From Chitinophaga pinensis (GTDB taxonomy: Bacteria > Bacteroidota > Bacteroidia > Chitinophagales > Chitinophagaceae), in assembly GCA_943333125.1 (NCBI GenBank), contig CALQSB010000012.1:1-64000 (forward strand): DNA of 64,000 nucleotides, in the 5' to 3' direction. How positions within the stretch are numbered: the stretch's first letter is position 1; each line of letters starts with the position of its first letter. The position numbers were made by a program, and so were the translations under genes. Of this stretch, positions 1 to 64,000 are shown piece after piece. Under the pieces are notes generated by a model. It worked only from the letters and a program-made list of their open reading frames with translations. It had not been told where the DNA came from and did not search any database.

Positions 1-11
1 AAATAAAAAAT
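1..11 (-). terminator. T-run after ffs
   Basis: On the minus strand the closing helix of the SRP RNA is followed directly by A-T6-A-T3, so the closing stem plus T-run can act as an intrinsic terminator. The window edge cuts the end. Confidence 0.5.
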
Positions 12-105
12 GGCAAGTTACTTACATCGCACCGCTCAACCATTTACCCTTGCTATCTTCCGATCCTGGGGGAGTTCAACAGGAGCTGGTCGTATAAGAC
101 TTGCC
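12..105 (-). ncRNA. ffs: SRP RNA (4.5S, small bacterial type)
   Basis: RNA scaffold of the signal recognition particle; it binds Ffh and directs nascent membrane proteins to FtsY. Read on the minus strand, the ends GGCAAGT and ACTTGCC pair to close the molecule. The apical domain carries CCCCCAGG, a CGGAAG tetraloop stem (ATC-GGAA-GAT) and AGCAAGGG, which is the Ffh-binding helix 8 signature. About 94 nt is normal for the small form. A -7 element TATCTTTG lies just upstream (110-117), and a T-rich run (1-11) follows the 3' end as terminator. Exact ends are inferred from the closing helix. Confidence 0.92.
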
Positions 106-109
106 GTGG

Positions 110-117
110 CAAAGATA
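110..117 (-). promoter_or_regulatory. -7 promoter element of ffs
   Basis: TATCTTTG on the minus strand matches the Bacteroidota TAnnTTTG -7 consensus and lies 4 nt before the predicted RNA 5' end. The -33 region falls in the GC-rich repeat starting at 132, with no TTTG box. Confidence 0.6.
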
Positions 118-131
118 GGGGAAAATGTTTG

Positions 132-290
132 TTAAGCGGCCCCCTAAATCCCCCGAAGGGGGACTTTTATTGCAATTTGCTGGGCTGCGCATACAAAAAA
201 TAATTTATCTTATTTATATCTAAATAAGTAAAACATCCAAAATAAAACATAATCAAAGTCCCCCTTCGGGGGATTTAGGGGGCCGCTTAA
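132..290. repeat. Perfect 36-bp inverted repeat pair, MITE-like
   Basis: Bases 132-167 and 255-290 are exact inverted copies of each other, separated by 87 bp of AT-rich sequence. Each arm holds the GC-rich unit GCCCCCTAAATCCCCC plus GAAGGGGG, which can itself fold as a TCCCCC-GAA-GGGGGA hairpin. The right arm contains the TAA stop codon (287-289) of the T9SS plug gene; the left arm sits at the -33 position of ffs. No ORF lies in the spacer. This is the most complete member of a family with further copies near 53775, 56988, 57291, 60286, 61967 and 62125. Confidence 0.85.
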
Positions 291-1579
291 AACGAAAACC
301 CCGGCTTATCATTTCTCGAATTTATAGTAGAAACGCCAATGAGTTGATCGTTTCTGTCGGAGAAGGATTTATAATATAAAAGTATCGTGTATGAATTTTC
401 TGTTTCCCAGTAATTGCCTTCCAATTCCTTTTTAATTGCAGGATTGCTTTTATCAACAGTGATATAAGTGTAATTATAATACCCTTGTTTCAAATTAAAG
501 GTGCCCACATATTTGCCATTTTCCGGGTTGTACTTCAACTTCCATTGATCATTAAGCTCATAATTTGAAATGGCTCCTGCCAAATACAAATCTTCATTTG
601 CAAAAGGACTTCCATCAGCTCGGTTAAAGTAAAAATGAATATTGGCGTAATCGCCCTGCCAGAATGGATTGATACTTTCGAAAGTAGTAATATTATACAT
701 TCCATTGTAATCCGGAACATAAACATATCGCTCCCCGCTTCTGTCAATATCTGTTTTAAGAAACATACTGGCTTCCTTTTTATTATAAACTCCGCTGTCC
801 ACTCTGTCGCTAAGTAACCTGAAACTTCTCAAATCCAGCCATCTCCATTCTTTTCCACCAGGGAACACCCCAATACTTTCGTTATCATAAACCAGCGAAT
901 TCCCTCTTACAAAAGTTGGGGCAATGTCTCTTTGATTATTATCCCAGCGGTTGTTTTGCAAAATCACTGCTTTCACCTGCTGTGCAGCGCTGAATGTATT
1001 AAGGTCTTTTAAGCTGGCCGTGAATTTTATTCGCTGATGAGTGCTGAATAATTGCGGAGTAAAAGGCTGTACAACAGAAGCTCCTATATTTGCCTTTTGA
1101 TCCAGCACCATAAATTGTTTGGTGAATACTTTTTTTGAAGTATCCCCATCCAAATAAACCAACAAGAGGTAATTTCCCGAACGGTAAGGCATAGAATTTT
1201 GCTCAGGAAAAAAAGCCTGATAATGGGTGTATTGCGTATAAGCGATAGAGGAATAGCGATAAGTGCTGATTCTATTTTGTGTAAACCCTTTTATATAATC
1301 GAATGCAGATAAATTTGCCTGTTGCCAATTGTAATCACATAGTATGTAGGTGTAATAATAATTTTTATACCGGGCATCCATATCATCGAATTCCAGCTCC
1401 AGCCTGTTGCTGCTGTTTAATTGATAAACAGGCAATCCCTGCTGATTTCCATATTCAAATAATTGCGCTGTTTTAATATACGGCTGATATATTTTTTCGA
1501 CAATCTGAGCCTGCGAATAAAAAATATTCAAACAAAATAACAACGCGGAAATTAAAATGAGTTTAGGATAGGTTTTCAT
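287..1579 (-). CDS. Type IX secretion system plug protein (DUF5103 family)
   Basis: 430 aa with a signal peptide (residues 1-25, ending SQAQ), so it is periplasmic. The family (T9SS plug, formerly DUF5103) is known to bind the SprA translocon of the type IX secretion system and close its pore on the periplasmic side. Visible family traits are the opening EKIYQPYIKTAQL, a beta-rich N-terminal domain with YYYTYILCDYNWQ, and the mid-region FDWLNLRSFR-like stretch at WRWLDLRSFRLLSD. The length is normal. The ATG at 1579 follows a -7 element at 1614-1621. The stop codon lies inside a dispersed repeat. The T9SS cargo signal at the right edge of the window fits this role. Confidence 0.88.
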   Translation of the reverse strand: MKTYPKLILISALLFCLNIFYSQAQIVEKIYQPYIKTAQLFEYGNQQGLPVYQLNSSNRLELEFDDMDARYKNYYYTYILCDYNWQQANLSAFDYIKGFTQNRISTYRYSSIAYTQYTHYQAFFPEQNSMPYRSGNYLLLVYLDGDTSKKVFTKQFMVLDQKANIGASVVQPFTPQLFSTHQRIKFTASLKDLNTFSAAQQVKAVILQNNRWDNNQRDIAPTFVRGNSLVYDNESIGVFPGGKEWRWLDLRSFRLLSDRVDSGVYNKKEASMFLKTDIDRSGERYVYVPDYNGMYNITTFESINPFWQGDYANIHFYFNRADGSPFANEDLYLAGAISNYELNDQWKLKYNPENGKYVGTFNLKQGYYNYTYITVDKSNPAIKKELEGNYWETENSYTILLYYKSFSDRNDQLIGVSTINSRNDKPGFSF

Positions 1580-1597
1580 TTAATAGTTTAATTAATT

Positions 1598-1605
1598 TAC
1601 TTTTG
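1598..1605 (+). promoter_or_regulatory. -7 element for the FtsX-type permease
   Basis: TACTTTTG matches TAnnTTTG, 23 nt before the TTG start at 1629. It lies face to face with the minus-strand promoter, giving a compact divergent pair. Confidence 0.45.
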
Positions 1606-1613
1606 AAAGATAG

Positions 1614-1621
1614 CAAAAATA
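1614..1621 (-). promoter_or_regulatory. -7 element for the T9SS plug gene
   Basis: TATTTTTG on the minus strand matches TAnnTTTG, about 35 nt before the start codon, in the 49-bp divergent intergenic region. Confidence 0.45.
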
Positions 1622-1628
1622 TACAGGA

Positions 1629-2858
1629 TTGGATATCTCATTATTTATAGCCAAAAGAATTGCGTTAAAAAACAAACAGACTTTTTCGCGTTTTATTATC
1701 AGACTGGCCATTGGTGCTACCGCTTTATCGGTTACTGTGATGATTGTGGCGTTAAGTTTTGTAAATGGCTTTCAAGAGGTAATTGGCAACAAAGTTTTTA
1801 GTTTCTGGGGGCACGTCAGAATACAACAGGATATAGAAAACAAAGTAAGTATCGCGGAAGAATACCCCATAGATAGGGATCATACTGTTGAAAAATATTT
1901 GCATAGTATAAAAGCAGTTTCTTCTGTTGAAAGATATGCCACCAAATCTGCAATTCTTAAATACCAAACAGGCATTGAAAGTATTTTGCTTAAAGGCATC
2001 GACAGCAGTTTTAATTTCAACAGAATGCAATCCTTTCTGCAAAGTGGCAACTGGCTTAGCTTTAAAGACAGCGGCTACAGCAAAGAAATCAATATCAGCA
2101 GCTACACTTCCAAACAACTACACATCAATAAAGGCGATAGTTTGCTGGTTTATTTTTTTCGTCAGGACGGAAGTAAGAGCGCCAGAAGATTAATAGTATC
2201 AGGGATTTTCAAAACCGGTATTGATGAATATGATAAGAACTTTGCTTTATGCGACATCAATCTAATACGCAGATTAAACAACTGGGGCATAAATCAAATT
2301 GGTGGTTATGAACTTTTTCTTTCTGATTATCACCTCACAGACAGCATCCGAAATCTTACATATAAAGAACTGCCACAAAGCTGGTACAGCAGAAGCATCC
2401 GCGAACTTTACCCCAATATTTTCGACTGGCTGAATCTTCAAGGTCAGATTAAAAACATTCTGGTTGGCATCATGATGATTGTTGCTGCGGTAAATCTTAT
2501 CACGTGTCTGATTATTTTATTACTAGAAAGAACCCGCATGACGGGAATACTCAAAGCACTTGGAGCGAACAACTTTCATATTCAGAAAATATTTCTTTAC
2601 AACACAACTATGATTGCCGGAATGGGTGTACTTATTGGAACTATATTAGGCTTATTGATTTGCTGGCTGCAGATTGAAACAGGATTTATTAAATTAAATG
2701 AAGAAGCTTATTTTATTTCAGAAGCATGTGTAAGCATCAACTGGTGGCAAATTTTAATGGTAGACATTACTACTGTTGTAATCTGTTTTCTCACTTTAAT
2801 TATTCCCACTTTGCTGGTCAGAAAAGTTTCTCCTGTGAAAGCCATTCAATTCAGATAA
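1629..2858 (+). CDS. FtsX/LolE-type ABC transporter permease
   Basis: 409 aa inner-membrane permease with the MacB/LolCE layout: N-terminal TM (about 22-45), a large periplasmic domain, then three C-terminal TMs (about 272-295, 318-345, 370-395). Family motifs are [11 protein letters not shown] at the start, [25 protein letters not shown] after TM2 and the terminal [10 protein letters not shown]. Such proteins work with a LolD-type ATPase in lipoprotein release or related export. No ATPase gene is nearby, so the substrate is unknown. The start is TTG; the next ATGs would remove the first TM. It converges with the TrmH-type gene with no spacing. Confidence 0.82.
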
Positions 2859-3605
2859 CTAATTTTTCAATTCGTATAAAATAATAGCTGTTGCAATGGC
2901 GGCATTCAATGATTCTGCAACTCCATATCCGGGGATGGTTATGTTATGACTGGCAAATGCTTGAATTTCTTCTGACAATCCATTGGCTTCATTCCCAATT
3001 AATACAATTGCTTCTTTAGTTCCTCTGAAACTATTTAAAGGTTCACCCAAAAGTGTAGCTGCAAATACTTTTACTCCCTTATTTTTTTTTAACCATTCAA
3101 CTGGTTCTGTATAATACAGATTTACTCTTGCCAAACTGGCCATTGTACTTTGCACAACTTTACTGTTGTATAGATCTGCTGTATTCTTTGAACAAATAAT
3201 ATTTTTTATACCAAACCAGTCTGAGGTTCTGATAATAGTGCCCAGATTACCAGGATCCTGAATGTCATCCAGAACCAAAGTGATTTGATCTTTTAATTCT
3301 ATTTGGGTGGATTCTTTTCTCTTTTCAAAAATGGCCACTACTTGATTGGGAGTTGAATAATTGGCTATTTTCTCCAGCTCTTCAGGTGTCACTATTTGAA
3401 CCTTATCAATGAACGTATCCGATAATTTTTTATCGGAATTGCTAATCCAATCCGCAAGGGCATAAACCATTTTGCAATAAAAAGCTCCCGAAAGCAATAA
3501 TTCCTTCACGACTTTAGGTCCTTCAGCCAAAAAAGCATTGCTTTCATCTCTGAATTTTTTGTGCTGTAAACTTTGGATATCTTTGATTGTAGCTTTGCTT
3601 AACAT
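2859..3605 (-). CDS. TrmH/SpoU-family RNA 2'-O-methyltransferase
   Basis: 248 aa SPOUT methyltransferase that transfers a methyl group from SAM to a ribose 2'-OH in rRNA or tRNA. An N-terminal substrate-binding domain (about 1-95) precedes the knotted domain with the three SpoU motifs: DPGNLGTIIRTSDWFGI (motif 1), VLIGNEANGLSEE (motif 2) and ESLNAAIATAIILYEL (motif 3). The layout resembles RlmB and related 23S enzymes, but the exact target base cannot be read from the sequence. It is divergent from tamL with only 11 bp between start codons. Confidence 0.88.
   Translation of the reverse strand: MLSKATIKDIQSLQHKKFRDESNAFLAEGPKVVKELLLSGAFYCKMVYALADWISNSDKKLSDTFIDKVQIVTPEELEKIANYSTPNQVVAIFEKRKESTQIELKDQITLVLDDIQDPGNLGTIIRTSDWFGIKNIICSKNTADLYNSKVVQSTMASLARVNLYYTEPVEWLKKNKGVKVFAATLLGEPLNSFRGTKEAIVLIGNEANGLSEEIQAFASHNITIPGYGVAESLNAAIATAIILYELKN
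3590..3597 (+). promoter_or_regulatory. -7 element for tamL, inside the divergent gene
   Basis: TAGCTTTG matches TAnnTTTG, 20 nt before the ATG at 3617. It lies within the first codons of the TrmH-type gene on the other strand. Confidence 0.4.
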
Positions 3606-3616
3606 TGCCCGAATTT

Positions 3617-6055
3617 ATGTCAATTTTCGCCTTTAATAAAACAAATATCTTATCAATAACCAGAATCTTCATGGTATTGTTTGTATTTGCTTCCTGCGCA
3701 AAACCATTTGTAAAAAAAGCTCCTTTAAATCAATATTATTTATATCATAACGCCATCGCAGTAGTAGGAGGAAATTTCAGTAAATCAGAAAAAACAATTT
3801 TAATACAGCGACTATACGGACAGCTTGATGACAGTTCAAAAGTAAAAACAAAAACTAAGCTTATCTTTTTTAAAATGCTGAGCCGTCCTATTGTCTACGA
3901 CACCGCTTACACTATCGCCTCTGCCAATAACATGCTGGCTTCCATGAATCATCTTGGCTATTATAATGCTAAAACAATTTATAAGTCAGACACTTCAAAA
4001 AAGAAAATCTCCATCCGATACACGATTCTTGCAGGCAAACCTACTAGGATTGATACAATTAGTTACCGACTGAAAAAAAATGATTTACAAAACTTAGTTT
4101 ATGGATTTAAAGAAAAAAGTTATTTAAAAAAGAACGATCCCATTACCAAAGCCGGGGTTATTACAGAAATAGGAAGACTGGTGGACAGCTTCAGAAATAA
4201 TGGCTATTACAAATTTACTGCAGCCGAATTAAAAGTGAGAGGTGATACTACTATTGAAGCATTGACCAACTTGAGCGATGATCCATTTGAACAACTCAGA
4301 ATATTAGCAGAAGCTCAGTTAAAAAAAGATTCTCCACAAATTAAACTCGCCATTGTTTTAAATCCGCCCACCGACACCACAAAATTAAACCGGTTTTACA
4401 TCAACAAAATAAATGTATTCATTGATTTCCATCAGGGCGATAACAAATCTGACAGCACGGCATTTAACCGGGTTTATACAAAAAATCTCACCCTCAATTA
4501 CCATCAATTATTATTTAATCCAACACTATTAGAAAGAAATATAAGTTTCATCCCCGGTGCGATTTACCAGCAAATAGAATATTACAAAACACTTTATAAA
4601 TTAACGAAGCTGGGTGTATGGCAAAGCGTGAATATTCTTATTGATGAAACTCCCGGATCTGATAGTTTAATAAATCTTACCATCGAACTGGTTCCCTCAA
4701 AAAAATATGGATTTGAAACAGCGCTCGAAATGAGTTATTCAGCTGCCAGTAATACCAGTAATGTGCTTTCAGGAAATCTTTTTGGATTGTCTGGAAACCT
4801 TACTCTTGTAAACAGAAATCTGGCAAAAGAAGCCATAAGAATGACACACAATATCAGATCTGGAATTGAATTCAATAACAATTTAGGATCGAGCAGTAAT
4901 CTTATTAATTCGAATGAAATTAGTTATACGAATTACACTTCTTTTCCGCGGTTGATTTTTCCAAGAATTCCAAACGCATTTAATAAAATAAATAATATCA
5001 ATAAAGGCGAGACGTTTATTAGTGCAGGAGTAGCTTATACCACCCGACTTAATTTATTTAAGCTACAAACTATAAACGCAGGTTTTGGCTGGACTGGCAT
5101 CAACCGTAGAAACTGGAAATGGGCCTGGACACCTTTAAACATAGGATTCAGCAATGTATTTAATCAGTCGGATAGCTTTAAAACTATTGTTGCTCAAAAT
5201 CCTTTTTTAAATTATTCCTATAACACTGCTTTGGTAACAGGAATGGCTATTCGCTTTTCTAAACTAAAATCCAATTTCTCTCATCCAAATAGTTTGTCAA
5301 AAGAAATGGAAATGAGATTTAATGCTGAAGAATCCGGATTAACCTGGGGATTACTCCCAATATTAACTAAGTTTAAAAGAAAATACATTAAAGCCGACTT
5401 TGAAATCAAGCACAATATTAAATACAATAAAACTTCATTGGGTTTCCGAGGATTTTTGGGCATAGGAGTTCCATTACTGGGTAGCGATACCAATCGAACA
5501 CTTCCATTTTTCAAACAATATTATGGAGGCGGCAGCAACAGTATGAGGGCCTGGCCAGTAAGAGGAATCGGACCTGGAGGCAGAGCATTAATTCCTTTCT
5601 TTTCGGATAAAACAATTTTTAACGATCGTACCGGAGACATGCAACTGGAGTTAAATACCGAATTTAGATATGATATTGCCACAATAATTCCCAATACCCT
5701 TATACTTAGAGGTGCAATTTTTGCAGATATAGGGAATATCTGGAATCTTCGAAATACTACACTTGATGGAAGTACAGATACGGCACAGTTTAAATTCAGA
5801 AACTTATACAGCCAAATAGGGGTGTCTGCAGGCACCGGATTTCGTCTTGATTTTAATTATTTTATTTTACGACTTGATTTTGGATTCCGATTTAAACGGC
5901 CAGAACTATATTATATAAATCATGGATGGAAATCTCCTGATATTGGTTTTAATGATGCATTCAAGAAGATTCTAACCAGAGGAACCGACGATGAATACAG
6001 AAAATGGAGATACGAAAACTTCAATTTCACCATAGGAATAGGCTACTCCTTCTAA
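3617..6055 (+). CDS. tamL: TamL, lipid-anchored BamA/TamA-like outer-membrane assembly protein
   Basis: 812 aa. An N-terminal signal with lipobox FASC (Cys27 from the ATG at 3617) predicts a lipoprotein, unlike proteobacterial TamA or BamA. POTRA-like repeats follow (about 30-350, e.g. IRYTILAGKPTRIDTISY), then a C-terminal 16-strand Omp85 barrel with the VRGIGPGGR-type lid-lock loop (GGSNSMRAWPVRGIGPGG). The chain ends in a beta-signal (FNFTIGIGYSF). This matches the Bacteroidota TamL group, thought to act with TamB in envelope lipid or OMP assembly; TamB is not in this window. An upstream TTG at 3605 would overlap the divergent gene's start, so ATG 3617 is preferred. Confidence 0.83.
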   Translation: MSIFAFNKTNILSITRIFMVLFVFASCAKPFVKKAPLNQYYLYHNAIAVVGGNFSKSEKTILIQRLYGQLDDSSKVKTKTKLIFFKMLSRPIVYDTAYTIASANNMLASMNHLGYYNAKTIYKSDTSKKKISIRYTILAGKPTRIDTISYRLKKNDLQNLVYGFKEKSYLKKNDPITKAGVITEIGRLVDSFRNNGYYKFTAAELKVRGDTTIEALTNLSDDPFEQLRILAEAQLKKDSPQIKLAIVLNPPTDTTKLNRFYINKINVFIDFHQGDNKSDSTAFNRVYTKNLTLNYHQLLFNPTLLERNISFIPGAIYQQIEYYKTLYKLTKLGVWQSVNILIDETPGSDSLINLTIELVPSKKYGFETALEMSYSAASNTSNVLSGNLFGLSGNLTLVNRNLAKEAIRMTHNIRSGIEFNNNLGSSSNLINSNEISYTNYTSFPRLIFPRIPNAFNKINNINKGETFISAGVAYTTRLNLFKLQTINAGFGWTGINRRNWKWAWTPLNIGFSNVFNQSDSFKTIVAQNPFLNYSYNTALVTGMAIRFSKLKSNFSHPNSLSKEMEMRFNAEESGLTWGLLPILTKFKRKYIKADFEIKHNIKYNKTSLGFRGFLGIGVPLLGSDTNRTLPFFKQYYGGGSNSMRAWPVRGIGPGGRALIPFFSDKTIFNDRTGDMQLELNTEFRYDIATIIPNTLILRGAIFADIGNIWNLRNTTLDGSTDTAQFKFRNLYSQIGVSAGTGFRLDFNYFILRLDFGFRFKRPELYYINHGWKSPDIGFNDAFKKILTRGTDDEYRKWRYENFNFTIGIGYSF

Positions 6056-6070
6056 TTTTACGATTCTTAA

Positions 6071-6859
6071 TTAGGGCTTTGTGCTTTCCATGCCAGCAAG
6101 CATGTTTATAAAACCATCCATCGTCATTGCGTCCTTTATATTCATCTCACCAATTGCGGTTCGCCGTAATTCACTCAGATAAGCTCCGCATCCTAATTCC
6201 TGGCCAAAATCGTGGGCTATACTTCGTATATACGTTCCTGTTGAACAAGTAATTTTAAAATAAACCAAAGGCAATTCAACTGATATGATTTCGAATGACT
6301 GGATATTGACTTTTCTCGGTTTGAGATTTACTTCCTCTCCTCTTCTTGCCAGTTCATACATCGGAACTCCCTTTTTTTTAAGGGCTGAATATGCCGGCGG
6401 AACCTGATCGATTTCTCCTCTGAATTTCTTTACCGTTTCGTTTATTTTTTCGAGCGAAATTTCAGCATAATCTTTTGGATTTTCGGGCAGGCTTTCCAGA
6501 TCATACGTTGGCGTTACTGCACCTAGTGTAAATGAACCGGTATACTCTTTTTCCTGAGCCATGTATTCATTTATTTTCTTGGTAAATTTCCCAGTACAAA
6601 GAATTAGCAGACCAGTAGCCAAAGGGTCAAGCGTTCCCGCATGTCCCACTTTTCTTATTTTTAATAACAGGCCTACTTTTCTAACCACGTCGAATGAAGT
6701 CCAATGTAATGGCTTATCAATTAACAACATTTTGCCTTCTTCAAAAATGGCTCTGGTTTGTTCATCAATATTTAATTTTACAAATGGAGTTCGCTGGGAA
6801 TTATCTTCGGGGCCCAATGCTGCTCTGTGTTTATTGCGATAATTTCCCTTGGTTTTCAA
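6071..6859 (-). CDS. truB: tRNA pseudouridine(55) synthase
   Basis: Isomerises U55 to pseudouridine in the T-loop of tRNAs. 262 aa with LLIDKPLHWTSFDVVRKV, the catalytic-Asp motif GHAGTLDPLATGLL, the YTGSFTLGAVTPTYD box, and SCSTGTYIRS-like CSTGTYIRSIAHDFG near the C-terminus. About 35 N-terminal residues precede the usual family start; a later Met (MLLIDKP) would cut into the fold, so the annotated start is kept. It lies 20 bp downstream of proS on the same strand, probably co-transcribed. It converges with tamL with a 15-bp gap and no obvious terminator. Confidence 0.94.
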   Translation of the reverse strand: MKTKGNYRNKHRAALGPEDNSQRTPFVKLNIDEQTRAIFEEGKMLLIDKPLHWTSFDVVRKVGLLLKIRKVGHAGTLDPLATGLLILCTGKFTKKINEYMAQEKEYTGSFTLGAVTPTYDLESLPENPKDYAEISLEKINETVKKFRGEIDQVPPAYSALKKKGVPMYELARRGEEVNLKPRKVNIQSFEIISVELPLVYFKITCSTGTYIRSIAHDFGQELGCGAYLSELRRTAIGEMNIKDAMTMDGFINMLAGMESTKP

Positions 6860-6879
6860 AACAAAAAATTAAAGAATGA

Positions 6880-8358
6880 TTAATATGCCTTTGCAAACAA
6901 AACTCTTTGTGCGCTTGGCTTTCCGGTTAAAATGCAACTGCCACTCTCTATCTTGTTATCAAGTGGAATACAGCGAATGGTTGCTTTGGTTTGTTCTTTA
7001 ATTTTATCTTCTGTTTCTGCAGTACCATCCCAATGTGCAGATACAAAACCGGCCTTGGTGTCCAGTATTTCTAAAAATTCATCCCAGGTATTGGCTTCTC
7101 TGATATTTTCATTTCTGAAAGCAAGTGCCTTGTTATAAATATTTATCTGGATCTCTTCAAGCAAATCTTTAATGTAAGAAGCCAGCCCGTCAAAAGAAAC
7201 TGTTTTCTTTTCTTTGGTATCTCTTCTTGCTAGCTCCACCACATTGTTTTCAATATCTCTCATGCCCATGGCCACTCTTACAGGCACCCCTTTCAATTCA
7301 TATTCCGCAAATTTCCATCCTGGACGCGCATGATCAGAATCGTCGTATTTCACCGAAATCCCCAAAGATTTTAAATCATTTATTAAAAGTGAGACCTTTG
7401 CATCAATCACCGGTTTGCTTTCTTCCCCTTTATAAATTGGAACAATAACCACTTGTAAAGGAGCGATTCTTGGAGGCATGATTAAACCCTGATCATCACT
7501 GTGCGCCATAATTAATGCTCCAATTAATCTCGTGGAAACGCCCCAGCTAGTTGCCCAAACATATTCCTTCTTATTTTCTTTGTTTAAATATTGTACATCA
7601 AAAGCCTTGGCGAAATTCTGTCCGAGGAAATGAGACGTTCCTGCCTGAAGTGCTTTTCCATCCTGCATTAATGCTTCAATACAATAAGTATCTTCTGCAC
7701 CGGCAAATCTTTCATTTGGAGTTTTTACTCCTTTAATTACCGGAACTGCCATATAATGTTCAACAAAATCCGAATAAACATCCAGCATTTTTTTTGTTTC
7801 AACTATAGCTTCTTCTTTTGTTGCATGAGCAGTATGCCCTTCCTGCCATAAAAATTCGGCTGTCCTTAAAAATAATCTTGTTCGCATTTCCCACCTTACC
7901 ACATTAGCCCATTGATTCACAAGAATAGGTAAATCGCGATAAGACTGAATCCAGCCTTTGTAGGTATTCCAGATTATAGCTTCACTTGTTGGCCTGATTA
8001 CTAGCTCTTCTTCAAGTTTTGCTTCAGGATCCACAATAAGTTTTCCTTTATTGTTGGGATCAGCTTTCAACCGATAATGAGTAACCACCGCACATTCCTT
8101 TGCAAATCCTTCCGCATTTTTTTCTTCTGCCTCAAATAAACTTTTAGGCACAAACAATGGAAAGTATGCATTTACGTGACCAGTAGCTTTAAACATTTTG
8201 TCTAATTGATCTCTCATATTCTCCCACAATGCATAACCATAAGGCTTTATCACCATGCAACCCCTCACTGCCGAATAATCAGCGAGCTCGCCCTTAATAA
8301 CCAGATCATTGTACCATTGCGAATAATCTGCAGCCCTAGTTGTAATTTCCTTACTCAT
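6880..8358 (-). CDS. proS: Proline--tRNA ligase (archaeal/eukaryotic-type, ProS type 3)
   Basis: Charges tRNA-Pro. 492 aa, the short ProS form without the editing insertion. Class II motifs are visible: [31 protein letters not shown] (motif 2) and [20 protein letters not shown] (motif 3). An anticodon-binding domain follows (about 285-385), then the C-terminal zinc-type domain ending RVLFAKAY with the conserved last Tyr. The mRNA has a roughly 110-nt leader if transcription starts at the -7 element at 8478-8485; the leader holds an inverted repeat at 8423-8440. Confidence 0.96.
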
Positions 8359-8422
8359 ATTTCTTGATTAAAATTGAATTATTAATGGATTGTTTTATCA
8401 GAGGTTTAACATCTAAAATAGT

Positions 8423-8440
8423 GTCAAATGCTGATTTGAC
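8423..8440. promoter_or_regulatory. Inverted repeat in the proS leader
   Basis: GTCAAA-TGCTGA-TTTGAC is a perfect 6-6-6 inverted repeat between the predicted proS promoter and its start codon. It could be a leader hairpin or an operator. No role is proven. Confidence 0.4.
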
Positions 8441-8477
8441 TTATAGATTTGTCACCTGATGATTTAACAAAGTGGCA

Positions 8478-8485
8478 CAAAAGTA
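8478..8485 (-). promoter_or_regulatory. -7 element for proS
   Basis: TACTTTTG on the minus strand matches TAnnTTTG, about 120 nt before the proS start. Confidence 0.42.
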
Positions 8486-8521
8486 ATAACTTCATTTTAC
8501 AATCCTTTTAAACCTTTGACT

Positions 8522-9106
8522 ATGAACAGTAAATTTTTACTTTTTTATATACTAGCAATGAGTTTATATAGCTGCAGCAACAACTATAAAATCACTCAAA
8601 CCCCCGATGATGTTTATTATTCTCCAGCAAGATTACTGGATGAGGATGTCATTAACAGCAAAAAAGAATCTTCTCCTTCCAACGATGACCGGGTAATCAT
8701 TATGTCGAATTATGACCGCAGATGGCGAAATTTTAATGATGATTATAATTACGCCTACGACCCTTATCATTATGGATATAATTATGGATATTATTACAAC
8801 CCATATTACTATCCCTTTCCTGTTTATCTGAATGGAATAAGTCCGGCTAATCCAAAAAATACCACACCAAGAACCACTAATCTGAGCAGCTATACATTTC
8901 ATAACACTGCAACAGCTAATCCAAAATCAGGCCCCATACAATTTCCAAAGCCTGGCAGAAATTACAACAATAGCAATTACGATAACAACAGAGAGATTTT
9001 AACTCCCAACAGAAATTCATCATCAAGTGATACCAGAACGTATTCGCCTTCATCAAACAGTGGCGGAAGTTCGGGCTCCTCTATTGTCAGACCAGCAAAA
9101 GGATAA
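8522..9106 (+). CDS. Hypothetical low-complexity lipoprotein
   Basis: 194 aa. The signal peptide ends in a lipobox (MSLYSC), so the mature protein is lipid-anchored in the outer or inner membrane. The middle (about 65-105) is rich in Tyr, Asn, His and Pro (DDYNYAYDPYHYGYNYG), and the C-terminal third is Ser/Asn/Gly-rich. No enzymatic motif is visible. An in-frame TTG at 8516 lies just upstream, but ATG 8522 gives the better signal peptide. Similar Tyr/Ser-rich lipoproteins are common in Chitinophagaceae with no assigned function. Confidence 0.72.
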   Translation: MNSKFLLFYILAMSLYSCSNNYKITQTPDDVYYSPARLLDEDVINSKKESSPSNDDRVIIMSNYDRRWRNFNDDYNYAYDPYHYGYNYGYYYNPYYYPFPVYLNGISPANPKNTTPRTTNLSSYTFHNTATANPKSGPIQFPKPGRNYNNSNYDNNREILTPNRNSSSSDTRTYSPSSNSGGSSGSSIVRPAKG

Positions 9107-9163
9107 TTATTTTTCTTTTTTTTAAATGCATTTTAGAAACCCTGACAAATAATTCTGATTCTC

Positions 9164-10708
9164 ATGAAGAAAAAATTACTTTTCCTTTTTTTATTGTTTA
9201 CTGTAAAATCGTTTGCACAAGTTCCGGAAGATGCTATCCGTTACAGTTGGTATTTACCTAATGGATCTGCCCGAAACATCGCTACTGGAGGAGCAATGGG
9301 ATCTTTAGGCGGAGAAATAACTGCTCCATTTGTAAACCCTGCAGGACTGGCAATGTATAAAACTTCCGAATTTGTTTTTAGTCCCGGATTCATCCTCAAT
9401 AAAAATATTAGCTCTTACCGGGAAACGAATACTTCAAATAATAAAAACGCATTTGACATAGGACCCACCGGAATCATTGTAGGTATTCCTAATTACAAAA
9501 ACCCTTCAAGGAACAGTGCTATCTCCATTGTGTTTAATAAAAAAACCAGTTTTAATAATGTTTTAAATTATGGCGGCTTAAATAATTACAGTTCATACAG
9601 TGAACAATTTGCTGAAGAGTTTGCAAAAAGCAATCTTAGTATTGGAACTGTACTTAACAGCAATTCTCCATTACCTTATACTGCCGCACCTGCACTTTAC
9701 ACCTACCTTATCGACACCGTTAGTATCAATGGAACGCTACAAATAAAGGCTGCGCCAGAATATCTATTGGATTCGGGAAAATCATTACAACAAAATCTGA
9801 GCAGAAAAACCTTTGGCGGATTATATGAATGGGCATTTGCTTTTGCAACAAAATTAAATGAGCAATGGCAGCTGGGAGCTACTTTCGGAATCCCGATTAT
9901 TAACTATCATTCCAATACTACGTTTTCTGAAACTGATATTTCCGGAGACAGCACAAATCATTTTAATTCTTTTAGCTATACGGATGATTTCAAAACTTAT
10001 GGATCAGGTTTTAATTTGAAAATAGGTGCCATCTTCAGGCCAAGGGATTACATCAGACTGGGGTTTGCTTTTCATACTCCTGATTTCATGTTGCTTAAAG
10101 ACACCCGAACAACTTTTCTTTCCACCCAGCTCGACAACCCAGTAAGCACCTATAGTGTAAGCTCTACTACTTTTACAAACAATCAACCAGGCGAGAGTAA
10201 TTATAGTTTCAATACTGCATGGAAAGCGATAATCAGTGGCTCTTATGTTTTCAGAGAAGTTGAAAATGTAAAAAATCAAAAAGGTTTTATTACCGCAGAT
10301 ATTGAATATGTAAAGCATAAAGGAAGCCGTTTTCAGAGCAGCAATGAAAATGTTACCACCGAAGAAAAAAGTTATTACACCGCTTTAAATAATGTGATTA
10401 AAGAAAACTACAAAGGCACTTTCAATTTCAGAGTTGGTGGCGAATTGAAATTCAACGTTATTATGACTCGAATTGGTTTTGCCTATTATGGAAACCCCTA
10501 TGTGGATCACGCCTTCAAGGCCAGTCAAATGTTATTGAGTGGCGGACTGGGTTATAGAAACAATGGCTTTTTCATCGATCTTACTTATGCTTATCACATT
10601 ACCAGAAACGTAGACTTGCCATACCGGTTAGAGGACAGGGCCAATACATTTGCCAACCTGAAACAAAATCAGCAAAATATACTTGCCACAATTGGAATTA
10701 AATTTTAG
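9164..10708 (+). CDS. OmpP1/FadL-type outer-membrane transport protein
   Basis: 514 aa beta-barrel protein with signal peptide (1-18, ending SFAQ). The start of the mature chain, PEDAIRYSWYLPNGSARNIATGGAMGSLGG, followed by FVNPAGLAMY, is the hallmark of the FadL/OmpP1/TodX group, often labelled hemin receptor in Bacteroidota. Family members pass hydrophobic compounds through the outer membrane. Alternating polar and aromatic strands continue to the C-terminal LATIGIKF. It lies 57 bp after the lipoprotein gene. The transported ligand is unknown. Confidence 0.8.
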   Translation: MKKKLLFLFLLFTVKSFAQVPEDAIRYSWYLPNGSARNIATGGAMGSLGGEITAPFVNPAGLAMYKTSEFVFSPGFILNKNISSYRETNTSNNKNAFDIGPTGIIVGIPNYKNPSRNSAISIVFNKKTSFNNVLNYGGLNNYSSYSEQFAEEFAKSNLSIGTVLNSNSPLPYTAAPALYTYLIDTVSINGTLQIKAAPEYLLDSGKSLQQNLSRKTFGGLYEWAFAFATKLNEQWQLGATFGIPIINYHSNTTFSETDISGDSTNHFNSFSYTDDFKTYGSGFNLKIGAIFRPRDYIRLGFAFHTPDFMLLKDTRTTFLSTQLDNPVSTYSVSSTTFTNNQPGESNYSFNTAWKAIISGSYVFREVENVKNQKGFITADIEYVKHKGSRFQSSNENVTTEEKSYYTALNNVIKENYKGTFNFRVGGELKFNVIMTRIGFAYYGNPYVDHAFKASQMLLSGGLGYRNNGFFIDLTYAYHITRNVDLPYRLEDRANTFANLKQNQQNILATIGIKF

Positions 10709-10722
10709 AGATTTAGCATCCG

Positions 10723-11625
10723 CTATTTTGCTGATTCATTATTTAAAAAATCCTTGATGATGTTTATATCCGGAGGAAACCAATTCATCTCTTTATCTTT
10801 TTTAAACCAGGTCATTTGTCTTTTTGCATAATTACGGGTATGTTGTTTGATCAGGCTGACTGCTTCTGCCAGTGAAGTTTTTTGGTCAAAATAATCAAAC
10901 AGTTCACTGTAGCCAACAGTTTGCAACGCATTAAGTTTTCTGAATGGAATCAGGCGTTCCACTTCATTTACAAGACCTGCTGTAATCATTGCATCTACTC
11001 TGTTATTAATACTATTATATAAATCTTCCCTTGGTAATTCCAATCCAATTTTGATCACATTAAAGTTCCTGCTTCCCTTTTTATGCGTTTGAAATGAAAG
11101 AATCGATTTACCAGTAGACATGATTACTTCAAGAGCGCGCATCATTCTTTGTGGGTTCCCCATTTCTCCTTTATTGAAATAATCAGGATCTTTTGCTTTT
11201 AATTCATTGGAAAGCCAATCAATGCCAAGTACATTATATTTCGAAATGATTTCGGTTCTTGTTTCCTGAGGAGTTTGAGGAATGAGATCCAGACCTTCTG
11301 AGAATGCTTTAATGTAAAGACCCGTTCCTCCAACCATTATCGCAGTGTCATTATCCTTAAAAATTTCCCGTACAGATGTCAGTGCATATTTTTCAAAGTC
11401 GGCGGCAGTAACCGAATCCATGATAGCATGTGAATTAATAAAATAATGAAAAATACTTTCCAGCTCTAACCAATCTGGTTTGGCAACGCCAATGTTAAGT
11501 TCACGAAAACACTGACGGCTATCCGCAGAAATTATTTGAGTGGAAAATCCTTTTGCTAATTGAAGAGATATTGCCGTTTTACCAACAGCTGTTGGCCCGG
11601 CGATTATAATGCAGGATTTATTCAT
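10723..11625 (-). CDS. miaA: tRNA dimethylallyltransferase
   Basis: Adds the dimethylallyl group to A37 of tRNAs that read UNN codons. 300 aa with the P-loop IIAGPTAVGKTAIS, SADSRQCFRELNIGVAKP (substrate Asp and Arg region), IMVGGTGLYIKAFSEGLD, and the tRNA-binding NYAKRQMTWFKKD near the end. Length is typical. It is convergent with the porin gene (14-bp gap) and followed upstream by the pRiA4b-ORF3-like gene on the same strand. Confidence 0.95.
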   Translation of the reverse strand: MNKSCIIIAGPTAVGKTAISLQLAKGFSTQIISADSRQCFRELNIGVAKPDWLELESIFHYFINSHAIMDSVTAADFEKYALTSVREIFKDNDTAIMVGGTGLYIKAFSEGLDLIPQTPQETRTEIISKYNVLGIDWLSNELKAKDPDYFNKGEMGNPQRMMRALEVIMSTGKSILSFQTHKKGSRNFNVIKIGLELPREDLYNSINNRVDAMITAGLVNEVERLIPFRKLNALQTVGYSELFDYFDQKTSLAEAVSLIKQHTRNYAKRQMTWFKKDKEMNWFPPDINIIKDFLNNESAK

Positions 11626-11666
11626 ACGTGTTTTTGAGTTTGTGAAGAACTCTAAACAAAAAAGTT

Positions 11667-12236
11667 TTAAGCAAAATCTTCAGTGCTGTCATCAGCGACT
11701 ACATCGTCGGTGGCTTCCGAACCCTCCTCTCCTTCCTCGCCAAATCCATCTAATAGTGCATCAGGATGGAGATCGTATTTTTCTTCCATTTCGGCAAGTC
11801 TTGAATCTATAACTCCTTTCGTTCCGTATTGTGAAGGCCCTAGCCCTTCGGTTCTTACACAGCTGGGATATTCTGTTTTTTTATTTTCCTCTTTATCAAC
11901 ATTGATCAGTTCCACCATAAATTTCCAGCCCTTTACAAAATCATATTCATAAATAAACTTTTGATTGGGATCCGAAATCTGACTGCCAATATTGACATCC
12001 GCCATAATCATGGGTTCTACTTTATACTCTTTGTCATACCTTTCAAAGCTAATTTCTTTGCCTTGCTGCCAGGTATCGTTGCTTTTATAAAATGTTGCTG
12101 CGTGCTTATTATCAAACTCATATGATTTCAATATAGCCTGATGAAAGTCCAAAAAAGTTTGTTGATGCTTGATGATAATATCTCTGTAAATACTCTCATC
12201 TTCTTCCCAGTAGATTCTGAATTTTAGTATAGCCAT
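11667..12236 (-). CDS. Plasmid pRiA4b ORF-3-like protein
   Basis: 189 aa. The N-terminal LKFRIYWEEDESIYRDIIIKHQQTFLDFHQAILKSY and the following KSNDTWQQGKEI match the pRiA4b ORF-3 / IS1096 TnpR-like family, known from plasmids and IS elements but also chromosomal in many Bacteroidota. Function is unknown. The C-terminus is very acidic (about 165-189, rich in E, D, G, S), a likely disordered tail. ATG 12236 is preferred over the TTG at 12242. No transposase or IS ends are nearby; the gene sits between miaA and cca in an otherwise core region. Confidence 0.72.
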   Translation of the reverse strand: MAILKFRIYWEEDESIYRDIIIKHQQTFLDFHQAILKSYEFDNKHAATFYKSNDTWQQGKEISFERYDKEYKVEPMIMADVNIGSQISDPNQKFIYEYDFVKGWKFMVELINVDKEENKKTEYPSCVRTEGLGPSQYGTKGVIDSRLAEMEEKYDLHPDALLDGFGEEGEEGSEATDDVVADDSTEDFA

Positions 12237-12338
12237 AATCAAAAATAGGAAAAAGTTTTTATTTTATTAGCGTGGATGGAGAAAGATGGATGGAGAGGGA
12301 TAAGATAGATAGGCTAGATACTGGATACTACTTCTCAG

Positions 12339-12362
12339 CAATGTCTCCTTAAAGGGACGTTG
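12339..12362. repeat. CAATGTCTC hairpin repeat, copy 1
   Basis: Stem CAATGTCTC / GGGACGTTG (9 bp, two G-T wobbles) around a CTTAAA loop. The flanking TACTTCTCAG on the left and CGT on the right are shared with copies 2 and 3. Confidence 0.75.
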
Positions 12363-12407
12363 CGTATTGGATAAGCTAGATGCTGGATGTTGGATACTAC
12401 TTCTCAG

Positions 12408-12431
12408 CAATGTCTCCTGAAAGTGACGTTG
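12408..12431. repeat. CAATGTCTC hairpin repeat, copy 2
   Basis: Same element as copy 1, loop CTGAAA, one stem change (GTGACGTTG). It is 69 bp from copy 1 in the same orientation. Confidence 0.75.
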
Positions 12432-12450
12432 CGTTGTATTGGTTGGATAC

Positions 12451-13884
12451 TCAAAGTCCGAGTTCTTTTCCTTTCTCTATCATAAAAGCATACGCCTGGT
12501 CGTATTGATTTGGGATAACTCCATCCAGTATTGCTTCTCTGATTGCATTTTTTATTATCCCAACATTTCTGCAGGGAGAAAGTTTAAAATGATCCATAAT
12601 CATTTCGCCAGTTACCGGAGGTTGCCAGTTACGGATATTGTCATTGGCTTCAACTTCGGTGCAGCGTTGCATCACCAATTCAAAATTGGACAGAAAGCGT
12701 TTTACTTTTTCTTTATTCTTGGAAGTAATATCTGCCTTGCACAAAATAAACAAAGATTCCAGATCTTCTCCTGCATCAAAAATCAATCTTCGTATAGCCG
12801 CGTCTGTTATATTTTCTTTATTCAAACCAATAGGCCTGAGATGCAGTTCAACCATCTTGCGTACAAATTTCATTTTTTCATTTTGAGGCAATTTGAGCTG
12901 GGTAAATATCTTTGGCACCATTCTTCCTCCTACCACTTCGTGGCCATGAAAGGTCCAACCATGACCTTCTTCGAATTTTTTAGTTGCCGGCTTGGCAATA
13001 TCGTGCAATACGGCTGCCCATCTCAGCCATAAGTCATTGGTGTTTTCTGAGATATTATCAACTACCTGAAGCGTATGATAAAAATTATCTTTATGCCCTT
13101 TACCGTCTATATATTCGGCACCAGCCAATGCCGTCATCTGAGGGAAAATAAGTTGCAGCAATCCTGTTTTATAAAGCAAATCAAATCCAATTGAAGGCTT
13201 TTGAGTCATTAAAATTTTATTCAATTCTTCTGCAATTCTTTCACCGCTGACAATCTTAATTCTTTTAGCCATTGAGGAGATGGCAGCCAATGTACTGGAT
13301 TCAATTTCAAAATTGAGTTGAGTAGCAAATCGAATAGCACGCATCATTCTCAATGGATCGTCACTAAAAGTGGCTTCAGGAAGTAACGGTGTTTTAATGA
13401 TTTTATTTTCGAGATCAGCAATTCCTTGAAAAGGGTCAATTAAATCACCGAAATTATTTTGATTAAGACTTATGGCCATGGCATTGATGGTGAAATCTCT
13501 TCTATTCTGATCATCTTCAAGCGATCCCGCTTCTACTAACGGATTTCTGCTTTCAAAGTGATAGCTTTCTTTACGGGCACCAACAAATTCTATTTCAATA
13601 GATCTTTCTTCTGAAATCGTTTCAGTATCATTTATTTTGATCTGTGCGGTACCGAAATTTTTAAAAAAATTGACATGAGGCTTATTCTCAAAATACAAAG
13701 CAGTTTCATGAGCTAATGAGATGCCATCACCAATACAAACTACATCAATATCTTTGGTATTTCTTCCTAAAATTTTATCTCTAACAAAACCACCTACGAC
13801 ATAAGCATCGATTTGCAACTTATTGGCAGCTGCAGCAATCTTATTCAGAATTATTTTTTCAGAATTTGTAAGTGGAATATACAT
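12451..13884 (-). CDS. cca: CCA tRNA nucleotidyltransferase with HD domain
   Basis: Adds or repairs the 3' CCA of tRNAs, and it is needed here because the tRNA-Lys gene in this window does not encode CCA. 477 aa. The nucleotidyltransferase head has VVGGFVRDKILGRNTKDIDVV (G-G-x-V-R-D and the D-x-D pair). RRDFTINAMAISL and DPLRMMRAIRFA follow. The C-terminal HD region has HTLQVVDN and RWAAVLHDIAKP, then HGHEVVGG. An in-frame ATG at 13935 would add 17 hydrophobic residues over an intergenic repeat; ATG 13884 (MYIPLTNSEK) is the more likely start. Confidence 0.92.
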   Translation of the reverse strand: MYIPLTNSEKIILNKIAAAANKLQIDAYVVGGFVRDKILGRNTKDIDVVCIGDGISLAHETALYFENKPHVNFFKNFGTAQIKINDTETISEERSIEIEFVGARKESYHFESRNPLVEAGSLEDDQNRRDFTINAMAISLNQNNFGDLIDPFQGIADLENKIIKTPLLPEATFSDDPLRMMRAIRFATQLNFEIESSTLAAISSMAKRIKIVSGERIAEELNKILMTQKPSIGFDLLYKTGLLQLIFPQMTALAGAEYIDGKGHKDNFYHTLQVVDNISENTNDLWLRWAAVLHDIAKPATKKFEEGHGWTFHGHEVVGGRMVPKIFTQLKLPQNEKMKFVRKMVELHLRPIGLNKENITDAAIRRLIFDAGEDLESLFILCKADITSKNKEKVKRFLSNFELVMQRCTEVEANDNIRNWQPPVTGEMIMDHFKLSPCRNVGIIKNAIREAILDGVIPNQYDQAYAFMIEKGKELGL

Positions 13885-13929
13885 GAAACGCAAAAATAGC
13901 GTTTGTATGATAAATAATGTTTGTTGTTT

Positions 13930-14006
13930 GTTCAATAGTTCAAAAGGTTTAAAAAGTTAATGAAGAACTCATTGAACCTTTTGAACTTATTAAACCATTG
14001 AAACAT
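13930..14006. repeat. TTGAAC/GTTCAA word array
   Basis: Degenerate repeats of GTTCAA-type and TTGAAC-type words (GTTCAAAAGGTTTAAAAAG, then ATTGAACCTTTTGAAC). The two halves are roughly inverse, so the transcript could fold. Similar arrays occur at 40534-40590, 51745-51797, 60330-60373, 61041-61114 and 63768-63840. Confidence 0.65.
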
Positions 14007-14071
14007 TTTTGTAAAGTGGCATTATAATTGAACAATATAGAATTCACTGAAAAAATAAGGACAATACCCGT

Positions 14072-14079
14072 TAATTTTG
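14072..14079 (+). promoter_or_regulatory. -7 element for lon
   Basis: TAATTTTG matches TAnnTTTG, 27 nt before the ATG at 14107. An in-frame TTG inside this element is therefore unlikely to be the start codon. Confidence 0.5.
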
Positions 14080-14106
14080 CCAAATTGTCCTTTTATCAAT
14101 ATTATT

Positions 14107-16503
14107 ATGAATAAGAACCTTTTTATGCAGAGTGGAGAAGATGAAATGGAATTTATGCCTATCATCCCTTTAAATGAAGAAGAGCCTGGTGCAGATGCAA
14201 CGCCTATTCCTGATGAGTTGCCGATTTTACCTTTACGGAATACCGTTTTGTTCCCTGGAGTCGTTATTCCGATTACAGTGGGCAGAGACAAAAGCATCAA
14301 AGCAGTTACTGACGCTTATAAGTCTGACAAGTTGGTCGGCGTATTGGCACAAAAAGACAGCAGTATAGAAGAACCTACCGTAGATGACCTTGAAGAAATT
14401 GGAACGGTGGCCAAGATTGTGAAATTAATTAAGATGCCCGACGGAGGCACCACAGTGATCATTCAGGGAAGAAAACGATTTAAAAGAATTCGTATAGTTT
14501 CTGAAGAGCCGTATTTTAAAGCCTTGATTTCTTTGCTAGAAGAAGAAACCCTTAAAAATGATCCTGATTTTAATGCAATGATCAGCAGTATCAAAGATCT
14601 CGCTGCACAAATTGTTGGGTTGTCTCCTAATATTCCCAGCGAAGCTGCTATCATCCTAAAGAATATTGAAAATCCTGCTTTTCTCATTCACTTTGTTAGC
14701 AGCAATCTTAATTGTGATTTGAAACAAAAGCAGCAATTGCTGGAAATCAATAATATTAAAGAAAGAGGCGAATTGCTCATGAACCTTATGCATACCGAAC
14801 TTCAGTATGCCGAATTAAAAAATAAAGTAACCAATAAAACAAGAGCCGAATTAGATAAACAACAGCGCGATTATTTTTTACAACAGCAAATGAAAGCTAT
14901 CAAAGATGAATTAGGTGGCGAAAATGCAGCTGAAGTAAAAGAGATGATGAAAAAAGCTGAAACCAAGAAATGGACAGCTGCGGCAAAAGAAATGTTTAAT
15001 AAAGGCATCGAGAAGCTGGACAGAATGCATCCCTCCACACCTGATTATTCTGTTATTTACAATCACCTCGACTTACTACTCGATTTACCTTGGGAAGAAT
15101 ATACCGAAGACTCTTATGATCTGAAGAAAGCTAAAAAAGTTTTAGACAAAGATCATTACGGAATGGACAAAATTAAAGAACGAATTTTAGAGTATCTCGC
15201 AGTATTGAAATTGAAAGGTGACATGAAGAGTCCGATACTTTGTTTTATCGGCCCTCCCGGTATCGGTAAAACGAGCTTAGGAAAAAGCATTGCTTCTGCT
15301 ATACACAGAAAATATGTACGGGTTAGTTTAGGTGGTTTACATGACGAAAGTGAAATTAGAGGTCACCGCAAAACCTATATTGGCGCCATGCCCGGAAGAA
15401 TCATCCAATCGATACGAAAAACAAAGTCAGGCAATCCGGTGATGATACTTGATGAAATTGATAAGGTGGGAAGTGATCATCGGGGTGATCCTTCTTCTGC
15501 ATTATTGGAAGTACTGGATCCTGAACAGAACAATTCTTTTTATGACAATTATCTCGAATTGGAATACGATTTGAGCAAAGTACTTTTTATTGCTACCGCT
15601 AACAATATTAATAACATACAACCTGCTCTACGGGACAGACTTGAAATAATTGATCTTAGCGGCTATGCTATTGAAGAAAAAATTGAGATTGCCAAACAAC
15701 ATCTATTGCCAAAGCAAAAGTCTTTGCATGGATTAAAGGAAAATAGTTTCAAAATGAATGATGCTGTTCTCGAAAAAATCATCGCTGATTATACCAGAGA
15801 AAGCGGGGTAAGAGAACTGGATCGTTTATTAGCAAGCATCATGCGTTTTCAGGCTAAGGAATTAGTAGTAAAAGGGAAATTAAAATCCACCATTACTATT
15901 AATGATATTGAAAGAATTTTAGGCAAATCAAAATTCAGTAATGAAATTTATAAAATGTCAAACATTCCTGGTGTGGCTGTAGGCCTTGCCTGGACTTATG
16001 TTGGCGGAGATATACTTTTTATTGAAGTTCAGTTAAGCGAAGGAAAAGGAGAATTACAAATGACTGGAAATCTCGGAAACGTGATGAAAGAAAGTGCCAG
16101 TACCGCTTACACCTGGATTCAAACCAATGCCAAAAAAATTGGCATTGCCCCTGAAATGTTTACCACAAAAAAGGTCCATTTACATATTCCGGAAGGCGCT
16201 GTTCCAAAAGACGGCCCCAGTGCAGGTATTACTATGATGACTGCTTTGGCAAGTGTTTACACAGGAAGAAAAATAAAACCATTTCTGGCCATGACTGGAG
16301 AAATTACTTTACGCGGCCAGGTATTACCGGTAGGTGGTATTAAAGAAAAAGTTTTAGCTGCAAAAAGATCTGGAATTAAAGAAATCATCATGTGCTGGCA
16401 AAATGAAAAAGATATCGAAGAAATTAATCAGAAATTTATTGGAGGAATTCAATTTCATTATGTAAAGACCATGCACCAGGTGCTGGAACTTGCTTTGGTG
16501 TAG
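14107..16503 (+). CDS. lon: Lon protease (endopeptidase La)
   Basis: ATP-dependent cytoplasmic serine protease for damaged and regulatory proteins. 798 aa from ATG 14107. Domains: LAN substrate domain (about 35-240, LPILPLRNTVLFPGVVIPI), coiled coil (about 240-300), AAA+ with Walker A GPPGIGKTSLGKS near residue 382 and Walker B VMILDEIDKVG, and the S16 domain with PKDGPSAGI (catalytic Ser705) and GGIKEKVLAAKR (Lys of the Ser-Lys pair). Length and motifs are complete. It stands alone, with a repeat-filled region upstream. Confidence 0.97.
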   Translation: MNKNLFMQSGEDEMEFMPIIPLNEEEPGADATPIPDELPILPLRNTVLFPGVVIPITVGRDKSIKAVTDAYKSDKLVGVLAQKDSSIEEPTVDDLEEIGTVAKIVKLIKMPDGGTTVIIQGRKRFKRIRIVSEEPYFKALISLLEEETLKNDPDFNAMISSIKDLAAQIVGLSPNIPSEAAIILKNIENPAFLIHFVSSNLNCDLKQKQQLLEINNIKERGELLMNLMHTELQYAELKNKVTNKTRAELDKQQRDYFLQQQMKAIKDELGGENAAEVKEMMKKAETKKWTAAAKEMFNKGIEKLDRMHPSTPDYSVIYNHLDLLLDLPWEEYTEDSYDLKKAKKVLDKDHYGMDKIKERILEYLAVLKLKGDMKSPILCFIGPPGIGKTSLGKSIASAIHRKYVRVSLGGLHDESEIRGHRKTYIGAMPGRIIQSIRKTKSGNPVMILDEIDKVGSDHRGDPSSALLEVLDPEQNNSFYDNYLELEYDLSKVLFIATANNINNIQPALRDRLEIIDLSGYAIEEKIEIAKQHLLPKQKSLHGLKENSFKMNDAVLEKIIADYTRESGVRELDRLLASIMRFQAKELVVKGKLKSTITINDIERILGKSKFSNEIYKMSNIPGVAVGLAWTYVGGDILFIEVQLSEGKGELQMTGNLGNVMKESASTAYTWIQTNAKKIGIAPEMFTTKKVHLHIPEGAVPKDGPSAGITMMTALASVYTGRKIKPFLAMTGEITLRGQVLPVGGIKEKVLAAKRSGIKEIIMCWQNEKDIEEINQKFIGGIQFHYVKTMHQVLELALV

Positions 16504-16548
16504 AGCTGGATATGCTGGATAGAACTGGAAGAGCTAGATAAAGTTGGA
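16504..16548. repeat. CTGGATA word cluster
   Basis: AGCTGGATATGCTGGATAG and similar words fill the short gap between the convergent ends of lon and the next gene. Confidence 0.6.
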
Positions 16549-17019
16549 TTAATTTCTTCGCTTTTCCATCCAGTCTTTTTCTTTCTCTGTGGTTAAGGCC
16601 TGCATTACTCCCGAAAAAAAGATAATAGCCACATTGATGAACAGAAATAATAAATTATAACCGTAGTATCTGTCAATATCGGGGTATCCATTTTTAAAAA
16701 ATTCGATAAAGTCTATAGTAAGCACCGTTAACCAGCTTAATATTGCCATTGTAAATACTGAATACGAAATTAGCCTAACCGGCTTAGATGGATGATAAAC
16801 TGTTTTCTTTAGAAATATGCTGTATACTGTAATAAACAAACAAGGTGTCAGCAGAATTATGATGCACATATAAAAATAAGTGAACCACGGAATCTGATCA
16901 AAAGAACTTACTATTAACCTCAGAAGCAGCATCAGCAATCCAATTGCTAAAACAAAGCCCACAACAGAAAATAAGATTGTCGCGAATAATCTGAAAAATT
17001 TACCGGATTGATTGTTCAT
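16549..17019 (-). CDS. Hypothetical four-TM membrane protein
   Basis: 156 aa, not recognised. Four hydrophobic segments (about 10-32, 43-66, 82-103, 121-143) separated by short loops, with a charged tail EKEKDWMEKRRN. No conserved catalytic motif is visible. It lies 24 bp downstream of the M42 peptidase gene on the same strand and may share its transcript. Confidence 0.62.
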   Translation of the reverse strand: MNNQSGKFFRLFATILFSVVGFVLAIGLLMLLLRLIVSSFDQIPWFTYFYMCIIILLTPCLFITVYSIFLKKTVYHPSKPVRLISYSVFTMAILSWLTVLTIDFIEFFKNGYPDIDRYYGYNLLFLFINVAIIFFSGVMQALTTEKEKDWMEKRRN

Positions 17020-17043
17020 TAGAAATTATTCGTGATTTAAAAA

Positions 17044-18153
17044 CTATTTAAAATAACTCAAATTTGTTTTGGGTGTAAGTGCCACCAAAGTATCGTACAT
17101 CAATTTGATAGTATTTTCAATATCATCTTTATGAATCATCTCAACAGTAGTATGCATATAACGCAAAGGAATTGAAATCAAAACTGAAGGACAACCTTCA
17201 TTGGCATAAGCAAATGAATCAGTATCCGTTCCAGTGCTTCGGCTAACCGCTCTTAACTGAACAGGAATTTTAGACTTCGTGGCTACATCCTGAACTAAAT
17301 CAAGTAATTTATTATGGACAGCAGGACCATAACAAAGTGATGGACCACTTCCGCATTTGCACTCCCCTTCAATTATTTTATTAATCATAGGGGTCGTACT
17401 ATCGTGTGTAACATCAGTGATGATCGCTACGTCAGGCTTTATCCGGCGGGCAATCATCTCTGCACCTCTCAATCCTATTTCCTCTTGTACCGCATTAACC
17501 ACATATAAAGCGTAAGGCAATTTCTTTTTATTTTCTTTAAGTAAACGGGCTACTTCTGCAATCATAAATCCTCCAATGCGATTATCAAAAGCACGTCCAA
17601 TTAAAAATCCGTGAGCCAGTTCATCATATCCTTCTTCATACGTAGCCACCGCTCCTATATGAATACCCAATGCTTCCACTTCTTTTTTATTTCTTGCTCC
17701 ACAATCTAAAAACAAATTATCAACTTTGGGCTGAGGCTCTTTACTATCGTTGTTACTTAGCCTAGTATGAATGGCAGGCCATCCGAAAACAGCTTTAACT
17801 GCACCCTTTTTGCCATGAATCAACACACGCATAGAAGGAGCAATCTGATGATCTACGCCACCATTTCTTTTTAGATAAATCAAACCCTCAGCAGAAATAT
17901 AATTTACAAACCAGCTTATCTCATCTGCATGTGCTTCAATAACTACCTTAAATGGAGCTGTAGGATTTATAACTCCAACTGCAGTACCATAAGGATCGGT
18001 AAACATTTCATCCACATGAGGTTTTAAATAATTCATCCATAATTTCTGACCGCTGCTTTCGAAGCCGGTTGGTGAAGGATTGTTGATATATGATTTCAGA
18101 AATTGATAAGCGGTATCGCTTACTAATGATTTTTTGCTTTTTGACTTTGCCAT
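17044..18153 (-). CDS. M42 family metallopeptidase (glutamyl aminopeptidase / CelM type)
   Basis: 369 aa cytoplasmic dinuclear zinc or cobalt aminopeptidase, usually a dodecamer that trims peptides. Metal and catalytic residues are all visible: His in VIEAHADEIS, Asp in RAFDNRIGG, the Glu pair in VQEEIGLRGA, Asp in ITDVTHDSTTP, and His in RYMHTTVEMIH. The regulatory beta domain lies between (about 75-180). The N-terminus is basic (MAKSKSKKS). Length is typical. Confidence 0.92.
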   Translation of the reverse strand: MAKSKSKKSLVSDTAYQFLKSYINNPSPTGFESSGQKLWMNYLKPHVDEMFTDPYGTAVGVINPTAPFKVVIEAHADEISWFVNYISAEGLIYLKRNGGVDHQIAPSMRVLIHGKKGAVKAVFGWPAIHTRLSNNDSKEPQPKVDNLFLDCGARNKKEVEALGIHIGAVATYEEGYDELAHGFLIGRAFDNRIGGFMIAEVARLLKENKKKLPYALYVVNAVQEEIGLRGAEMIARRIKPDVAIITDVTHDSTTPMINKIIEGECKCGSGPSLCYGPAVHNKLLDLVQDVATKSKIPVQLRAVSRSTGTDTDSFAYANEGCPSVLISIPLRYMHTTVEMIHKDDIENTIKLMYDTLVALTPKTNLSYFK

Positions 18154-18178
18154 AACTTTTATTTAAGTAACAAAATAA

Positions 18179-19009
18179 CTAAATAGTTGCGATATAAACC
18201 GATAAAGATGAAAACAACATTAACCCATCTACCAAAAAATAATAAAAATAATATCCCCTTTTTTTTATTGCCAACAAGTAAATGATGAAAGTAAGGCCTC
18301 CACATGACATCAGTACAAATAAATACCGATCATTTTTTATAAAATCATTCAGCCAAACCAGACTTACTAAATATCCTATTAACACAAAAATCATAATCCA
18401 CGATAATGATTTTTTATTAACGAATGTGGCAATACTTGGCATATTTCTAATTTTGTCTATCGCCATATCCCGTGAATCAAAAATAATACAGAGCATCAGC
18501 ATGAAAAAGAATCTCATTAAAAACAAACTTACCACTTCAGCAAAATGAGTTTGAATTAATCCTAATGCCGGAACCATCACAGTGAAAAAACTCCAGGTAA
18601 TTGCCAAAAGAATAGTCTTAATAAAACCAATATTTTTAAACCCATTAAATGACGCTGAAAACAAAACCGGAATAACATACAAAAAAGTAAGCACTGTGGC
18701 CGAAATTATCAGTAACAAAAAATAGGGCATTTGCCACAGATAATCAATTACTGCTATGGCTCCTGCAATAAATAAAATAAAATATCCCGAATAAGAATTA
18801 AACTTTGATGAAAGCTGATTTTTTTTATCATTGCTCCATTTACATAAAATCCAGTATGCATTGTAAGCCGAAAGTGTTGCAAAAAAAACCATTCCAAACA
18901 AAGCAGGATTTAATGGAAGAGACAGTAATAATAATGTTTGATAAACAAGTGCTCCTGCACAAAAGGAAACAAAAATTGAATGAGATAAGATGAAATTAAA
19001 CCAACGCAT
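18179..19009 (-). CDS. UbiA-like integral membrane protein with a degenerate first motif
   Basis: 276 aa with eight or nine TM helices. DSRDMAIDKIRNMPSIA resembles the second Asp-rich motif of UbiA prenyltransferases, but the first motif (N-x-x-x-D-x-x-x-D) is replaced by AYNAYWILCKWSND. It may therefore bind a polyprenyl substrate differently or have lost transferase activity. Its ATG overlaps the stop of the upstream lipoprotein gene (TAATG at 19007-19011), implying translational coupling. Confidence 0.6.
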   Translation of the reverse strand: MRWFNFILSHSIFVSFCAGALVYQTLLLLSLPLNPALFGMVFFATLSAYNAYWILCKWSNDKKNQLSSKFNSYSGYFILFIAGAIAVIDYLWQMPYFLLLIISATVLTFLYVIPVLFSASFNGFKNIGFIKTILLAITWSFFTVMVPALGLIQTHFAEVVSLFLMRFFFMLMLCIIFDSRDMAIDKIRNMPSIATFVNKKSLSWIMIFVLIGYLVSLVWLNDFIKNDRYLFVLMSCGGLTFIIYLLAIKKRGYYFYYFLVDGLMLFSSLSVYIATI

Positions 19010-19470
19010 TATGGAGTATAAAAATAAAAAGGATCTGTTGACTTAATAACATTGCTTTTATGATTGGCAAAATCTTTTACATACACTTCAAAATAAAGCG
19101 TGTCTGTATAAGGTCTTGTATTGTGTGGAGGAGGAAGTACCGCGCCAAAGTCAACTGCAACCTGTGCATTCAGATTTCTTTTGTCTGAAATATTTATTTG
19201 TGGAAATGGAATAGAGTCCGGTGAATTTAATGAGTCGGCTGCATTTTTTATGTACACATAAGAAATTAAAGTATCCTGAAATCCAAAGTCTCCTTCCAAA
19301 TCAGTAAGTTGAAAAGTTAGTACAGGGCCATTTATACTATGATTATCACTTGACCATGAATTAGGACTGATTGATAAATACGTAATTTGTGGTACCGAAG
19401 TAAAGGAGTCCTTTTTGCAGGAGATTAAAAACAAACCAGAAAGTATTACAATAATTAATGTACGCATCAC
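19009..19470 (-). CDS. Hypothetical lipoprotein
   Basis: 153 aa with a signal peptide ending in the lipobox LFLISC (Cys18), so lipid-anchored. The rest reads as a single beta-sandwich-like domain (ITYLSISPNSWS, LTFQLTDLEGDFGFQDTLISYVYI, LYFEVYVKDFANHKSNVI). DLEGDFGFQDT is an Asp-rich turn that could bind calcium. It matches no family I can name with certainty. It is translationally coupled to the UbiA-like gene downstream. Confidence 0.66.
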   Translation of the reverse strand: MMRTLIIVILSGLFLISCKKDSFTSVPQITYLSISPNSWSSDNHSINGPVLTFQLTDLEGDFGFQDTLISYVYIKNAADSLNSPDSIPFPQINISDKRNLNAQVAVDFGAVLPPPHNTRPYTDTLYFEVYVKDFANHKSNVIKSTDPFYFYTP

Positions 19471-19544
19471 AAAATGTTGTATTCAAAATTACTGAACCAA
19501 ATTGATATTACAATCTTAAAATAAAACACCAATTTTGCATTAAT

Positions 19545-20558
19545 ATGGATGTGCCGTCAAAATATAAAAATTTAACAGAAAGAATCTTTAGTGTCAATCA
19601 AAATCACTTCGACGAACTGGCTATCGATATTTTCAATTTTCAGTATACCAATAATGTAATGTATCAATCCTATTGTGATGCTTTAAAAACAAACCCTTCT
19701 TTAGTACAGGAAATAAATCAGATTCCTTTTTTACCGATTCAGTTTTTTAAAAACCGAGCAATAAGAACAACTGATTTTATACCAGAAATAACCTTTGAAA
19801 GCAGCGGAACTACTGGCGCTGTTACCAGTAAGCATGAAATAAAAGACCTGAATATTTATGAAGAAAGTTTCATGAAATGCTTTGAATTATTTTATGGCGA
19901 TGTTAGTAATTATTGCGTCATTGGATTGCTTCCCTCCTATCTTGAAAGAAAAAATTCATCTTTGGTTTATATGGTAAATAAACTGATAAAAAACTGCAAT
20001 TATAAAAACAGTGGTTTTTATTTGAATGAATTTGAGGCATTAAAAAAAGTACTGGAAGAAAATGAATCTCAGGAAATTAAAACGCTGCTTATTGGAGTCA
20101 GTTATGCACTCCTCGATTTTTCGGAGCAGTTTGCTATGAAACTGAAATGTACTACAATCATGGAAACTGGAGGAATGAAAGGAAGAAGAGAAGAATTATC
20201 CAGAGAAAAATTACATGAACACTTGAAAACCAATTTAGGTGAGACTGAAATTCACTCAGAGTATGGAATGACGGAATTATTGTCTCAGGCTTATTCCAAA
20301 GGAAAAGGTATTTTTAATTGTCCTCCATGGATGAAGATTTTATTAAGAGCCGGAGACGATCCTTTTGAAATTCTTGAAGATTTCTCAAAAACCACTTACC
20401 AAACTGGAGGCGTAAATATTATAGACCTCGCCAATATAAACAGTTGTTGCTTTATTGCAACAGAAGATGCAGGAAAAACTTATGCAAATGGAAGTTTTGA
20501 AATCACTGGAAGGCTAGAACACAGTGATATTAGGGGTTGTGGATTGATGATACTTTGA
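19545..20558 (+). CDS. LuxE-like acyl-protein synthetase / acyltransferase
   Basis: 337 aa of the adenylate-forming LuxE group. In luminous bacteria LuxE activates a fatty acid as acyl-AMP and passes it to LuxC. Visible: the AMP-binding P-loop FESSGTTGAVTSKH (residues 84-97), METGGMKGRREELSREKLHEHL, HSEYGMTELLSQAYS and the end GRLEHSDIRGCGLMIL. No LuxC, LuxD or acyl-carrier gene is near, so this is a solitary family member of unknown substrate, as often seen in Bacteroidota. A -7-like CAATTTTG lies 15 nt before the ATG. Confidence 0.8.
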   Translation: MDVPSKYKNLTERIFSVNQNHFDELAIDIFNFQYTNNVMYQSYCDALKTNPSLVQEINQIPFLPIQFFKNRAIRTTDFIPEITFESSGTTGAVTSKHEIKDLNIYEESFMKCFELFYGDVSNYCVIGLLPSYLERKNSSLVYMVNKLIKNCNYKNSGFYLNEFEALKKVLEENESQEIKTLLIGVSYALLDFSEQFAMKLKCTTIMETGGMKGRREELSREKLHEHLKTNLGETEIHSEYGMTELLSQAYSKGKGIFNCPPWMKILLRAGDDPFEILEDFSKTTYQTGGVNIIDLANINSCCFIATEDAGKTYANGSFEITGRLEHSDIRGCGLMIL

Positions 20559-20589
20559 TGTAAGTAGTTTAAAATTTAATTTTTCGTTA

Positions 20590-20958
20590 TTAGAAAAAGT
20601 CGCAATCTCCCATTTTATTAATTATTATTTTCATTTTTTTATACCGGTAAGTCGTTTTTCCATTTTCTTCTTTTTTCTTTTTAAATAAGAAATGTCCTTT
20701 GCTTGAATATATCTCGAGACTATCTTTTGTTTTTGAAATAATTGTATAGCAAAGTATACTGCTGTCTTTTTGCAGCCATTTGTTTTGTAATTCAAAAGGC
20801 CTGATGCATTCTTTTTTAATTTCGCTCCATTGGTATCCTGCAGAACCTATACAACCATGAACATCTCTGTCGTTTCCCACCATTTTATTTGATACATGTG
20901 GTGAACAGGAAAAGATAAAAAGCGAAAGAAAAAGAGTAGTATATTTTGCTGATTTCAT
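20590..20958 (-). CDS. Hypothetical small lipoprotein
   Basis: 122 aa from ATG 20958. The signal peptide ends in the lipobox LFIFSC. An upstream in-frame ATG at 21027 would add a second hydrophobic stretch and spoil the signal. The domain starts DRDVHGCIGSAGYQWSEIKKECIRPFEL, a Cys-bearing motif shared by many small Bacteroidota envelope proteins of unknown function. The end is Lys-rich with MGDCDFF. It lies next to, but is not clearly part of, the oxidase locus. Confidence 0.65.
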   Translation of the reverse strand: MKSAKYTTLFLSLFIFSCSPHVSNKMVGNDRDVHGCIGSAGYQWSEIKKECIRPFELQNKWLQKDSSILCYTIISKTKDSLEIYSSKGHFLFKKKKEENGKTTYRYKKMKIIINKMGDCDFF

Positions 20959-21106
20959 AATAACGCTTAGTTGATTTTTCAATAAAATAATTACAACTAA
21001 ACTAGTAATTATAAAGTAACCAACCAATTGTATTTTAAGAAAAAATATTTCAGCCTGAAATTAAGCAGAAAGAAACAAGAATAAAAATGATTAGATCAAT
21101 AGTTAC

Positions 21107-21514
21107 TTATAGACTTACATTCATTGAAATGACAACATAATAAATTGCCCAACCTGCAAATCCAATAATTATTGCCCAAAGCCATGCCGGAATAGAATGA
21201 GGAGTTTCACTTCCTTGAATTAAAAATTTCTTCTGATCGCCTTTGCCATAAGCATTGATCATTAATGGAATAACCCCGTCAACAATTTCATTTTCCGTTA
21301 TCCCTTCAATTGCAATAGCAGGTCCATTTCTAACAGTAAAAGGAATCTTCCTAATACCTTCTTTACCTAATGGATCTTTACTTACAATTTTTAAAGAGTG
21401 ATCTCCATCTACTAATTTCCAAGTATCTAATTCAAAATTAATGGGAACGGTAAACTCACCATAAGGAGTTTTTTCATCGTCAATAAATATGAGCACTTTA
21501 CTTTGATTATGCAT
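21107..21514 (-). CDS. Small accessory membrane protein of the cbb3-like locus (Ig-like domain plus C-terminal TM)
   Basis: 135 aa. The N-terminal about 100 residues look like one beta-sandwich domain (FTVPINFELDTWKLVDGDHSLKIVSKD), followed by a single TM (IPAWLWAIIIGFAGWAIYYVV) near the C-terminus. There is no signal peptide, so the topology with the domain outside would need a reversed anchor. It is the last gene of the oxidase operon, 10 bp after the CPVC protein. Unrecognised as a named subunit; a role in assembly or stability of the oxidase is inferred from position only. Confidence 0.62.
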   Translation of the reverse strand: MHNQSKVLIFIDDEKTPYGEFTVPINFELDTWKLVDGDHSLKIVSKDPLGKEGIRKIPFTVRNGPAIAIEGITENEIVDGVIPLMINAYGKGDQKKFLIQGSETPHSIPAWLWAIIIGFAGWAIYYVVISMNVSL

Positions 21515-21524
21515 AATACTTAAT

Positions 21525-21788
21525 TTAAAAAATAGAATTTTTTATGTGATTGTTATTATTCTCATCTGGCTTTACCAACCATTTAACCGAATAAAACAAT
21601 GTAGCTAATGTTATAACTACCATACCCCAGACACTAATGTATTCCCAATTGCTTTGGGGGCCTGATCCATGCAATATTCCTCTTAATAATTTCGGCTGAC
21701 TTCTTTCACATACCGGACAACAATAGGCGCTGATGTTTATAGCCGCTAAAATTAATAAGAGTAAATATTTTTTTGACAGCTTTATCAT
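21525..21788 (-). CDS. Small CPVC-motif membrane protein of the cbb3-like locus
   Basis: 87 aa. A signal peptide-like start (1-22) is followed at once by CCPVCERSQPKLLRGILHG, then a TM (about 49-70) ending in VKWLVKPDE. The CxxC pair just outside the membrane could bind copper or heme or act in redox exchange; this is inference. Its ATG overlaps the ccoO stop (ATGA, 21785-21788), so it is translated together with ccoO. Confidence 0.65.
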   Translation of the reverse strand: MIKLSKKYLLLLILAAINISAYCCPVCERSQPKLLRGILHGSGPQSNWEYISVWGMVVITLATLFYSVKWLVKPDENNNNHIKNSIF

Positions 21789-22795
21789 TTTGCAGTAGAT
21801 TTTATTTTTACAAAATCCATTATTTTTTTAATTTCTTCGGCAGTTACTTTTCTGCCATTATTGCCCCATGAACTACGTTCATAATTAATAATTGCAGTAA
21901 CTTCATTTTCTGTGAATTCCATATTCGTTCCAACGTTTGCCATAACACCAAATTCTGCTCTGGCGTCGTAACCATTCATAATGATATCAACATACAATTC
22001 TAGATTATCCCCATTTACAATCGGGCTTCCTTTAAGAGCAGGAAATGCCCCTTTAACGCCTTCTCCATTTTCCTGATGACAGCTTTGACAATTGGCCGTA
22101 AACAAAACCTTGCCATCTAATGAAACTGCATTTTTTGTACCTTCTGTTTTACCAGATACCGATTTTTTATATAAAAATTCAAACGGCCTTGTTCCTTCGG
22201 GTAGTGGAATTTGTTTTAAAGATTGCAAATAAGCAAACAGGTGTAATGCTTCTTTACTGGCAACTACTTTTCCTGATTGCCCGTTCATAAATTGAGATGG
22301 AATATTTACAACAACATCATTATAGCCTGGATTCTCTTTTATTTCAAACAGCCATTTATAAGAAGGCATTATAGATTGAGAAACAACAGAACGAGGATTA
22401 TATAAATGCATTAAATTCCAGTCCCTGCTTGTTTGCCTGTTTCCGACATCAGTAAGGTCTGGCCCTGTTCTTTCGGTACCCATTAGTGTTGCTGTATTTT
22501 GCCAGATACTTGTTCTGCCAATATTTGCATAATCAGAAGGCATACCTGGTCTTGATCCAAAAACTCTGTCCATTTCTACATTTCTTACTTGTTGAGAATG
22601 GCAGCCAACACAACCTTCAGAAATATAAACCAGCTTGCCGGCTTTCTGTTCTTTTGTAAGTGGTTTACTTGATGGAAATGGAGCATTATTTTTTTGATTC
22701 TGAAATGCTGGAACTATTACCACAAGAATGGTTAAAGTTAAAAACAAGGCTCCTGCTATTGGGTATAATTTTTTATGGTCGTTAAATACATTCAT
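21785..22795 (-). CDS. ccoO: cbb3-type oxidase subunit II fused to a second cytochrome c domain
   Basis: 336 aa membrane-anchored diheme cytochrome c. One N-terminal TM (about 10-31) is followed by a CcoO/FixO domain with heme motif CVGCH (62-66), TERTGPDLTDVGNRQTSRDW, HLYNPRSVVSQSIMPSYKWL. A second cytochrome c domain follows with CQSCH (236-240) and a MANV axial-Met region, which resembles the soluble part of CcoP. The fusion would let one subunit do the electron-entry work of CcoO and part of CcoP. It lies 11 bp after ccoN. Confidence 0.86.
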   Translation of the reverse strand: MNVFNDHKKLYPIAGALFLTLTILVVIVPAFQNQKNNAPFPSSKPLTKEQKAGKLVYISEGCVGCHSQQVRNVEMDRVFGSRPGMPSDYANIGRTSIWQNTATLMGTERTGPDLTDVGNRQTSRDWNLMHLYNPRSVVSQSIMPSYKWLFEIKENPGYNDVVVNIPSQFMNGQSGKVVASKEALHLFAYLQSLKQIPLPEGTRPFEFLYKKSVSGKTEGTKNAVSLDGKVLFTANCQSCHQENGEGVKGAFPALKGSPIVNGDNLELYVDIIMNGYDARAEFGVMANVGTNMEFTENEVTAIINYERSSWGNNGRKVTAEEIKKIMDFVKIKSTAK

Positions 22796-22806
22796 ACCAG
22801 AATATT

Positions 22807-24954
22807 TTATTGATTTGTTTGAACTTGGTTTTCTAAAATTTTAAATGCTTCTTCTTTAATGTCTATTTCTTCTACCTCTTTAACTGTCATTTTAAAGAAA
22901 TTATAAAAGAAAAGGATGTGGGAAATAAACATGATACTTCCTCCAATTGCTCTCCATAACCAGAAATCAAACATCAATACTACACTATCAATAAATGGCT
23001 TACCTTCTGCCCACATCAGCCCTCTTAAAGTAGCACCTATAGATAGCGGTATGGTATAAAAAAGTAAACCTATAAATGCCAGCCAAAAATGTGCGCCAAC
23101 AAGATGTTGAGGAGGCTCTTTCCCTGTGAGTCTGGGCACAATAGTATAAACCCCACCCCAAATCGCGAAGGTGATAATTCCATAAAATCCAAGGTGAGCA
23201 TGAGCTATTGTAAAATCTGTAAAATGCCAAATCAGATTAGTAAACTTAAATGCTTCTGCGGTGCCCTGTAAAGAAACAATTAGATAGTACATGACTGCAA
23301 CAAGGAAAAAAGGCAAAGTATAACTATGAGAAATTTTATTCCATTGTCCTTTAAAAGTCATAGTAAAATTTATAGTTGCTGCTACAACAGGAATGATCAT
23401 TCCAACACTACCAACTATAGCTACTGTTTGCAACCACCATGGAAGAGGTGCAAAAATAAAATGATGTGTACCAATTAATGTATAAAATAAAATCTGTGTC
23501 CAGAAAGCAAGTATCCCTAAACTATAAGCGTATATGGGTTTATTAATTTGCTGTGGAATGAAATAATATAACAAACCTAAAGTGTATAATGTAAACCACA
23601 TTCCAACTCCAGAGTGCATAAAATATCCCTGAACAATTGTTTCACTAACTCCATCTTGCCAAAAAGGCAAGTATGCAACTAGCGCTACAATAATAGTAAA
23701 TATGATTGCGGAAATTATATACCAGTTAGAAATATAAATTTCTTTGGTCGTACGATTGGCTACAGTAAGCAAAAAATTAGCTAATGTAAGGATGAGCGCT
23801 ACAGCAAACAAAGCCATAACTGGCCAAATATATTCTCTGAATTCTCCACCACCATTACTCATACCCGACATCAAACAAATAGAACCAAGAATAACCATCA
23901 GATTTGTAAGCACCAATGCAATCCAACCCCATTTAATATTGTAGATTTTTGCATTGCTCACCATCGGTACTACATAATATCCTAAGCCAATCATACCTAA
24001 TGAAGCCCATCCCCAAAAAACAATATTGGTGTGTACAGGTCTGATTCTTCCAAAACTCAACCAACTTATGTGGTCTAAATCCGGTGCTACAAATTTCATT
24101 CCAACATACTCACCAATTCCTGTTCCTACAACCAACCAAAAAGCCGCACAACCCAAATACCATAAAATCAACATAGAAACATCTGCATCAATACTAGGCC
24201 GTTGAGCTGCTTTCTTTTTTAAAGCAGTAAAATGAACCTCATGTTTGTCACTTACATTATGCAACAATCCTTTTGCATCAACAGGTGCTTCTGATCCCGA
24301 AAGCTCTACATTAGTCAACTCAAAATCAAGTGATTTTTTTCTTTTGGCAATTTCAATTTCCAGATCACTGTCTTCATTTGTAGTGATGAATGTGGCCAGC
24401 TTTTCAGCATCTACTATTTTCTTTGAATTTAAATAATGTTTTATGCTATTGTTTACTAAAATCAATGCATAAACAACACCCAATAAAACAGGAATCATTA
24501 ATAAAACAATGGTAATAACAATACCAGGCTGACTCATCACCACTTTTGTACTTGTGCCTGTTTGAGCGAATCCATAACTATTTAGAAAAAATAAAAATAA
24601 AACAACCGCTACCGATTTCAACTTCACGCAACTGCCATTGCATTTTCCATCACATTTGATTTTCTTTATTTTGTAGTATTTTTCAATCTGAACTTTACTT
24701 AAGTTTTTCAAATACTCTTTAAAATCAAGCCTCGCAGTACTTACCTGAGCTTGATTTTTCTGTCCAATCAATTTTAAAAAATTGAAATATAAACTGCCAA
24801 TAAAGATTACCAAAGGCAAAATACTAAAGAAAATCACCAAACAATTGCTAAACGACTGATTGTTACTGGTTATAAAATTCTGACCTATTTGAGAAAATCC
24901 AGGTTTTGATAAAAAAATAATTACCAAAAGAATGATGTTGCTTTTTTTATTCAT
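22807..24954 (-). CDS. ccoN: cbb3-type cytochrome c oxidase subunit I with long N-terminal extension
   Basis: 715 aa; the catalytic oxidase begins only near residue 235. Ligands can be read: His308 (RPVHTN) and His587 for the low-spin heme, His585 (AHAHLG) for the high-spin heme, and His447, His497 and His498 for CuB. Tyr491, six residues before the His pair, matches the cross-linked Tyr of C-type oxidases, so O2 reduction is more likely than NO reduction. The extension has two signal-peptide-like segments (ending GFSQ near 21 and GFAQ near 131), each followed by a TM, with CDGKCNGSC between. A charged linker joins it to the oxidase. Confidence 0.88.
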   Translation of the reverse strand: MNKKSNIILLVIIFLSKPGFSQIGQNFITSNNQSFSNCLVIFFSILPLVIFIGSLYFNFLKLIGQKNQAQVSTARLDFKEYLKNLSKVQIEKYYKIKKIKCDGKCNGSCVKLKSVAVVLFLFFLNSYGFAQTGTSTKVVMSQPGIVITIVLLMIPVLLGVVYALILVNNSIKHYLNSKKIVDAEKLATFITTNEDSDLEIEIAKRKKSLDFELTNVELSGSEAPVDAKGLLHNVSDKHEVHFTALKKKAAQRPSIDADVSMLILWYLGCAAFWLVVGTGIGEYVGMKFVAPDLDHISWLSFGRIRPVHTNIVFWGWASLGMIGLGYYVVPMVSNAKIYNIKWGWIALVLTNLMVILGSICLMSGMSNGGGEFREYIWPVMALFAVALILTLANFLLTVANRTTKEIYISNWYIISAIIFTIIVALVAYLPFWQDGVSETIVQGYFMHSGVGMWFTLYTLGLLYYFIPQQINKPIYAYSLGILAFWTQILFYTLIGTHHFIFAPLPWWLQTVAIVGSVGMIIPVVAATINFTMTFKGQWNKISHSYTLPFFLVAVMYYLIVSLQGTAEAFKFTNLIWHFTDFTIAHAHLGFYGIITFAIWGGVYTIVPRLTGKEPPQHLVGAHFWLAFIGLLFYTIPLSIGATLRGLMWAEGKPFIDSVVLMFDFWLWRAIGGSIMFISHILFFYNFFKMTVKEVEEIDIKEEAFKILENQVQTNQ

Positions 24955-25070
24955 TTTTATATTTTTTGATATTAATCTTTAGTAATCTAAAATCGGCACT
25001 AAATTATTTTTTTCGCTATAAATCGAAATGATATAAATCAGCTAAAAGTCCATTCCCGTCAGCTGTACTT

Positions 25071-25094
25071 ATGATCTTAATCATATTTTATGAT
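25071..25094. promoter_or_regulatory. Overlapping palindromes upstream of ccoN (candidate Rrf2 site)
   Basis: ATGAT-CTTA-ATCAT (25071-25084) and ATCATA-TTT-TATGAT (25080-25094) are two perfect inverted repeats sharing five bases, in the 178-bp gap between rrf2 and ccoN. Such paired palindromes fit a regulator operator; the neighbouring Rrf2 protein is the obvious candidate, but this is inferred. Confidence 0.5.
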
Positions 25095-25132
25095 ATTAAC
25101 ACCCTTATATCTTTTATTTTGTCAAATAAAAA

Positions 25133-25567
25133 TTATTTATTTTTAAGGAAGTACATTCCTGTATCCAGCTTTTCATTAAAATCGGCAATGGTATTATTTT
25201 CAATCATTTTAATTAAGCTCTTCTTTATTTCCTTATACTCAAAATGAACAGGACATGGATTTTTTTCAGAACAAACTTTAAGACCTAACACACAATCTGA
25301 ATAAATAACATCTCCATCAATAGCTTTTACGATATCTGCTATAGAATTTTTCAGATCAGAGGCATCCATGTAAAACCCACCATTAGGCCCTTTTACAGAA
25401 TGAATTAATTTTCTTCTGCTTAAATCTTGCATGATTTTTGCCATGAAGTGCTCGGGTGCATCAGTACCTTTCGAGATTTCTTTAATACCCACACGAGTAT
25501 CTGCATTCGACTTTTGGGCTACAAAAATCATTGCTTTTATTGCGTACTCACATGATTTAGAAAACAT
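25133..25567 (-). CDS. Rrf2-family iron-sulfur transcriptional regulator
   Basis: 144 aa. Winged helix-turn-helix at the N-terminus (CEYAIKAMIFVAQ, then MAKIMQDLSRRKLIHSVKGPNGGF). Three cysteines Cys92, Cys99 and Cys105 (C-x6-C-x5-C) match the cluster-binding loop of IscR/NsrR-type members, so it probably senses NO, oxygen or Fe-S status. It is upstream of and co-directional with the cbb3-like genes, and is the likely local regulator. Its own promoter (-7 at 25587-25594) overlaps an imperfect palindrome at 25568-25587. Confidence 0.87.
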   Translation of the reverse strand: MFSKSCEYAIKAMIFVAQKSNADTRVGIKEISKGTDAPEHFMAKIMQDLSRRKLIHSVKGPNGGFYMDASDLKNSIADIVKAIDGDVIYSDCVLGLKVCSEKNPCPVHFEYKEIKKSLIKMIENNTIADFNEKLDTGMYFLKNK

Positions 25568-25594
25568 GATTTATATATTTACAAATCAAAGATA
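25568..25594 (-). promoter_or_regulatory. rrf2 promoter with overlapping palindrome
   Basis: TATCTTTG on the minus strand (25587-25594) matches TAnnTTTG. An 8-4-8 inverted repeat with one mismatch (GATTTATA / TACAAATC, 25568-25587) lies between it and the start codon, where a repressor would block transcription. Autoregulation is inferred. Confidence 0.42.
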
Positions 25595-25819
25595 ATAACT
25601 ATTTTCAAATTAAAAGAGTTTTTTATCTTTTTATAAAATATTTTTTTTTAGATGCCCATAAAATCAGACTTAGCTGATGAAATCAATAAGCTGAGTTTAG
25701 AAATATAACCTTATGTAAATATTATTCGTAATAGCAAAATACATCCTCAAGTTTCGGCGATTTTTAATAGTCAACCAGATTGAAAAGATGACAATTATTT
25801 ATCTGAATTCTTACTTTCT

Positions 25820-25827
25820 TATATTTG
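25820..25827 (+). promoter_or_regulatory. -7 element for mtnA
   Basis: TATATTTG matches TAnnTTTG, 22 nt before the ATG. The remaining bases of the 282-bp gap (25595-25819) are AT-rich; I see no riboswitch or ORF of note in them. Confidence 0.5.
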
Positions 25828-25849
25828 AGCCGTTATTTAAAATCATTTT

Positions 25850-26956
25850 ATGAATATTAATGGAAAGGCCTTTAGGACCATCTGGGTAAAATCAGATGAC
25901 GAAAAGGTAATTCAGATTATTGACCAGCGATATTTACCACACCAATTTGTTACTGAAGATCTTTGCACTGTAGATCAGATGGCTACAGCAATTAAAGATA
26001 TGCACTTAAGAGGGGCAGGATTAATTGGAGCTGCGGCGGGTTTTGGAATTTATTTAGCAACCCTTGAAGCACCAAAAGACAATTCATTTGATCAATTTAT
26101 TTTACTTGCAGCAGAGAAATTAATATCTACCCGCCCCACTGCTGTAAATCTGGTTTGGGCAGTAAATAAACAAATGGAGGCCATTCGAAATGTTCATCAC
26201 ATTTCCGATAAAATAAACATTGCCTTTAAAACTGCAAATGAAATTGCAGACTCAGATGCTGAATATTGTAGGAGCATAGGCGAACATGGCTATAAAATTA
26301 TCGAAGAAATAAGCAAAAATAAAAATGGTGCTACTGTAAATATCCTCACACACTGTAATGCAGGATGGCTGGCATTTGTAGATTATGGATCTGCAACTTC
26401 ACCTATATATGCTGCACATAAAAAAGGCATAAATGTTCATGTTTGGGTAGATGAGACCCGCCCACGAAATCAGGGATCGAGTTTAACCGCCTGGGAAATG
26501 GAACAACAAGGAGTTCCTTATACTATCATTGCGGACAATACCGGAGGACATCTGATGCAGCATGATATGGTAGATTTGGTAATCGTTGGCTCAGACAGAA
26601 CTACACATACTGGCGATGTAGCCAATAAAATTGGAACCTATCTGAAAGCCTTAGCCGCAAAAGACAATAATATTCCTTTTTATGCGGCACTCCCCTCCTC
26701 TACTATCGACTGGCAAATGGAAGACGGAATTAGAGAAATCATTATTGAAGAAAGAAATGGAGATGAAGTAAAATATATCTCAGGACTTTGTGAAGGAGAG
26801 ATAAAAAAAGTGTTGCTCACTCCTGTTAAAAGTAAGGTTGCTAATTATGGATTTGATGTAACACCCGCAAGACTTATCACAGGCATCATCACAGAAAGAG
26901 GAGTTTGCGATGCTAATAAAACAAGCATCCTTAATTTATTCCCTGAAAATATATAA
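25850..26956 (+). CDS. mtnA: S-methyl-5-thioribose-1-phosphate isomerase
   Basis: Converts 5-methylthioribose-1-phosphate to 5-methylthioribulose-1-phosphate in methylthioadenosine salvage. 368 aa. Family motifs: MHLRGAGLIGAAAGFGI, RPTAVNLVWAV, the catalytic-Cys segment ILTHCNAGWLAF, DETRPRNQGSSLTAWEM, and the catalytic-Asp segment VGSDRTTHTGDVANKIGTY. It is followed after 1 bp by a class II aldolase gene and then by mtnP, giving consecutive pathway steps. No mtnK is needed when MtnP supplies the phosphorylated sugar. Confidence 0.94.
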   Translation: MNINGKAFRTIWVKSDDEKVIQIIDQRYLPHQFVTEDLCTVDQMATAIKDMHLRGAGLIGAAAGFGIYLATLEAPKDNSFDQFILLAAEKLISTRPTAVNLVWAVNKQMEAIRNVHHISDKINIAFKTANEIADSDAEYCRSIGEHGYKIIEEISKNKNGATVNILTHCNAGWLAFVDYGSATSPIYAAHKKGINVHVWVDETRPRNQGSSLTAWEMEQQGVPYTIIADNTGGHLMQHDMVDLVIVGSDRTTHTGDVANKIGTYLKALAAKDNNIPFYAALPSSTIDWQMEDGIREIIIEERNGDEVKYISGLCEGEIKKVLLTPVKSKVANYGFDVTPARLITGIITERGVCDANKTSILNLFPENI

Positions 26957-26957
26957 C

Positions 26958-27545
26958 ATGGATGAAGGTTATATAAAATTTAACTGCAACTGGATTCAAT
27001 CTAATGAGATTGCTTTGGATAAAGTATCTGCATTAAATACATGGAGAAATATTATGTACCAAAAAGGGCTGATTGGAATCTATCCAGATGGGATTGGCTT
27101 TGGAAACATCAGCATGAGATGTGACAAAAAAACATTTTTAATTTCGGGAACCGCTACAGGAGGATTGTCAACACTAAATGAATCACATTATTCGCTGGTC
27201 ACTAATTATAATCTCATTACAAACACGGTTACTTGTGAAGGCCCATTAAAAGCGTCTTCCGAATCACTCACCCATGCATTAATTTATGAATGTTCCGAAA
27301 CAACAAATGCAGTGATTCATATCCACAATTTGAATTTATGGAATAAGCTCATTTATAAAGTTCCAACCAGCAATGAAAAGATTGCTTATGGAACACCAGA
27401 AATGGCTAATGAAATTAAAAGACTCTTTGAAGCAACCAATTTAAGTAAAGAAAAAATACTTGTTATGGGTGGTCACGAAGAAGGCATTATCAGTTTTGGA
27501 AAAGATCTTGAAGAAGCAGGAAATATTTTGTTGAATCAATTATGA
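26958..27545 (+). CDS. Class II aldolase-like protein, probable MtnB (or DHAP-shunt aldolase)
   Basis: 195 aa from ATG 26958; the longer upstream reading frame overlaps mtnA. The class II aldolase/dehydratase fold is shown by GFGNISMRC, ISGTATGG, SSESLTHALIYE (catalytic Glu), AVIHIHN (His-x-His zinc ligands) and VMGGHEEGI (third His). After mtnA the expected step is dehydration of methylthioribulose-1-phosphate (MtnB). The same fold also serves aldolases that split this sugar to DHAP and an aldehyde. No later salvage genes (mtnC, mtnD, mtnW, mtnX) are in the window, so the choice stays open. Confidence 0.8.
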   Translation: MDEGYIKFNCNWIQSNEIALDKVSALNTWRNIMYQKGLIGIYPDGIGFGNISMRCDKKTFLISGTATGGLSTLNESHYSLVTNYNLITNTVTCEGPLKASSESLTHALIYECSETTNAVIHIHNLNLWNKLIYKVPTSNEKIAYGTPEMANEIKRLFEATNLSKEKILVMGGHEEGIISFGKDLEEAGNILLNQL

Positions 27546-27594
27546 TTTTTTATTCGCGCGAATCCACGAATTGATTTTGCACCCTTTTTAACGT

Positions 27595-27612
27595 CCACGT
27601 TTGAAACCGTGG
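27595..27612. other. Small hairpin CCACG/CGTGG
   Basis: CCACG and CGTGG pair around an eight-base loop, in word-like intergenic sequence between the aldolase gene and mtnP. It is a weak terminator candidate without a T-run. Confidence 0.3.
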
Positions 27613-27681
27613 GCTTAAAATAAATTATCATCATCTCTGCGAAACCCCATTATCTCTGTGGCGCTGCGGTTAAAAACCACT

Positions 27682-27689
27682 TATTTTTG
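27682..27689 (+). promoter_or_regulatory. -7 element for mtnP
   Basis: TATTTTTG matches TAnnTTTG, 16 nt before the ATG at 27706, suggesting mtnP has its own promoter and that the upstream in-frame codons are not translated. Confidence 0.5.
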
Positions 27690-27705
27690 CAACCAAATTA
27701 TTTTT

Positions 27706-28449
27706 ATGATTAAAATAGGAATCATCGGTGGCTCAGGATTGGAAGACCCGAAAATATTAAGCAACATCAGGGAAGAAGAGGTAAATACCCCTTATGGTAA
27801 ACCCTCATCTGTTTTGACTTTTGGCACTATTAATGATAGAGAAATTGTTTTGATTTCTCGACACGGCAAACAGCATCAGTACTCTCCTACCGAAGTTAAT
27901 TACCGAGCAAATGTGTTTGCATTAAAAGAAGCCGGTGTTACACATATACTTGCTACAACAGCTTGTGGAAGCTTGAAAGAAGAAATTGGCCGCGGACATT
28001 TTGTAGTGTTAGATCAATTTATTGATTTCACCAAACACCGTATAAACACCTTTGCCGATAAATTTGAAAACGGTGTAGTTCATACGCCAATGGCAACTCC
28101 ATTCGATGAAACACTAAGTGAATTATTTTTAAAATCTGCTACTGCATTACAATTTCCCATTCATGCAAAAGGAACGGTAGTTACTATTGAAGGACCCCGT
28201 TTCTCGACCAAAGCAGAATCAAAAATGTTTCGTTTATGGGGCGCCGATGTGATTAACATGTCTGTTGCTACAGAAGCTGCTTTAGCCAACGAATTAAAAA
28301 TACCTTATGCCGCTATCGCCATGAGCACTGATTACGATTGCTGGAAAGATGATGAGGCACCAGTATCTTGGGAAGCTATTTTAAAGATATTTAATCAGAA
28401 TGCAGATCATGTAAAGAAAATTTTGATAGATGTTATTGGAAGAATGTAG
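27706..28449 (+). CDS. mtnP: S-methyl-5'-thioadenosine phosphorylase (or close purine phosphorylase)
   Basis: 247 aa. Cleaves methylthioadenosine with phosphate to adenine and methylthioribose-1-phosphate, the substrate of MtnA. Motifs: IGIIGGSGLEDP, ISRHGKQHQYSPTEVNYRANVFALKEAGV (phosphate site), TTACGSL, EGPRFSTKAE (with the phosphate-binding and substrate residues), NMSVATEAALANEL, and STDYDCW. This is the trimeric MtnP group. It begins at ATG 27706; the frame continues upstream only through non-coding sequence. Confidence 0.93.
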   Translation: MIKIGIIGGSGLEDPKILSNIREEEVNTPYGKPSSVLTFGTINDREIVLISRHGKQHQYSPTEVNYRANVFALKEAGVTHILATTACGSLKEEIGRGHFVVLDQFIDFTKHRINTFADKFENGVVHTPMATPFDETLSELFLKSATALQFPIHAKGTVVTIEGPRFSTKAESKMFRLWGADVINMSVATEAALANELKIPYAAIAMSTDYDCWKDDEAPVSWEAILKIFNQNADHVKKILIDVIGRM

Positions 28450-28467
28450 AAAAAATCTACTTCTCAG

Positions 28468-28491
28468 CAATGTCTCCTGAAAGGGACGTTG
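28468..28491. repeat. CAATGTCTC hairpin repeat, copy 3
   Basis: Stem CAATGTCTC / GGGACGTTG, loop CTGAAA, with the same left flank (CTACTTCTCAG) and right flank (CGTTG) as the copies at 12339 and 12408, about 16 kb away. It is followed by CTGGATA words (28492-28534), as at the other site. Confidence 0.78.
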
Positions 28492-28534
28492 CGTTGGATG
28501 AAGATGGATAGGCTGGATAAAGCTGGATACTAGC
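28492..28534. repeat. CTGGATA word cluster
   Basis: GATGGATAGGCTGGATAAAG-type words between the hairpin repeat and the REP-like hairpin upstream of the RAYT gene. Confidence 0.6.
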
Positions 28535-28541
28535 AGGCCTC

Positions 28542-28561
28542 TGTTGGTGTTTTCACCAACA
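28542..28561. repeat. REP-like hairpin upstream of the RAYT gene
   Basis: TGTTGGTG-TTTT-CACCAACA is a perfect 8-4-8 palindrome 82 bp before the transposase ATG. It shares GTTGGTG with the two units after the gene. Confidence 0.75.
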
Positions 28562-28643
28562 ACTTAAAAGTATTATTCTTCCCCCGCTACTGCTTTTTTC
28601 CTATTTTCATTCTAGCGGCATTTCATAATTTCATTTTAAAAAT

Positions 28644-29177
28644 ATGAATTCCTACCCTACAGAATGGCCTGAATTTTATACAGCCACTATTCTTGAATGG
28701 AAATTTTTACTTTCAGAAGAAAAGTACAAAATCATCATTATTTCAAGTCTGCAATATTTAGTCAGGAACAACAAAATCAAACTTTGTGCATTTGTAATTA
28801 TGAGTAATCACATACATCTCATCTGGCAAATATTGCCCGGCAATTCGTATGAAAAAATGAGACTATGTTTCAAGAAATTCACCGGTCAGCAAATAAAATT
28901 TGAATTACAAAAATCAAACCCCGATTTATTAAAAGAATTTAAAGTTGACAAGAAAGACCGCGAATATCAGTTCTGGAAAAGAGATGCGCTTTCGATTGAA
29001 TTGTTCACGGATAAAGTATTTCAACAAAAACTAAATTACATTCATTATAATCCTGTGAAAGCGGGTATGTGTAAATTTCCTGAAGCGTATAAATATTCTT
29101 CTGCAAATTTTTACAATGGAGGGAGAGATGAATTCGAAATGCTGAGTGAATACACTATTTCACATCCTAGTTGGTGA
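28644..29177 (+). CDS. REP-associated tyrosine transposase (RAYT, TnpA_REP / Y1 family)
   Basis: 177 aa single-strand DNA transposase related to IS200/IS605 TnpA, domesticated to act on REP hairpins. The HUH motif is seen in MSNHIHLIWQ (His56, His58) and the catalytic Tyr132 in LNYIHYNPVKAGM, followed by YKYSSANFY. A hairpin precedes the gene (28542-28561) and two 30-bp tandem hairpin units follow it (29163-29222). The last codons HPSW and the TGA stop are encoded inside the first of these units. The gene is complete and probably functional. Confidence 0.88.
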   Translation: MNSYPTEWPEFYTATILEWKFLLSEEKYKIIIISSLQYLVRNNKIKLCAFVIMSNHIHLIWQILPGNSYEKMRLCFKKFTGQQIKFELQKSNPDLLKEFKVDKKDREYQFWKRDALSIELFTDKVFQQKLNYIHYNPVKAGMCKFPEAYKYSSANFYNGGRDEFEMLSEYTISHPSW

Positions 29178-29222
29178 TAACAACAACTTAGGCATCCTAG
29201 TTGGTGATAACATCAACTAGGG
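29163..29222. repeat. Tandem pair of 30-bp REP-like hairpins
   Basis: Two adjacent 30-bp units (29163-29192, 29193-29222), both starting CATCCTAGTTGGTGATAAC. In the second, CCTAGTTG and CAACTAGG form a perfect 8-bp stem around ten bases; the first has one bulged T. The RAYT stop codon (29175-29177) lies in the first unit. Confidence 0.85.
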
Positions 29223-29228
29223 CAAGCA

Positions 29229-29262
29229 TAAAAAAAGACCTTACATTGCTGTAAAGTCTTTT
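29229..29262 (-). terminator. Terminator of tRNA-Lys
   Basis: On the minus strand, AAGACTTTACA-GCAA-TGTAAGGTCTT (11 bp, one G-T pair) is followed by T6. The A-run on the other side makes it possibly bidirectional. Confidence 0.85.
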
Positions 29263-29265
29263 TCG

Positions 29266-29338
29266 TGAACTGGCTGGGACTCGAACCCAGGACCCATACA
29301 TTAAAAGTGTATTGCTCTACCAACTGAGCTACCAATTC
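29266..29338 (-). tRNA. tRNA-Lys (anticodon UUU)
   Basis: 73-nt cloverleaf on the minus strand: acceptor GAATTGG/CCAGTTC, D-arm GCTC/GAGC, anticodon stem ATACA/TGTAT with loop CTTTTAA (anticodon TTT), T-arm CTGGG/CCCAG with TTCGAGT loop, discriminator A. CCA is not encoded. It has a full promoter (29364-29395) and a terminator (29229-29262). Confidence 0.97.
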
Positions 29339-29363
29339 TCCTTGTCCATTTTCTAATGGTGTG

Positions 29364-29395
29364 CAAAAATAGGACAATTCACCATTCGTATCAAA
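29364..29395 (-). promoter_or_regulatory. tRNA-Lys promoter
   Basis: On the minus strand TTTG (29392-29395) and TATTTTTG (29364-29371) are spaced by 20 bp, a full match to the Bacteroidota TTTG / TAnnTTTG promoter pattern. Confidence 0.75.
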
Positions 29396-29443
29396 TAATT
29401 TCAAAAGTTTTCTTGATTGTTATGCACAAATAATTAATATTTC

Positions 29444-29476
29444 TTTGTTAATAGCCCTTCTAGTCACTTATTTTTG
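29444..29476 (+). promoter_or_regulatory. Promoter of the SDR gene
   Basis: TTTG (29444-29447) and TATTTTTG (29469-29476) with 21 bp between. The start ATG at 29493 is 16 nt downstream, so the longer upstream frame is not translated. Confidence 0.65.
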
Positions 29477-29492
29477 CTTATTAATAAAAATA

Positions 29493-30302
29493 ATGAGTGA
29501 TTTTTTTAAAAATAAAGTAATTGCCATCACCGGTGGAAGCGATGGGATTGGAAAAGCATTAATTGAAACCTTGATTCCAATGGGTGCAAAAATTGCCACA
29601 TGCGCCAGAAATCAAGATAAATTACAAGATCTGCAGATTAATTATTCGAAAGAATCATTGCTTTGTATGGTTGCTGATGTAAGTAATTATAACGATTGCA
29701 AATTATTTATTGAATTGGCTATCCAAAATTTTGGAGGTATTGATATCCTGATAAACAATGCCGGAATCTCCATGCGATCATTACTTGTTGATGCAGATGT
29801 AGAGGTAATTAAGAAAGTAATGGAAATTAATTTCTTTGGAACAGTTTATTGTACCAAACTGGCGCTCACTTCAATCATTCAAAGAAAAGGTACCATTGTT
29901 GGCGTATCTTCAATTGCTGGTTACAGAGGACTACCAGGCAGAAGCGGCTACTCTGCAAGTAAGTTTGCATTGAATGGCTGGCTAGAAGCGGTAAGAACCG
30001 AACTTATGGAAGATCAGGTAAACGTAATGTGGGTTTGTCCCAGCTTTACCAAAAGCAATATTCGTAATGCCGCATTAAATGCAAAAGCAGAAGCACAAGG
30101 CGAAAGCCCTTTAGATGAAAGCAGTTTGATGAGCTCCAATGAATGTGCCAAACATATTTTAAAAGCCATCGAAAAAAGAAAACGAACTTTGATACTCACA
30201 GCAAGAGGCAAACAAACCGTATGGATTAATAAACTCTTCCCCGCATGGGCTGACAAATTAACCAGAAAGTTTTTTTATAAGAATGGAAAGCTGGCAAAGT
30301 AG
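29493..30302 (+). CDS. Short-chain dehydrogenase/reductase
   Basis: 269 aa classical SDR with Rossmann fold. NAD(P)-binding ITGGSDGIGKAL, DILINNAGISMRS, catalytic Ser in VGVSSIAGYRG and the Tyr-x-x-x-Lys in YSASKFALNG. The C-terminal part (residues about 190-269) with LTARGKQTVWINKLFPAWADKLT suggests a lipid or sterol-type substrate near the membrane, as in DHRS7-like members, but this cannot be fixed. Usual length for the group. Confidence 0.86.
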   Translation: MSDFFKNKVIAITGGSDGIGKALIETLIPMGAKIATCARNQDKLQDLQINYSKESLLCMVADVSNYNDCKLFIELAIQNFGGIDILINNAGISMRSLLVDADVEVIKKVMEINFFGTVYCTKLALTSIIQRKGTIVGVSSIAGYRGLPGRSGYSASKFALNGWLEAVRTELMEDQVNVMWVCPSFTKSNIRNAALNAKAEAQGESPLDESSLMSSNECAKHILKAIEKRKRTLILTARGKQTVWINKLFPAWADKLTRKFFYKNGKLAK

Positions 30303-30375
30303 AAGCTGGATACTGGATAGTTGATGCTGGATACTTGATACTTGATAACAAAACCCGTAGGGGTGACAATATTAT
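30301..30375. repeat. CTGGATA words and an ACCC/GGGT hairpin
   Basis: CTGGATAC/TTGATAC words (30301-30350) are followed by AACCCGTAGGGGTGAC (30352-30367), a hairpin similar to those at 53868 and 53917. The next gene starts at 30376, directly after it. Confidence 0.55.
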
Positions 30376-31188
30376 ATGCCGTTACTGACACTCATAACAG
30401 ACATTGGAGAAAAAGATTTTCTCACTGGTGCCATCAAAGGGCAGCTGCTACGTTATGAGCAGAATTTAAATATTGTAGATATTACTCATTCTCTTTCCGC
30501 CTTCAATTATCCTCAGGCGGCCTATGTTTGCAGAAACGCTATCAAAAATTTCCCAACCGGAACTTATCATTTGATTCTGGTGAATATTTTTGATGAGAAA
30601 CCTGATTACATGATTATGGCCGAACATAATGGTCATTTTATTGGCTGTGCGGATAATGGCTTACTGACAATGATACTGGAAGAAATGCCACAAAAAGCCG
30701 TTGGACTTGAACTAGACAAAACAATCCAAAGAAGCACCTTGTTTTTAACCAATGTATTTGCAAAGGCCATGCATGAACTTCAAAATGGAAAAACTATCGA
30801 AGAAGTTGGTACTATTGATTTTAATATCAAAGTAAAAAATCCTTTAAAGCCAATGCTTGGCGACAACTGGATTGAAGGTCAAATTATCTTCATCGACAAT
30901 TTCGAAAATGTTATTGTAAATATCAGCAAAGTTGAATTTGAAGCACAAAGAAATGGAAGAACTTTTTCTATTGTTTTTAAAAGAGATGAAGTAATAGAAA
31001 AACTAAGCGATTCTTATTCTGATGTTGCAGAAGGAGAAAAACTCGCCTTCTTCAATTCAGCTGGCTACCTCGAAATTGCCATCAATAAAGGCAATGCCGC
31101 CGGGCTTTTTGGTTTACAAGGATTTTCAGAAAAACAATATCTCAATAACAGATTATTTTATCAAACTGTAAAAGTTTTCTTTCAATAA
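30376..31188 (+). CDS. SAM hydroxide adenosyltransferase (DUF62 / chlorinase-fluorinase-like)
   Basis: 270 aa, two-domain protein of the family that hydrolyses S-adenosylmethionine to adenosine and methionine. Recognisable: LITDIGEKDFLTGAIKG, NIVDITHSLSAFNYPQAAYV, HFIGCADNGLLTMI, and in the C-terminal barrel IIFIDNFENVIVNISK. The usual V-D-P-G-V-G stretch after the third strand is replaced by VNIFDEKPDY, so the active-site edge differs from the well-studied archaeal enzymes. Physiological role is unclear. Confidence 0.78.
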   Translation: MPLLTLITDIGEKDFLTGAIKGQLLRYEQNLNIVDITHSLSAFNYPQAAYVCRNAIKNFPTGTYHLILVNIFDEKPDYMIMAEHNGHFIGCADNGLLTMILEEMPQKAVGLELDKTIQRSTLFLTNVFAKAMHELQNGKTIEEVGTIDFNIKVKNPLKPMLGDNWIEGQIIFIDNFENVIVNISKVEFEAQRNGRTFSIVFKRDEVIEKLSDSYSDVAEGEKLAFFNSAGYLEIAINKGNAAGLFGLQGFSEKQYLNNRLFYQTVKVFFQ

Positions 31189-31203
31189 TAAAATCAACCA
31201 GCA

Positions 31204-32028
31204 ATGAAAAAATTGTTACTCTTAATTTTTGTGTTTGCATTTACACAATCAAATGCTCAAGTAAAAATGCCCGTATTATCTCCCATGCAAACCTTCAAAC
31301 AAGATTTTGGTATGGGCACTATAGAAGTTGCTTATTGCAGACCCAGTATGAGAGGCCGGAAAATATTTGGCGACTTACTTCCTTACGGCGAACTATGGAG
31401 AACAGGTGCTAATGCAGCAACATCAATAAGATTTACAGATCAGGTAATCATCAATGATAAAAAAATCGACACCGGCACATACGCGATTTACACTATTCCA
31501 GGCGAAAAAAAATGGACTTTCATTTTAAATAAAGGCGTATCCAACTGGGGCACCACTGGTTATAAAGACTCCGATGATGTTGTAAGAATGATAACCGACA
31601 ATATAGAATTGAAAGTTCCGAAAGAGACATTCACCATGCAATTGGCTAATTTAACTATTGAAAGCAGTGAACTGCATATCATGTGGGAGAAATCTTCGAT
31701 TGTGATTCCAATAAAAACAGATGTAAAACCAAGATTAAAATTGCAAATAGAAGCAGCTTTGCAATCTGATAAAAAATCTTATTACCAGGCAGCTCAATAT
31801 TACAACGAATATGAAAAAGATCTTGCAAAAGCACTCACTTATTCAAAGTTAGCAGTAGCTGAAAAACCGGATGCCTATTGGATCTGGCTTTATCAGGCAA
31901 AAATTCAGCAAAAACTTGGAGATAAAGCTGGTGCTTTAGAAAGTTCAAAAAAATCTATAATAGCTGCCAAAAAAGAAAAAGATGATGATTATGTAAGATT
32001 GAACGAAGATTTTCAAAAGACGTTGTAA
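31204..32028 (+). CDS. DUF2911 domain protein with C-terminal helical repeats
   Basis: 274 aa exported protein (signal peptide 1-19, ending SNAQ). Residues about 25-170 are a DUF2911 domain with VEVAYCRPSMRGRKIFG-like IEVAYCRPSMRGRKIFG, LPYGELWRTGANAATSIRF and KKWTFILNKG. The rest (about 180-274) reads as TPR-like helices (YYQAAQYYNEYEKDLAKALTYSKLAVA). Found widely in Bacteroidota; function unknown. It lies 15 bp after the SAM hydrolase gene, so probably co-transcribed. Confidence 0.83.
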   Translation: MKKLLLLIFVFAFTQSNAQVKMPVLSPMQTFKQDFGMGTIEVAYCRPSMRGRKIFGDLLPYGELWRTGANAATSIRFTDQVIINDKKIDTGTYAIYTIPGEKKWTFILNKGVSNWGTTGYKDSDDVVRMITDNIELKVPKETFTMQLANLTIESSELHIMWEKSSIVIPIKTDVKPRLKLQIEAALQSDKKSYYQAAQYYNEYEKDLAKALTYSKLAVAEKPDAYWIWLYQAKIQQKLGDKAGALESSKKSIIAAKKEKDDDYVRLNEDFQKTL

Positions 32029-32051
32029 ACTAAAAAATCAAAATTTTATAT

Positions 32052-32092
32052 AAAAAAATGGCTGTCCTCTATTTATGAGACAGCCATTTTTT
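32052..32092. terminator. Bidirectional terminator
   Basis: A6-TGGCTGTC and GACAGCCA-T6 form a long perfect stem around a 12-base loop, between the convergent DUF2911 and DsbA-like genes. Confidence 0.88.
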
Positions 32093-32107
32093 ATATTTCA
32101 AAATCAA

Positions 32108-32689
32108 TTATGCTCTTTGCTTAACTGTAGTTTTAGCGGGAGCTTTCTTTTTTACTTTCTTCAAAGCGGCTTCGATAGCTTTGCTTAAATCTTCATAAGT
32201 AGCTTTGCCTTTTACCATTTCGCCGTTTACAAAAAATGTAGGAACGTCTTTTACTCCCCTGTCTAGTCCTTCTTTTAAATCCCCTTGCACCTGCCAGCCA
32301 TAAGTTGCATTTACCAAATCATCAAGGAATTTTTTGCTGCTCACACCGGCTTCTCGGGAGTGCAGTTTCAAACTGGTGGTTCCCAGATTTCTTCTGTTGG
32401 CAAAAAGGATGTTGTGCATTTCCCAGAATTTTCCTTCCTGAGCTGTTGCAACAGCAGCTTCGCCGGCTTTCAAACTTCTTTGATGAATATTAGTTAAAGG
32501 GAAATGACGGAAATTAAATCTGATTCTTCCATCATAATCTTCCAGTAATTGCTTTACAATTTCATTTGCTTTTGCACAAACTTCACTTTCGTATTCGCCA
32601 AATTCTTCAAGTGTCACTTCCGCTTTTGGGTTTCCAACAAAAACGTCTCTTGGTTCTATGATTTCAACCACCTCTTTTTTAAATGCCAT
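32108..32689 (-). CDS. DsbA/thioredoxin_4-fold protein lacking the nucleophilic cysteine
   Basis: 193 aa with the DsbA-like fold: VTLEEFGEYESEVCAKANEIV at the active-site position, helical insertion (about 60-140) and the cis-Pro loop VPTFFVNGEMV. The usual C-P-x-C is ESEVC, with Ser35 in place of the first Cys and only Cys38 left. There is no signal peptide, so it is cytoplasmic. A Lys-rich tail (KKVKKKAPAKTTVKQRA) ends the chain. It probably is not a disulfide oxidase; a glutathione- or chaperone-type role is possible. Confidence 0.8.
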   Translation of the reverse strand: MAFKKEVVEIIEPRDVFVGNPKAEVTLEEFGEYESEVCAKANEIVKQLLEDYDGRIRFNFRHFPLTNIHQRSLKAGEAAVATAQEGKFWEMHNILFANRRNLGTTSLKLHSREAGVSSKKFLDDLVNATYGWQVQGDLKEGLDRGVKDVPTFFVNGEMVKGKATYEDLSKAIEAALKKVKKKAPAKTTVKQRA

Positions 32690-32889
32690 TTTCTAAACTT
32701 TTTTATTTTATATTAATTAATTTTTAAACAACTATTAAGGTTTAATTGTTCAGCCTCAATGAAATTTATTTTCAATTCGGCTGAAGATAGTAATTTTTGA
32801 TTTCTTTTAATAACTGAGTAAATAAAATTTACAAACAAATTGCCAATCAATTGAATTTCAATTAATTATGGAGATTTAAATTTTTGTTA

Positions 32890-35508
32890 TTAAATTACGG
32901 CTTCCTGATTCTGACCAACTTCATTACGAAATACTACAAATCCGTCAAATACATCAACCATCACAGGAATGCTCTTTTCTATATCACCAGCCAGAATTCT
33001 TTTGCTTAATTGGTTAATAATTTGCTTCTGAATCAATCTTTTCAATGGCCTGGCTCCAAATTGCGGATCAAATCCATTTTCTGATAAATATTCAAGCGCA
33101 TATTTGCTGAACTCCAGATTAATCCCATTTTCTGCAACGAGTTTTTTTAGCTGGTTCAATTGAATTTCAATTATCTTTTTGATATCCTCCTTCATCAAAG
33201 GCTGAAACATGATAATTTCGTCTATCCTGTTTAGAAATTCAGGTCTGATTGTCTGCTTAAGCAAATTAAAAACTTCAATTCTTGTTCTCTCCACTACCTT
33301 CTCTTTACTTAATTCAGTTACTTTTTCAAAATTTTCCTGAATAATGCTACTGCCCAAATTGCTGGTCATGATGATGATTGTATTTTTAAAATTTACCACC
33401 CGGCCTTTATTATCGGTAAGTCTTCCATCATCTAAAACCTGCAGTAGTATATTAAATACATCCGGGTGAGCTTTCTCAATTTCATCAAGCAACACAACAG
33501 AATACGGTTTTCTCCTTACCGCTTCGGTTAATTGTCCTCCTTCATCATAACCCACATATCCCGGAGGCGCACCCACTAATCTGCTAACACTATGTTTTTC
33601 CTGATACTCACTCATGTCGATTCTTGTCATCATCGCATCGTCATCAAAAAGATAATCAGCCAGAGCTTTTGCCAATTCCGTTTTTCCTACGCCCGTGGTT
33701 CCCAGAAAAACAAATGAGCCAATTGGCTTCTTAGAGTCCTGTAATCCTGCGCGACTTCTTCTGATGGCATCGGAAACCGCTTCAATAGCTTCCTCCTGAC
33801 CCACTACTCTTTTATGCAGTTCATTTTCAAGTTTCAATAATTTATCCTTATCGCTTTGCAACATTTTGGAAACCGGAATACCAGTTGATTTAGCCACAGT
33901 TTCTGCAATATCTTCGGCATCCACTTCTTCTTTAAGTAATCTTTTTTCAGAATGTTCATTTAACAGAATCGTCAATTCATTAATAGCCAACTCCTGATCT
34001 TTTATTTTCCCATAACGAATTTCGGCTACTTTTCCATAGTCGCCATTTCGTTCTGCCTGCTCTGCTTCCTGTTTAAATTGTTCGATAGAAGCCTTTCCAT
34101 TTTGTATCTTCTCTACAATTTCTTTTTCCTGTTTCCACTTCGACATATAGGTATCTCTTTCTACAGAAACATTGGCAATTTCGGTGTTAAGCTCTTTTAA
34201 TTTCTTTGAATCATTTTCTCTTTTAATGGCTTCTCTTTCTATTTCCAATTGACGAATTTGTCTTTCCAGTTTATCCAGATCCTCAGGCATAGAATTCATT
34301 TCCAAACGCAATTTCGCCGCACTCTCATCTATTAAATCAATCGCTTTGTCAGGAAGAAAACGATCATTTACATAACGATGTGATAATTCTACCGCAGCAA
34401 TTATTGCTTCATCTTTGATACGCACATGATGATACGTTTCATATCTGTCTTTCAAACCACGTAATATTGAAATAGCATCTTCAATTGAAGGTTCATCAAT
34501 CATTACTTTCTGAAATCTGCGTTCCAGCGCTTTATCTTTTTCGAAATATTTTTGATATTCATTTAATGTTGTTGCGCCAATAGCCCTTAATTCTCCTCTT
34601 GCCAATGCTGGCTTTAAAATATTAGCAGCATCCATTGCACCATCACCACCTCCTGCGCCAACGAGAGTATGGATTTCATCAATAAATAAAATTATTTCTC
34701 CATCACTTTCTGTAACTTCTTTTACTACTGATTTCAAACGCTCTTCGAACTCCCCTTTATATTTAGCCCCTGCTATGAGCTGTCCTAAATCAAGTGCAAA
34801 AATTATTTTGGATTTAAGATTTTCAGGAACATCTCCATTTACTATCCTCATGGCCAATCCTTCTGCTATGGCTGTTTTACCAACGCCAGGTTCTCCTACC
34901 AGTATTGGATTATTTTTAGTACGTCTGCTTAAAATATGTAATGTTCTTCTGATCTCTTCATCACGGCCAATGACAGGATCTAATTTTCCTGCTCTGGCTA
35001 ATTCAATCAAATTCTTTGCATATTTATTTAATGCATTAAAAGTATTTTCCTGTGTTTGCGAGTTAATAGTAGCGCCTTTTCTCAACTCTTTTATTGCTGT
35101 AATTAATCCTTTTTCGGTAAGTCCGGAGGCTTTTAATATTCCTGCCACGCCATCATTTCCCTGAACCAACGCAAGTAAAATATGTTCGGATGTAACAAAT
35201 TCATCTCCGAATGTTTTTAATACCGAACCGGCTCTCAATAACGTAGCACTGGCCTCTCTTCCTAAGTTCTGAGCGGGCTGAAGTTCATTCAACGGAAGTG
35301 TACTCAGCTTTTCATTAAGTTTGTTTTCCAACAAATTAATAGTCACATTATTTTTCTTCAAAAGATACTCAATTGGAGAATCTTCCATCAACAGCAAAGC
35401 TTTCAAAATATGCTCCGTTTCAATATTCGCATTTTTTTGATTGAAAGCAATTTGTTGAGCTTGTTGAATTGCTTCAGTTCCTTTAATGGTAAAATTGTTT
35501 AGATTCAT
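32890..35508 (-). CDS. clpB: ATP-dependent disaggregase ClpB
   Basis: Hexameric AAA+ chaperone that rescues aggregated proteins with DnaK. 872 aa: N-domain (1-145), NBD1 with Walker A GEPGVGKTA (205-213), the M-domain coiled coil (about 400-530, LDKLERQIRQLEIEREAIKRE), NBD2 with GTTGVGKTEL near 600, and the arginine-finger and sensor-2 region GARPLKRLIQ near the end. All parts are full length. The 237-bp region upstream (35509-35745) is AT-rich; no heat-shock inverted repeat was seen there. Confidence 0.97.
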   Translation of the reverse strand: MNLNNFTIKGTEAIQQAQQIAFNQKNANIETEHILKALLLMEDSPIEYLLKKNNVTINLLENKLNEKLSTLPLNELQPAQNLGREASATLLRAGSVLKTFGDEFVTSEHILLALVQGNDGVAGILKASGLTEKGLITAIKELRKGATINSQTQENTFNALNKYAKNLIELARAGKLDPVIGRDEEIRRTLHILSRRTKNNPILVGEPGVGKTAIAEGLAMRIVNGDVPENLKSKIIFALDLGQLIAGAKYKGEFEERLKSVVKEVTESDGEIILFIDEIHTLVGAGGGDGAMDAANILKPALARGELRAIGATTLNEYQKYFEKDKALERRFQKVMIDEPSIEDAISILRGLKDRYETYHHVRIKDEAIIAAVELSHRYVNDRFLPDKAIDLIDESAAKLRLEMNSMPEDLDKLERQIRQLEIEREAIKRENDSKKLKELNTEIANVSVERDTYMSKWKQEKEIVEKIQNGKASIEQFKQEAEQAERNGDYGKVAEIRYGKIKDQELAINELTILLNEHSEKRLLKEEVDAEDIAETVAKSTGIPVSKMLQSDKDKLLKLENELHKRVVGQEEAIEAVSDAIRRSRAGLQDSKKPIGSFVFLGTTGVGKTELAKALADYLFDDDAMMTRIDMSEYQEKHSVSRLVGAPPGYVGYDEGGQLTEAVRRKPYSVVLLDEIEKAHPDVFNILLQVLDDGRLTDNKGRVVNFKNTIIIMTSNLGSSIIQENFEKVTELSKEKVVERTRIEVFNLLKQTIRPEFLNRIDEIIMFQPLMKEDIKKIIEIQLNQLKKLVAENGINLEFSKYALEYLSENGFDPQFGARPLKRLIQKQIINQLSKRILAGDIEKSIPVMVDVFDGFVVFRNEVGQNQEAVI

Positions 35509-35745
35509 TTTTGTTTGTGTTTGTTCAAACCCTATACATCAAATCATCATCCAAGAAAATAAATATGCAATTATGGCATAAGAAAAAATATTTATCTGCC
35601 TTTGTTTCATTGATTAATAATTTATAATGCTATTATTTCAGTCGAAATTTAAATATTACAAATAATGCCTAAATCTCAACTGATTATTATCTCCTCTATT
35701 CATGAAACTTATCATAGCTTTGAATCGCTTAAAAAATAAATAAAT

Positions 35746-36552
35746 ATGAAAAGGTTTTTTCTTTTTTTATTACCCCTGATTTTTGCTGTAACATCTTATG
35801 GTCAGACTAAACAGAAAAAAATCAAAGGGATGTATATTCAGTGGGGCTATAATACAGAATGGTATTCCAATAGCAATATTCATTTCAAGTTAAGTAATGG
35901 CAGCGACTTTGTGATACATAGTGCCAAAGCATCAGACAAACCCGACTTAGATGCAGTATATAAAAAACCTATTGATATTTCGATACCACAATACAATTAT
36001 AGAATTGGATTTTATCTCAACGATGAAAAAACAAGAGCTATAGAAATTAATTTTGATCATGCAAAATACGTTGTGAATGATTTTCAAAAAGTACATGTCA
36101 CCGGCATTATAGAAGGCATAGCCGTGAATGGTGATAGTATTCTTAACCCCTCCAGCTTTTTACATGTAGAACATACCGATGGCGCAAACTGGCTTCACAT
36201 AAATTATGTACAACAAAAAAATATCAAAAAGAATTTCGATAAAACCAGGCCCTTATTTAATTTAATTGGAAAGGCCGGTTTAGGTATCAATATTCCTCGT
36301 ACAGATTTCACATGGAAAGGCGATCGACTTAATAATAATTTTCACGTGGCCGGATATAACCTGAGCATTGAAGGAGGAATCAGGTATTATTTTTCTAAAA
36401 AATTCTTTCTTGAAGGAACTGGGAAAACGGGATATGTCAGATACATGAATGCACTGGCCAATACCACTCAATTAAAAAACAATTATGTAAAGCACGGCTT
36501 CGGCTATTTTGAAATGATTGCTTTAATTGGATATGACATCCGTTTCAAATAA
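35746..36552 (+). CDS. Hypothetical outer-membrane beta-barrel protein
   Basis: 268 aa with a signal peptide (1-19, ending SYGQ). Strands alternate through the chain, with KAGLGINIPRTDFTWKGDRLNNNFHVAGYNLSIEG and an amphipathic C-terminus FEMIALIGYDIRFK, typical of small outer-membrane barrels. I do not recognise a named family. The 25-bp gap to the next gene suggests co-transcription. Confidence 0.62.
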   Translation: MKRFFLFLLPLIFAVTSYGQTKQKKIKGMYIQWGYNTEWYSNSNIHFKLSNGSDFVIHSAKASDKPDLDAVYKKPIDISIPQYNYRIGFYLNDEKTRAIEINFDHAKYVVNDFQKVHVTGIIEGIAVNGDSILNPSSFLHVEHTDGANWLHINYVQQKNIKKNFDKTRPLFNLIGKAGLGINIPRTDFTWKGDRLNNNFHVAGYNLSIEGGIRYYFSKKFFLEGTGKTGYVRYMNALANTTQLKNNYVKHGFGYFEMIALIGYDIRFK

Positions 36553-36577
36553 TTAATTATTCTGAAAATAACTTTTT

Positions 36578-36940
36578 ATGTACGAACACAAACGACAAAA
36601 GCTGGCTCCAAAAAAAGTTTATTTACAAAGAATTACCCAAAATGCCATTATTGCTTTTCTTATTTTGATTTTAAGTTTGGCAATTGGAATTATTGGGTAT
36701 AAATATACGATCCCTGAACTTGATTGGTATGATAGCTTATTGAATGCTTCAATGATACTTAGCGGAATGGGACCTATAATTGATGCCCATATCACATTAA
36801 CCAAATGCGCAAAAGTATTTGCCTCATTTTATGCACTTTTTAGTGGCATTACCTTTCTTACCACTTTTGGCATTTTACTGGCTCCTGTACTGCATCGGTT
36901 TTTCCATAAGCTTCATCTGGAAAATGAAAGTGACCAATAA
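36578..36940 (+). CDS. Small two-TM protein, ion-channel-like
   Basis: 120 aa. TM1 (about 22-44), a re-entrant-looking segment WYDSLLNASMILSGMGPI, and TM2 (about 78-102, FASFYALFSGITFLTTFGILLAP) followed by a His-rich helix HRFFHKLHL. The layout recalls two-TM potassium channels, with SGMGP at the place of the selectivity filter but no TVGYG. Homologues are common in bacteria with no proven function. Confidence 0.6.
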   Translation: MYEHKRQKLAPKKVYLQRITQNAIIAFLILILSLAIGIIGYKYTIPELDWYDSLLNASMILSGMGPIIDAHITLTKCAKVFASFYALFSGITFLTTFGILLAPVLHRFFHKLHLENESDQ

Positions 36941-37070
36941 AATATACTTTTATCTCTTTCCCTTATTTTTATCTTTAAAAGCGCTTACGAATCTTCTGAT
37001 ATAAAAAGAGAATGAATATTTAAGGACATAACACCTGAAAATAAAGTAAAATAAATATGCACACTATAAA

Positions 37071-37994
37071 ATGAATATAGAAAGTCAAAGTCAGTTTATA
37101 AAATCAGTTTCCGCTCAATTGGGTTTTGACTATTGTGGTATTGCAAAAGCAGTTAAGCTGGATGAAGATGCAAAAAGATTAGAGCAATGGCTTCATCAGG
37201 GCATGAACGGGAACATGCAGTATATGGAAAATCATTTCGATTTGCGCGTAGATCCTACATTGTTAGTTCCCGGTGCCAAGTCGGTGATTACTTTACTTTA
37301 TAATTATTTCCCCGAACAGATTCGAACAAACGAACCTAAGATTTCCAAATATGCTTACGGAGAAGATTATCATGTAGTAATCAAAAAGAAACTGAATGAG
37401 TTTTTTTTAACCCTTAAAGAAAAATTCGGGTCAATTGCCGGAAGAGGATTTGTTGACAGCGCACCAGTTTTAGAAAGAGCCTGGGCTCAAAAATCCGGAT
37501 TGGGATGGATAGGGAAAAATGGAAATCTCATCAATAAAAATCAAGGATCTTTCTTTTTTATTGCCTCTTTAATTATTGATCTGGAATTAAAATACGACGA
37601 TACCTTTGCTAAAGATTTTTGTGGCACCTGCACGCGCTGCATCGACCAATGCCCTACAGATGCTATTTTGCCTGATAAAGTTATAGATGGCAGTAAATGC
37701 ATTTCCTATTTCACTATAGAATTGAAAGAAGCATTGATTCCTGATAACATGAAAGGTAAATTTGATAACTGGATGTTTGGTTGTGATGTTTGTCAGGATG
37801 TTTGTCCCTGGAATAGATTTTCGAAATTCACAAAAGAAAAAAGTTTTAACCCTATTACTGAGATCATTAATTTTAATTCAAAAGACTGGGAAGAACTAAC
37901 AGAAGAAAAATTTAAAATCATTTTCAAAGACTCTCCTATTCGCAGAACAAAATTTAACGGCATCAAAAGAAATCTTCGATTTATCAAACAATAA
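37071..37994 (+). CDS. queG: Epoxyqueuosine reductase
   Basis: Cobalamin and [4Fe-4S]-dependent reductase of the last step to queuosine in tRNA. 307 aa. N-terminal cobalamin domain with [22 protein letters not shown] and [22 protein letters not shown]; then two cluster motifs [16 protein letters not shown] and [11 protein letters not shown]. The HEAT-like C-terminal domain of longer homologues is absent, as is usual in this lineage. 4 bp before anmK. Confidence 0.94.
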
Positions 37995-37998
37995 AAGC

Positions 37999-39189
37999 AT
38001 GATTGAATCTATTAAAAAACTGAACCATATTGCACATCAGCCTGTCAGAAAAATTATTGGATTGATGAGTGGCACTTCTCTTGATGGACTTGATATTGCT
38101 TTATGTGAAGTTTCTGGAAATGGCATAACCACTAAAATAAATCTGCTTGAGTTTGACACCATTGATTATGACACTGAATTTAGAGATGAAATCAAAACTA
38201 TTTTTTCCAGGAAAAATATCGAGCTTGAAAAGCTTTGTTTGCTGAACGAATGGATTGGAAAAGTTCATGCGGCAATGATTAATAAAAAACTATCAGACTG
38301 GAATATCAACAAAAATGAAATCGATTTAATTGCCAGTCATGGACAAACGATTTACCATGCACCTGAAAGCTTACACAAGAATTTTAATTTCGGAAATGGC
38401 ACATTACAAATTGGCGATGGCGATCACATTGCGGTGAATACCGGAATCATCACCATCAGCGACTTCAGACAAAAACATATTGCTGCCGGTGGCGAAGGGG
38501 CTCCGTTAGCTGCTTATTGCGATTTCCTGCTTTATGTTCAAAAAGAAAAAGAGATGGTGCTGCTCAATATCGGCGGAATATCAAACCTTACTTATATCCC
38601 GGCTGGATGTGGTTTTGAAAAAATCATTTGTACAGATATCGGACCTGGTAATAATTTGATGGATATGTGGATCAGTAAACATTTCCCTGAAAAACATTTT
38701 GATCAGGATGCCGCTTTGGCTAAAAGTGGAGAAGTAAATGCAACGCTACTAGCCACTTTAAAATCACATTCTTTCTTCAGACTGACATTCCCAAAAACTA
38801 CTGGCCCCGAATTATTCAATCTTGCGTTTATTGAAAAAGCTATTTTAGAAAGTGAAACAGAAAGTATTTCCGTTGAAGATGTTATGGCTACTTTAAATAA
38901 GTTCACTGCAGATATCATCTGCCATGCGATTCATCATTTCATTTCGGCTAACCCTAATTGTGAAATATTAATAAGCGGAGGTGGTGCTCATAATCCTTTG
39001 CTTTTTTCAGGAATAAAAGAATCCCTAAGCAATCATTCCGTCTCAATTGCACCAAACGCCGATGCTAAAGAAGCAATGTTGTTTGCGTTACTGGCTAATG
39101 AAATGATTACAGGAGATAAAAACATATTTGGAAAAGGTTCTGAAAAAATGCCAAATGTGAGTATGGGAAAGATTTGTTTGCCGGAGTAA
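37999..39189 (+). CDS. anmK: Anhydro-N-acetylmuramic acid kinase
   Basis: Phosphorylates and opens 1,6-anhydro-MurNAc in peptidoglycan recycling. 396 aa with IGLMSGTSLDGLDIAL (ATP loop), IASHGQTIYHAPE, DFRQKHIAAGGEGAPLAAYCD, NIGGISNLTYIP, DIGPGNNLMD and the C-terminal ILISGGGAHNPLL. Complete. It follows queG closely (4 bp) and is likely read from the same transcript. Confidence 0.94.
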   Translation: MIESIKKLNHIAHQPVRKIIGLMSGTSLDGLDIALCEVSGNGITTKINLLEFDTIDYDTEFRDEIKTIFSRKNIELEKLCLLNEWIGKVHAAMINKKLSDWNINKNEIDLIASHGQTIYHAPESLHKNFNFGNGTLQIGDGDHIAVNTGIITISDFRQKHIAAGGEGAPLAAYCDFLLYVQKEKEMVLLNIGGISNLTYIPAGCGFEKIICTDIGPGNNLMDMWISKHFPEKHFDQDAALAKSGEVNATLLATLKSHSFFRLTFPKTTGPELFNLAFIEKAILESETESISVEDVMATLNKFTADIICHAIHHFISANPNCEILISGGGAHNPLLFSGIKESLSNHSVSIAPNADAKEAMLFALLANEMITGDKNIFGKGSEKMPNVSMGKICLPE

Positions 39190-39313
39190 TTTTTTGCCAC
39201 GAAGGTTGATTTGAAATCCAGTAGCTAGTTTTGATTGATGAAGTGATTTTTTGCCACGAAGGCACGAAGGCAGAAAGTCACAATGGCACAAAGGCACGAA
39301 GGCACAAAGTTGC
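39189..39313. repeat. CCACGAAGG / GGCACAAAGG word repeats
   Basis: A 17-bp direct repeat (ATTTTTTGCCACGAAGG at 39189-39205 and 39246-39262) is followed by GGCACGAAGGCA and GGCACAAAGG words. It fills the gap after anmK together with CTGGATA-type words at 39331-39360. Confidence 0.65.
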
Positions 39314-39330
39314 ATTCGGCTTATTGTTGT

Positions 39331-39360
39331 CTTATCCAGAATCCAGTATCCAGCATCCAC
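39331..39360. repeat. CTGGATA word cluster (reverse orientation)
   Basis: TATCCAGAATCCAGTATCC words, the reverse complement of the clusters at 12250, 28492 and 30301, just before the stop of the ABC-2 permease gene. Confidence 0.6.
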
Positions 39361-39367
39361 CAAACCC

Positions 39368-40480
39368 CTACTCCCACTTAAACACCTTCACCGCCACAGC
39401 GTATACAACCACTCCCCAAATAACCAAAATAAAAATCTCAGATTTCACCTGCCATAAAGATTGCCCTTCAAATGCGATGTTTCTTAATGCGGTATTCAGA
39501 TGTGTTAGTGGCATGGCTCTTGAAATCGGCTGTAACCATTTCGGGAAATTATCAATTGAAAAAAAAGTACCACCCAATAAAAACTGAGGCAAAGTAATCA
39601 GGTTAGCGAAAGGTGGAATGGTGCTGTCGTTTTTGGCAATGCCACTTACGATAAATCCAAATCCCATAAAAACCAGCAGTCCAAAAAAACTAAGTACCAG
39701 CATATCGAAAAAAGTACGAAAGCCATGAATCAAGGTAAACCCAAAAAAGAAATATCCAACGGCAATAATAACTACAGCCGTTATTAATTGAAAAATAACT
39801 CTGCTTAATCCTTCTCCAAGAATTATAAAAGTGCGGTTAATTGGTGTAGCAAAAAATCTTTTTAGAACCAACGTATTTCTGAGGTTAAAAAACATAAAGG
39901 CAACACCAAAAACTCCGGCACTTAATAATGAGAATCCTAATTGTCCGGGTAAAATAAAATCTATGGTTTTATATTCTCTAACTGTTTCAATATCAGTTTG
40001 AGGATTGAAATTAAAATCTGCATAGTTTAGCCTGTCCTTATAAATGTTGCTGCTGATTTTATTAACCATATTTTCCAGAAGCGCTTTTAATTGAGGCCAT
40101 TTATCGTTACTGGAAGAAGTGCTTTTTAAAACCAGACTATATGGATTAGCCGAAGCAGTATTGTTTTTCCGAATCAAAATAATTCCTGCAAGTCTGCCTT
40201 TATTCAGATCTGCTTTCATCTCAGCTTCAGTTTCATAATGCATCACCTTTAATACATCAATAGAAGTAATGGTGCGAAATAAAATATTTGCCGTATCTGA
40301 ATTCTTATCAATCACCACTTTAAAAGACTGCATAGGGCCGCTGCCACCAATAAATCCAAAAACCAATATAAAAATAAAAGGAAAAATAAAACTGAATATC
40401 ATTGCTGATGGGCTTCTAGTAATGGCTCTGAGGCTGCCTTTAGTAATTGCCCACATCGCACGTAGCTGACTATATTTCAT
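39368..40480 (-). CDS. ABC-2 type transporter permease
   Basis: 370 aa. TM1 near the N-terminus (SPSAMIFSFIFPFIFILVFGF), a periplasmic domain (about 55-175), then five TMs (LGFSLLSAGVFGVAFMFF, LITAVVIIAVGYFFFG, MLVLSFFGLLVFMGFGFIVSG, IFILVIWGVVVYAVAVKVF). LPQFLLGGTFFSIDNFPKWLQPI is typical of ABC-2 permeases of the YhhJ/DrrB kind. No ATPase partner is adjacent. ATG 40480 (MKYSQLRAMW) is preferred; the frame open to 40591 runs through a TTGAAC word array and is not protein-like. Confidence 0.84.
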   Translation of the reverse strand: MKYSQLRAMWAITKGSLRAITRSPSAMIFSFIFPFIFILVFGFIGGSGPMQSFKVVIDKNSDTANILFRTITSIDVLKVMHYETEAEMKADLNKGRLAGIILIRKNNTASANPYSLVLKSTSSSNDKWPQLKALLENMVNKISSNIYKDRLNYADFNFNPQTDIETVREYKTIDFILPGQLGFSLLSAGVFGVAFMFFNLRNTLVLKRFFATPINRTFIILGEGLSRVIFQLITAVVIIAVGYFFFGFTLIHGFRTFFDMLVLSFFGLLVFMGFGFIVSGIAKNDSTIPPFANLITLPQFLLGGTFFSIDNFPKWLQPISRAMPLTHLNTALRNIAFEGQSLWQVKSEIFILVIWGVVVYAVAVKVFKWE

Positions 40481-40533
40481 TGAAAAAAGTTTCGGTGTAA
40501 AGCTAAGACAGTTTTTGTTTAAAATGTCCCAGC

Positions 40534-40626
40534 GGTTCAATAAGCTCAAGGGGTTACTTCCGATTGAACAAATTGAACCTATTGAACCCAATCTAGTATC
40601 CAGTATCCAGCTTATCCAGCCTATCC
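40534..40626. repeat. TTGAAC words followed by CTGGATA words (reverse)
   Basis: GATTGAACAAATTGAACC-type words to 40590, then TAGTATCCAGTATCCAG words to 40626. The two word families lie side by side in the gap between the divergent ABC-2 permease and folK genes. Confidence 0.6.
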
Positions 40627-40661
40627 CCCTATTTACTATCTTTATCCTTTAATGAAAAAAA

Positions 40662-41141
40662 ATGCACAAAGCTTATTTACTATTGGGCAGTAATATTGGA
40701 GATTCTAAAAAAAATATTGCAATTGCAAAGAAAGAAATTGAAAAACAGATTGGAAAAACCCTGCGCTCTTCATCAGTTTATGCTACAGCAGCCTGGGGCA
40801 ATAAAGATCAGCCCGATTTTTTAAACCAGATTATTATAATAAACACGGTTTATGAACCGCTATATTTATTGCAGATGATTTTTTCAATCGAAAAGAAAAT
40901 GGGCAGAATAAGAACTCAGAAAAATGCCCCTAGAACCATTGATATCGACATTCTGTTTTTCGACAAATTAATAATCAACGAGCCCAATCTTGTTATTCCA
41001 CATCCTTTAATCAGTGAAAGAAACTTTGTTTTAGTTCCTATGAACGAACTTTCTCCTCAATTTATTCATCCCTATTATAATAAAACTATCCACGAAATGT
41101 TATTGAAGTGCAAAGACCGTTTACCTGTTAAAAAAAATTAG
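40662..41141 (+). CDS. folK: 2-amino-4-hydroxy-6-hydroxymethyldihydropteridine pyrophosphokinase
   Basis: Transfers pyrophosphate from ATP to the pterin in folate synthesis. 159 aa with LLGSNIGDSKKNI at the start, SSVYATAAWGNKDQPDFLNQIIII, the metal-binding PRTIDIDILFFD and IPHPLISERNFVLVPMNEL. Complete and single-domain. The next two genes follow on the same strand. Confidence 0.95.
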   Translation: MHKAYLLLGSNIGDSKKNIAIAKKEIEKQIGKTLRSSSVYATAAWGNKDQPDFLNQIIIINTVYEPLYLLQMIFSIEKKMGRIRTQKNAPRTIDIDILFFDKLIINEPNLVIPHPLISERNFVLVPMNELSPQFIHPYYNKTIHEMLLKCKDRLPVKKN

Positions 41142-41178
41142 TTTCATTTTATTCCTTTCCACTTATTTTGCAGTATAA

Positions 41179-41811
41179 ATGAAATACAGTTTCTTAACTA
41201 TCGAGGGTAATATTGGAGCCGGTAAAACCACCCTGGCTAATCTCCTGAGCAAACATTTCAATTCCAGATTAATATTGGAAGAATTTGCGGAGAACCCCTT
41301 TTTACCTAAATTTTATCAAAATCCAGACCAATACGCCTTCCCTCTTGAGCTTTTTTTTATGGCAGAAAGGTACAAGCAGCTCAAGGAAATGCTGCAGACG
41401 AATGACATGTTTCTGAAAACCACGGTTTCTGACTATTTATTTACCAAATGTTTGTTGTTTGCAAAGGTCAATTTACGGGAAGAAGAATTCAGACTTTATC
41501 AGAAACTGTTTGATATCATTAACCCACAAATTATCCAGCCGGATATATTAATATATTTACACAGCCCGGTTTCTAAATTACAGGAAAATATAAAAAAGCG
41601 AAATCGAAGCTATGAACAGTTGATTCCCAACGATTATTTGTTTAATTTGCAAGAAACTTATACCCAATATATAAAACAACATAATATTAAAACCCTTTTT
41701 GTTGACGCTTCAAATGCAGATTTCATTGGCAATGAAAATCATTTAAAAGTGATTTTGGATGCTTTGGAAAAAGATTATGAAAACGGGCAACATTATCTAA
41801 CATTACCTTAA
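41179..41811 (+). CDS. Deoxynucleoside kinase
   Basis: 210 aa kinase of the dCK/dGK family that phosphorylates deoxynucleosides for salvage. P-loop IEGNIGAGKTTLANLL, EEFAENPFLPKFY, the substrate region TVSDYLFTKCLLFA and a lid KKRNRSYEQLIPNDYL. Substrate preference cannot be read. A TATTTTG -7-like element overlaps the short gap after folK. Confidence 0.9.
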   Translation: MKYSFLTIEGNIGAGKTTLANLLSKHFNSRLILEEFAENPFLPKFYQNPDQYAFPLELFFMAERYKQLKEMLQTNDMFLKTTVSDYLFTKCLLFAKVNLREEEFRLYQKLFDIINPQIIQPDILIYLHSPVSKLQENIKKRNRSYEQLIPNDYLFNLQETYTQYIKQHNIKTLFVDASNADFIGNENHLKVILDALEKDYENGQHYLTLP

Positions 41812-41825
41812 TTTAATTCAGTTAG

Positions 41826-43070
41826 TTGTTAAAAAATAATCCAGATAGCAAACCATTTGAAGCCTTTAATATAAAGGAGTTCAAATATTTTATTGCGGGC
41901 AGGTTTATTTTCATCATGGGGCTCCGAATGACAGGAACGGTAATTGGCTGGTGGATTTACATATTAACCAATAGTCCACTTGCACTTGGATTAGTGGGCC
42001 TTTCAGAAGTTGTTGCCGCACTTTCCTTTGCTTTATATGCCGGACATTACATAGATAGAAATGAAAACAGATCGCTCCTTTTAAAATGTATCATCTTATA
42101 CATGTGCTGTATTCTGATCTTTCTTTTTCTTTCAGATGCAGATAACATAAAAGCATATAGCCCCTGGACAACGGCCTCTATGATTTTCGTGGTCATTGGT
42201 TTTACCGGAGCTATCAGGGCATTTTCGGGCCCTACCTTTTCAGCACTAATTTCTAAGATTGTTCCTAAAAAAATGCTCCCTTCCGCAACCACTATAAGTT
42301 CTGCAACCTGGCTCACCGGTTCAATACTGGGTCATGCACTGGGTGGTTTTTTAATTGCTATTGTAGGCATTCATTTTACTTTTATTGTGGTCTTATTTTT
42401 CGTTATCTGCGGTTATCTGCTTTTACGCAAAATGAACTCGAAGCCGGTATATGTCCATGTAGCCCAAAACACCTGGCAAAGTGTAAAAGAAGGAATTGCT
42501 TATGTATTTAAGGCAAAAGAGATTTTAGGTGCATTATCTCTTGATTTGTTTGCAGTATTATTTGGTGGCGCAGCGGCTATGGTACCCATTTTTGCAAAAG
42601 ACATTTTAAACACAGGCCCCACTGGATTTGGCTGGCTGAATGCTGCAACTGATATAGGTTCCATTATAACGGTTACTGCACTTACGATATTCCCACTTCA
42701 ACGAAAACAAGGCAAATTTCTATTCTATTCCATAGGAGGATTTGGCATTTGCGTAATTATCTTCGCGCTATCCAAAGTTTTTTGGCTTTCATTTCTCGCC
42801 TTGATGATCAGTGGATGTATGGATGGAGTAAGCGTTGTGGTAAGAAGCACCATCTTACAGTTAAAAACACCTGATGAACTTCGCGGAAGAGTAATGTCGG
42901 TAAACAGTATGTTTATCAATTCATCAAACGAACTGGGCCAATTTGAAAGTGGCATTGCCGCAAAACTGATGGGAATTGTGCCCTCAGTAATTTTTGGAGG
43001 CTGTATGACGATAGGAGTAGTTATCGCCACTTGGTTTAAAGCACCGGCTTTGAGGGAGATGGAGTATTAA
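41826..43070 (+). CDS. MFS transporter (MFS_3 / exporter type)
   Basis: 414 aa with about 12 TM helices. Opening FKYFIAGRFIFIMGLRMTGTVIGWWIYILT, GHYIDRNENRSLLLK between TM2 and TM3, and PDELRGRVMSVNSMF in the C-terminal half are typical of EntS-like MFS exporters. The start is TTG at 41826, 14 bp after the kinase gene; the first in-frame ATG would remove half of TM1. The exported substrate is unknown. Confidence 0.8.
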   Translation: MLKNNPDSKPFEAFNIKEFKYFIAGRFIFIMGLRMTGTVIGWWIYILTNSPLALGLVGLSEVVAALSFALYAGHYIDRNENRSLLLKCIILYMCCILIFLFLSDADNIKAYSPWTTASMIFVVIGFTGAIRAFSGPTFSALISKIVPKKMLPSATTISSATWLTGSILGHALGGFLIAIVGIHFTFIVVLFFVICGYLLLRKMNSKPVYVHVAQNTWQSVKEGIAYVFKAKEILGALSLDLFAVLFGGAAAMVPIFAKDILNTGPTGFGWLNAATDIGSIITVTALTIFPLQRKQGKFLFYSIGGFGICVIIFALSKVFWLSFLALMISGCMDGVSVVVRSTILQLKTPDELRGRVMSVNSMFINSSNELGQFESGIAAKLMGIVPSVIFGGCMTIGVVIATWFKAPALREMEY

Positions 43071-43120
43071 TTAAATGTTTGTGGTTGTAAGTACTAAACA
43101 ATAAACAACAAACAATAAAC

Positions 43121-43603
43121 TTATCCTTTCTTCATCAACTCTTCCAGTACAAAATAAACAATCGGACAAAATGTAGCATTTTTAAGGGTCAGTGGAACTC
43201 TTTTCAGCATTACATCTTCATCAGTATATGGAAAACGGGCACAATCAGATGGACGCTCTTCATAAATGGAACAATAATTATCACTGCCCAGAAAAGGGCA
43301 AGGCTTTGAATGAACTACATAATCGCCTTCTTCATCCAATTTTAAATATTTCTCAATAAACACCCCTTCTTTTAATCCCAGATGTTTAGAGATTCTTTTA
43401 ATATCTGGAGTTTTGAAGCGTGGAGAATAATTTTTACAGCAAGCCGCGCATTTAAGGCAATCGATTTTCTCAAAAGCTTTCTCATGAATTTCGGGAAGCG
43501 CCTTTAATACCTTGTTCTTATCCGCCTTGGTGAGGAATTGTTTGTACTGTTTTTGATTTTCGGCAGATTTTTTTTCCCAGTTGTGCAGTATATCTTTACT
43601 CAT
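43121..43603 (-). CDS. YkgJ-family cysteine cluster protein
   Basis: 160 aa. Cys motifs CLKCAACCKNYSP and CPFLGSDNYCSIYEERPSDCARFP define the YkgJ / zinc- or iron-chelating family (PF03692), function unproven. ATG 43603 gives a normal N-terminus; the frame upstream to 43645 has no support. Convergent with the MFS gene. Confidence 0.84.
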   Translation of the reverse strand: MSKDILHNWEKKSAENQKQYKQFLTKADKNKVLKALPEIHEKAFEKIDCLKCAACCKNYSPRFKTPDIKRISKHLGLKEGVFIEKYLKLDEEGDYVVHSKPCPFLGSDNYCSIYEERPSDCARFPYTDEDVMLKRVPLTLKNATFCPIVYFVLEELMKKG

Positions 43604-43691
43604 TTTTGAAGTTAATTTGGAAAAATCCCCTCTTTTTTTCCACAAGTCAAATCCTTATTGTTTATATTCTTAAAATCTAGAAACGTTAGTG

Positions 43692-43699
43692 TAAATTTG
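43692..43699 (+). promoter_or_regulatory. -7 element for gcvP, with palindrome at the start site
   Basis: TAAATTTG matches TAnnTTTG. GATTG-TAT-CAATC (43712-43724), a perfect 5-3-5 palindrome, lies just after the expected transcription start and may be an operator. No glycine riboswitch was recognised in the leader of about 70 nt. Confidence 0.45.
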
Positions 43700-43776
43700 C
43701 GCCAGAATTCTGATTGTATCAATCTGGTCTGATTTAATTTTCAACAATATTAAGATAAAGCTTACAATAATTTATT

Positions 43777-46653
43777 ATGAATCTTTTTGAACAGCAACAC
43801 AGTGAATTCATCCAACGTCACATCGGCCCAAATGAAAATGAAACGAATGAAATGTTACGAGTTATTGGCGTTGACAGTATAAAAGAACTTATAAATAAGA
43901 CGATCCCAAAATCTATCCGGTTAAAAAAGCCTATGAATACCGGACCTTCTTTGAATGAGCATGAATACCTTGCTCAGCTGAAAAAAACAGCGTCAAAAAA
44001 CAAAGTTTTCCGTTCATACATTGGAAAAGGATACTATCAGACATTTACTCCAAGTGTTATCCTCAGAAACGTTTTTGAAAATCCAGGATGGTACACTCAA
44101 TACACGCCCTATCAGGCAGAAATTGCTCAGGGACGACTTGAAAGTTTACTGAATTTCCAAACTATGGTAAGTGATCTTTCCGGCTTACCCATCGCCAATG
44201 CAAGTTTGCTTGATGAGGGAACAGCAGCCGCCGAGGGAATGGCCATGTTGTTCAACCATAAAAACAAAAATCATGATGCGATAACCGCGCCTAAATTTTT
44301 TGTTGATGAAAATGTTTTTGCTCAAACAAAAGAAATTCTGATTACCAGAGCCAAACCAATTCTTATTGAATTAGTATTTGGTGATTACAAAACGGTTGAA
44401 CTGGATAACTCTTATTTTGGGGCCTTAGTTCAGTATCCCAACAAAAATGGTCTGATAGAAGATTATCGTACTTTCATCGAAAAAGTTCATGCTGTAAATG
44501 CTCAGGTAATTATGGCTACCGATCTTTTAGCTTTATGTTTATTAACTCCTCCGGGCGAATTAGGTGCAGATATTGCCATAGGAAATACCCAGCGCTTTGG
44601 TGTTCCAATGGGCTTTGGCGGACCACACGCTGCTTTCTTCGCAACAAAAGATGAGTTTAAAAGAAATATCCCAGGAAGAATTATTGGAGTGACTATAGAT
44701 GCAAGCGGTAACCGTTGTTTAAGAATGGCTTTACAAACTCGCGAGCAACATATCAGAAGAGAAAAAGCAACCAGCAATATTTGTACTGCACAGGCTTTAT
44801 TGGCCAATATCGCAGCACTTTATGCAGTTTATCATGGCGCTGAAGGCTTGACTAATATTGCCAAAAGAACATCATTACTTTGTCTTACTTTAAGTGCACA
44901 GTTAAGCAAACTTGGTTTCCACGTCGAAAATCAGCATTACTTTGATACCATTGCTGTAGTTTCAGATTATGTTGAAATAATAAAAACCAATTCGGAAAAA
45001 GCAAAAATAAATTTCGGATACGAAAAAAATCAGATTTCAATTTCACTTGATGAAACGACATCTTTGAAAGATGTAAATGAAATCATTAAGATATTTGCTT
45101 CGGCAGCACATAAAGATTTCAAAGGAGCTGTAGTTGAAGACAATCAATTCCTCAACAATATTCCAACTTCACTAACACGAACTTCTGAGTTTCTAACGCA
45201 CCCTGTTTTTAATTCTCACAGAAGCGAAACCCAAATGATGAGATATCTAAAAAGCCTTGAGAATAAAGACCTTAGTCTGAATACCTCAATGATTTCTTTA
45301 GGTAGCTGCACGATGAAATTAAATGCGGCTACAGAATTAATTCCCGTAAGCTGGCCAGAGTTCAGTGCACTGCATCCTTTTGCTCCGGCGGACCAATGGA
45401 AAGGATATCAGCAAATTCTAACAGAGCTTGAAAACTGGCTTTCTAAAATCACCGGATTCACCGCTACCTCACTACAACCGAATAGCGGAGCACAAGGTGA
45501 GTATGCCGGATTATTAACTATTCGAGCTTACCATGAACACAGAAAGGAATCCCATCGCAATGTTATTTTGATTCCAATTTCAGCGCATGGCACCAATCCT
45601 GCTTCTGCAGTTATGGCCGGATTTAAAGTTGTGGTTACCAAATGCGACGACTCGGGAAATATAGATATGGACGACCTGAATATGCAAGCCGAAAAGCATA
45701 AAGACGATTTGGCCGGATTGATGATTACCTACCCAAGCACCCATGGTGTTTTTGAAGAAAGCGTTATAGAAATTTGCCACATTATTCATCAGCACGGAGG
45801 ATTGGTTTATATGGACGGTGCCAATATGAACGCTCAGGTAGGTTTAACAAGCCCTGGCAATATTGGCGCGGATGTTTGTCATCTTAATCTGCACAAAACA
45901 TTTTCTATCCCACATGGTGGCGGTGGCCCGGGCATGGGCCCTATTTGCGTGAATGATAAACTGGCTCCTTTTTTACCTGGCCACGTAAGTTTAAATAATC
46001 ATTCAACTGCCATTCCTGCTGTAAGTGCAGCTCCATTTGGAAGCGCTTCTATTTTACTGATCAGCTATGCTTACATAAAAATGCTGGGTTCTGAAGGCAT
46101 GAGAAAAAGCACAGAAGTAGCAATTTTGAACGCTAATTACATGAAGGCGCGTTTGCAAAATGATTATAAAATTTTATATACCGGAAAAAATGGTACTTGC
46201 GCTCACGAATTTATTATAGACCTGAGACCATTTAAACAAATTGGAATTGAAGCCGAAGATGTAGCTAAAAGGCTCATGGATTATAATTTCCATGCACCTA
46301 CGCTGAGTTTTCCCGTTGCAGGAACAATTATGATTGAACCAACAGAAAGCGAAGACAAGGCTGAACTGGACAGATTTTGCGATGCCCTGATGAATATTAG
46401 AAAAGAAATAAGTGCTATCGAACAAGGAAGTTCAGATAAAGTGGACAATCCCCTTAAAAATGCGCCCCATACTCAATTTGTGGTAATGAACGATTTGTGG
46501 GAACACTCTTATTCAAGAGCTCAGGCCGCATTCCCACTTGAATATGTAAAAAATAATAAATTCTGGCCTTCTGTAAGCCGGGTTAACAATACTTATGGCG
46601 ACAGAAACCTTATTTGTACCTGTGAACCGGTAAGTGCATATGTTGAAGAATAG
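43777..46653 (+). CDS. gcvP: Glycine dehydrogenase (decarboxylating), P-protein
   Basis: PLP enzyme of the glycine cleavage system; decarboxylates glycine and passes the aminomethyl group to GcvH. 958 aa, the fused single-chain form: N-half with [40 protein letters not shown]-half with [30 protein letters not shown], and the PLP lysine in [18 protein letters not shown]. Complete. gcvT and gcvH are not in the window. Confidence 0.97.
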
Positions 46654-46752
46654 CCAATTTTTGCTTTTATTGTTGCTATTATTAATAAAATAAAGCTTTT
46701 TGACTTTAATAAAGTATCTTCGCACTTTATTAATAACACAATACAACTTAAA

Positions 46753-46956
46753 ATGAACACAAAAAATCAAGGAATCGTAAAGTTTTTCAATTCTGAAAAA
46801 GGATTCGGTTTCATCAAGCACGACGATTCAGACAAAGAAACATTTGTACACGTCAGCGGACTAATCAACGAAATCAAAGAAGGTGATAAAGTTGAATTTG
46901 AACTGCAAAATGGTAAAAAAGGAATGAATGCTGTTAACGTAACAGTAATCGGATAA
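46753..46956 (+). CDS. Cold-shock protein
   Basis: 67 aa single OB-fold RNA-binding protein. Contains GIVKFFNSEKGFGFIKHDD (RNP1 region) and ETFVHVSGL (RNP2 region). The intergenic leader of about 99 bp is AT-rich with a TATCTTCG -7-like element near 46715. It ends 17 bp before a strong terminator, so it is monocistronic. Confidence 0.94.
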   Translation: MNTKNQGIVKFFNSEKGFGFIKHDDSDKETFVHVSGLINEIKEGDKVEFELQNGKKGMNAVNVTVIG

Positions 46957-46973
46957 ATTTAAGTCATTTATTT

Positions 46974-47006
46974 AAAAAAGAGTCACTTCAAAAGTGGCTC
47001 TTTTTT
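46974..47006 (+). terminator. Terminator of the cold-shock gene
   Basis: A6-GAGTCACTT / AAGTGGCTC-T6, nine-base stem plus A/T extension, three-base loop. Confidence 0.88.
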
Positions 47007-47007
47007 A

Positions 47008-47038
47008 TTTGCCCAGTATTTCATCATTCCTATCTTTG
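47008..47038 (+). promoter_or_regulatory. Promoter of the DUF6263-like gene
   Basis: TTTG (47008-47011) and TATCTTTG (47031-47038) spaced by 19 bp, a full match to the Bacteroidota promoter pattern. It begins directly after the T-run of the preceding terminator. Confidence 0.75.
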
Positions 47039-47061
47039 CCCAAATTATAAAAACTCATAAA

Positions 47062-47871
47062 ATGAAAAAAACAATCCTGTTCAGTTTAATGCTAATTTCA
47101 GCAAGTGCATTTTCTCAAACGCCTAAAAGTATCAAGCTAACAAAAGGACAAAAAATTTCCGCAAAAACAGCTATGTCTATGGATATGGATCTCGGCATGG
47201 GATCCATGAAAACGGATAATAACACCGATTTTGAAATTATAGTGATTGATGAAAATGCAAAATCATATACCATCACTTACACTCCCGTAAAAATGAAAAT
47301 GTCAGTTGATGGCATGGGTCAAAACATGACCTATGACTCAGACAAACCAGAAGATAAAAATTCAGAAATTGGACAAAAAGCCAGTGCCAGGTTAAATGTT
47401 ACTGATACATTATCACTTGATAAGTTAACCGGAGGAGTTAAGTCTTTAAGTGGAAATAATAAAGGAGAGAATAGTGGTTCAGGAATGTTTTCAATGTCTA
47501 CTAATCAAAACCAGGGTGTAATGGATGCATTTTTAGTCATCCCTGCAAATACCAAAATTGGAGATTCATGGAGTGATTCAACAGTTGAAAAAGGATTGAC
47601 TACTAAAAAAACTTTCAAGTGGATTTCAACAGATAAAGACATTGCAACCATAAAAGTCAACGGCACGATTTTGGGTTCAACTGAACAGGAAATGCAGGGT
47701 ACTTCTATAACAATGGGCATGGACCTAAGTTCCACCGAAACCAGAACTGTACACACTAAAACTGGTCAGGTTATTAAAGTTGTAAATGATGGCGATGTGA
47801 AAATGACAATGGAATCAATGGGCATGACCATGAGTTCAAAAGTTGTAACAACTACAGAATATTCAAATTAA
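47062..47871 (+). CDS. Exported DUF6263-like protein
   Basis: 269 aa with a signal peptide (1-19, ending SAFSQ). The chain is rich in Met, Gly, Ser and Thr (MSMDMDLGMGSMKTDNN, SMGMTMSSKVVTTTEYSN). It resembles the DUF6263 family of periplasmic or outer-membrane-associated proteins, beta-rich and of unknown function. Flanked by its own promoter and terminator. Confidence 0.68.
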   Translation: MKKTILFSLMLISASAFSQTPKSIKLTKGQKISAKTAMSMDMDLGMGSMKTDNNTDFEIIVIDENAKSYTITYTPVKMKMSVDGMGQNMTYDSDKPEDKNSEIGQKASARLNVTDTLSLDKLTGGVKSLSGNNKGENSGSGMFSMSTNQNQGVMDAFLVIPANTKIGDSWSDSTVEKGLTTKKTFKWISTDKDIATIKVNGTILGSTEQEMQGTSITMGMDLSSTETRTVHTKTGQVIKVVNDGDVKMTMESMGMTMSSKVVTTTEYSN

Positions 47872-47888
47872 TCTATAATGACATTAAA

Positions 47889-47922
47889 TAAAAAAGGGAT
47901 TGAATCTATCAATCCCTTTTTT
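47889..47922. terminator. Bidirectional terminator
   Basis: A6-GGGATTGA / TCAATCCC-T6 with a five-base loop, between the convergent DUF6263-like and phosphorylase genes. Confidence 0.88.
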
Positions 47923-47938
47923 ATTTGTTTGAAATTTT

Positions 47939-49591
47939 TTATTTGTACATGATTTCATAATATTCCTTGGCCATTCTATTGCTATCGAATTGAAGCCTCA
48001 CATCACGCATTCCGTTCATTACAATTTCTCTCCAGTTATGGGGATTGTCGTAATACATGGGAAGAATTTGATTTTCCAGAATTTCAAACAATTTTTCCAT
48101 GTCGTAATCATCCTGTTCCTGAACAGACATATTATCATATTCAACCAAAGGAACTACAAATCCATTATTTCCATGGTGAATAAATTCTCTAATCCAGCCA
48201 TCATTTGTACTAAAATTCACTGAACCGTTCATTGCTGCGGTCATACCACTGGTACCACTTGCTTCTCTTGGAACCCTGGGATTATTTAACCATACATCGG
48301 AAGCTTGTTTGAGGCGTTTACTTAACGTTAATTCGTAGCCGATGCAAACTGCTATATTCTTGTAGTCTTTACTTAGATTAACCAGATAATTAAAATCACT
48401 GATAGCGGGATAATCCAACGGATATGGTTTACCAGCCCAAACAAACTGAACAGGATATTTTTTATTATTCATTAATGCCGCAAATCTTTCTTTATCCCGG
48501 GTAAGTAATTCAGCTCTTTTATATCCGGCAAACCTTCTGGCCCAAACTATTGTAAAAATATCAGGATTAAGCAACTTCCCTGTTTGATCTGCAATGATTT
48601 CCATTGCCCGTTTTTTCAGATGTCTTTTCCTGTCGATAAATTCCGGCTCTTTATTATCGTCCATGAATTTATACATTTGTTTGTCTGCCCAGTACTGCCA
48701 GTTTTGAGCATTGGTTACCGCTTTGATTTCGCAAACATCATCATACTTATTCCACATTTGCCGACTAACTTCACCATGCAGCTGACTTACTCCGTTAGCT
48801 AATTTGGCAAAACGCAAAGCAGCTAAAGAATGATTAAATAACCCATCCGAAGATCCTGCAATTTCTTTCACCTCTTCTAAAGGCATTCCGCAGAAATACC
48901 CCATTTTTTCACAAAGATGTAAATCATGTTTTTCATTTCCAGCTTCTTCAGGAGTATGTGTAGTAAAGACCAATCGTTTTTTTACTTCTTCGATACTTCC
49001 CAATTTTTTACGCAAATAAAAAGCAGCACTTATTGCATGAGCTTCATTAAGATGATATAATTCAGGATTGAAGTTCAATTCATCTAATAATTTAGCCCCT
49101 CCTACTCCTAGTAAAATAAATTGAGCCACTTTTGTGGCTACATTTCCATCATATAATCTGTGAGAAATAGTATGCGAAATATAATCGTTCTCGGGAAGGT
49201 CGGTAGTCAGTAAAAATAAAGGTGCTGATTTAAAAGTTTCAGGATTTAGATACAACGCCTTTACCCATACTGGATGTCCGTGAATTTCAATTTGAAATTT
49301 GATTCCGGTATCTTCCAGAAAACTATAAATTTTTTCGTTCCATTGAACTTGAAGGGTTTGGTCCTGATTACGAGCCTGGTCATAATATCCATACTTCCAT
49401 AAAATTCCAATGCCTACTAAATTTTGCCGAAGCTCGTATGCACTTCTTAAATGGGATCCACTGAGATAACCCAAACCTCCACTGTAAATTTTTAGGGGTT
49501 GATGAATGGCAAATTCCATTGAGAAATAAGCTACTGTTTTTTTGTATGCTCCATCAACAGGGTAAGGTACTTTGTAATTTCTAAAATCCAT
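47939..49591 (-). CDS. Alpha-glucan phosphorylase homologue without the PLP lysine
   Basis: 550 aa, the short GT35 form. IAYFSMEF-like VAYFSMEFAIHQPLKIYSGGLGYLSGSHLRSA starts the chain; FTTHTPEEAGNEKH, WARRFAGYKRAELL and DVWLNNPRVPREASGTSGM follow. Phosphorylases of this type normally read G-M-K in the last motif, where the Lys carries PLP; here it is Thr451 (codon 48239-48241, ACC). The enzyme may therefore be a PLP-independent glycosyltransferase or an inactive paralogue. No other glycogen gene is near. Confidence 0.83.
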   Translation of the reverse strand: MDFRNYKVPYPVDGAYKKTVAYFSMEFAIHQPLKIYSGGLGYLSGSHLRSAYELRQNLVGIGILWKYGYYDQARNQDQTLQVQWNEKIYSFLEDTGIKFQIEIHGHPVWVKALYLNPETFKSAPLFLLTTDLPENDYISHTISHRLYDGNVATKVAQFILLGVGGAKLLDELNFNPELYHLNEAHAISAAFYLRKKLGSIEEVKKRLVFTTHTPEEAGNEKHDLHLCEKMGYFCGMPLEEVKEIAGSSDGLFNHSLAALRFAKLANGVSQLHGEVSRQMWNKYDDVCEIKAVTNAQNWQYWADKQMYKFMDDNKEPEFIDRKRHLKKRAMEIIADQTGKLLNPDIFTIVWARRFAGYKRAELLTRDKERFAALMNNKKYPVQFVWAGKPYPLDYPAISDFNYLVNLSKDYKNIAVCIGYELTLSKRLKQASDVWLNNPRVPREASGTSGMTAAMNGSVNFSTNDGWIREFIHHGNNGFVVPLVEYDNMSVQEQDDYDMEKLFEILENQILPMYYDNPHNWREIVMNGMRDVRLQFDSNRMAKEYYEIMYK

Positions 49592-49722
49592 TTTACACTT
49601 TTATAATCACAAGATAGCGCGTTTTTTTAAATTTATTTGTGTATTTATTACAAGTTATATTTACAATTATTAAACAATGACGAGAATCAGTGTATTGATA
49701 CTTTTGGCAAATAAAATAATTA

Positions 49723-49730
49723 TAGATTTG
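49723..49730 (+). promoter_or_regulatory. -7 element for the Nramp-USP gene
   Basis: TAGATTTG matches TAnnTTTG, 48 nt before the ATG at 49779. A TTTG lies only 16 bp upstream, so the -33 box is uncertain. Confidence 0.42.
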
Positions 49731-49778
49731 CGATAACAATATTCTTTTTAAAATACAGTATTACCATTTTATTTCACT

Positions 49779-51710
49779 ATGTCTAAAAAAAATCAATCTG
49801 ATTATTCATTAAGTGAGGTACACGAAAGTATCGACACTACGAATGGTGGGAATAGATGGAAAAAAATGTTTTCATTTATTGGTCCAGCCTACCTTGTAAG
49901 TGTAGGGTATATGGATCCTGGTAACTGGGCTACAGATCTGGCGGGTGGAAGTAAATACGGTTATACGCTAATCTGGGTTTTACTGGCGAGTAATATAATG
50001 GCCATACTTTTACAAAGTTTAAGTGCAAGGCTTGGCATTGTAAGAGGAAGGGATCTTGCACAAGCCAACAGAGAGTCTTATCCTGCAAAAATAAATTTCA
50101 TTCTTTGGGTATTAGCCGAAATCGCCATCGCAGCAACAGACCTTGCAGAAGTATTAGGGATGGCCATAGGCTTGCAGCTTCTTTTTGGATTACCCCTGAT
50201 AGCTGGCGTTAGTATTACTGTATTAGATACTTTTTTGCTTTTATACTTGCAGCGCCTGGGCATGAGAAAAATTGAAATCTTTATCATTTTACTGATTGCT
50301 ATTATTGGATTTTCATTTCTTGTGAATATTTTAATTGCTCATCCTCCGATTCATGAAATCATCAAAGGATTTCTTCCTTCTTTTCCTGATGCCCAGTCTC
50401 TTTATCAATCACAAGGTATCATTGGAAAAATCCCAAAGGAGACAGCGTTATACTTAGCTATTGGAATGATTGGAGCTACAGTAATGCCTCATAATCTTTA
50501 TTTACATTCGGCATTGATTCAAACAAGAAAAATTAAAAGAACAACCGCCGGAATAAAAGAAGCTTTAAAATGGAGTTTAATTGACAGCACCATTGCATTG
50601 AACATTGCTTTTCTGATTAATGCAGCCATACTCATTTTAGCCGCCACCGTATTTTTCAAAACCGGAAGAACGGATGTTGGCGAAATAAAAAAGGCCCATG
50701 AATTACTCTCCCCTGTTTTAGGAAACCATATCGCTTCCACTCTTTTTGCGATTGCATTAATTGCCTCGGGTCAAAGCTCAACCATTACGGGAACTTTATC
50801 CGGACAAATAGTTATGGAAGGATATCTGCGTATTCGTATCAATCCAATATTGAGAAGACTGATCACCAGATTAATAGCCATCATCCCTGCTATATTTTTC
50901 ATTTTAATGACCGGCGAAGAAAAGATTGACAGTTTATTAATTTTCAGCCAGGTGATATTAAGCATTCAGTTGGGCTTTGCCGTTATTCCATTAATTCATT
51001 TTGTCAGCGACAAAAAAACCATGAAAGAGTTCGTCATCAAGCCTGTTGTAAAAATAACAGCCTGGCTCATGGCCTCGTTACTGATTATTTTAAATTCAAA
51101 ATTAATTTTTGATGAAACAAGTTCTTTTTTTACTGGCACTGAATCTATATTAATAAAAATATTCATTATCATTGGACTACTTGCATTTCTTGCGCTTTTG
51201 ATCTACATCTTATTGTTTCCTATTTTCAAAAAAAATCATTTATCTGCGTCTATTAAAATGCATCCCGAAAGTTTATCAACAAGCGAACTTAATATTACAG
51301 AATATAAGAGGATTGCAATTGCACTGGATTTCAGTGACAATGATTTTAAATTATTGTCGGGAGCAATAAGCCAGACAGGAGTTAATAAAGATTTTATTTT
51401 GATACATATTGTAGAAAGCGCTGTAGCAAAACTACATGGGCATGAAACAGCAGATTATGAAACCGACAAAGACAGAGAGCGACTAAATATGCTGGTTGAA
51501 TATATGCAGGCTAAGGGTTTTAAAGTAAAGGGAATTCTGGGTTTTAAAGAAAGATCAAAAGAATTGATCAGAATCATCAAAGAAGAAAATGCGGATATGC
51601 TGGTCATTGGTGCTCATGGCCATAAAGGAATAAGAGATTTTATTTTTGGCACCACTATAGATAAGGTAAGACATGAACTTGATATACCGGTGTTTATTGT
51701 GAAGGGGTAA
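49779..51710 (+). CDS. Nramp metal transporter fused to a universal stress protein domain
   Basis: 643 aa. Residues about 30-470 are an Nramp (MntH-like) proton-coupled Mn/Fe transporter with the metal-site motifs MDPGNWATD (Asp46-Asn49) and MPHNLYLHSAL. Residues about 505-643 are a cytoplasmic UspA domain with the ATP motif G-x2-G-x9-G-T starting at Gly611 (GAHGHKGIRDFIFGTT). The domain could gate transport by ATP or stress state. Both halves look intact. Confidence 0.9.
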   Translation: MSKKNQSDYSLSEVHESIDTTNGGNRWKKMFSFIGPAYLVSVGYMDPGNWATDLAGGSKYGYTLIWVLLASNIMAILLQSLSARLGIVRGRDLAQANRESYPAKINFILWVLAEIAIAATDLAEVLGMAIGLQLLFGLPLIAGVSITVLDTFLLLYLQRLGMRKIEIFIILLIAIIGFSFLVNILIAHPPIHEIIKGFLPSFPDAQSLYQSQGIIGKIPKETALYLAIGMIGATVMPHNLYLHSALIQTRKIKRTTAGIKEALKWSLIDSTIALNIAFLINAAILILAATVFFKTGRTDVGEIKKAHELLSPVLGNHIASTLFAIALIASGQSSTITGTLSGQIVMEGYLRIRINPILRRLITRLIAIIPAIFFILMTGEEKIDSLLIFSQVILSIQLGFAVIPLIHFVSDKKTMKEFVIKPVVKITAWLMASLLIILNSKLIFDETSSFFTGTESILIKIFIIIGLLAFLALLIYILLFPIFKKNHLSASIKMHPESLSTSELNITEYKRIAIALDFSDNDFKLLSGAISQTGVNKDFILIHIVESAVAKLHGHETADYETDKDRERLNMLVEYMQAKGFKVKGILGFKERSKELIRIIKEENADMLVIGAHGHKGIRDFIFGTTIDKVRHELDIPVFIVKG

Positions 51711-51744
51711 AATGTTTGTTGTTTGGCGTTTGTTGTTTGGCGTT

Positions 51745-51797
51745 TGAATCTATTGAACTCCTGCCTAACGGCAGGCAGGCATTGAACCTTTGAAACA
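51745..51797. repeat. 29-bp hairpin element within TTGAAC words (copy 1)
   Basis: Bases 51755-51783 are an exact reverse complement of 63838-63866. The core CCTGCC-TAAC-GGCAGG is a perfect hairpin. TTGAACC and GAACTCC words surround it on both sides, as at the other copy. Confidence 0.85.
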
Positions 51798-51836
51798 TAT
51801 AACTAGCATAAGCCAATTATAAGAAGAATCGACACC

Positions 51837-53072
51837 CTATTCCTCCACAAAATCCATATCTTTTCCAAACGTCTCCTTTATATTAATAAGTGCGATGATG
51901 CCAATCAACATGATTACAATACTGGTTATTAAACCTGCGTTATAATAGGAAAAATAATCTCTTAGAAATTTAAACATGGGTAAGATCAAAACGGCCAATA
52001 ATCCTCTAACCATATTGGGAATAGTGGTTGCTGCTGTTGCTCTGATATTGGTTCCAAATTCTTCGGCACCCATGGTAACAAATATGGCCCAATAGCCCGT
52101 GCCTAATCCAAGACCAGCACATACAATGTACATACCCATGGCGGTTCCATTCCATAATGCAGTAAAATAAAGTGTGATAAATATTACTGTAATAGCAAAG
52201 AATAAGTACAGTGCTTTTTTACGGCTTTTAAACCAGTTGCTGATAAATCCTACAGAAACATCTCCAATAGAAATCATCACATAAGCAAACATAATTGACT
52301 TCCCGGGATCAATAGTTTCTGTGATGCCCATTTGTTTGCCGAATTCATTAGAGAAGGTAACAAGAACGCCTATGATTAACCAGGTTGGGAGTCCAATTAA
52401 AATATTTGAAAGGTATCTCTTAAAGCGATTTTTATTTTTGAAAAGCAAGAAAAAATTGCCTCTTTGTGTATTGGTTGCTTTAAGGTTTTTAAAAATACCC
52501 GACTCATAAACAGAGACTCTTAACAACAACAAAAAAAAGCCCATAGCGCCGCCGATAAAGTAACAGGTTCTCCATTCGAAATGTTGTTTTATAAAAAACG
52601 CAAATACGGCACCGCTAAGTCCGATGCCAGCTACTAATGAAGTTGCGATACCTCTTTTTTCTTTGGAAACCATTTCTGCAACAAGGGTGATGCCCGCTCC
52701 AAGCTCACCTGCCAAACCGATGCCGGCAATAAATCTCACCCACTTGTATTGATCTACTGTTTGCACAAAACCATTAGCAATGTTTGCCAAAGAGTACAAA
52801 AGTATAGACCCAAACAGAACGCTTAAACGCCCTTTTTTATCTCCCATTACACCCCATATTATTCCACCAATCAAAAGGCCAATCATCTGCCATTTGAGAA
52901 TAGCCTCTCCTTGAAGCATCAAGTCAGGCTCAACTAAGCCCAATGATTTAAGACTTGGCATTCTGATAATACCAAAAAGTAATAAATCATAAATGTCAAC
53001 AAAATAGCCCAGCGATGCCACGATAACAACAAAAATCAAAGAGGAAGGATTCTTTTCTACAACATTACTCAT
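51837..53072 (-). CDS. MFS transporter (metabolite:H+ symporter type)
   Basis: 411 aa with about 12 TM helices. GDKKGRLSVLFGS between TM2 and TM3, FIAGIGLAGELGAGITLVAEM and EEFGTNIRATAATTIPNMVRG match sugar-acid or aromatic-acid/H+ symporters. The start at 53072 overlaps the DedA stop by 8 bp, so the two are coupled. Substrate unknown. Confidence 0.82.
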   Translation of the reverse strand: MSNVVEKNPSSLIFVVIVASLGYFVDIYDLLLFGIIRMPSLKSLGLVEPDLMLQGEAILKWQMIGLLIGGIIWGVMGDKKGRLSVLFGSILLYSLANIANGFVQTVDQYKWVRFIAGIGLAGELGAGITLVAEMVSKEKRGIATSLVAGIGLSGAVFAFFIKQHFEWRTCYFIGGAMGFFLLLLRVSVYESGIFKNLKATNTQRGNFFLLFKNKNRFKRYLSNILIGLPTWLIIGVLVTFSNEFGKQMGITETIDPGKSIMFAYVMISIGDVSVGFISNWFKSRKKALYLFFAITVIFITLYFTALWNGTAMGMYIVCAGLGLGTGYWAIFVTMGAEEFGTNIRATAATTIPNMVRGLLAVLILPMFKFLRDYFSYYNAGLITSIVIMLIGIIALINIKETFGKDMDFVEE

Positions 53073-53754
53073 GAGACTTTATTTTTTTTCGAAAAAACAT
53101 TTTAATAATAACGGGAGCTGTTGTAATCACAACGATTCCGATTACAATAACTTCTAAATGTTTTTTAAGATCAAACCCAAAAGAGCTGAGGATAATTTTT
53201 TGTAAATAATGACCACCTATCAGCATACTGAAAACCCATGCCACGCAGCCTATAATATTATAAAATGAAAATTTAGCTCTGTTCATCTGAACAATACCTG
53301 CAATAATTGGAGCAAAAGTTCTTATAAAAGGAATAAATCTTGCGGCAATTATCGTTCCGGCACCGTGTTTATCATAAAAATCTTTGGCCTGATACAAATA
53401 TTTTTTCTTGAATAACAAACTGTCTTTCCGATCAAAAAGAAAAGGTCCGCTTTTTCTCCCAAACCAATACCCCACAGAATTACCAATGATGCCGGCAACA
53501 GAAATAAATCCACCCATAATTAATAAGTTCAAAATAGAACTATGCGTATTAATATTGAATGCGCTGTTTACTAAGTCATCGCTGTATATTCCGGAAACAA
53601 AAAGTAAAGAATCTCCGGGAAGAAAAAAACCAGCGAATAAACCCGTTTCTGCAAATACTACAAAAACGATAAACCATAGTCCGCCATTTTCAATATACCA
53701 CTGCGGTTGTAATAAATGAAGCCAGTTGAATGCTAAGAATATTGTTTCTGTCAT
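53065..53754 (-). CDS. DedA-family membrane protein
   Basis: 229 aa. Conserved features: FFLPGDSLLFVSG (G-x-x-x-P-G-x-x-x-L), GNSVGYWFGRKSGPFLF, DKHGAGTIIAARFIPFIRTFAPIIAG and FYNIIGCVAWVFSMLIGGHYLQ. DedA proteins act in undecaprenyl phosphate or phospholipid recycling and envelope homeostasis. It is the first gene of the pair with the MFS gene. A CCCCC/GGGGG repeat lies about 20 bp upstream of the ATG. Confidence 0.9.
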   Translation of the reverse strand: MTETIFLAFNWLHLLQPQWYIENGGLWFIVFVVFAETGLFAGFFLPGDSLLFVSGIYSDDLVNSAFNINTHSSILNLLIMGGFISVAGIIGNSVGYWFGRKSGPFLFDRKDSLLFKKKYLYQAKDFYDKHGAGTIIAARFIPFIRTFAPIIAGIVQMNRAKFSFYNIIGCVAWVFSMLIGGHYLQKIILSSFGFDLKKHLEVIVIGIVVITTAPVIIKMFFRKKIKSHE

Positions 53755-53774
53755 TTTTTTATGTTTTGGAAGCA

Positions 53775-53800
53775 GCCCCCTCGATCCCCCAAGGGGGAAG
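53775..53800. repeat. CCCCC/GGGGG repeat unit upstream of dedA
   Basis: GCCCCCTCGATCCCCC then AAGGGGGAAG, followed by the family tail TTGATTATGTTTTG. Its G-rich face points at the DedA start codon 20 bp away. Confidence 0.75.
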
Positions 53801-53864
53801 TTGATTATGTTTTGTTGGAAGACCTTACTTTCTTATTTTTTATTTATTATTATTTATTCTTTGT

Positions 53865-53930
53865 GTCACCCTTATAGGGTTCTTTTTCCATTTGTTGTTT
53901 TCTTTAGAATAATATCACCCCTACGGGGTT
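53865..53930. repeat. Two ACCC/GGGT hairpins
   Basis: ACCCT-TAT-AGGGT (53868-53880) and ACCCC-TAC-GGGGT (53917-53929), the second flanked by AATATC and AATT. They resemble the hairpin at 30352-30367. They fill the 271-bp gap between dedA and the symporter gene; nothing else is seen there. Confidence 0.65.
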
Positions 53931-54025
53931 AATTATAAATTCTGTTTTGGTCAAGTATTAGACTTTATTCTCCATTCAACACTCCACATTTATAATTCAA
54001 AATAACTCATTCAAAATTAAACATT

Positions 54026-55291
54026 CTACATTTTCAGCGCTCCTTCCCACTTACTAACGGCAGCGGTAGCCAGTGCATTTCCCAACACATTGGTCATGCT
54101 TCTGCCCATATCGCAAAAAGTATCAATAGCCAGTACCAATCCGATACCTTCGGGAGGTATTCCAAACATGCTGCCTGTAGCCAATACTACAACCAATGAA
54201 GCTCTTGGTACGCCGGCAATCCCTTTACTCGTAAGCATGAACACTAACAACATGGCAATCTGCGTACCCAGATGCTCTGTGATTGATGTTATATTGTAGG
54301 CCTGAGCTATGAACATGCTCGAAAAAGTCATGTACATCATACTTCCATCTAAATTAAAGGAGTAACCTAACGGCAAAGTAAAGGATACAATTTTATTATT
54401 GCATCCAAATCTTTCCATTTCTTCAACCAATTTTGGAAAAACGGCTTCACTACTGGCGGTATTGAAAGCTATAGCCATTGGAGATGACAATCTTTTCAAC
54501 AACACAAATAACCGGTGTTTTAAAATTAAATAACCAACGAGTAACAGTATTAACCATAATACTGCCAACCCAAGATAAAAAGATCCAATATAATAAGCGT
54601 ATGTTTTTAATATGCCCAATCCTTTTATAGAAATAACTCCTGTCATAGCACCAAAGACTCCGATTGGCGCGAGTTTCATTACATATCCGACCATCTTTAA
54701 AATGACATGAGTTAGAGAATCCAATGCATTGATAATGTTTTCTCCTTTCTTACCAATAGCGGTAAGTGCCACTCCAAAAAACACCGAGAAGATCACCAAC
54801 TGCAGAATTTCGTTATTGGCCATTGCTTCAAATACACTTCTTGGAAAAACATGCTCTACAAATTTATCTAATGAAAATTCTTTGGTCTTTCCCATTAAAT
54901 CTTTTGCCCCTTCAAGATCAGCATTGGAAATATTTACTCCTACGCCTGGTTTGGTTATCGTTACTAATATCAAGCCTAATGTCAAACTAATTAATGATGC
55001 AGAAATAAACCATAGCATTGCCTTGGCGCCTACTCTTCCCACCGTTTTCAAATCGCCCAGCTTAGCGATACCCACTACTAGCGTAGCGAATACCAGAGGA
55101 GAAATAATCATTTGCACCATTCTTAAAAAAATAGTGGCTAATAATTTTATTTTTGGTGAAAAGTTTTTTATGAATTCAGGGGAAGCATTGGTGTTAATCA
55201 GATATCCGACTAAGATTCCCAAAATCATGGCAACGATGATATAGATAGTAAGTCTATTTGTGTTTTTTTTCAGGGATTGATCAGAATGCAT
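54026..55291 (-). CDS. Dicarboxylate/amino acid:cation symporter (DAACS family)
   Basis: 421 aa. Secondary transporter for glutamate, aspartate or C4-dicarboxylates. Re-entrant loop AFNTASSEAVFPKLVEEM and the substrate/cation region LPLGYSFNLDGSMMYMTFSSMF are diagnostic, as are RMVQMIISPLVFATLVVGIAKL and AIDTFCDMGRSMTNVLGNALA. About eight TMs and two hairpins. Complete. Exact substrate cannot be read. Confidence 0.92.
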   Translation of the reverse strand: MHSDQSLKKNTNRLTIYIIVAMILGILVGYLINTNASPEFIKNFSPKIKLLATIFLRMVQMIISPLVFATLVVGIAKLGDLKTVGRVGAKAMLWFISASLISLTLGLILVTITKPGVGVNISNADLEGAKDLMGKTKEFSLDKFVEHVFPRSVFEAMANNEILQLVIFSVFFGVALTAIGKKGENIINALDSLTHVILKMVGYVMKLAPIGVFGAMTGVISIKGLGILKTYAYYIGSFYLGLAVLWLILLLVGYLILKHRLFVLLKRLSSPMAIAFNTASSEAVFPKLVEEMERFGCNNKIVSFTLPLGYSFNLDGSMMYMTFSSMFIAQAYNITSITEHLGTQIAMLLVFMLTSKGIAGVPRASLVVVLATGSMFGIPPEGIGLVLAIDTFCDMGRSMTNVLGNALATAAVSKWEGALKM

Positions 55292-55444
55292 AAACAGTTA
55301 TTGGTTTCGCAATATAATATATAAAAACGAATAGAAATGAGGCAACATCACTTTTAAAAAAAAGAAAAGTAATTAAATGAATTGTGTGATTGAACAAATA
55401 ATTCCTTATTTTTCGGAAATATTTTTTACCAAAAATTAAACTAA

Positions 55445-56926
55445 ATGGGATTATTTACAAAAAAACCAATTCATTCGCTTTTGGAAGAAGCCGGTGATTC
55501 TGAAAAAGGATTAAAGCGAACACTAACATCAGGTTCTCTGATCGCTCTTGGAATTGGTGCCATAATCGGCGCTGGTTTATTTGTTAGAACTGCTGCAGCT
55601 GCGGCTCAAAATGCCGGTCCGTCTGTAACACTGGGTTTTATCGTTGCCGCTATTGGTTGCGCACTTGCGGGTTTATGTTATGCAGAACTCTCTTCGTCTA
55701 TACCTATTTCAGGCAGTGCTTATACTTACACTTATGCTACAATGGGCGAATTCCTTGCATGGATTATTGGCTGGGATCTGGTACTGGAATATGCAGTAGG
55801 TGCCGCAACCGTAGGAATTGCCTGGAGTGAATATTTGAATAATCTGCTCACACAGGTTTTTCACATGAAAGCTATTGCTTATGAATGGTGCCACTCTCCT
55901 TTTGAACATTCAATACCAATTGATGGGATTGTTCATACCGGAATCATCAATTTACCTGCACTGGGAATTGTTACCCTTTTAAGTTTGTTATTAATTAAAG
56001 GAACACAGGAATCTGCTTTTGTAAATGGCGTTATTGTTATAACAAAAGTTTCCATTGTAATCCTTATCATCGTTTTTGGATGGGGATTTGTAAATCAATC
56101 CAATCTTACCCCTTATATTCCTGAACCTGCTATTTTTACAGACCATCAGGGTATTCAACATCATTTTGGTGGAATCATGGGCATATTGGGAGCTGCTGGT
56201 GTGGTATTTTTTGCCTTTATTGGATTTGATGCCGTAAGTACTGCTGCTCAGGAAACCAAGAATCCCAAAAAATCAATGCCTATTGGAATATTAGGATCAC
56301 TGGCGGTTTGTACCGTTCTTTATATTTTGTTTGCTCACGTACTTACTGGAATGGCTCCTGTTGAATTTTTCAGAACTGATGGCAAAGAAGCTTCTGTAGT
56401 TGCTGCTATAAATACATTCATGCCGGGTTACGCATGGTTAGGTAAATTAGTAACTGTTGCTATTTTGGCCGGATTCTCTTCTGTAATTCTGGTAATGCTT
56501 TTAGGACAAAGCCGTGTGTTTTATTCCATGAGCAAGGATGGATTATTACCTGCTACTTTCAGTCATCTGCATCCTAAGTTTAAAACACCATACAAAGCCA
56601 ATTTAATTATTTTGGTTCTCGTTGGTGGTTTTGCTGCTTTTGTACCTGGAGATATTGTTGGAGACATGACCAGTATCGGTACTTTATTTGCTTTTATTTT
56701 AGTTTGTGCTGCAGTAATTATTTTAAGAAAAACTAACCCCGAATTACATCGCGAATTTAAAACGCCTTTAGTACCATTAGTTCCGATTCTTGGCATTATC
56801 GTTTGTGCTGCGATGATCTTCGGTTTGGGCTGGACCAATTGGGCAAGATTGTTTGGATGGTTGGCCATTGGAATGATTATTTATTTTGGATACAGCAAGA
56901 AAAGAAGTCACTTAAAAGACAAATAA
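55445..56926 (+). CDS. APC-family amino acid permease (cationic amino acid transporter type)
   Basis: 493 aa with about 12 to 14 TM helices. ALGIGAIIGAGLFVRTAAAAAQNAGPS in TM1 (the G-x-G region), FFAFIGFDAVSTAAQETKNPKKSMPIGI in the middle and GQSRVFYSMSKDGLLPATFSHLHPKFKTPY are typical of YfnA/CAT transporters. Complete. A strong terminator follows at 56942-56976. Confidence 0.91.
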   Translation: MGLFTKKPIHSLLEEAGDSEKGLKRTLTSGSLIALGIGAIIGAGLFVRTAAAAAQNAGPSVTLGFIVAAIGCALAGLCYAELSSSIPISGSAYTYTYATMGEFLAWIIGWDLVLEYAVGAATVGIAWSEYLNNLLTQVFHMKAIAYEWCHSPFEHSIPIDGIVHTGIINLPALGIVTLLSLLLIKGTQESAFVNGVIVITKVSIVILIIVFGWGFVNQSNLTPYIPEPAIFTDHQGIQHHFGGIMGILGAAGVVFFAFIGFDAVSTAAQETKNPKKSMPIGILGSLAVCTVLYILFAHVLTGMAPVEFFRTDGKEASVVAAINTFMPGYAWLGKLVTVAILAGFSSVILVMLLGQSRVFYSMSKDGLLPATFSHLHPKFKTPYKANLIILVLVGGFAAFVPGDIVGDMTSIGTLFAFILVCAAVIILRKTNPELHREFKTPLVPLVPILGIIVCAAMIFGLGWTNWARLFGWLAIGMIIYFGYSKKRSHLKDK

Positions 56927-56941
56927 ATTGATCAGTTATAT

Positions 56942-56976
56942 TTCAAAGCCCACGAATTTAATTCGTGGGCTTTTTT
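56942..56976 (+). terminator. Terminator of the APC permease gene
   Basis: AAAGCCCACGAAT / ATTCGTGGGCTTT, 13-bp perfect stem with TTA loop followed by T3. Confidence 0.88.
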
Positions 56977-57212
56977 AAGGCACCCTGTCCCCCAAAGGGG
57001 GAACCTCTAAATAAACTGTATAAAAATGTGTGGAAAAATTCGTGCATTCATGCAAACCTAACCCCCATCCCTTCATGGCAGGCACGCCCAACCCTTCCCC
57101 AAGGGAGAAGGGAGCAATAAAAATTATATACTAAATTCAAGAAAGATTTTCGTGTAACTTTTTGCACTCGGACCTTCCTGAAAAAATTCGTGCATTCGTG
57201 GTTAAAGAAAAA

Positions 57213-57229
57213 CTCAGTCGGAGACTGAG
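57213..57229. repeat. CTCAGTC hairpin
   Basis: CTCAGTC-GGA-GACTGAG is a perfect 7-3-7 hairpin, a possible terminator-like structure without T-run. Confidence 0.55.
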
Positions 57230-57243
57230 GACTCTTGTAGACA

Positions 57244-57287
57244 CCGGTCGTTAGACCGGCGCCAATATCGTTAGACCGGCGCCAATA
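57244..57287. repeat. Tandem GTTA-loop hairpins
   Basis: Two perfect 20-bp tandem units (57248-57267, 57268-57287, starting TCGTTAGACCGGCGCC) and one hairpin CCGGTC-GTTA-GACCGG (57244-57259). The GTTA loop is shared with the 29-bp element at 51755 and 63838. Confidence 0.8.
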
Positions 57288-57290
57288 CGG

Positions 57291-57316
57291 AGTCCCCCTT
57301 GGGGGATTTAGGGGGC
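57291..57316. repeat. CCCCC/GGGGG unit overlapping the GH92 stop codon
   Basis: AGTCCCCCTTGGGGG then ATTTAGGGGGC. On the minus strand GCCCCCTAA gives the last codons Ala-Pro-stop of GH92. Confidence 0.8.
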
Positions 57317-60265
57317 ATCCACTTCCACTTCATCCATAAATATATGTGTATCACCTCCAGCCCCTTCATGCCAGGATGGAAGTTTGCCATATTGTTCCGC
57401 AATGATTTTTATATACCGACAAGTTTGTTTTTCAAATACCGCCTCTACTTTTTTCAACTGTAAAGCGAGATCTTCGATAGCAAGAAAGTTTTCTCCTGTA
57501 TACACCTGTTTAAAATTAATTCCATCAGTAGAAATAAGTACAGTTACTTTTTTGGGCATCACAATCCATACAGGAACATCCTGTATGAATCCAATAGAAA
57601 CTTTTGAGACATCAGTTGACTTTTTTAAATCTATAATAACATCAGGATTTTGTATTTGATAGCCCTGCCAATTGCCCATTCTCCAGTTTAATGTGCCATG
57701 GATACCATCAATCAATCCATCAGCACCACCACCATTGTACTGAGATTCATAGGTCGAATTCAATTTCACAGACCAGTCATTTGTTTTCTTCTTATAGACC
57801 GCTTTTGTAACAAAGCTTTTTAAATTATCCTTATCAACTGCGATGGCTTTTATTTCCATTGAGCCGTCAATTACAAATGGGTTTTTATACAAATTCATTT
57901 TTTCATCTGGAGTTGTGCCATTGGTGGAATAATAAATTTTTACCTCTTTTTGAGGACACGAAATCGAAATAGTTTTCTTACCAGTAAATGACATATTTCC
58001 ACCTTCAATAACAGGATTCAATACAATTTTCGCATCACTCATTTTTGACAATTCCACATCATTGTTCACGCGAGTAAAACATTTCGCCGGTTTATCTGTC
58101 ATATTAAATGTTATCAACCCTCCATTGGCAATATCAAAGTGATTAAGATAAGGATATTGCCATTCTGTTGGTTTTAAATGTTGAGATGTACTTAATAATG
58201 CATTTTGAATGTAAAAATTATTTTCATTTTTATTGACTGTATTGATTACAAATGACTTTCCATTTTCAAGATGAATTTGTGCCAGACTAAACTGAGGTGA
58301 TCCAATCATGTATTTATTATTTCCAGGAGTTACAGGATATATTCCTAAAGCGCTCATTACATACCAGGCGCTCATTTGTCCACAATCTTCATTACCAATC
58401 AAACCATCAGGAGAATTTTTATAGAAATCGTTCATTACTTTGTTGGCATAGAGTTGAGCTTTAGAAGGATTGCCTGTATAATCATAGAGATAAATGATAT
58501 GATGACTGGGTTCATTTCCATGTGCATACTGACCAATCAAGCCGGTGATATCACTTTGATCTCTTCCGGTAGTTTTTGAATTTTCGTTAAATAAATCATC
58601 AAGTTTACTTTCGAGATTTTTTTTGCCCCCCATCATAGAAATATACCCACTGATATCCTGTGGGAAATAAAATGAATATTGCCAGCTATTAGCTTCTGTA
58701 AAATGACCATTTACTTCTCGCGGATCGAATGGAGAAATCCAATCTCCATTTTTTCGGGCGCGCGCAAAGCCAACTTTAAAATCTATTACATTTTTATAAT
58801 ACTGAGCTCTTTTTATGAAATCAGCATAGACTTTATTGTTTCCAATTGACTTAGCAAACATGGCGATGCAATAGTCGTCATAGGCATATTCGAGACCTTT
58901 ACTTACACTTTCATGTTCATCTTCAACAGATATCATTCCATTTGAAATCAATGCAGGTAATCCCAGGTGATCCCAATTGGCCGACTTGATCATTGCTTCC
59001 AAAGCAAGTGTGGTATCAAACTGATTGATCCCTTTCATGTAGGCATCAACGATAACAGGCACGCTGTGATAACCAATCATACAATCAGTTTCACAAGAGG
59101 ATAATTCCCAAACAGGCAATCTTCCACCCTGCTGGTATTGCACCAGAAAAGTTTTGATGTAGTCCAATGTTCTTACTTTATCAATAATACTATATAAAGG
59201 ATGAGCTGCACGATAAGTATCCCAAAGTGAAAAAACAGAATAATAAGTAAAGCCCTCTGCTTTATGAATTTGATTATCTCTGCCCCGATATTGACCATCA
59301 ATATCCATATTAATATTGGGAACAATCGCGGTATGATATAATGCTGTATAGAAAACTGTCGCCTTGTTTTTATCCACTGATTTTAATTGAATTTCAATGC
59401 GGGACAATTCCTGATTCCATTTTGTTTCAGCAGCAGATTTAATCTTAGCAAAACTCTTATCAAAACTTTCTTCAAACATGTTTCTTCTCGCACCTTTTAC
59501 ATTAACCGGAGACAATGCGACCTTCACAAAAATATCTTTTGAAGCTGGGAGATCAAATGAAAAGAAGGCTTTGATGTTTTTTGAATTGTCAATGTTTTTA
59601 ATGTCGCTTCCTTGTAAAGTATCGTTGTTCCAAATTCCCATACTTTTTATAGGCGAAGAAAACGTCATGAAAAAATATTCATACTGATTGTCGGCCCAGG
59701 CCTTGCTTCTTCTTAATCCGGAAACGCTATATTCATCTTCTATTTTTAAAGAAGACTCAATCACTTCATCTCTGTGTTTCAAATCCAAAAGAATATAATT
59801 ATTATCCGTTTTTGAAAAAGTATAATGATGATAGCCTACGCGCTCAGTGGCCGTCAATTCAACGTCTACATTGTCATCAAGCAATTTTACTTTATAATAC
59901 CCAGGGGATGCGGATTCAGACTGATGCGAAAAAGATGATCCATAAATTTTATTATCGAATGAAGGAATGCCATTTGCAGGCATCAACAAAATATCTCCAT
60001 AATCAGTGCAGCCTGTACCGCTTAAATGTGTGTGTGTAAACCCATAAATAAAACTATCCGAATAATGATAGCCACCGCAACCATCCCATCCATCTAATCT
60101 GGTATCAGGACTTAATTGCACCATACCATGTGGCACAACCGCACCTGGATAGGTATGGCCGTGCCCCCCTGTTCCGATAAAAGGGTTTACATATTGATTG
60201 AAGTTCGTTTGTGAATAAACACCGGTGCTAATTAGCATAATGAATAGGAATAGAATTTTTCGCAT
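57308..60265 (-). CDS. GH92 family glycoside hydrolase (alpha-mannosidase type)
   Basis: 985 aa from ATG 60265 (signal peptide MRKILF...SQ). Secreted calcium-dependent exo-alpha-mannosidase family. N-terminal beta domain with YVNPFIGTGGHGHTYPGAVVPHGMVQLSPDTR; (alpha/alpha)6 domain with DTYRAAHPLY and GNEDCGQMSAWYVMSALGIYPVTPG (conserved acid region). A chitobiase-like CHB domain (IYYSTNGTTPDEKMNLYKNPF) and a C-terminal F5/8-type carbohydrate-binding domain (about 855-985) follow. The upstream ATG at 60295 lies before the signal peptide and is less likely. No SusC/SusD pair is nearby. Confidence 0.92.
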   Translation of the reverse strand: MRKILFLFIMLISTGVYSQTNFNQYVNPFIGTGGHGHTYPGAVVPHGMVQLSPDTRLDGWDGCGGYHYSDSFIYGFTHTHLSGTGCTDYGDILLMPANGIPSFDNKIYGSSFSHQSESASPGYYKVKLLDDNVDVELTATERVGYHHYTFSKTDNNYILLDLKHRDEVIESSLKIEDEYSVSGLRRSKAWADNQYEYFFMTFSSPIKSMGIWNNDTLQGSDIKNIDNSKNIKAFFSFDLPASKDIFVKVALSPVNVKGARRNMFEESFDKSFAKIKSAAETKWNQELSRIEIQLKSVDKNKATVFYTALYHTAIVPNINMDIDGQYRGRDNQIHKAEGFTYYSVFSLWDTYRAAHPLYSIIDKVRTLDYIKTFLVQYQQGGRLPVWELSSCETDCMIGYHSVPVIVDAYMKGINQFDTTLALEAMIKSANWDHLGLPALISNGMISVEDEHESVSKGLEYAYDDYCIAMFAKSIGNNKVYADFIKRAQYYKNVIDFKVGFARARKNGDWISPFDPREVNGHFTEANSWQYSFYFPQDISGYISMMGGKKNLESKLDDLFNENSKTTGRDQSDITGLIGQYAHGNEPSHHIIYLYDYTGNPSKAQLYANKVMNDFYKNSPDGLIGNEDCGQMSAWYVMSALGIYPVTPGNNKYMIGSPQFSLAQIHLENGKSFVINTVNKNENNFYIQNALLSTSQHLKPTEWQYPYLNHFDIANGGLITFNMTDKPAKCFTRVNNDVELSKMSDAKIVLNPVIEGGNMSFTGKKTISISCPQKEVKIYYSTNGTTPDEKMNLYKNPFVIDGSMEIKAIAVDKDNLKSFVTKAVYKKKTNDWSVKLNSTYESQYNGGGADGLIDGIHGTLNWRMGNWQGYQIQNPDVIIDLKKSTDVSKVSIGFIQDVPVWIVMPKKVTVLISTDGINFKQVYTGENFLAIEDLALQLKKVEAVFEKQTCRYIKIIAEQYGKLPSWHEGAGGDTHIFMDEVEVDAP

Positions 60266-60285
60266 TAGTATATTTTTGTTTGGTA

Positions 60286-60312
60286 GCCCCTTCAATCCCC
60301 CGAAGGGGGAAG
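60286..60312. repeat. CCCCC/GGGGG unit upstream of GH92
   Basis: GCCCCTTCAATCCCCC then GAAGGGGGAAG, 20 bp before the GH92 ATG with the G-rich face toward the gene. Confidence 0.75.
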
Positions 60313-60329
60313 TTGCTTATAATTTATTG

Positions 60330-60373
60330 TTTAAAACATTTTGAACTAATTGAACATTCCAAACATTTTAAAC
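60330..60373. repeat. TTGAAC word array
   Basis: TTTTGAACTAATTGAAC and neighbouring words, between the GC-rich unit and the ssb terminator. Confidence 0.55.
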
Positions 60374-60381
60374 TTTTTTTT

Positions 60382-60411
60382 TAAAAAAAAGCTTCCCATG
60401 AAGAGAAGCTA
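60382..60411 (-). terminator. Terminator of ssb
   Basis: On the minus strand AGCTTC and GAAGCT pair around nine bases, followed by T8. Confidence 0.8.
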
Positions 60412-60437
60412 AGTTATTAATTATTTCGAAGACATTT

Positions 60438-60869
60438 TTAGAATGGCAAATCGTCTTCAGATTTGGCTGAAGCCATTTCTACTGGAGCTTGATTAGTTGA
60501 GACATTACTTGCAGATGATGCATTAGAATAGCCTGATGTAGGAGATTCGTTACCGCTGTTGCCTAACAACTGAACATTCTGCACGCGCATTCTTAATGTA
60601 GCTGCTGGTTGTCCTTCTTTGTTGCTGTATGCATCTGCTTCTGGTGAACCTTCGGCATAAACCGTTCTTCCTTTGGTTAAATACTGAGCCACTGCAGTTC
60701 TATCTGTCCAGTACGCACATTCCACCCAGGTTGTTCTTTCTTTTTGATTTCCCTGTGCATCTTTGTAACGCTCCGTGTGGGCTACACTGAAGTTGATTAC
60801 ATTTTTTCCGTTTACTTCTTTTACAATGCAATCCTTTCCAAGGTTGCCAATGATCTGTAACTTAACCAT
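60438..60869 (-). CDS. ssb: Single-stranded DNA-binding protein
   Basis: 143 aa. OB-fold (1-105) with LQIIGNLGKDCIVKEVNGKNVINFSVAHTERY and WVECAYWTDRTAVAQYLTKGRTVYAEGSP, a Ser/Asn-rich linker (about 110-137), and the acidic C-terminal tip EDDLPF that binds partner proteins. Length is normal. It has its own terminator; it may be a second ssb copy. Confidence 0.94.
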   Translation of the reverse strand: MVKLQIIGNLGKDCIVKEVNGKNVINFSVAHTERYKDAQGNQKERTTWVECAYWTDRTAVAQYLTKGRTVYAEGSPEADAYSNKEGQPAATLRMRVQNVQLLGNSGNESPTSGYSNASSASNVSTNQAPVEMASAKSEDDLPF

Positions 60870-61040
60870 GTTTTTTGTTTTTAATTGTTATCGATGTATC
60901 TAATAATATTTTGAAGGTATGATTTTGCTAAAACAGATTTATTCATTTTGAGAGGCAGTTTTGCACAAGAAATGAACAGAAAATGTTTGGTGTTTGGTCG
61001 CTACACTCGTTTGGTGTTTATTGTTTGGCTTTGGTTGCTC

Positions 61041-61114
61041 GAAACCTTAAACCATTAGACTAAAGTAACAACTTAACATTTTGAAACTATTGAACTTTTT
61101 GAACCTTTGAAACA
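61041..61114. repeat. TTGAAC word array with TTTGG words before it
   Basis: TTTGGTGTTTGG-type words (60985-61035) and then TTTTGAAACTATTGAAC-type words. These fill the 253-bp gap between ssb and the S24 regulator gene. Confidence 0.55.
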
Positions 61115-61122
61115 AATAAACA

Positions 61123-61881
61123 CTAGTTCATCTTCTTCTTCATCGTGCTTACCTGATCCTGTAAATTATTAACCAGATTGGCCAGCGCATTTACATCCCA
61201 GCGCTGTTGTGAAGCTACTTTTCCGATAACTACCTGAGCCTGCCACAATTCAGCAATATCTTCTGAATTTATTTGGTAAGGCTGATAATTTGGATTATCA
61301 CTCTCCAGCGTAATTTTGTTTTTAGCTTTATTATTTTTTTGCATTCGCTTATATACTATACCCTCATTTTTACTCACTACAATATATGCCTGCCCATTTT
61401 TCACTTCGTCAAGCGTTTCTACTTTTTCGCCTACTATGATACTGCCACTTGGAGTAGGCAACATACTGTCTCCGATAATTTCGAAAGCCCTGTAATTACC
61501 ACCTGTTAACATCGGTATCGTAAATGTATTCAGTTCGTCAATAAATTCACTGTCGGCATAGCTTGCTAAATAACCAGCTGCTGCTTTTACAGGAACGAAG
61601 TGAATTACATTTCTATCCGTCGCCCCTATCTTCATCATTCTTCTTTTCTGTAAGTAGCCCCCAGTATTAACCGACTGGGATAAATCTTTCAGTAATAATT
61701 CGTCCAGTGAAAGCTTAAACATGTTGGCTACAATCTCCAGCACTTCAATTCTGGGATCAGCTCTTTCTTCTTCATAAGCTCCAATCAGAGAACGCTTAAT
61801 GCTTAATTTATTGGCAAATTCTTCTTGTGTCCATCCGCGCAGTTTGCGAAGATATTTGAGGTTTAATCCGGCTTTTGACAT
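61123..61881 (-). CDS. XRE-family regulator with S24 peptidase domain
   Basis: 252 aa. Helix-turn-helix LRKLRGWTQEEFANKLSIKRSLIGAYEEER (10-40), an Ala-Gly candidate self-cleavage site (Ala102-Gly103), and the S24 domain with Ser139 (IIGDSMLPT) and Lys178 (IVYKRM), the LexA/CI catalytic pair. It can thus respond to RecA-type signals by autocleavage. Candidate operators overlap its promoter at 61889-61915. No prophage genes are nearby, so a cellular stress role is likely. Confidence 0.88.
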   Translation of the reverse strand: MSKAGLNLKYLRKLRGWTQEEFANKLSIKRSLIGAYEEERADPRIEVLEIVANMFKLSLDELLLKDLSQSVNTGGYLQKRRMMKIGATDRNVIHFVPVKAAAGYLASYADSEFIDELNTFTIPMLTGGNYRAFEIIGDSMLPTPSGSIIVGEKVETLDEVKNGQAYIVVSKNEGIVYKRMQKNNKAKNKITLESDNPNYQPYQINSEDIAELWQAQVVIGKVASQQRWDVNALANLVNNLQDQVSTMKKKMN

Positions 61882-61888
61882 AACTAAA

Positions 61889-61915
61889 CTAATTTGATTA
61901 GCACAAATGTACTAA
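61889..61915 (-). promoter_or_regulatory. Promoter and candidate operators of the S24 regulator
   Basis: TACATTTG on the minus strand (61904-61911) matches TAnnTTTG. CTAAT-TTG-ATTAG (61889-61901) is a perfect palindrome at the start site, and TTAG...CTAA (61898-61915) is an imperfect one over the -7 element. Autorepression is inferred. Confidence 0.5.
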
Positions 61916-61966
61916 ATTATTTAGTTTATCAAAATTTATTTTTTTTCGCCACAAATTCACGAATAA

Positions 61967-62151
61967 GCCCCCTTAATCCCCCCAAGGGGGAAACTGATTA
62001 TGTTTTATTGATTTATGCGAATTAGTCTAATCACATAGAAGATTTAGCATAGTTTTTTTTGAATTTTTCTTTCGCCAAAATGACACTAAGAAACATAAAG
62101 GATTTTTTATTTCCGAAATGAAAACTTCCCCCTTCGGGGGATTGAGGGGGC
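61967..62151. repeat. Inverted pair of CCCCC/GGGGG units
   Basis: Units at 61967-61992 and 62125-62151 face each other as an inverted pair around about 130 bp, like the pair at 132-290. The left tail ACTGATTATGTTTTATTG matches the family tail. The left unit points its G-rich face at the S24 regulator, the right unit at the gene at 62195. Together with words such as CACAAATTCACGAA this fills the 313-bp gap; no ORF is seen. Confidence 0.75.
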
Positions 62152-62171
62152 TTTTCAACCAACTATTTGTC

Positions 62172-62179
62172 TAAATTTG
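62172..62179 (+). promoter_or_regulatory. -7 element for the membrane protein gene at 62195
   Basis: TAAATTTG matches TAnnTTTG, 15 nt before the ATG. The -33 position falls at the end of the GC-rich repeat, as in ffs. Confidence 0.48.
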
Positions 62180-62194
62180 CATAAAATATAAATT

Positions 62195-62653
62195 ATGCAC
62201 TCAGTACTAATTTTACACAGCATCATCAGATGGGTCATCTTGATTTTTGGTTTACTTGCTATAATCACTTCAATTGGCGGCATGATTAAAAAAAGAGCCT
62301 ATTCATCTGCCGACAATAAAATCAGTTTGTTCTTCATGATTTTTTGCGACCTGCAATTATTGATGGGAATCATTTTATTGTATTCAAACGGATGGTTTGC
62401 CAAAATGAAAGCGATGGGCGAGGTAATGAAAAATGCAACCGACAGATTTTTTATTGTAGAACATGGATTCATGATGATCATCGCATGGATATTGGTTCAT
62501 GTGGGACGTACTGCTGTTAAAAAAGCCGCTCCTGAAACTAAGCACAAAAAAGCTTTGCTATTTTTCGGCATTGCGATTTTGCTGATATTGATTTCTATAC
62601 CCTGGTCATTTAAAGGAGGCGAAATAGCCAGACCTGATTTTCCTAAATTTTAA
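62195..62653 (+). CDS. Hypothetical four-TM membrane protein
   Basis: 152 aa, not assigned to a named family. Four hydrophobic segments (about 10-32, 45-68, 88-108, 123-140) with conserved-looking His residues: LHSIIRW near the start, EHGFMMI and LVHVGR in the third helix. The paired His positions could bind heme, but that is only a guess. First gene of a probable three-gene unit with surE and the gene at 63460. Confidence 0.66.
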   Translation: MHSVLILHSIIRWVILIFGLLAIITSIGGMIKKRAYSSADNKISLFFMIFCDLQLLMGIILLYSNGWFAKMKAMGEVMKNATDRFFIVEHGFMMIIAWILVHVGRTAVKKAAPETKHKKALLFFGIAILLILISIPWSFKGGEIARPDFPKF

Positions 62654-62674
62654 TTTACCCTACATTTTATTTTA

Positions 62675-63463
62675 ATGGCAAAAGCTAAGCAAGAAGAAAA
62701 GATTATTTTGATTACCAATGATGATGGTATTACCTCTCCAGGAATTAAAAACCTGGTTGAAGCCGTAAAAGGATTAGGCAAAATAATTGTAGTAGCTCCT
62801 GACAAACCCCAGAGCGGAATGGGTCATGCTATTACTATCGGCTCACCACTCAGAATGAATAAAGTAGATTTGTTCAATGGCATTGAAGCCTGGCAAACAT
62901 CCGGCACGCCTGTTGATTGCGTAAAATTAGCTGTTGATAAAATACTTCACCGTAAACCCGATATTTGTTTGAGTGGCATCAACCATGGCGCCAATCATTC
63001 TATTAATGTTATTTATAGCGGCACAATGTCGGCAGCAATGGAAGCCTCCATCGAAGGAATTCCCAGCATTGGATTTTCACTGCTTGATTATCGTTATGAA
63101 GCGGACATGGAACCATCTAGGAAAATCGTACACATTATTGTTTCAAAAATAATGGCACAGAAGAAAATTGATAAGCATCTTTTATTGAACGTAAATATAC
63201 CCTCTATCCCTTATAAAGAAATAAAAGGAATCAAAATATGCAAGCAAGCTTACGCAAAGTACGATGAGGCATTTGATGAAAGAGTGGATCCTCAGGGAAA
63301 AAAATATTTCTGGCTCACTGGTGAATTTAAAAATTTTGATAAAGGAAGAGATACCGATGTATGGGCATTACAGCATAATAGTGTCAGTGTCGTTCCTGTG
63401 CAGTTTGACCTTACTAATTATACACTAAAAAAACATTTAGAAAAAACAATCTCCTTCAAATGA
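62675..63463 (+). CDS. surE: 5'/3'-nucleotidase SurE
   Basis: 262 aa metal-dependent nucleotide phosphatase. ILITNDDGITSPGIKNL (metal Asp pair), VVAPDKPQSGMGHAIT, TSGTPVDCVKLA, SGINHGANHSINVIYSGTMSAAMEA and NVNIPSIPYKEIKGIKI. Complete. Its stop overlaps the next start (ATGA), so the two are co-translated. Confidence 0.94.
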   Translation: MAKAKQEEKIILITNDDGITSPGIKNLVEAVKGLGKIIVVAPDKPQSGMGHAITIGSPLRMNKVDLFNGIEAWQTSGTPVDCVKLAVDKILHRKPDICLSGINHGANHSINVIYSGTMSAAMEASIEGIPSIGFSLLDYRYEADMEPSRKIVHIIVSKIMAQKKIDKHLLLNVNIPSIPYKEIKGIKICKQAYAKYDEAFDERVDPQGKKYFWLTGEFKNFDKGRDTDVWALQHNSVSVVPVQFDLTNYTLKKHLEKTISFK

Positions 63464-63762
63464 TATTTAAAAAAGACAATCTGATTTTTGGAATGATATT
63501 AGGGTTAATTGCTCCTATGCTGGGATTTTTGATTTTCAAATGGTATAAATTTGGCATTTTTTCTATGAAAGAATTTCTTCAATTTTTATACGTGGAGCCT
63601 GGATTCAGAACATTGTCTGTAGCCATGAGTCTTTCATTACTTGCTAATGCTGCTGTTTTTACATTTTATATTAACTCCGCAAAAGACAATACTGCAAAAG
63701 GAGTATTTGTTACCACCGCGATTTATGGATTTATTATTTTATTGATTAAAACGTTCGCATAG
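63460..63762 (+). CDS. Hypothetical three-TM membrane protein
   Basis: 100 aa. Three hydrophobic segments (about 9-31, 47-68, 77-98) with few loops. It overlaps surE by 4 bp (ATGA) and is translationally coupled to it. In related genomes a gene of this kind often lies between surE and lpxB, but lpxB is not here; the next sequence is repeats and an opposite-strand gene. Confidence 0.68.
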   Translation: MIFKKDNLIFGMILGLIAPMLGFLIFKWYKFGIFSMKEFLQFLYVEPGFRTLSVAMSLSLLANAAVFTFYINSAKDNTAKGVFVTTAIYGFIILLIKTFA

Positions 63763-63767
63763 TAGAA

Positions 63768-63926
63768 AAGGTTAGAGAGGTTCAAAAGGTTCAAGAGGTT
63801 TAAGAGGTTTAAGAGGTTCAAGAGGTTCAAAAGGCTCAATGCCTGCCTGCCGTTAGGCAGGAGTTCATGTGGTTATTACCAACCTATTAAGCCTATCTCT
63901 TATCTAGCTTATCCAACTCCATCCCA
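63768..63926. repeat. GTTCAA array, 29-bp hairpin element (copy 2) and CTGGATA words
   Basis: AGGTTCAAAAGGTTCAAGAGG-type words (63768-63840), the 29-bp element 63838-63866 with CCTGCC-GTTA-GGCAGG (63846-63861), and TATCTAGCTTATCC words (63881-63926). Three repeat families lie next to each other in 160 bp. Confidence 0.8.
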
Positions 63927-64000
63927 TCACTTCACCATCACTTTTAAATTTGCTGAAAATCCATTTTCACCAATCGCAGAAAGTAGATAGTCTCCAGATT
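63927..64000 (-). CDS. C-terminal end of a T9SS type A sorting-domain protein (partial)
   Basis: The last 23 codons and TGA stop of a gene that begins beyond the window. They read SGDYLLSAIGENG then LKVMVK, the final strands of the type A C-terminal domain that directs cargo to the type IX secretion system (G-x-Y-x-L-x3-x-G ... K-V-x-V). The cargo itself is outside the window. Confidence 0.75.
   Translation of the reverse strand, partial: SGDYLLSAIGENGFSANLKVMVK

Follow-up and report, generated by a model that had tools for sequence, protein, structure and literature searches.

A doubled signal-peptide and transmembrane extension on a cbb3-like oxidase subunit I of Chitinophaga pinensis and its likely cleavage

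A ccoN-like gene of Chitinophaga pinensis encodes about 255 residues ahead of the catalytic core of its product, which raises the question of what these residues are and whether they remain part of the oxidase. The gene was analysed within a stretch of 64,000 nucleotides (contig CALQSB010000012.1, positions 1 to 64,000), referred to as the window. A preliminary description had read it as a cbb3-like subunit I with a doubled signal-peptide-like extension, derived from an old fusion or duplication of a small heme- or copper-handling protein and by now a part of the oxidase.

The operon and the class of its oxidase

The gene is the second of an operon in the order rrf2, ccoN-like gene, ccoO-cytochrome c fusion, and the genes of an 87-aa CxxC/TM protein (S86) and a 135-aa tail-anchored protein (T135):

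25133..25567, minus strand: Rrf2-family regulator, upstream of the ccoN-like gene (PF02082 and TIGR00738 above cut-off)
22807..24954 including the stop codon, minus strand: ccoN-like gene, 715 aa, ATG start (ORF list and translation)
22933..24168, minus strand: catalytic COX1 core (Pfam COX1, residues 263-674, 259 bits)
21785..22795, minus strand: 336-aa fusion of ccoO and a second cytochrome c domain (Pfam FixO and Cytochrom_C)
21525..21788, minus strand: S86, signal-peptide/CxxC/TM protein
21107..21514, minus strand: T135, with a C-terminal TM

The product of the ccoN-like gene belongs to the C family (cbb3-like) as a divergent subunit I and is not a classical CcoN. It scored 258 bits against the NCBIfam ccoN equivalog, whose cut-off is 583, and is therefore C-family-like without being filed as CcoN proper. 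The nearest solved structures of the core are cbb3 CcoN chains, with a Foldseek match to 3mk7_A at an E of 3.7e-20 and a TM-score by target of 0.87, while none of the seven PDB sequence matches of the 715-aa protein extends N-terminal of residue 252. Fold, His ligands and active-site Tyr are thus shared with the CcoN of cbb3, whereas an identity of about 30%, the N-terminal double unit and a Gln for the FEGP Glu set the window protein apart. Muntyan is said to have named, in 2015, an ‘unknown group’ near cbb3.

Conservation was read from 131 aligned rows of the family and its outgroups, with six row pairs identical in the core and with L002-L007, L010 and L034 excluded as duplicates or fragments. 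The six conserved His ligands and the active-site Tyr of helix VII were kept in 131/131 rows. Residue 563 was Gln in 126/126 family and related rows where the canonical FEGP motif has Glu, the Glu itself occurring in 5/5 canonical rows, and this column is the one that we take to hold the active-site Glu of authentic cbb3. A Glu four residues further on was present in most of the Gln563 rows. A passage of PMC5492636, citing Muntyan 2015, has authentic cbb3 marked by an active-site Glu. The window protein has Gln563 in place of this Glu, and in place of a separate two-heme CcoP the second CxxCH domain sits on CcoO, as in relatives that carry two CxxCH motifs in the same gene.

The nitric oxide reductase NorB has a Glu at its FeB site and no cross-linking Tyr. 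A NorB identity was rejected, with Gly451 in 92/92 two-unit rows, at what is presumably the FeB Glu position of NorB, and Tyr491 in 131/131 rows. No PF03597 (CcoS/FixS) match was found in the extension or in the window's own genome. The Betaproteobacterial relatives L031 (4983-6608), L032 (4893-6557) and L033 have a single N-terminal TM of CcoS/FixS-like look, the last of them, from Cupriavidus, matching PF03597 at an E of 0.0025, below cut-off; a CcoS-CcoN fusion is possible in these three. The window's own genome contains one further COX1 homologue.

Neighbouring genes were counted in the 59 of 80 family loci that exceed 11 kb, with 20 canonical loci as controls. The genes for S86 and T135 occurred in 59/59 of the family loci and in 0/20 of the controls. 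Neither falls into a Pfam family, and S86 might be a small subunit or act as a metal chaperone. The Rrf2 regulator has a three-Cys cluster, C-x6-C-x5-C (by eye), and is likely an Fe-S sensor. In the same family loci (flanks of L051-L130), truncated hemoglobin was found near the oxidase in 34/59, hemerythrin in 24/59 and ScdA/RIC in 21/59, and any of the three in 40/59 against 0/20 canonical loci; the queries were drawn from family loci and each was assigned to its family by Pfam. These neighbours are of the NO-response type and suggest a role of the family oxidase under nitric oxide stress. No such genes adjoin the window's own operon in its ORF list (by eye).

Two homologous units ahead of the core

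The residues ahead of the core form two homologous units, each with a signal peptide, one TM helix and a cytoplasmic tail. The parts named in the preliminary description, namely the GFSQ and GFAQ stretches, the TMs, a Cys motif and a charged linker, were all located by eye in the ORF:

24892..24954, minus strand: signal peptide 1, residues 1-21, ending GFSQ (19-22), with the cut expected after S21 and before Q22
24781..24846, minus strand: TM helix of unit 1, about residues 37-58 (hydropathy; AlphaFold2 helix 34-73)
24628..24654, minus strand: CDGKCNGSC motif, residues 101-109, lineage-specific
24565..24621, minus strand: internal signal peptide 2, about residues 112-130, ending GFAQ (128-131), with low model confidence
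24562..24564, minus strand: Gln131, the predicted N-terminus after an internal cut
24457..24525, minus strand: well-conserved TM helix of unit 2, about residues 144-166 (sequence conservation and AlphaFold2)
24190..24456, minus strand: cytoplasmic tail and charged linker, about residues 167-255 (sequence and AlphaFold2)

In the AlphaFold2 model both units consist of a long helix followed by a short one (34-73 and 87-99; 143-192 and 196-209), with confidence lowest at both signal peptides and in the stretch before Gln131 (mean pLDDT 72.7). The first in-frame ATGs are those of residues 1, 140, 153 and 261 (same ORF in L034), which rules out a start codon near residue 230, a reading that had been considered earlier.

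On their profile alignments, the two units are a true tandem duplication. Unit 1 aligned with unit 2 in hhalign at 98.65% with a score of 74.2 over 78 columns and one gap, beginning at the cleavage-site glutamines Q22 and Q131, and the match runs across signal peptide, TM and tail to about residue 100. Windows of the core scored at most 16.7, and neither reversed profiles nor other single-TM proteins encoded in these operons exceeded 23.7. It is this near-gapless, Gln-to-Gln alignment, at 74 against 24 for the best control, that argues for a duplication. The tails alone reached 31.3 against a column-shuffled maximum of 15.3, and a unit-1 profile searched against whole genomes also matched unit 2 (1.2e-9 in G701, 2.4e-7 in G030 and 0.001 in G000). 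The doubling seen in the preliminary description is thereby borne out, and the arrangement recurs in 92/131 rows.

The proposed origin from a heme- or copper-handling protein fared differently and is now barely credible. The window's unit-1 linker does hold three Cys, and similar clusters occur in six close relatives, but 77/92 two-unit rows have no linker Cys at all, and at least two were found in only 8/92, limited to the window's close kin. The motif is thus real in the window and not a general feature of the extension. By a positive-inside reading it would lie on the cytoplasmic side. The extension contains no CxxCH, searches of unit-1 sequences against Pfam and PDB gave no convincing relative (best PDB E 0.18), and the operon's separate 87-aa CxxC protein is a better metal-handling candidate. 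Identity of the unit with FixQ was not accepted, as Pfam FixQ touched 3/28 unit-1 rows with a best E of 0.068.

The internal site and its proposed cleavage

At the internal site of the 92 two-unit rows, position -1 was Ala in 85, Gly in 5 and Ser in 2, and position +1 was Gln in 91 and Glu in one. The N-terminal site, readable in 90 of the 92, had Ala in 81, Gly in 5, Ser in one and other residues in three at -1, and Gln in 77 at +1, which leaves the internal site slightly the stricter of the two. The Bacteroidetes ‘Q-rule’, as given in the consulted part of PMC5837995, places Gln at +1 of the signal peptidase I cut. The internal site shows the pattern of such substrates, in which a hydrophobic stretch is followed by a small residue at -1 and by Gln at +1, with the same Ala/Gly/Ser-Gln at the cut as the substrates in that part of PMC5837995; the window site differs from them in lying internally, within a multi-pass inner-membrane protein. 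The window's own genome encodes both signal peptidase I and glutaminyl cyclase.

That the extension is now a part of the oxidase, as first proposed, is plausible. The resemblance to a working signal-peptidase site makes it probable that unit 1 is cut off, and cleavage at the internal site is likely, as judged from residue conservation and from relatives that encode unit 1 separately or whose oxidase begins near the cut. The ccoN-like gene would then encode a polyprotein. Signal peptide 1 would export the N-terminus of unit 1, whose TM would re-enter the membrane and lead to a cytoplasmic tail; signal peptide 2 would likewise export the N-terminus of unit 2, followed by a re-entering TM, the long cytoplasmic linker and the 12-helix oxidase core. 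Both signal peptides would be removed by signal peptidase I. The mature subunit I would start at Gln131, probably cyclised to pyroglutamate, a modification not tested for inner-membrane proteins according to the part of PMC5837995 consulted. Unit 1 would remain membrane-bound as a small protein of its own, and our guess is that it most likely serves this oxidase as an accessory or assembly subunit, which fits production in a fixed ratio. This account as a whole, with duplicated units and a signal peptidase I cut that yields a small single-TM protein and an oxidase, is considered to have good odds of being correct.

Alternatively, the internal stretch could be an uncut signal-anchor, so that the oxidase would retain a three- or four-helix N-terminal extension in one chain. 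The topology, including an uncut hairpin of signal peptide 2 and the TM of unit 2, would allow this, the genes are fused in most relatives, and position -3 of the internal site is Leu in 35/92 rows, less classical than a small residue. However, -1 and +1 are the most conserved part of an otherwise drifting segment. The most frequent residue in the hydrophobic columns 114-129 of signal peptide 2 averaged 33% and never exceeded 50%, against an average of 65% in the TM of unit 2; the n-region was net positive in 79/92 rows. As a baseline, 801 other proteins from these loci were scanned, and [AGS]Q stood near the end of 27/757 of their inner hydrophobic segments and of 23/125 single N-terminal ones, so the +1 Gln in 91/92 rows is unlike inner segments elsewhere. 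Rows with a gene split like that of L132, or without unit 1, also lack signal peptide 2. An uncut anchor is accordingly regarded as improbable.

Two products could also arise from a second, internal translation start. Split relatives translate unit 2 from a start of its own, and in the window protein the in-frame ATGs of residues 140 and 153 could provide one. Yet a Met within 31 residues before the end of signal peptide 2 was present in only 24/92 rows (GTG/TTG left out), so that such a start is conceivable in those rows, and it would give no reason for the +1 Gln to be retained; this explanation is very improbable. The proposed cleavage has a likely counterpart in the fbcH cytochrome b/c1 precursor of Bradyrhizobium, a respiratory polyprotein that is probably processed by signal peptidase and belongs to a different complex and a different lineage.

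Distribution of the units and a parallel in CcoP

The two-unit form belongs to a family of Bacteroidota oxidases. The family was found in 16/298 genomes of the order and 13/395 of the phylum (E at most 1e-150), and in 16/395 of the class (E at most 1e-100). Flavobacterium, Pedobacter, Dyadobacter, Chitinophaga and others are the named carriers among the best 80 of 340 loci. Canonical CcoNO ORFs started without a signal-peptide/TM unit in 20 loci examined by eye (with L019 as a shortened frame), which rules out that every Bacteroidota CcoN carries the extension; no named assignment for it was found.

In the core tree, extension-less relatives branch first, followed by 14 one-unit rows, of which 12 have an A-Q or G-Q site (by eye), and then by the clade of the two-unit rows. 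This branching order points to one unit first, doubled later. The two-unit clade also holds split rows and seven signal-peptide-less or split one-unit rows, as well as L137, which has no extension and sits on a very long branch with unsure placement. Three relatives (L089, L123 and L132) have unit 1 in a gene of its own that lies upstream of the oxidase gene, which implies that fusion or fission of two genes was involved. Of the ‘fusion or duplication’ first proposed, duplication stands on the hhalign comparison, and fusion is joined by fission as the other process. In L089 and L123 the counterpart of the internal site belongs to a normal N-terminal signal peptide. Both are neighbours of a fused clade of 11 rows in the careful tree, a weakly supported placement (86/71) that does not distinguish a gene fusion from a fusion followed by fission. 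L132, which lacks signal peptide 2 and whose oxidase ORF begins shortly beyond the cut position, is an independent split; nested among fused rows (100/96), it represents a fission.

Unit 1 was lost in a six-row clade and is thus dispensable there. The seven signal-peptide-less rows of the two-unit clade (L008, L037, L038, L050, L125, L132 and L133) have their first ATG 9-14 residues ahead of an invariant Gly, which lies 10-19 residues (mean 13.8) from the Gln131 column in the 92 two-unit rows; these frames thus open at the predicted cut or a few residues beyond it. A whole-genome search with the unit-1 profile revealed no free unit 1 in four genomes of the signal-peptide-less clade (G004, G008, G060 and G170), where the best match was the oxidase's own unit. 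In G667 the best match (7.6e-4) fell in another frame, of 585 residues. One genome (G201) carries both a two-unit copy (L035) and a signal-peptide-less one-unit copy (L050).

A similar arrangement was found in canonical cbb3 loci (L011-L030 and L155-L184), where CcoP has a doubled signal-peptide/TM start in 27/29 ORFs from 30 loci. Its internal site, counted over the 43 rows with two units only and with two genomes counted twice, had Ala in 42 and Ser in one at -1, and Gln in 42 and Glu in one at +1. In L020 the first CcoP unit is a separate small gene (by eye). Both systems thus have two tandem units and an internal A-Q site, with the difference that the double unit is carried by the cytochrome subunit in canonical loci and by subunit I in the window.

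This likeness also allows the module to be read as the membrane anchor of CcoP, displaced onto CcoN after the cytochrome domain of CcoP had moved onto CcoO, where the second CxxCH domain is found here. Unit 1 aligned with CcoP unit 1 at 85% in hhalign with a score of 28, but reversed-profile controls scored 22-24, and unit 2 against either CcoP unit gave 2.8-35.9%. Moreover, 8/8 relatives without any extension already have the CcoO fusion, so the move of the CcoP domain and the gain of the extension were not simultaneous. The window's own genome gave no match to a canonical CcoP N-terminus. Displacement of a CcoP anchor is thus a minority reading, worth keeping in view but doubtful.

A broader proposal is slightly favoured, in which Bacteroidota repeatedly build C-family oxidases as polyproteins processed by signal peptidase, through subunit I in the divergent oxidase and through CcoP in canonical cbb3, with the released unit 1 as an unrecognised small membrane subunit made in a fixed ratio to its partner. 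Among the titles and abstract openings surveyed, no paper describes this extension by title. If the internal site is real, annotation misreads this oxidase, as one ORF would stand for two proteins. If the account is true, Bacteroidota oxidases would gain a small subunit, and the Q-rule would reach internal sites of inner-membrane proteins, beyond what the consulted part of PMC5837995 covers.
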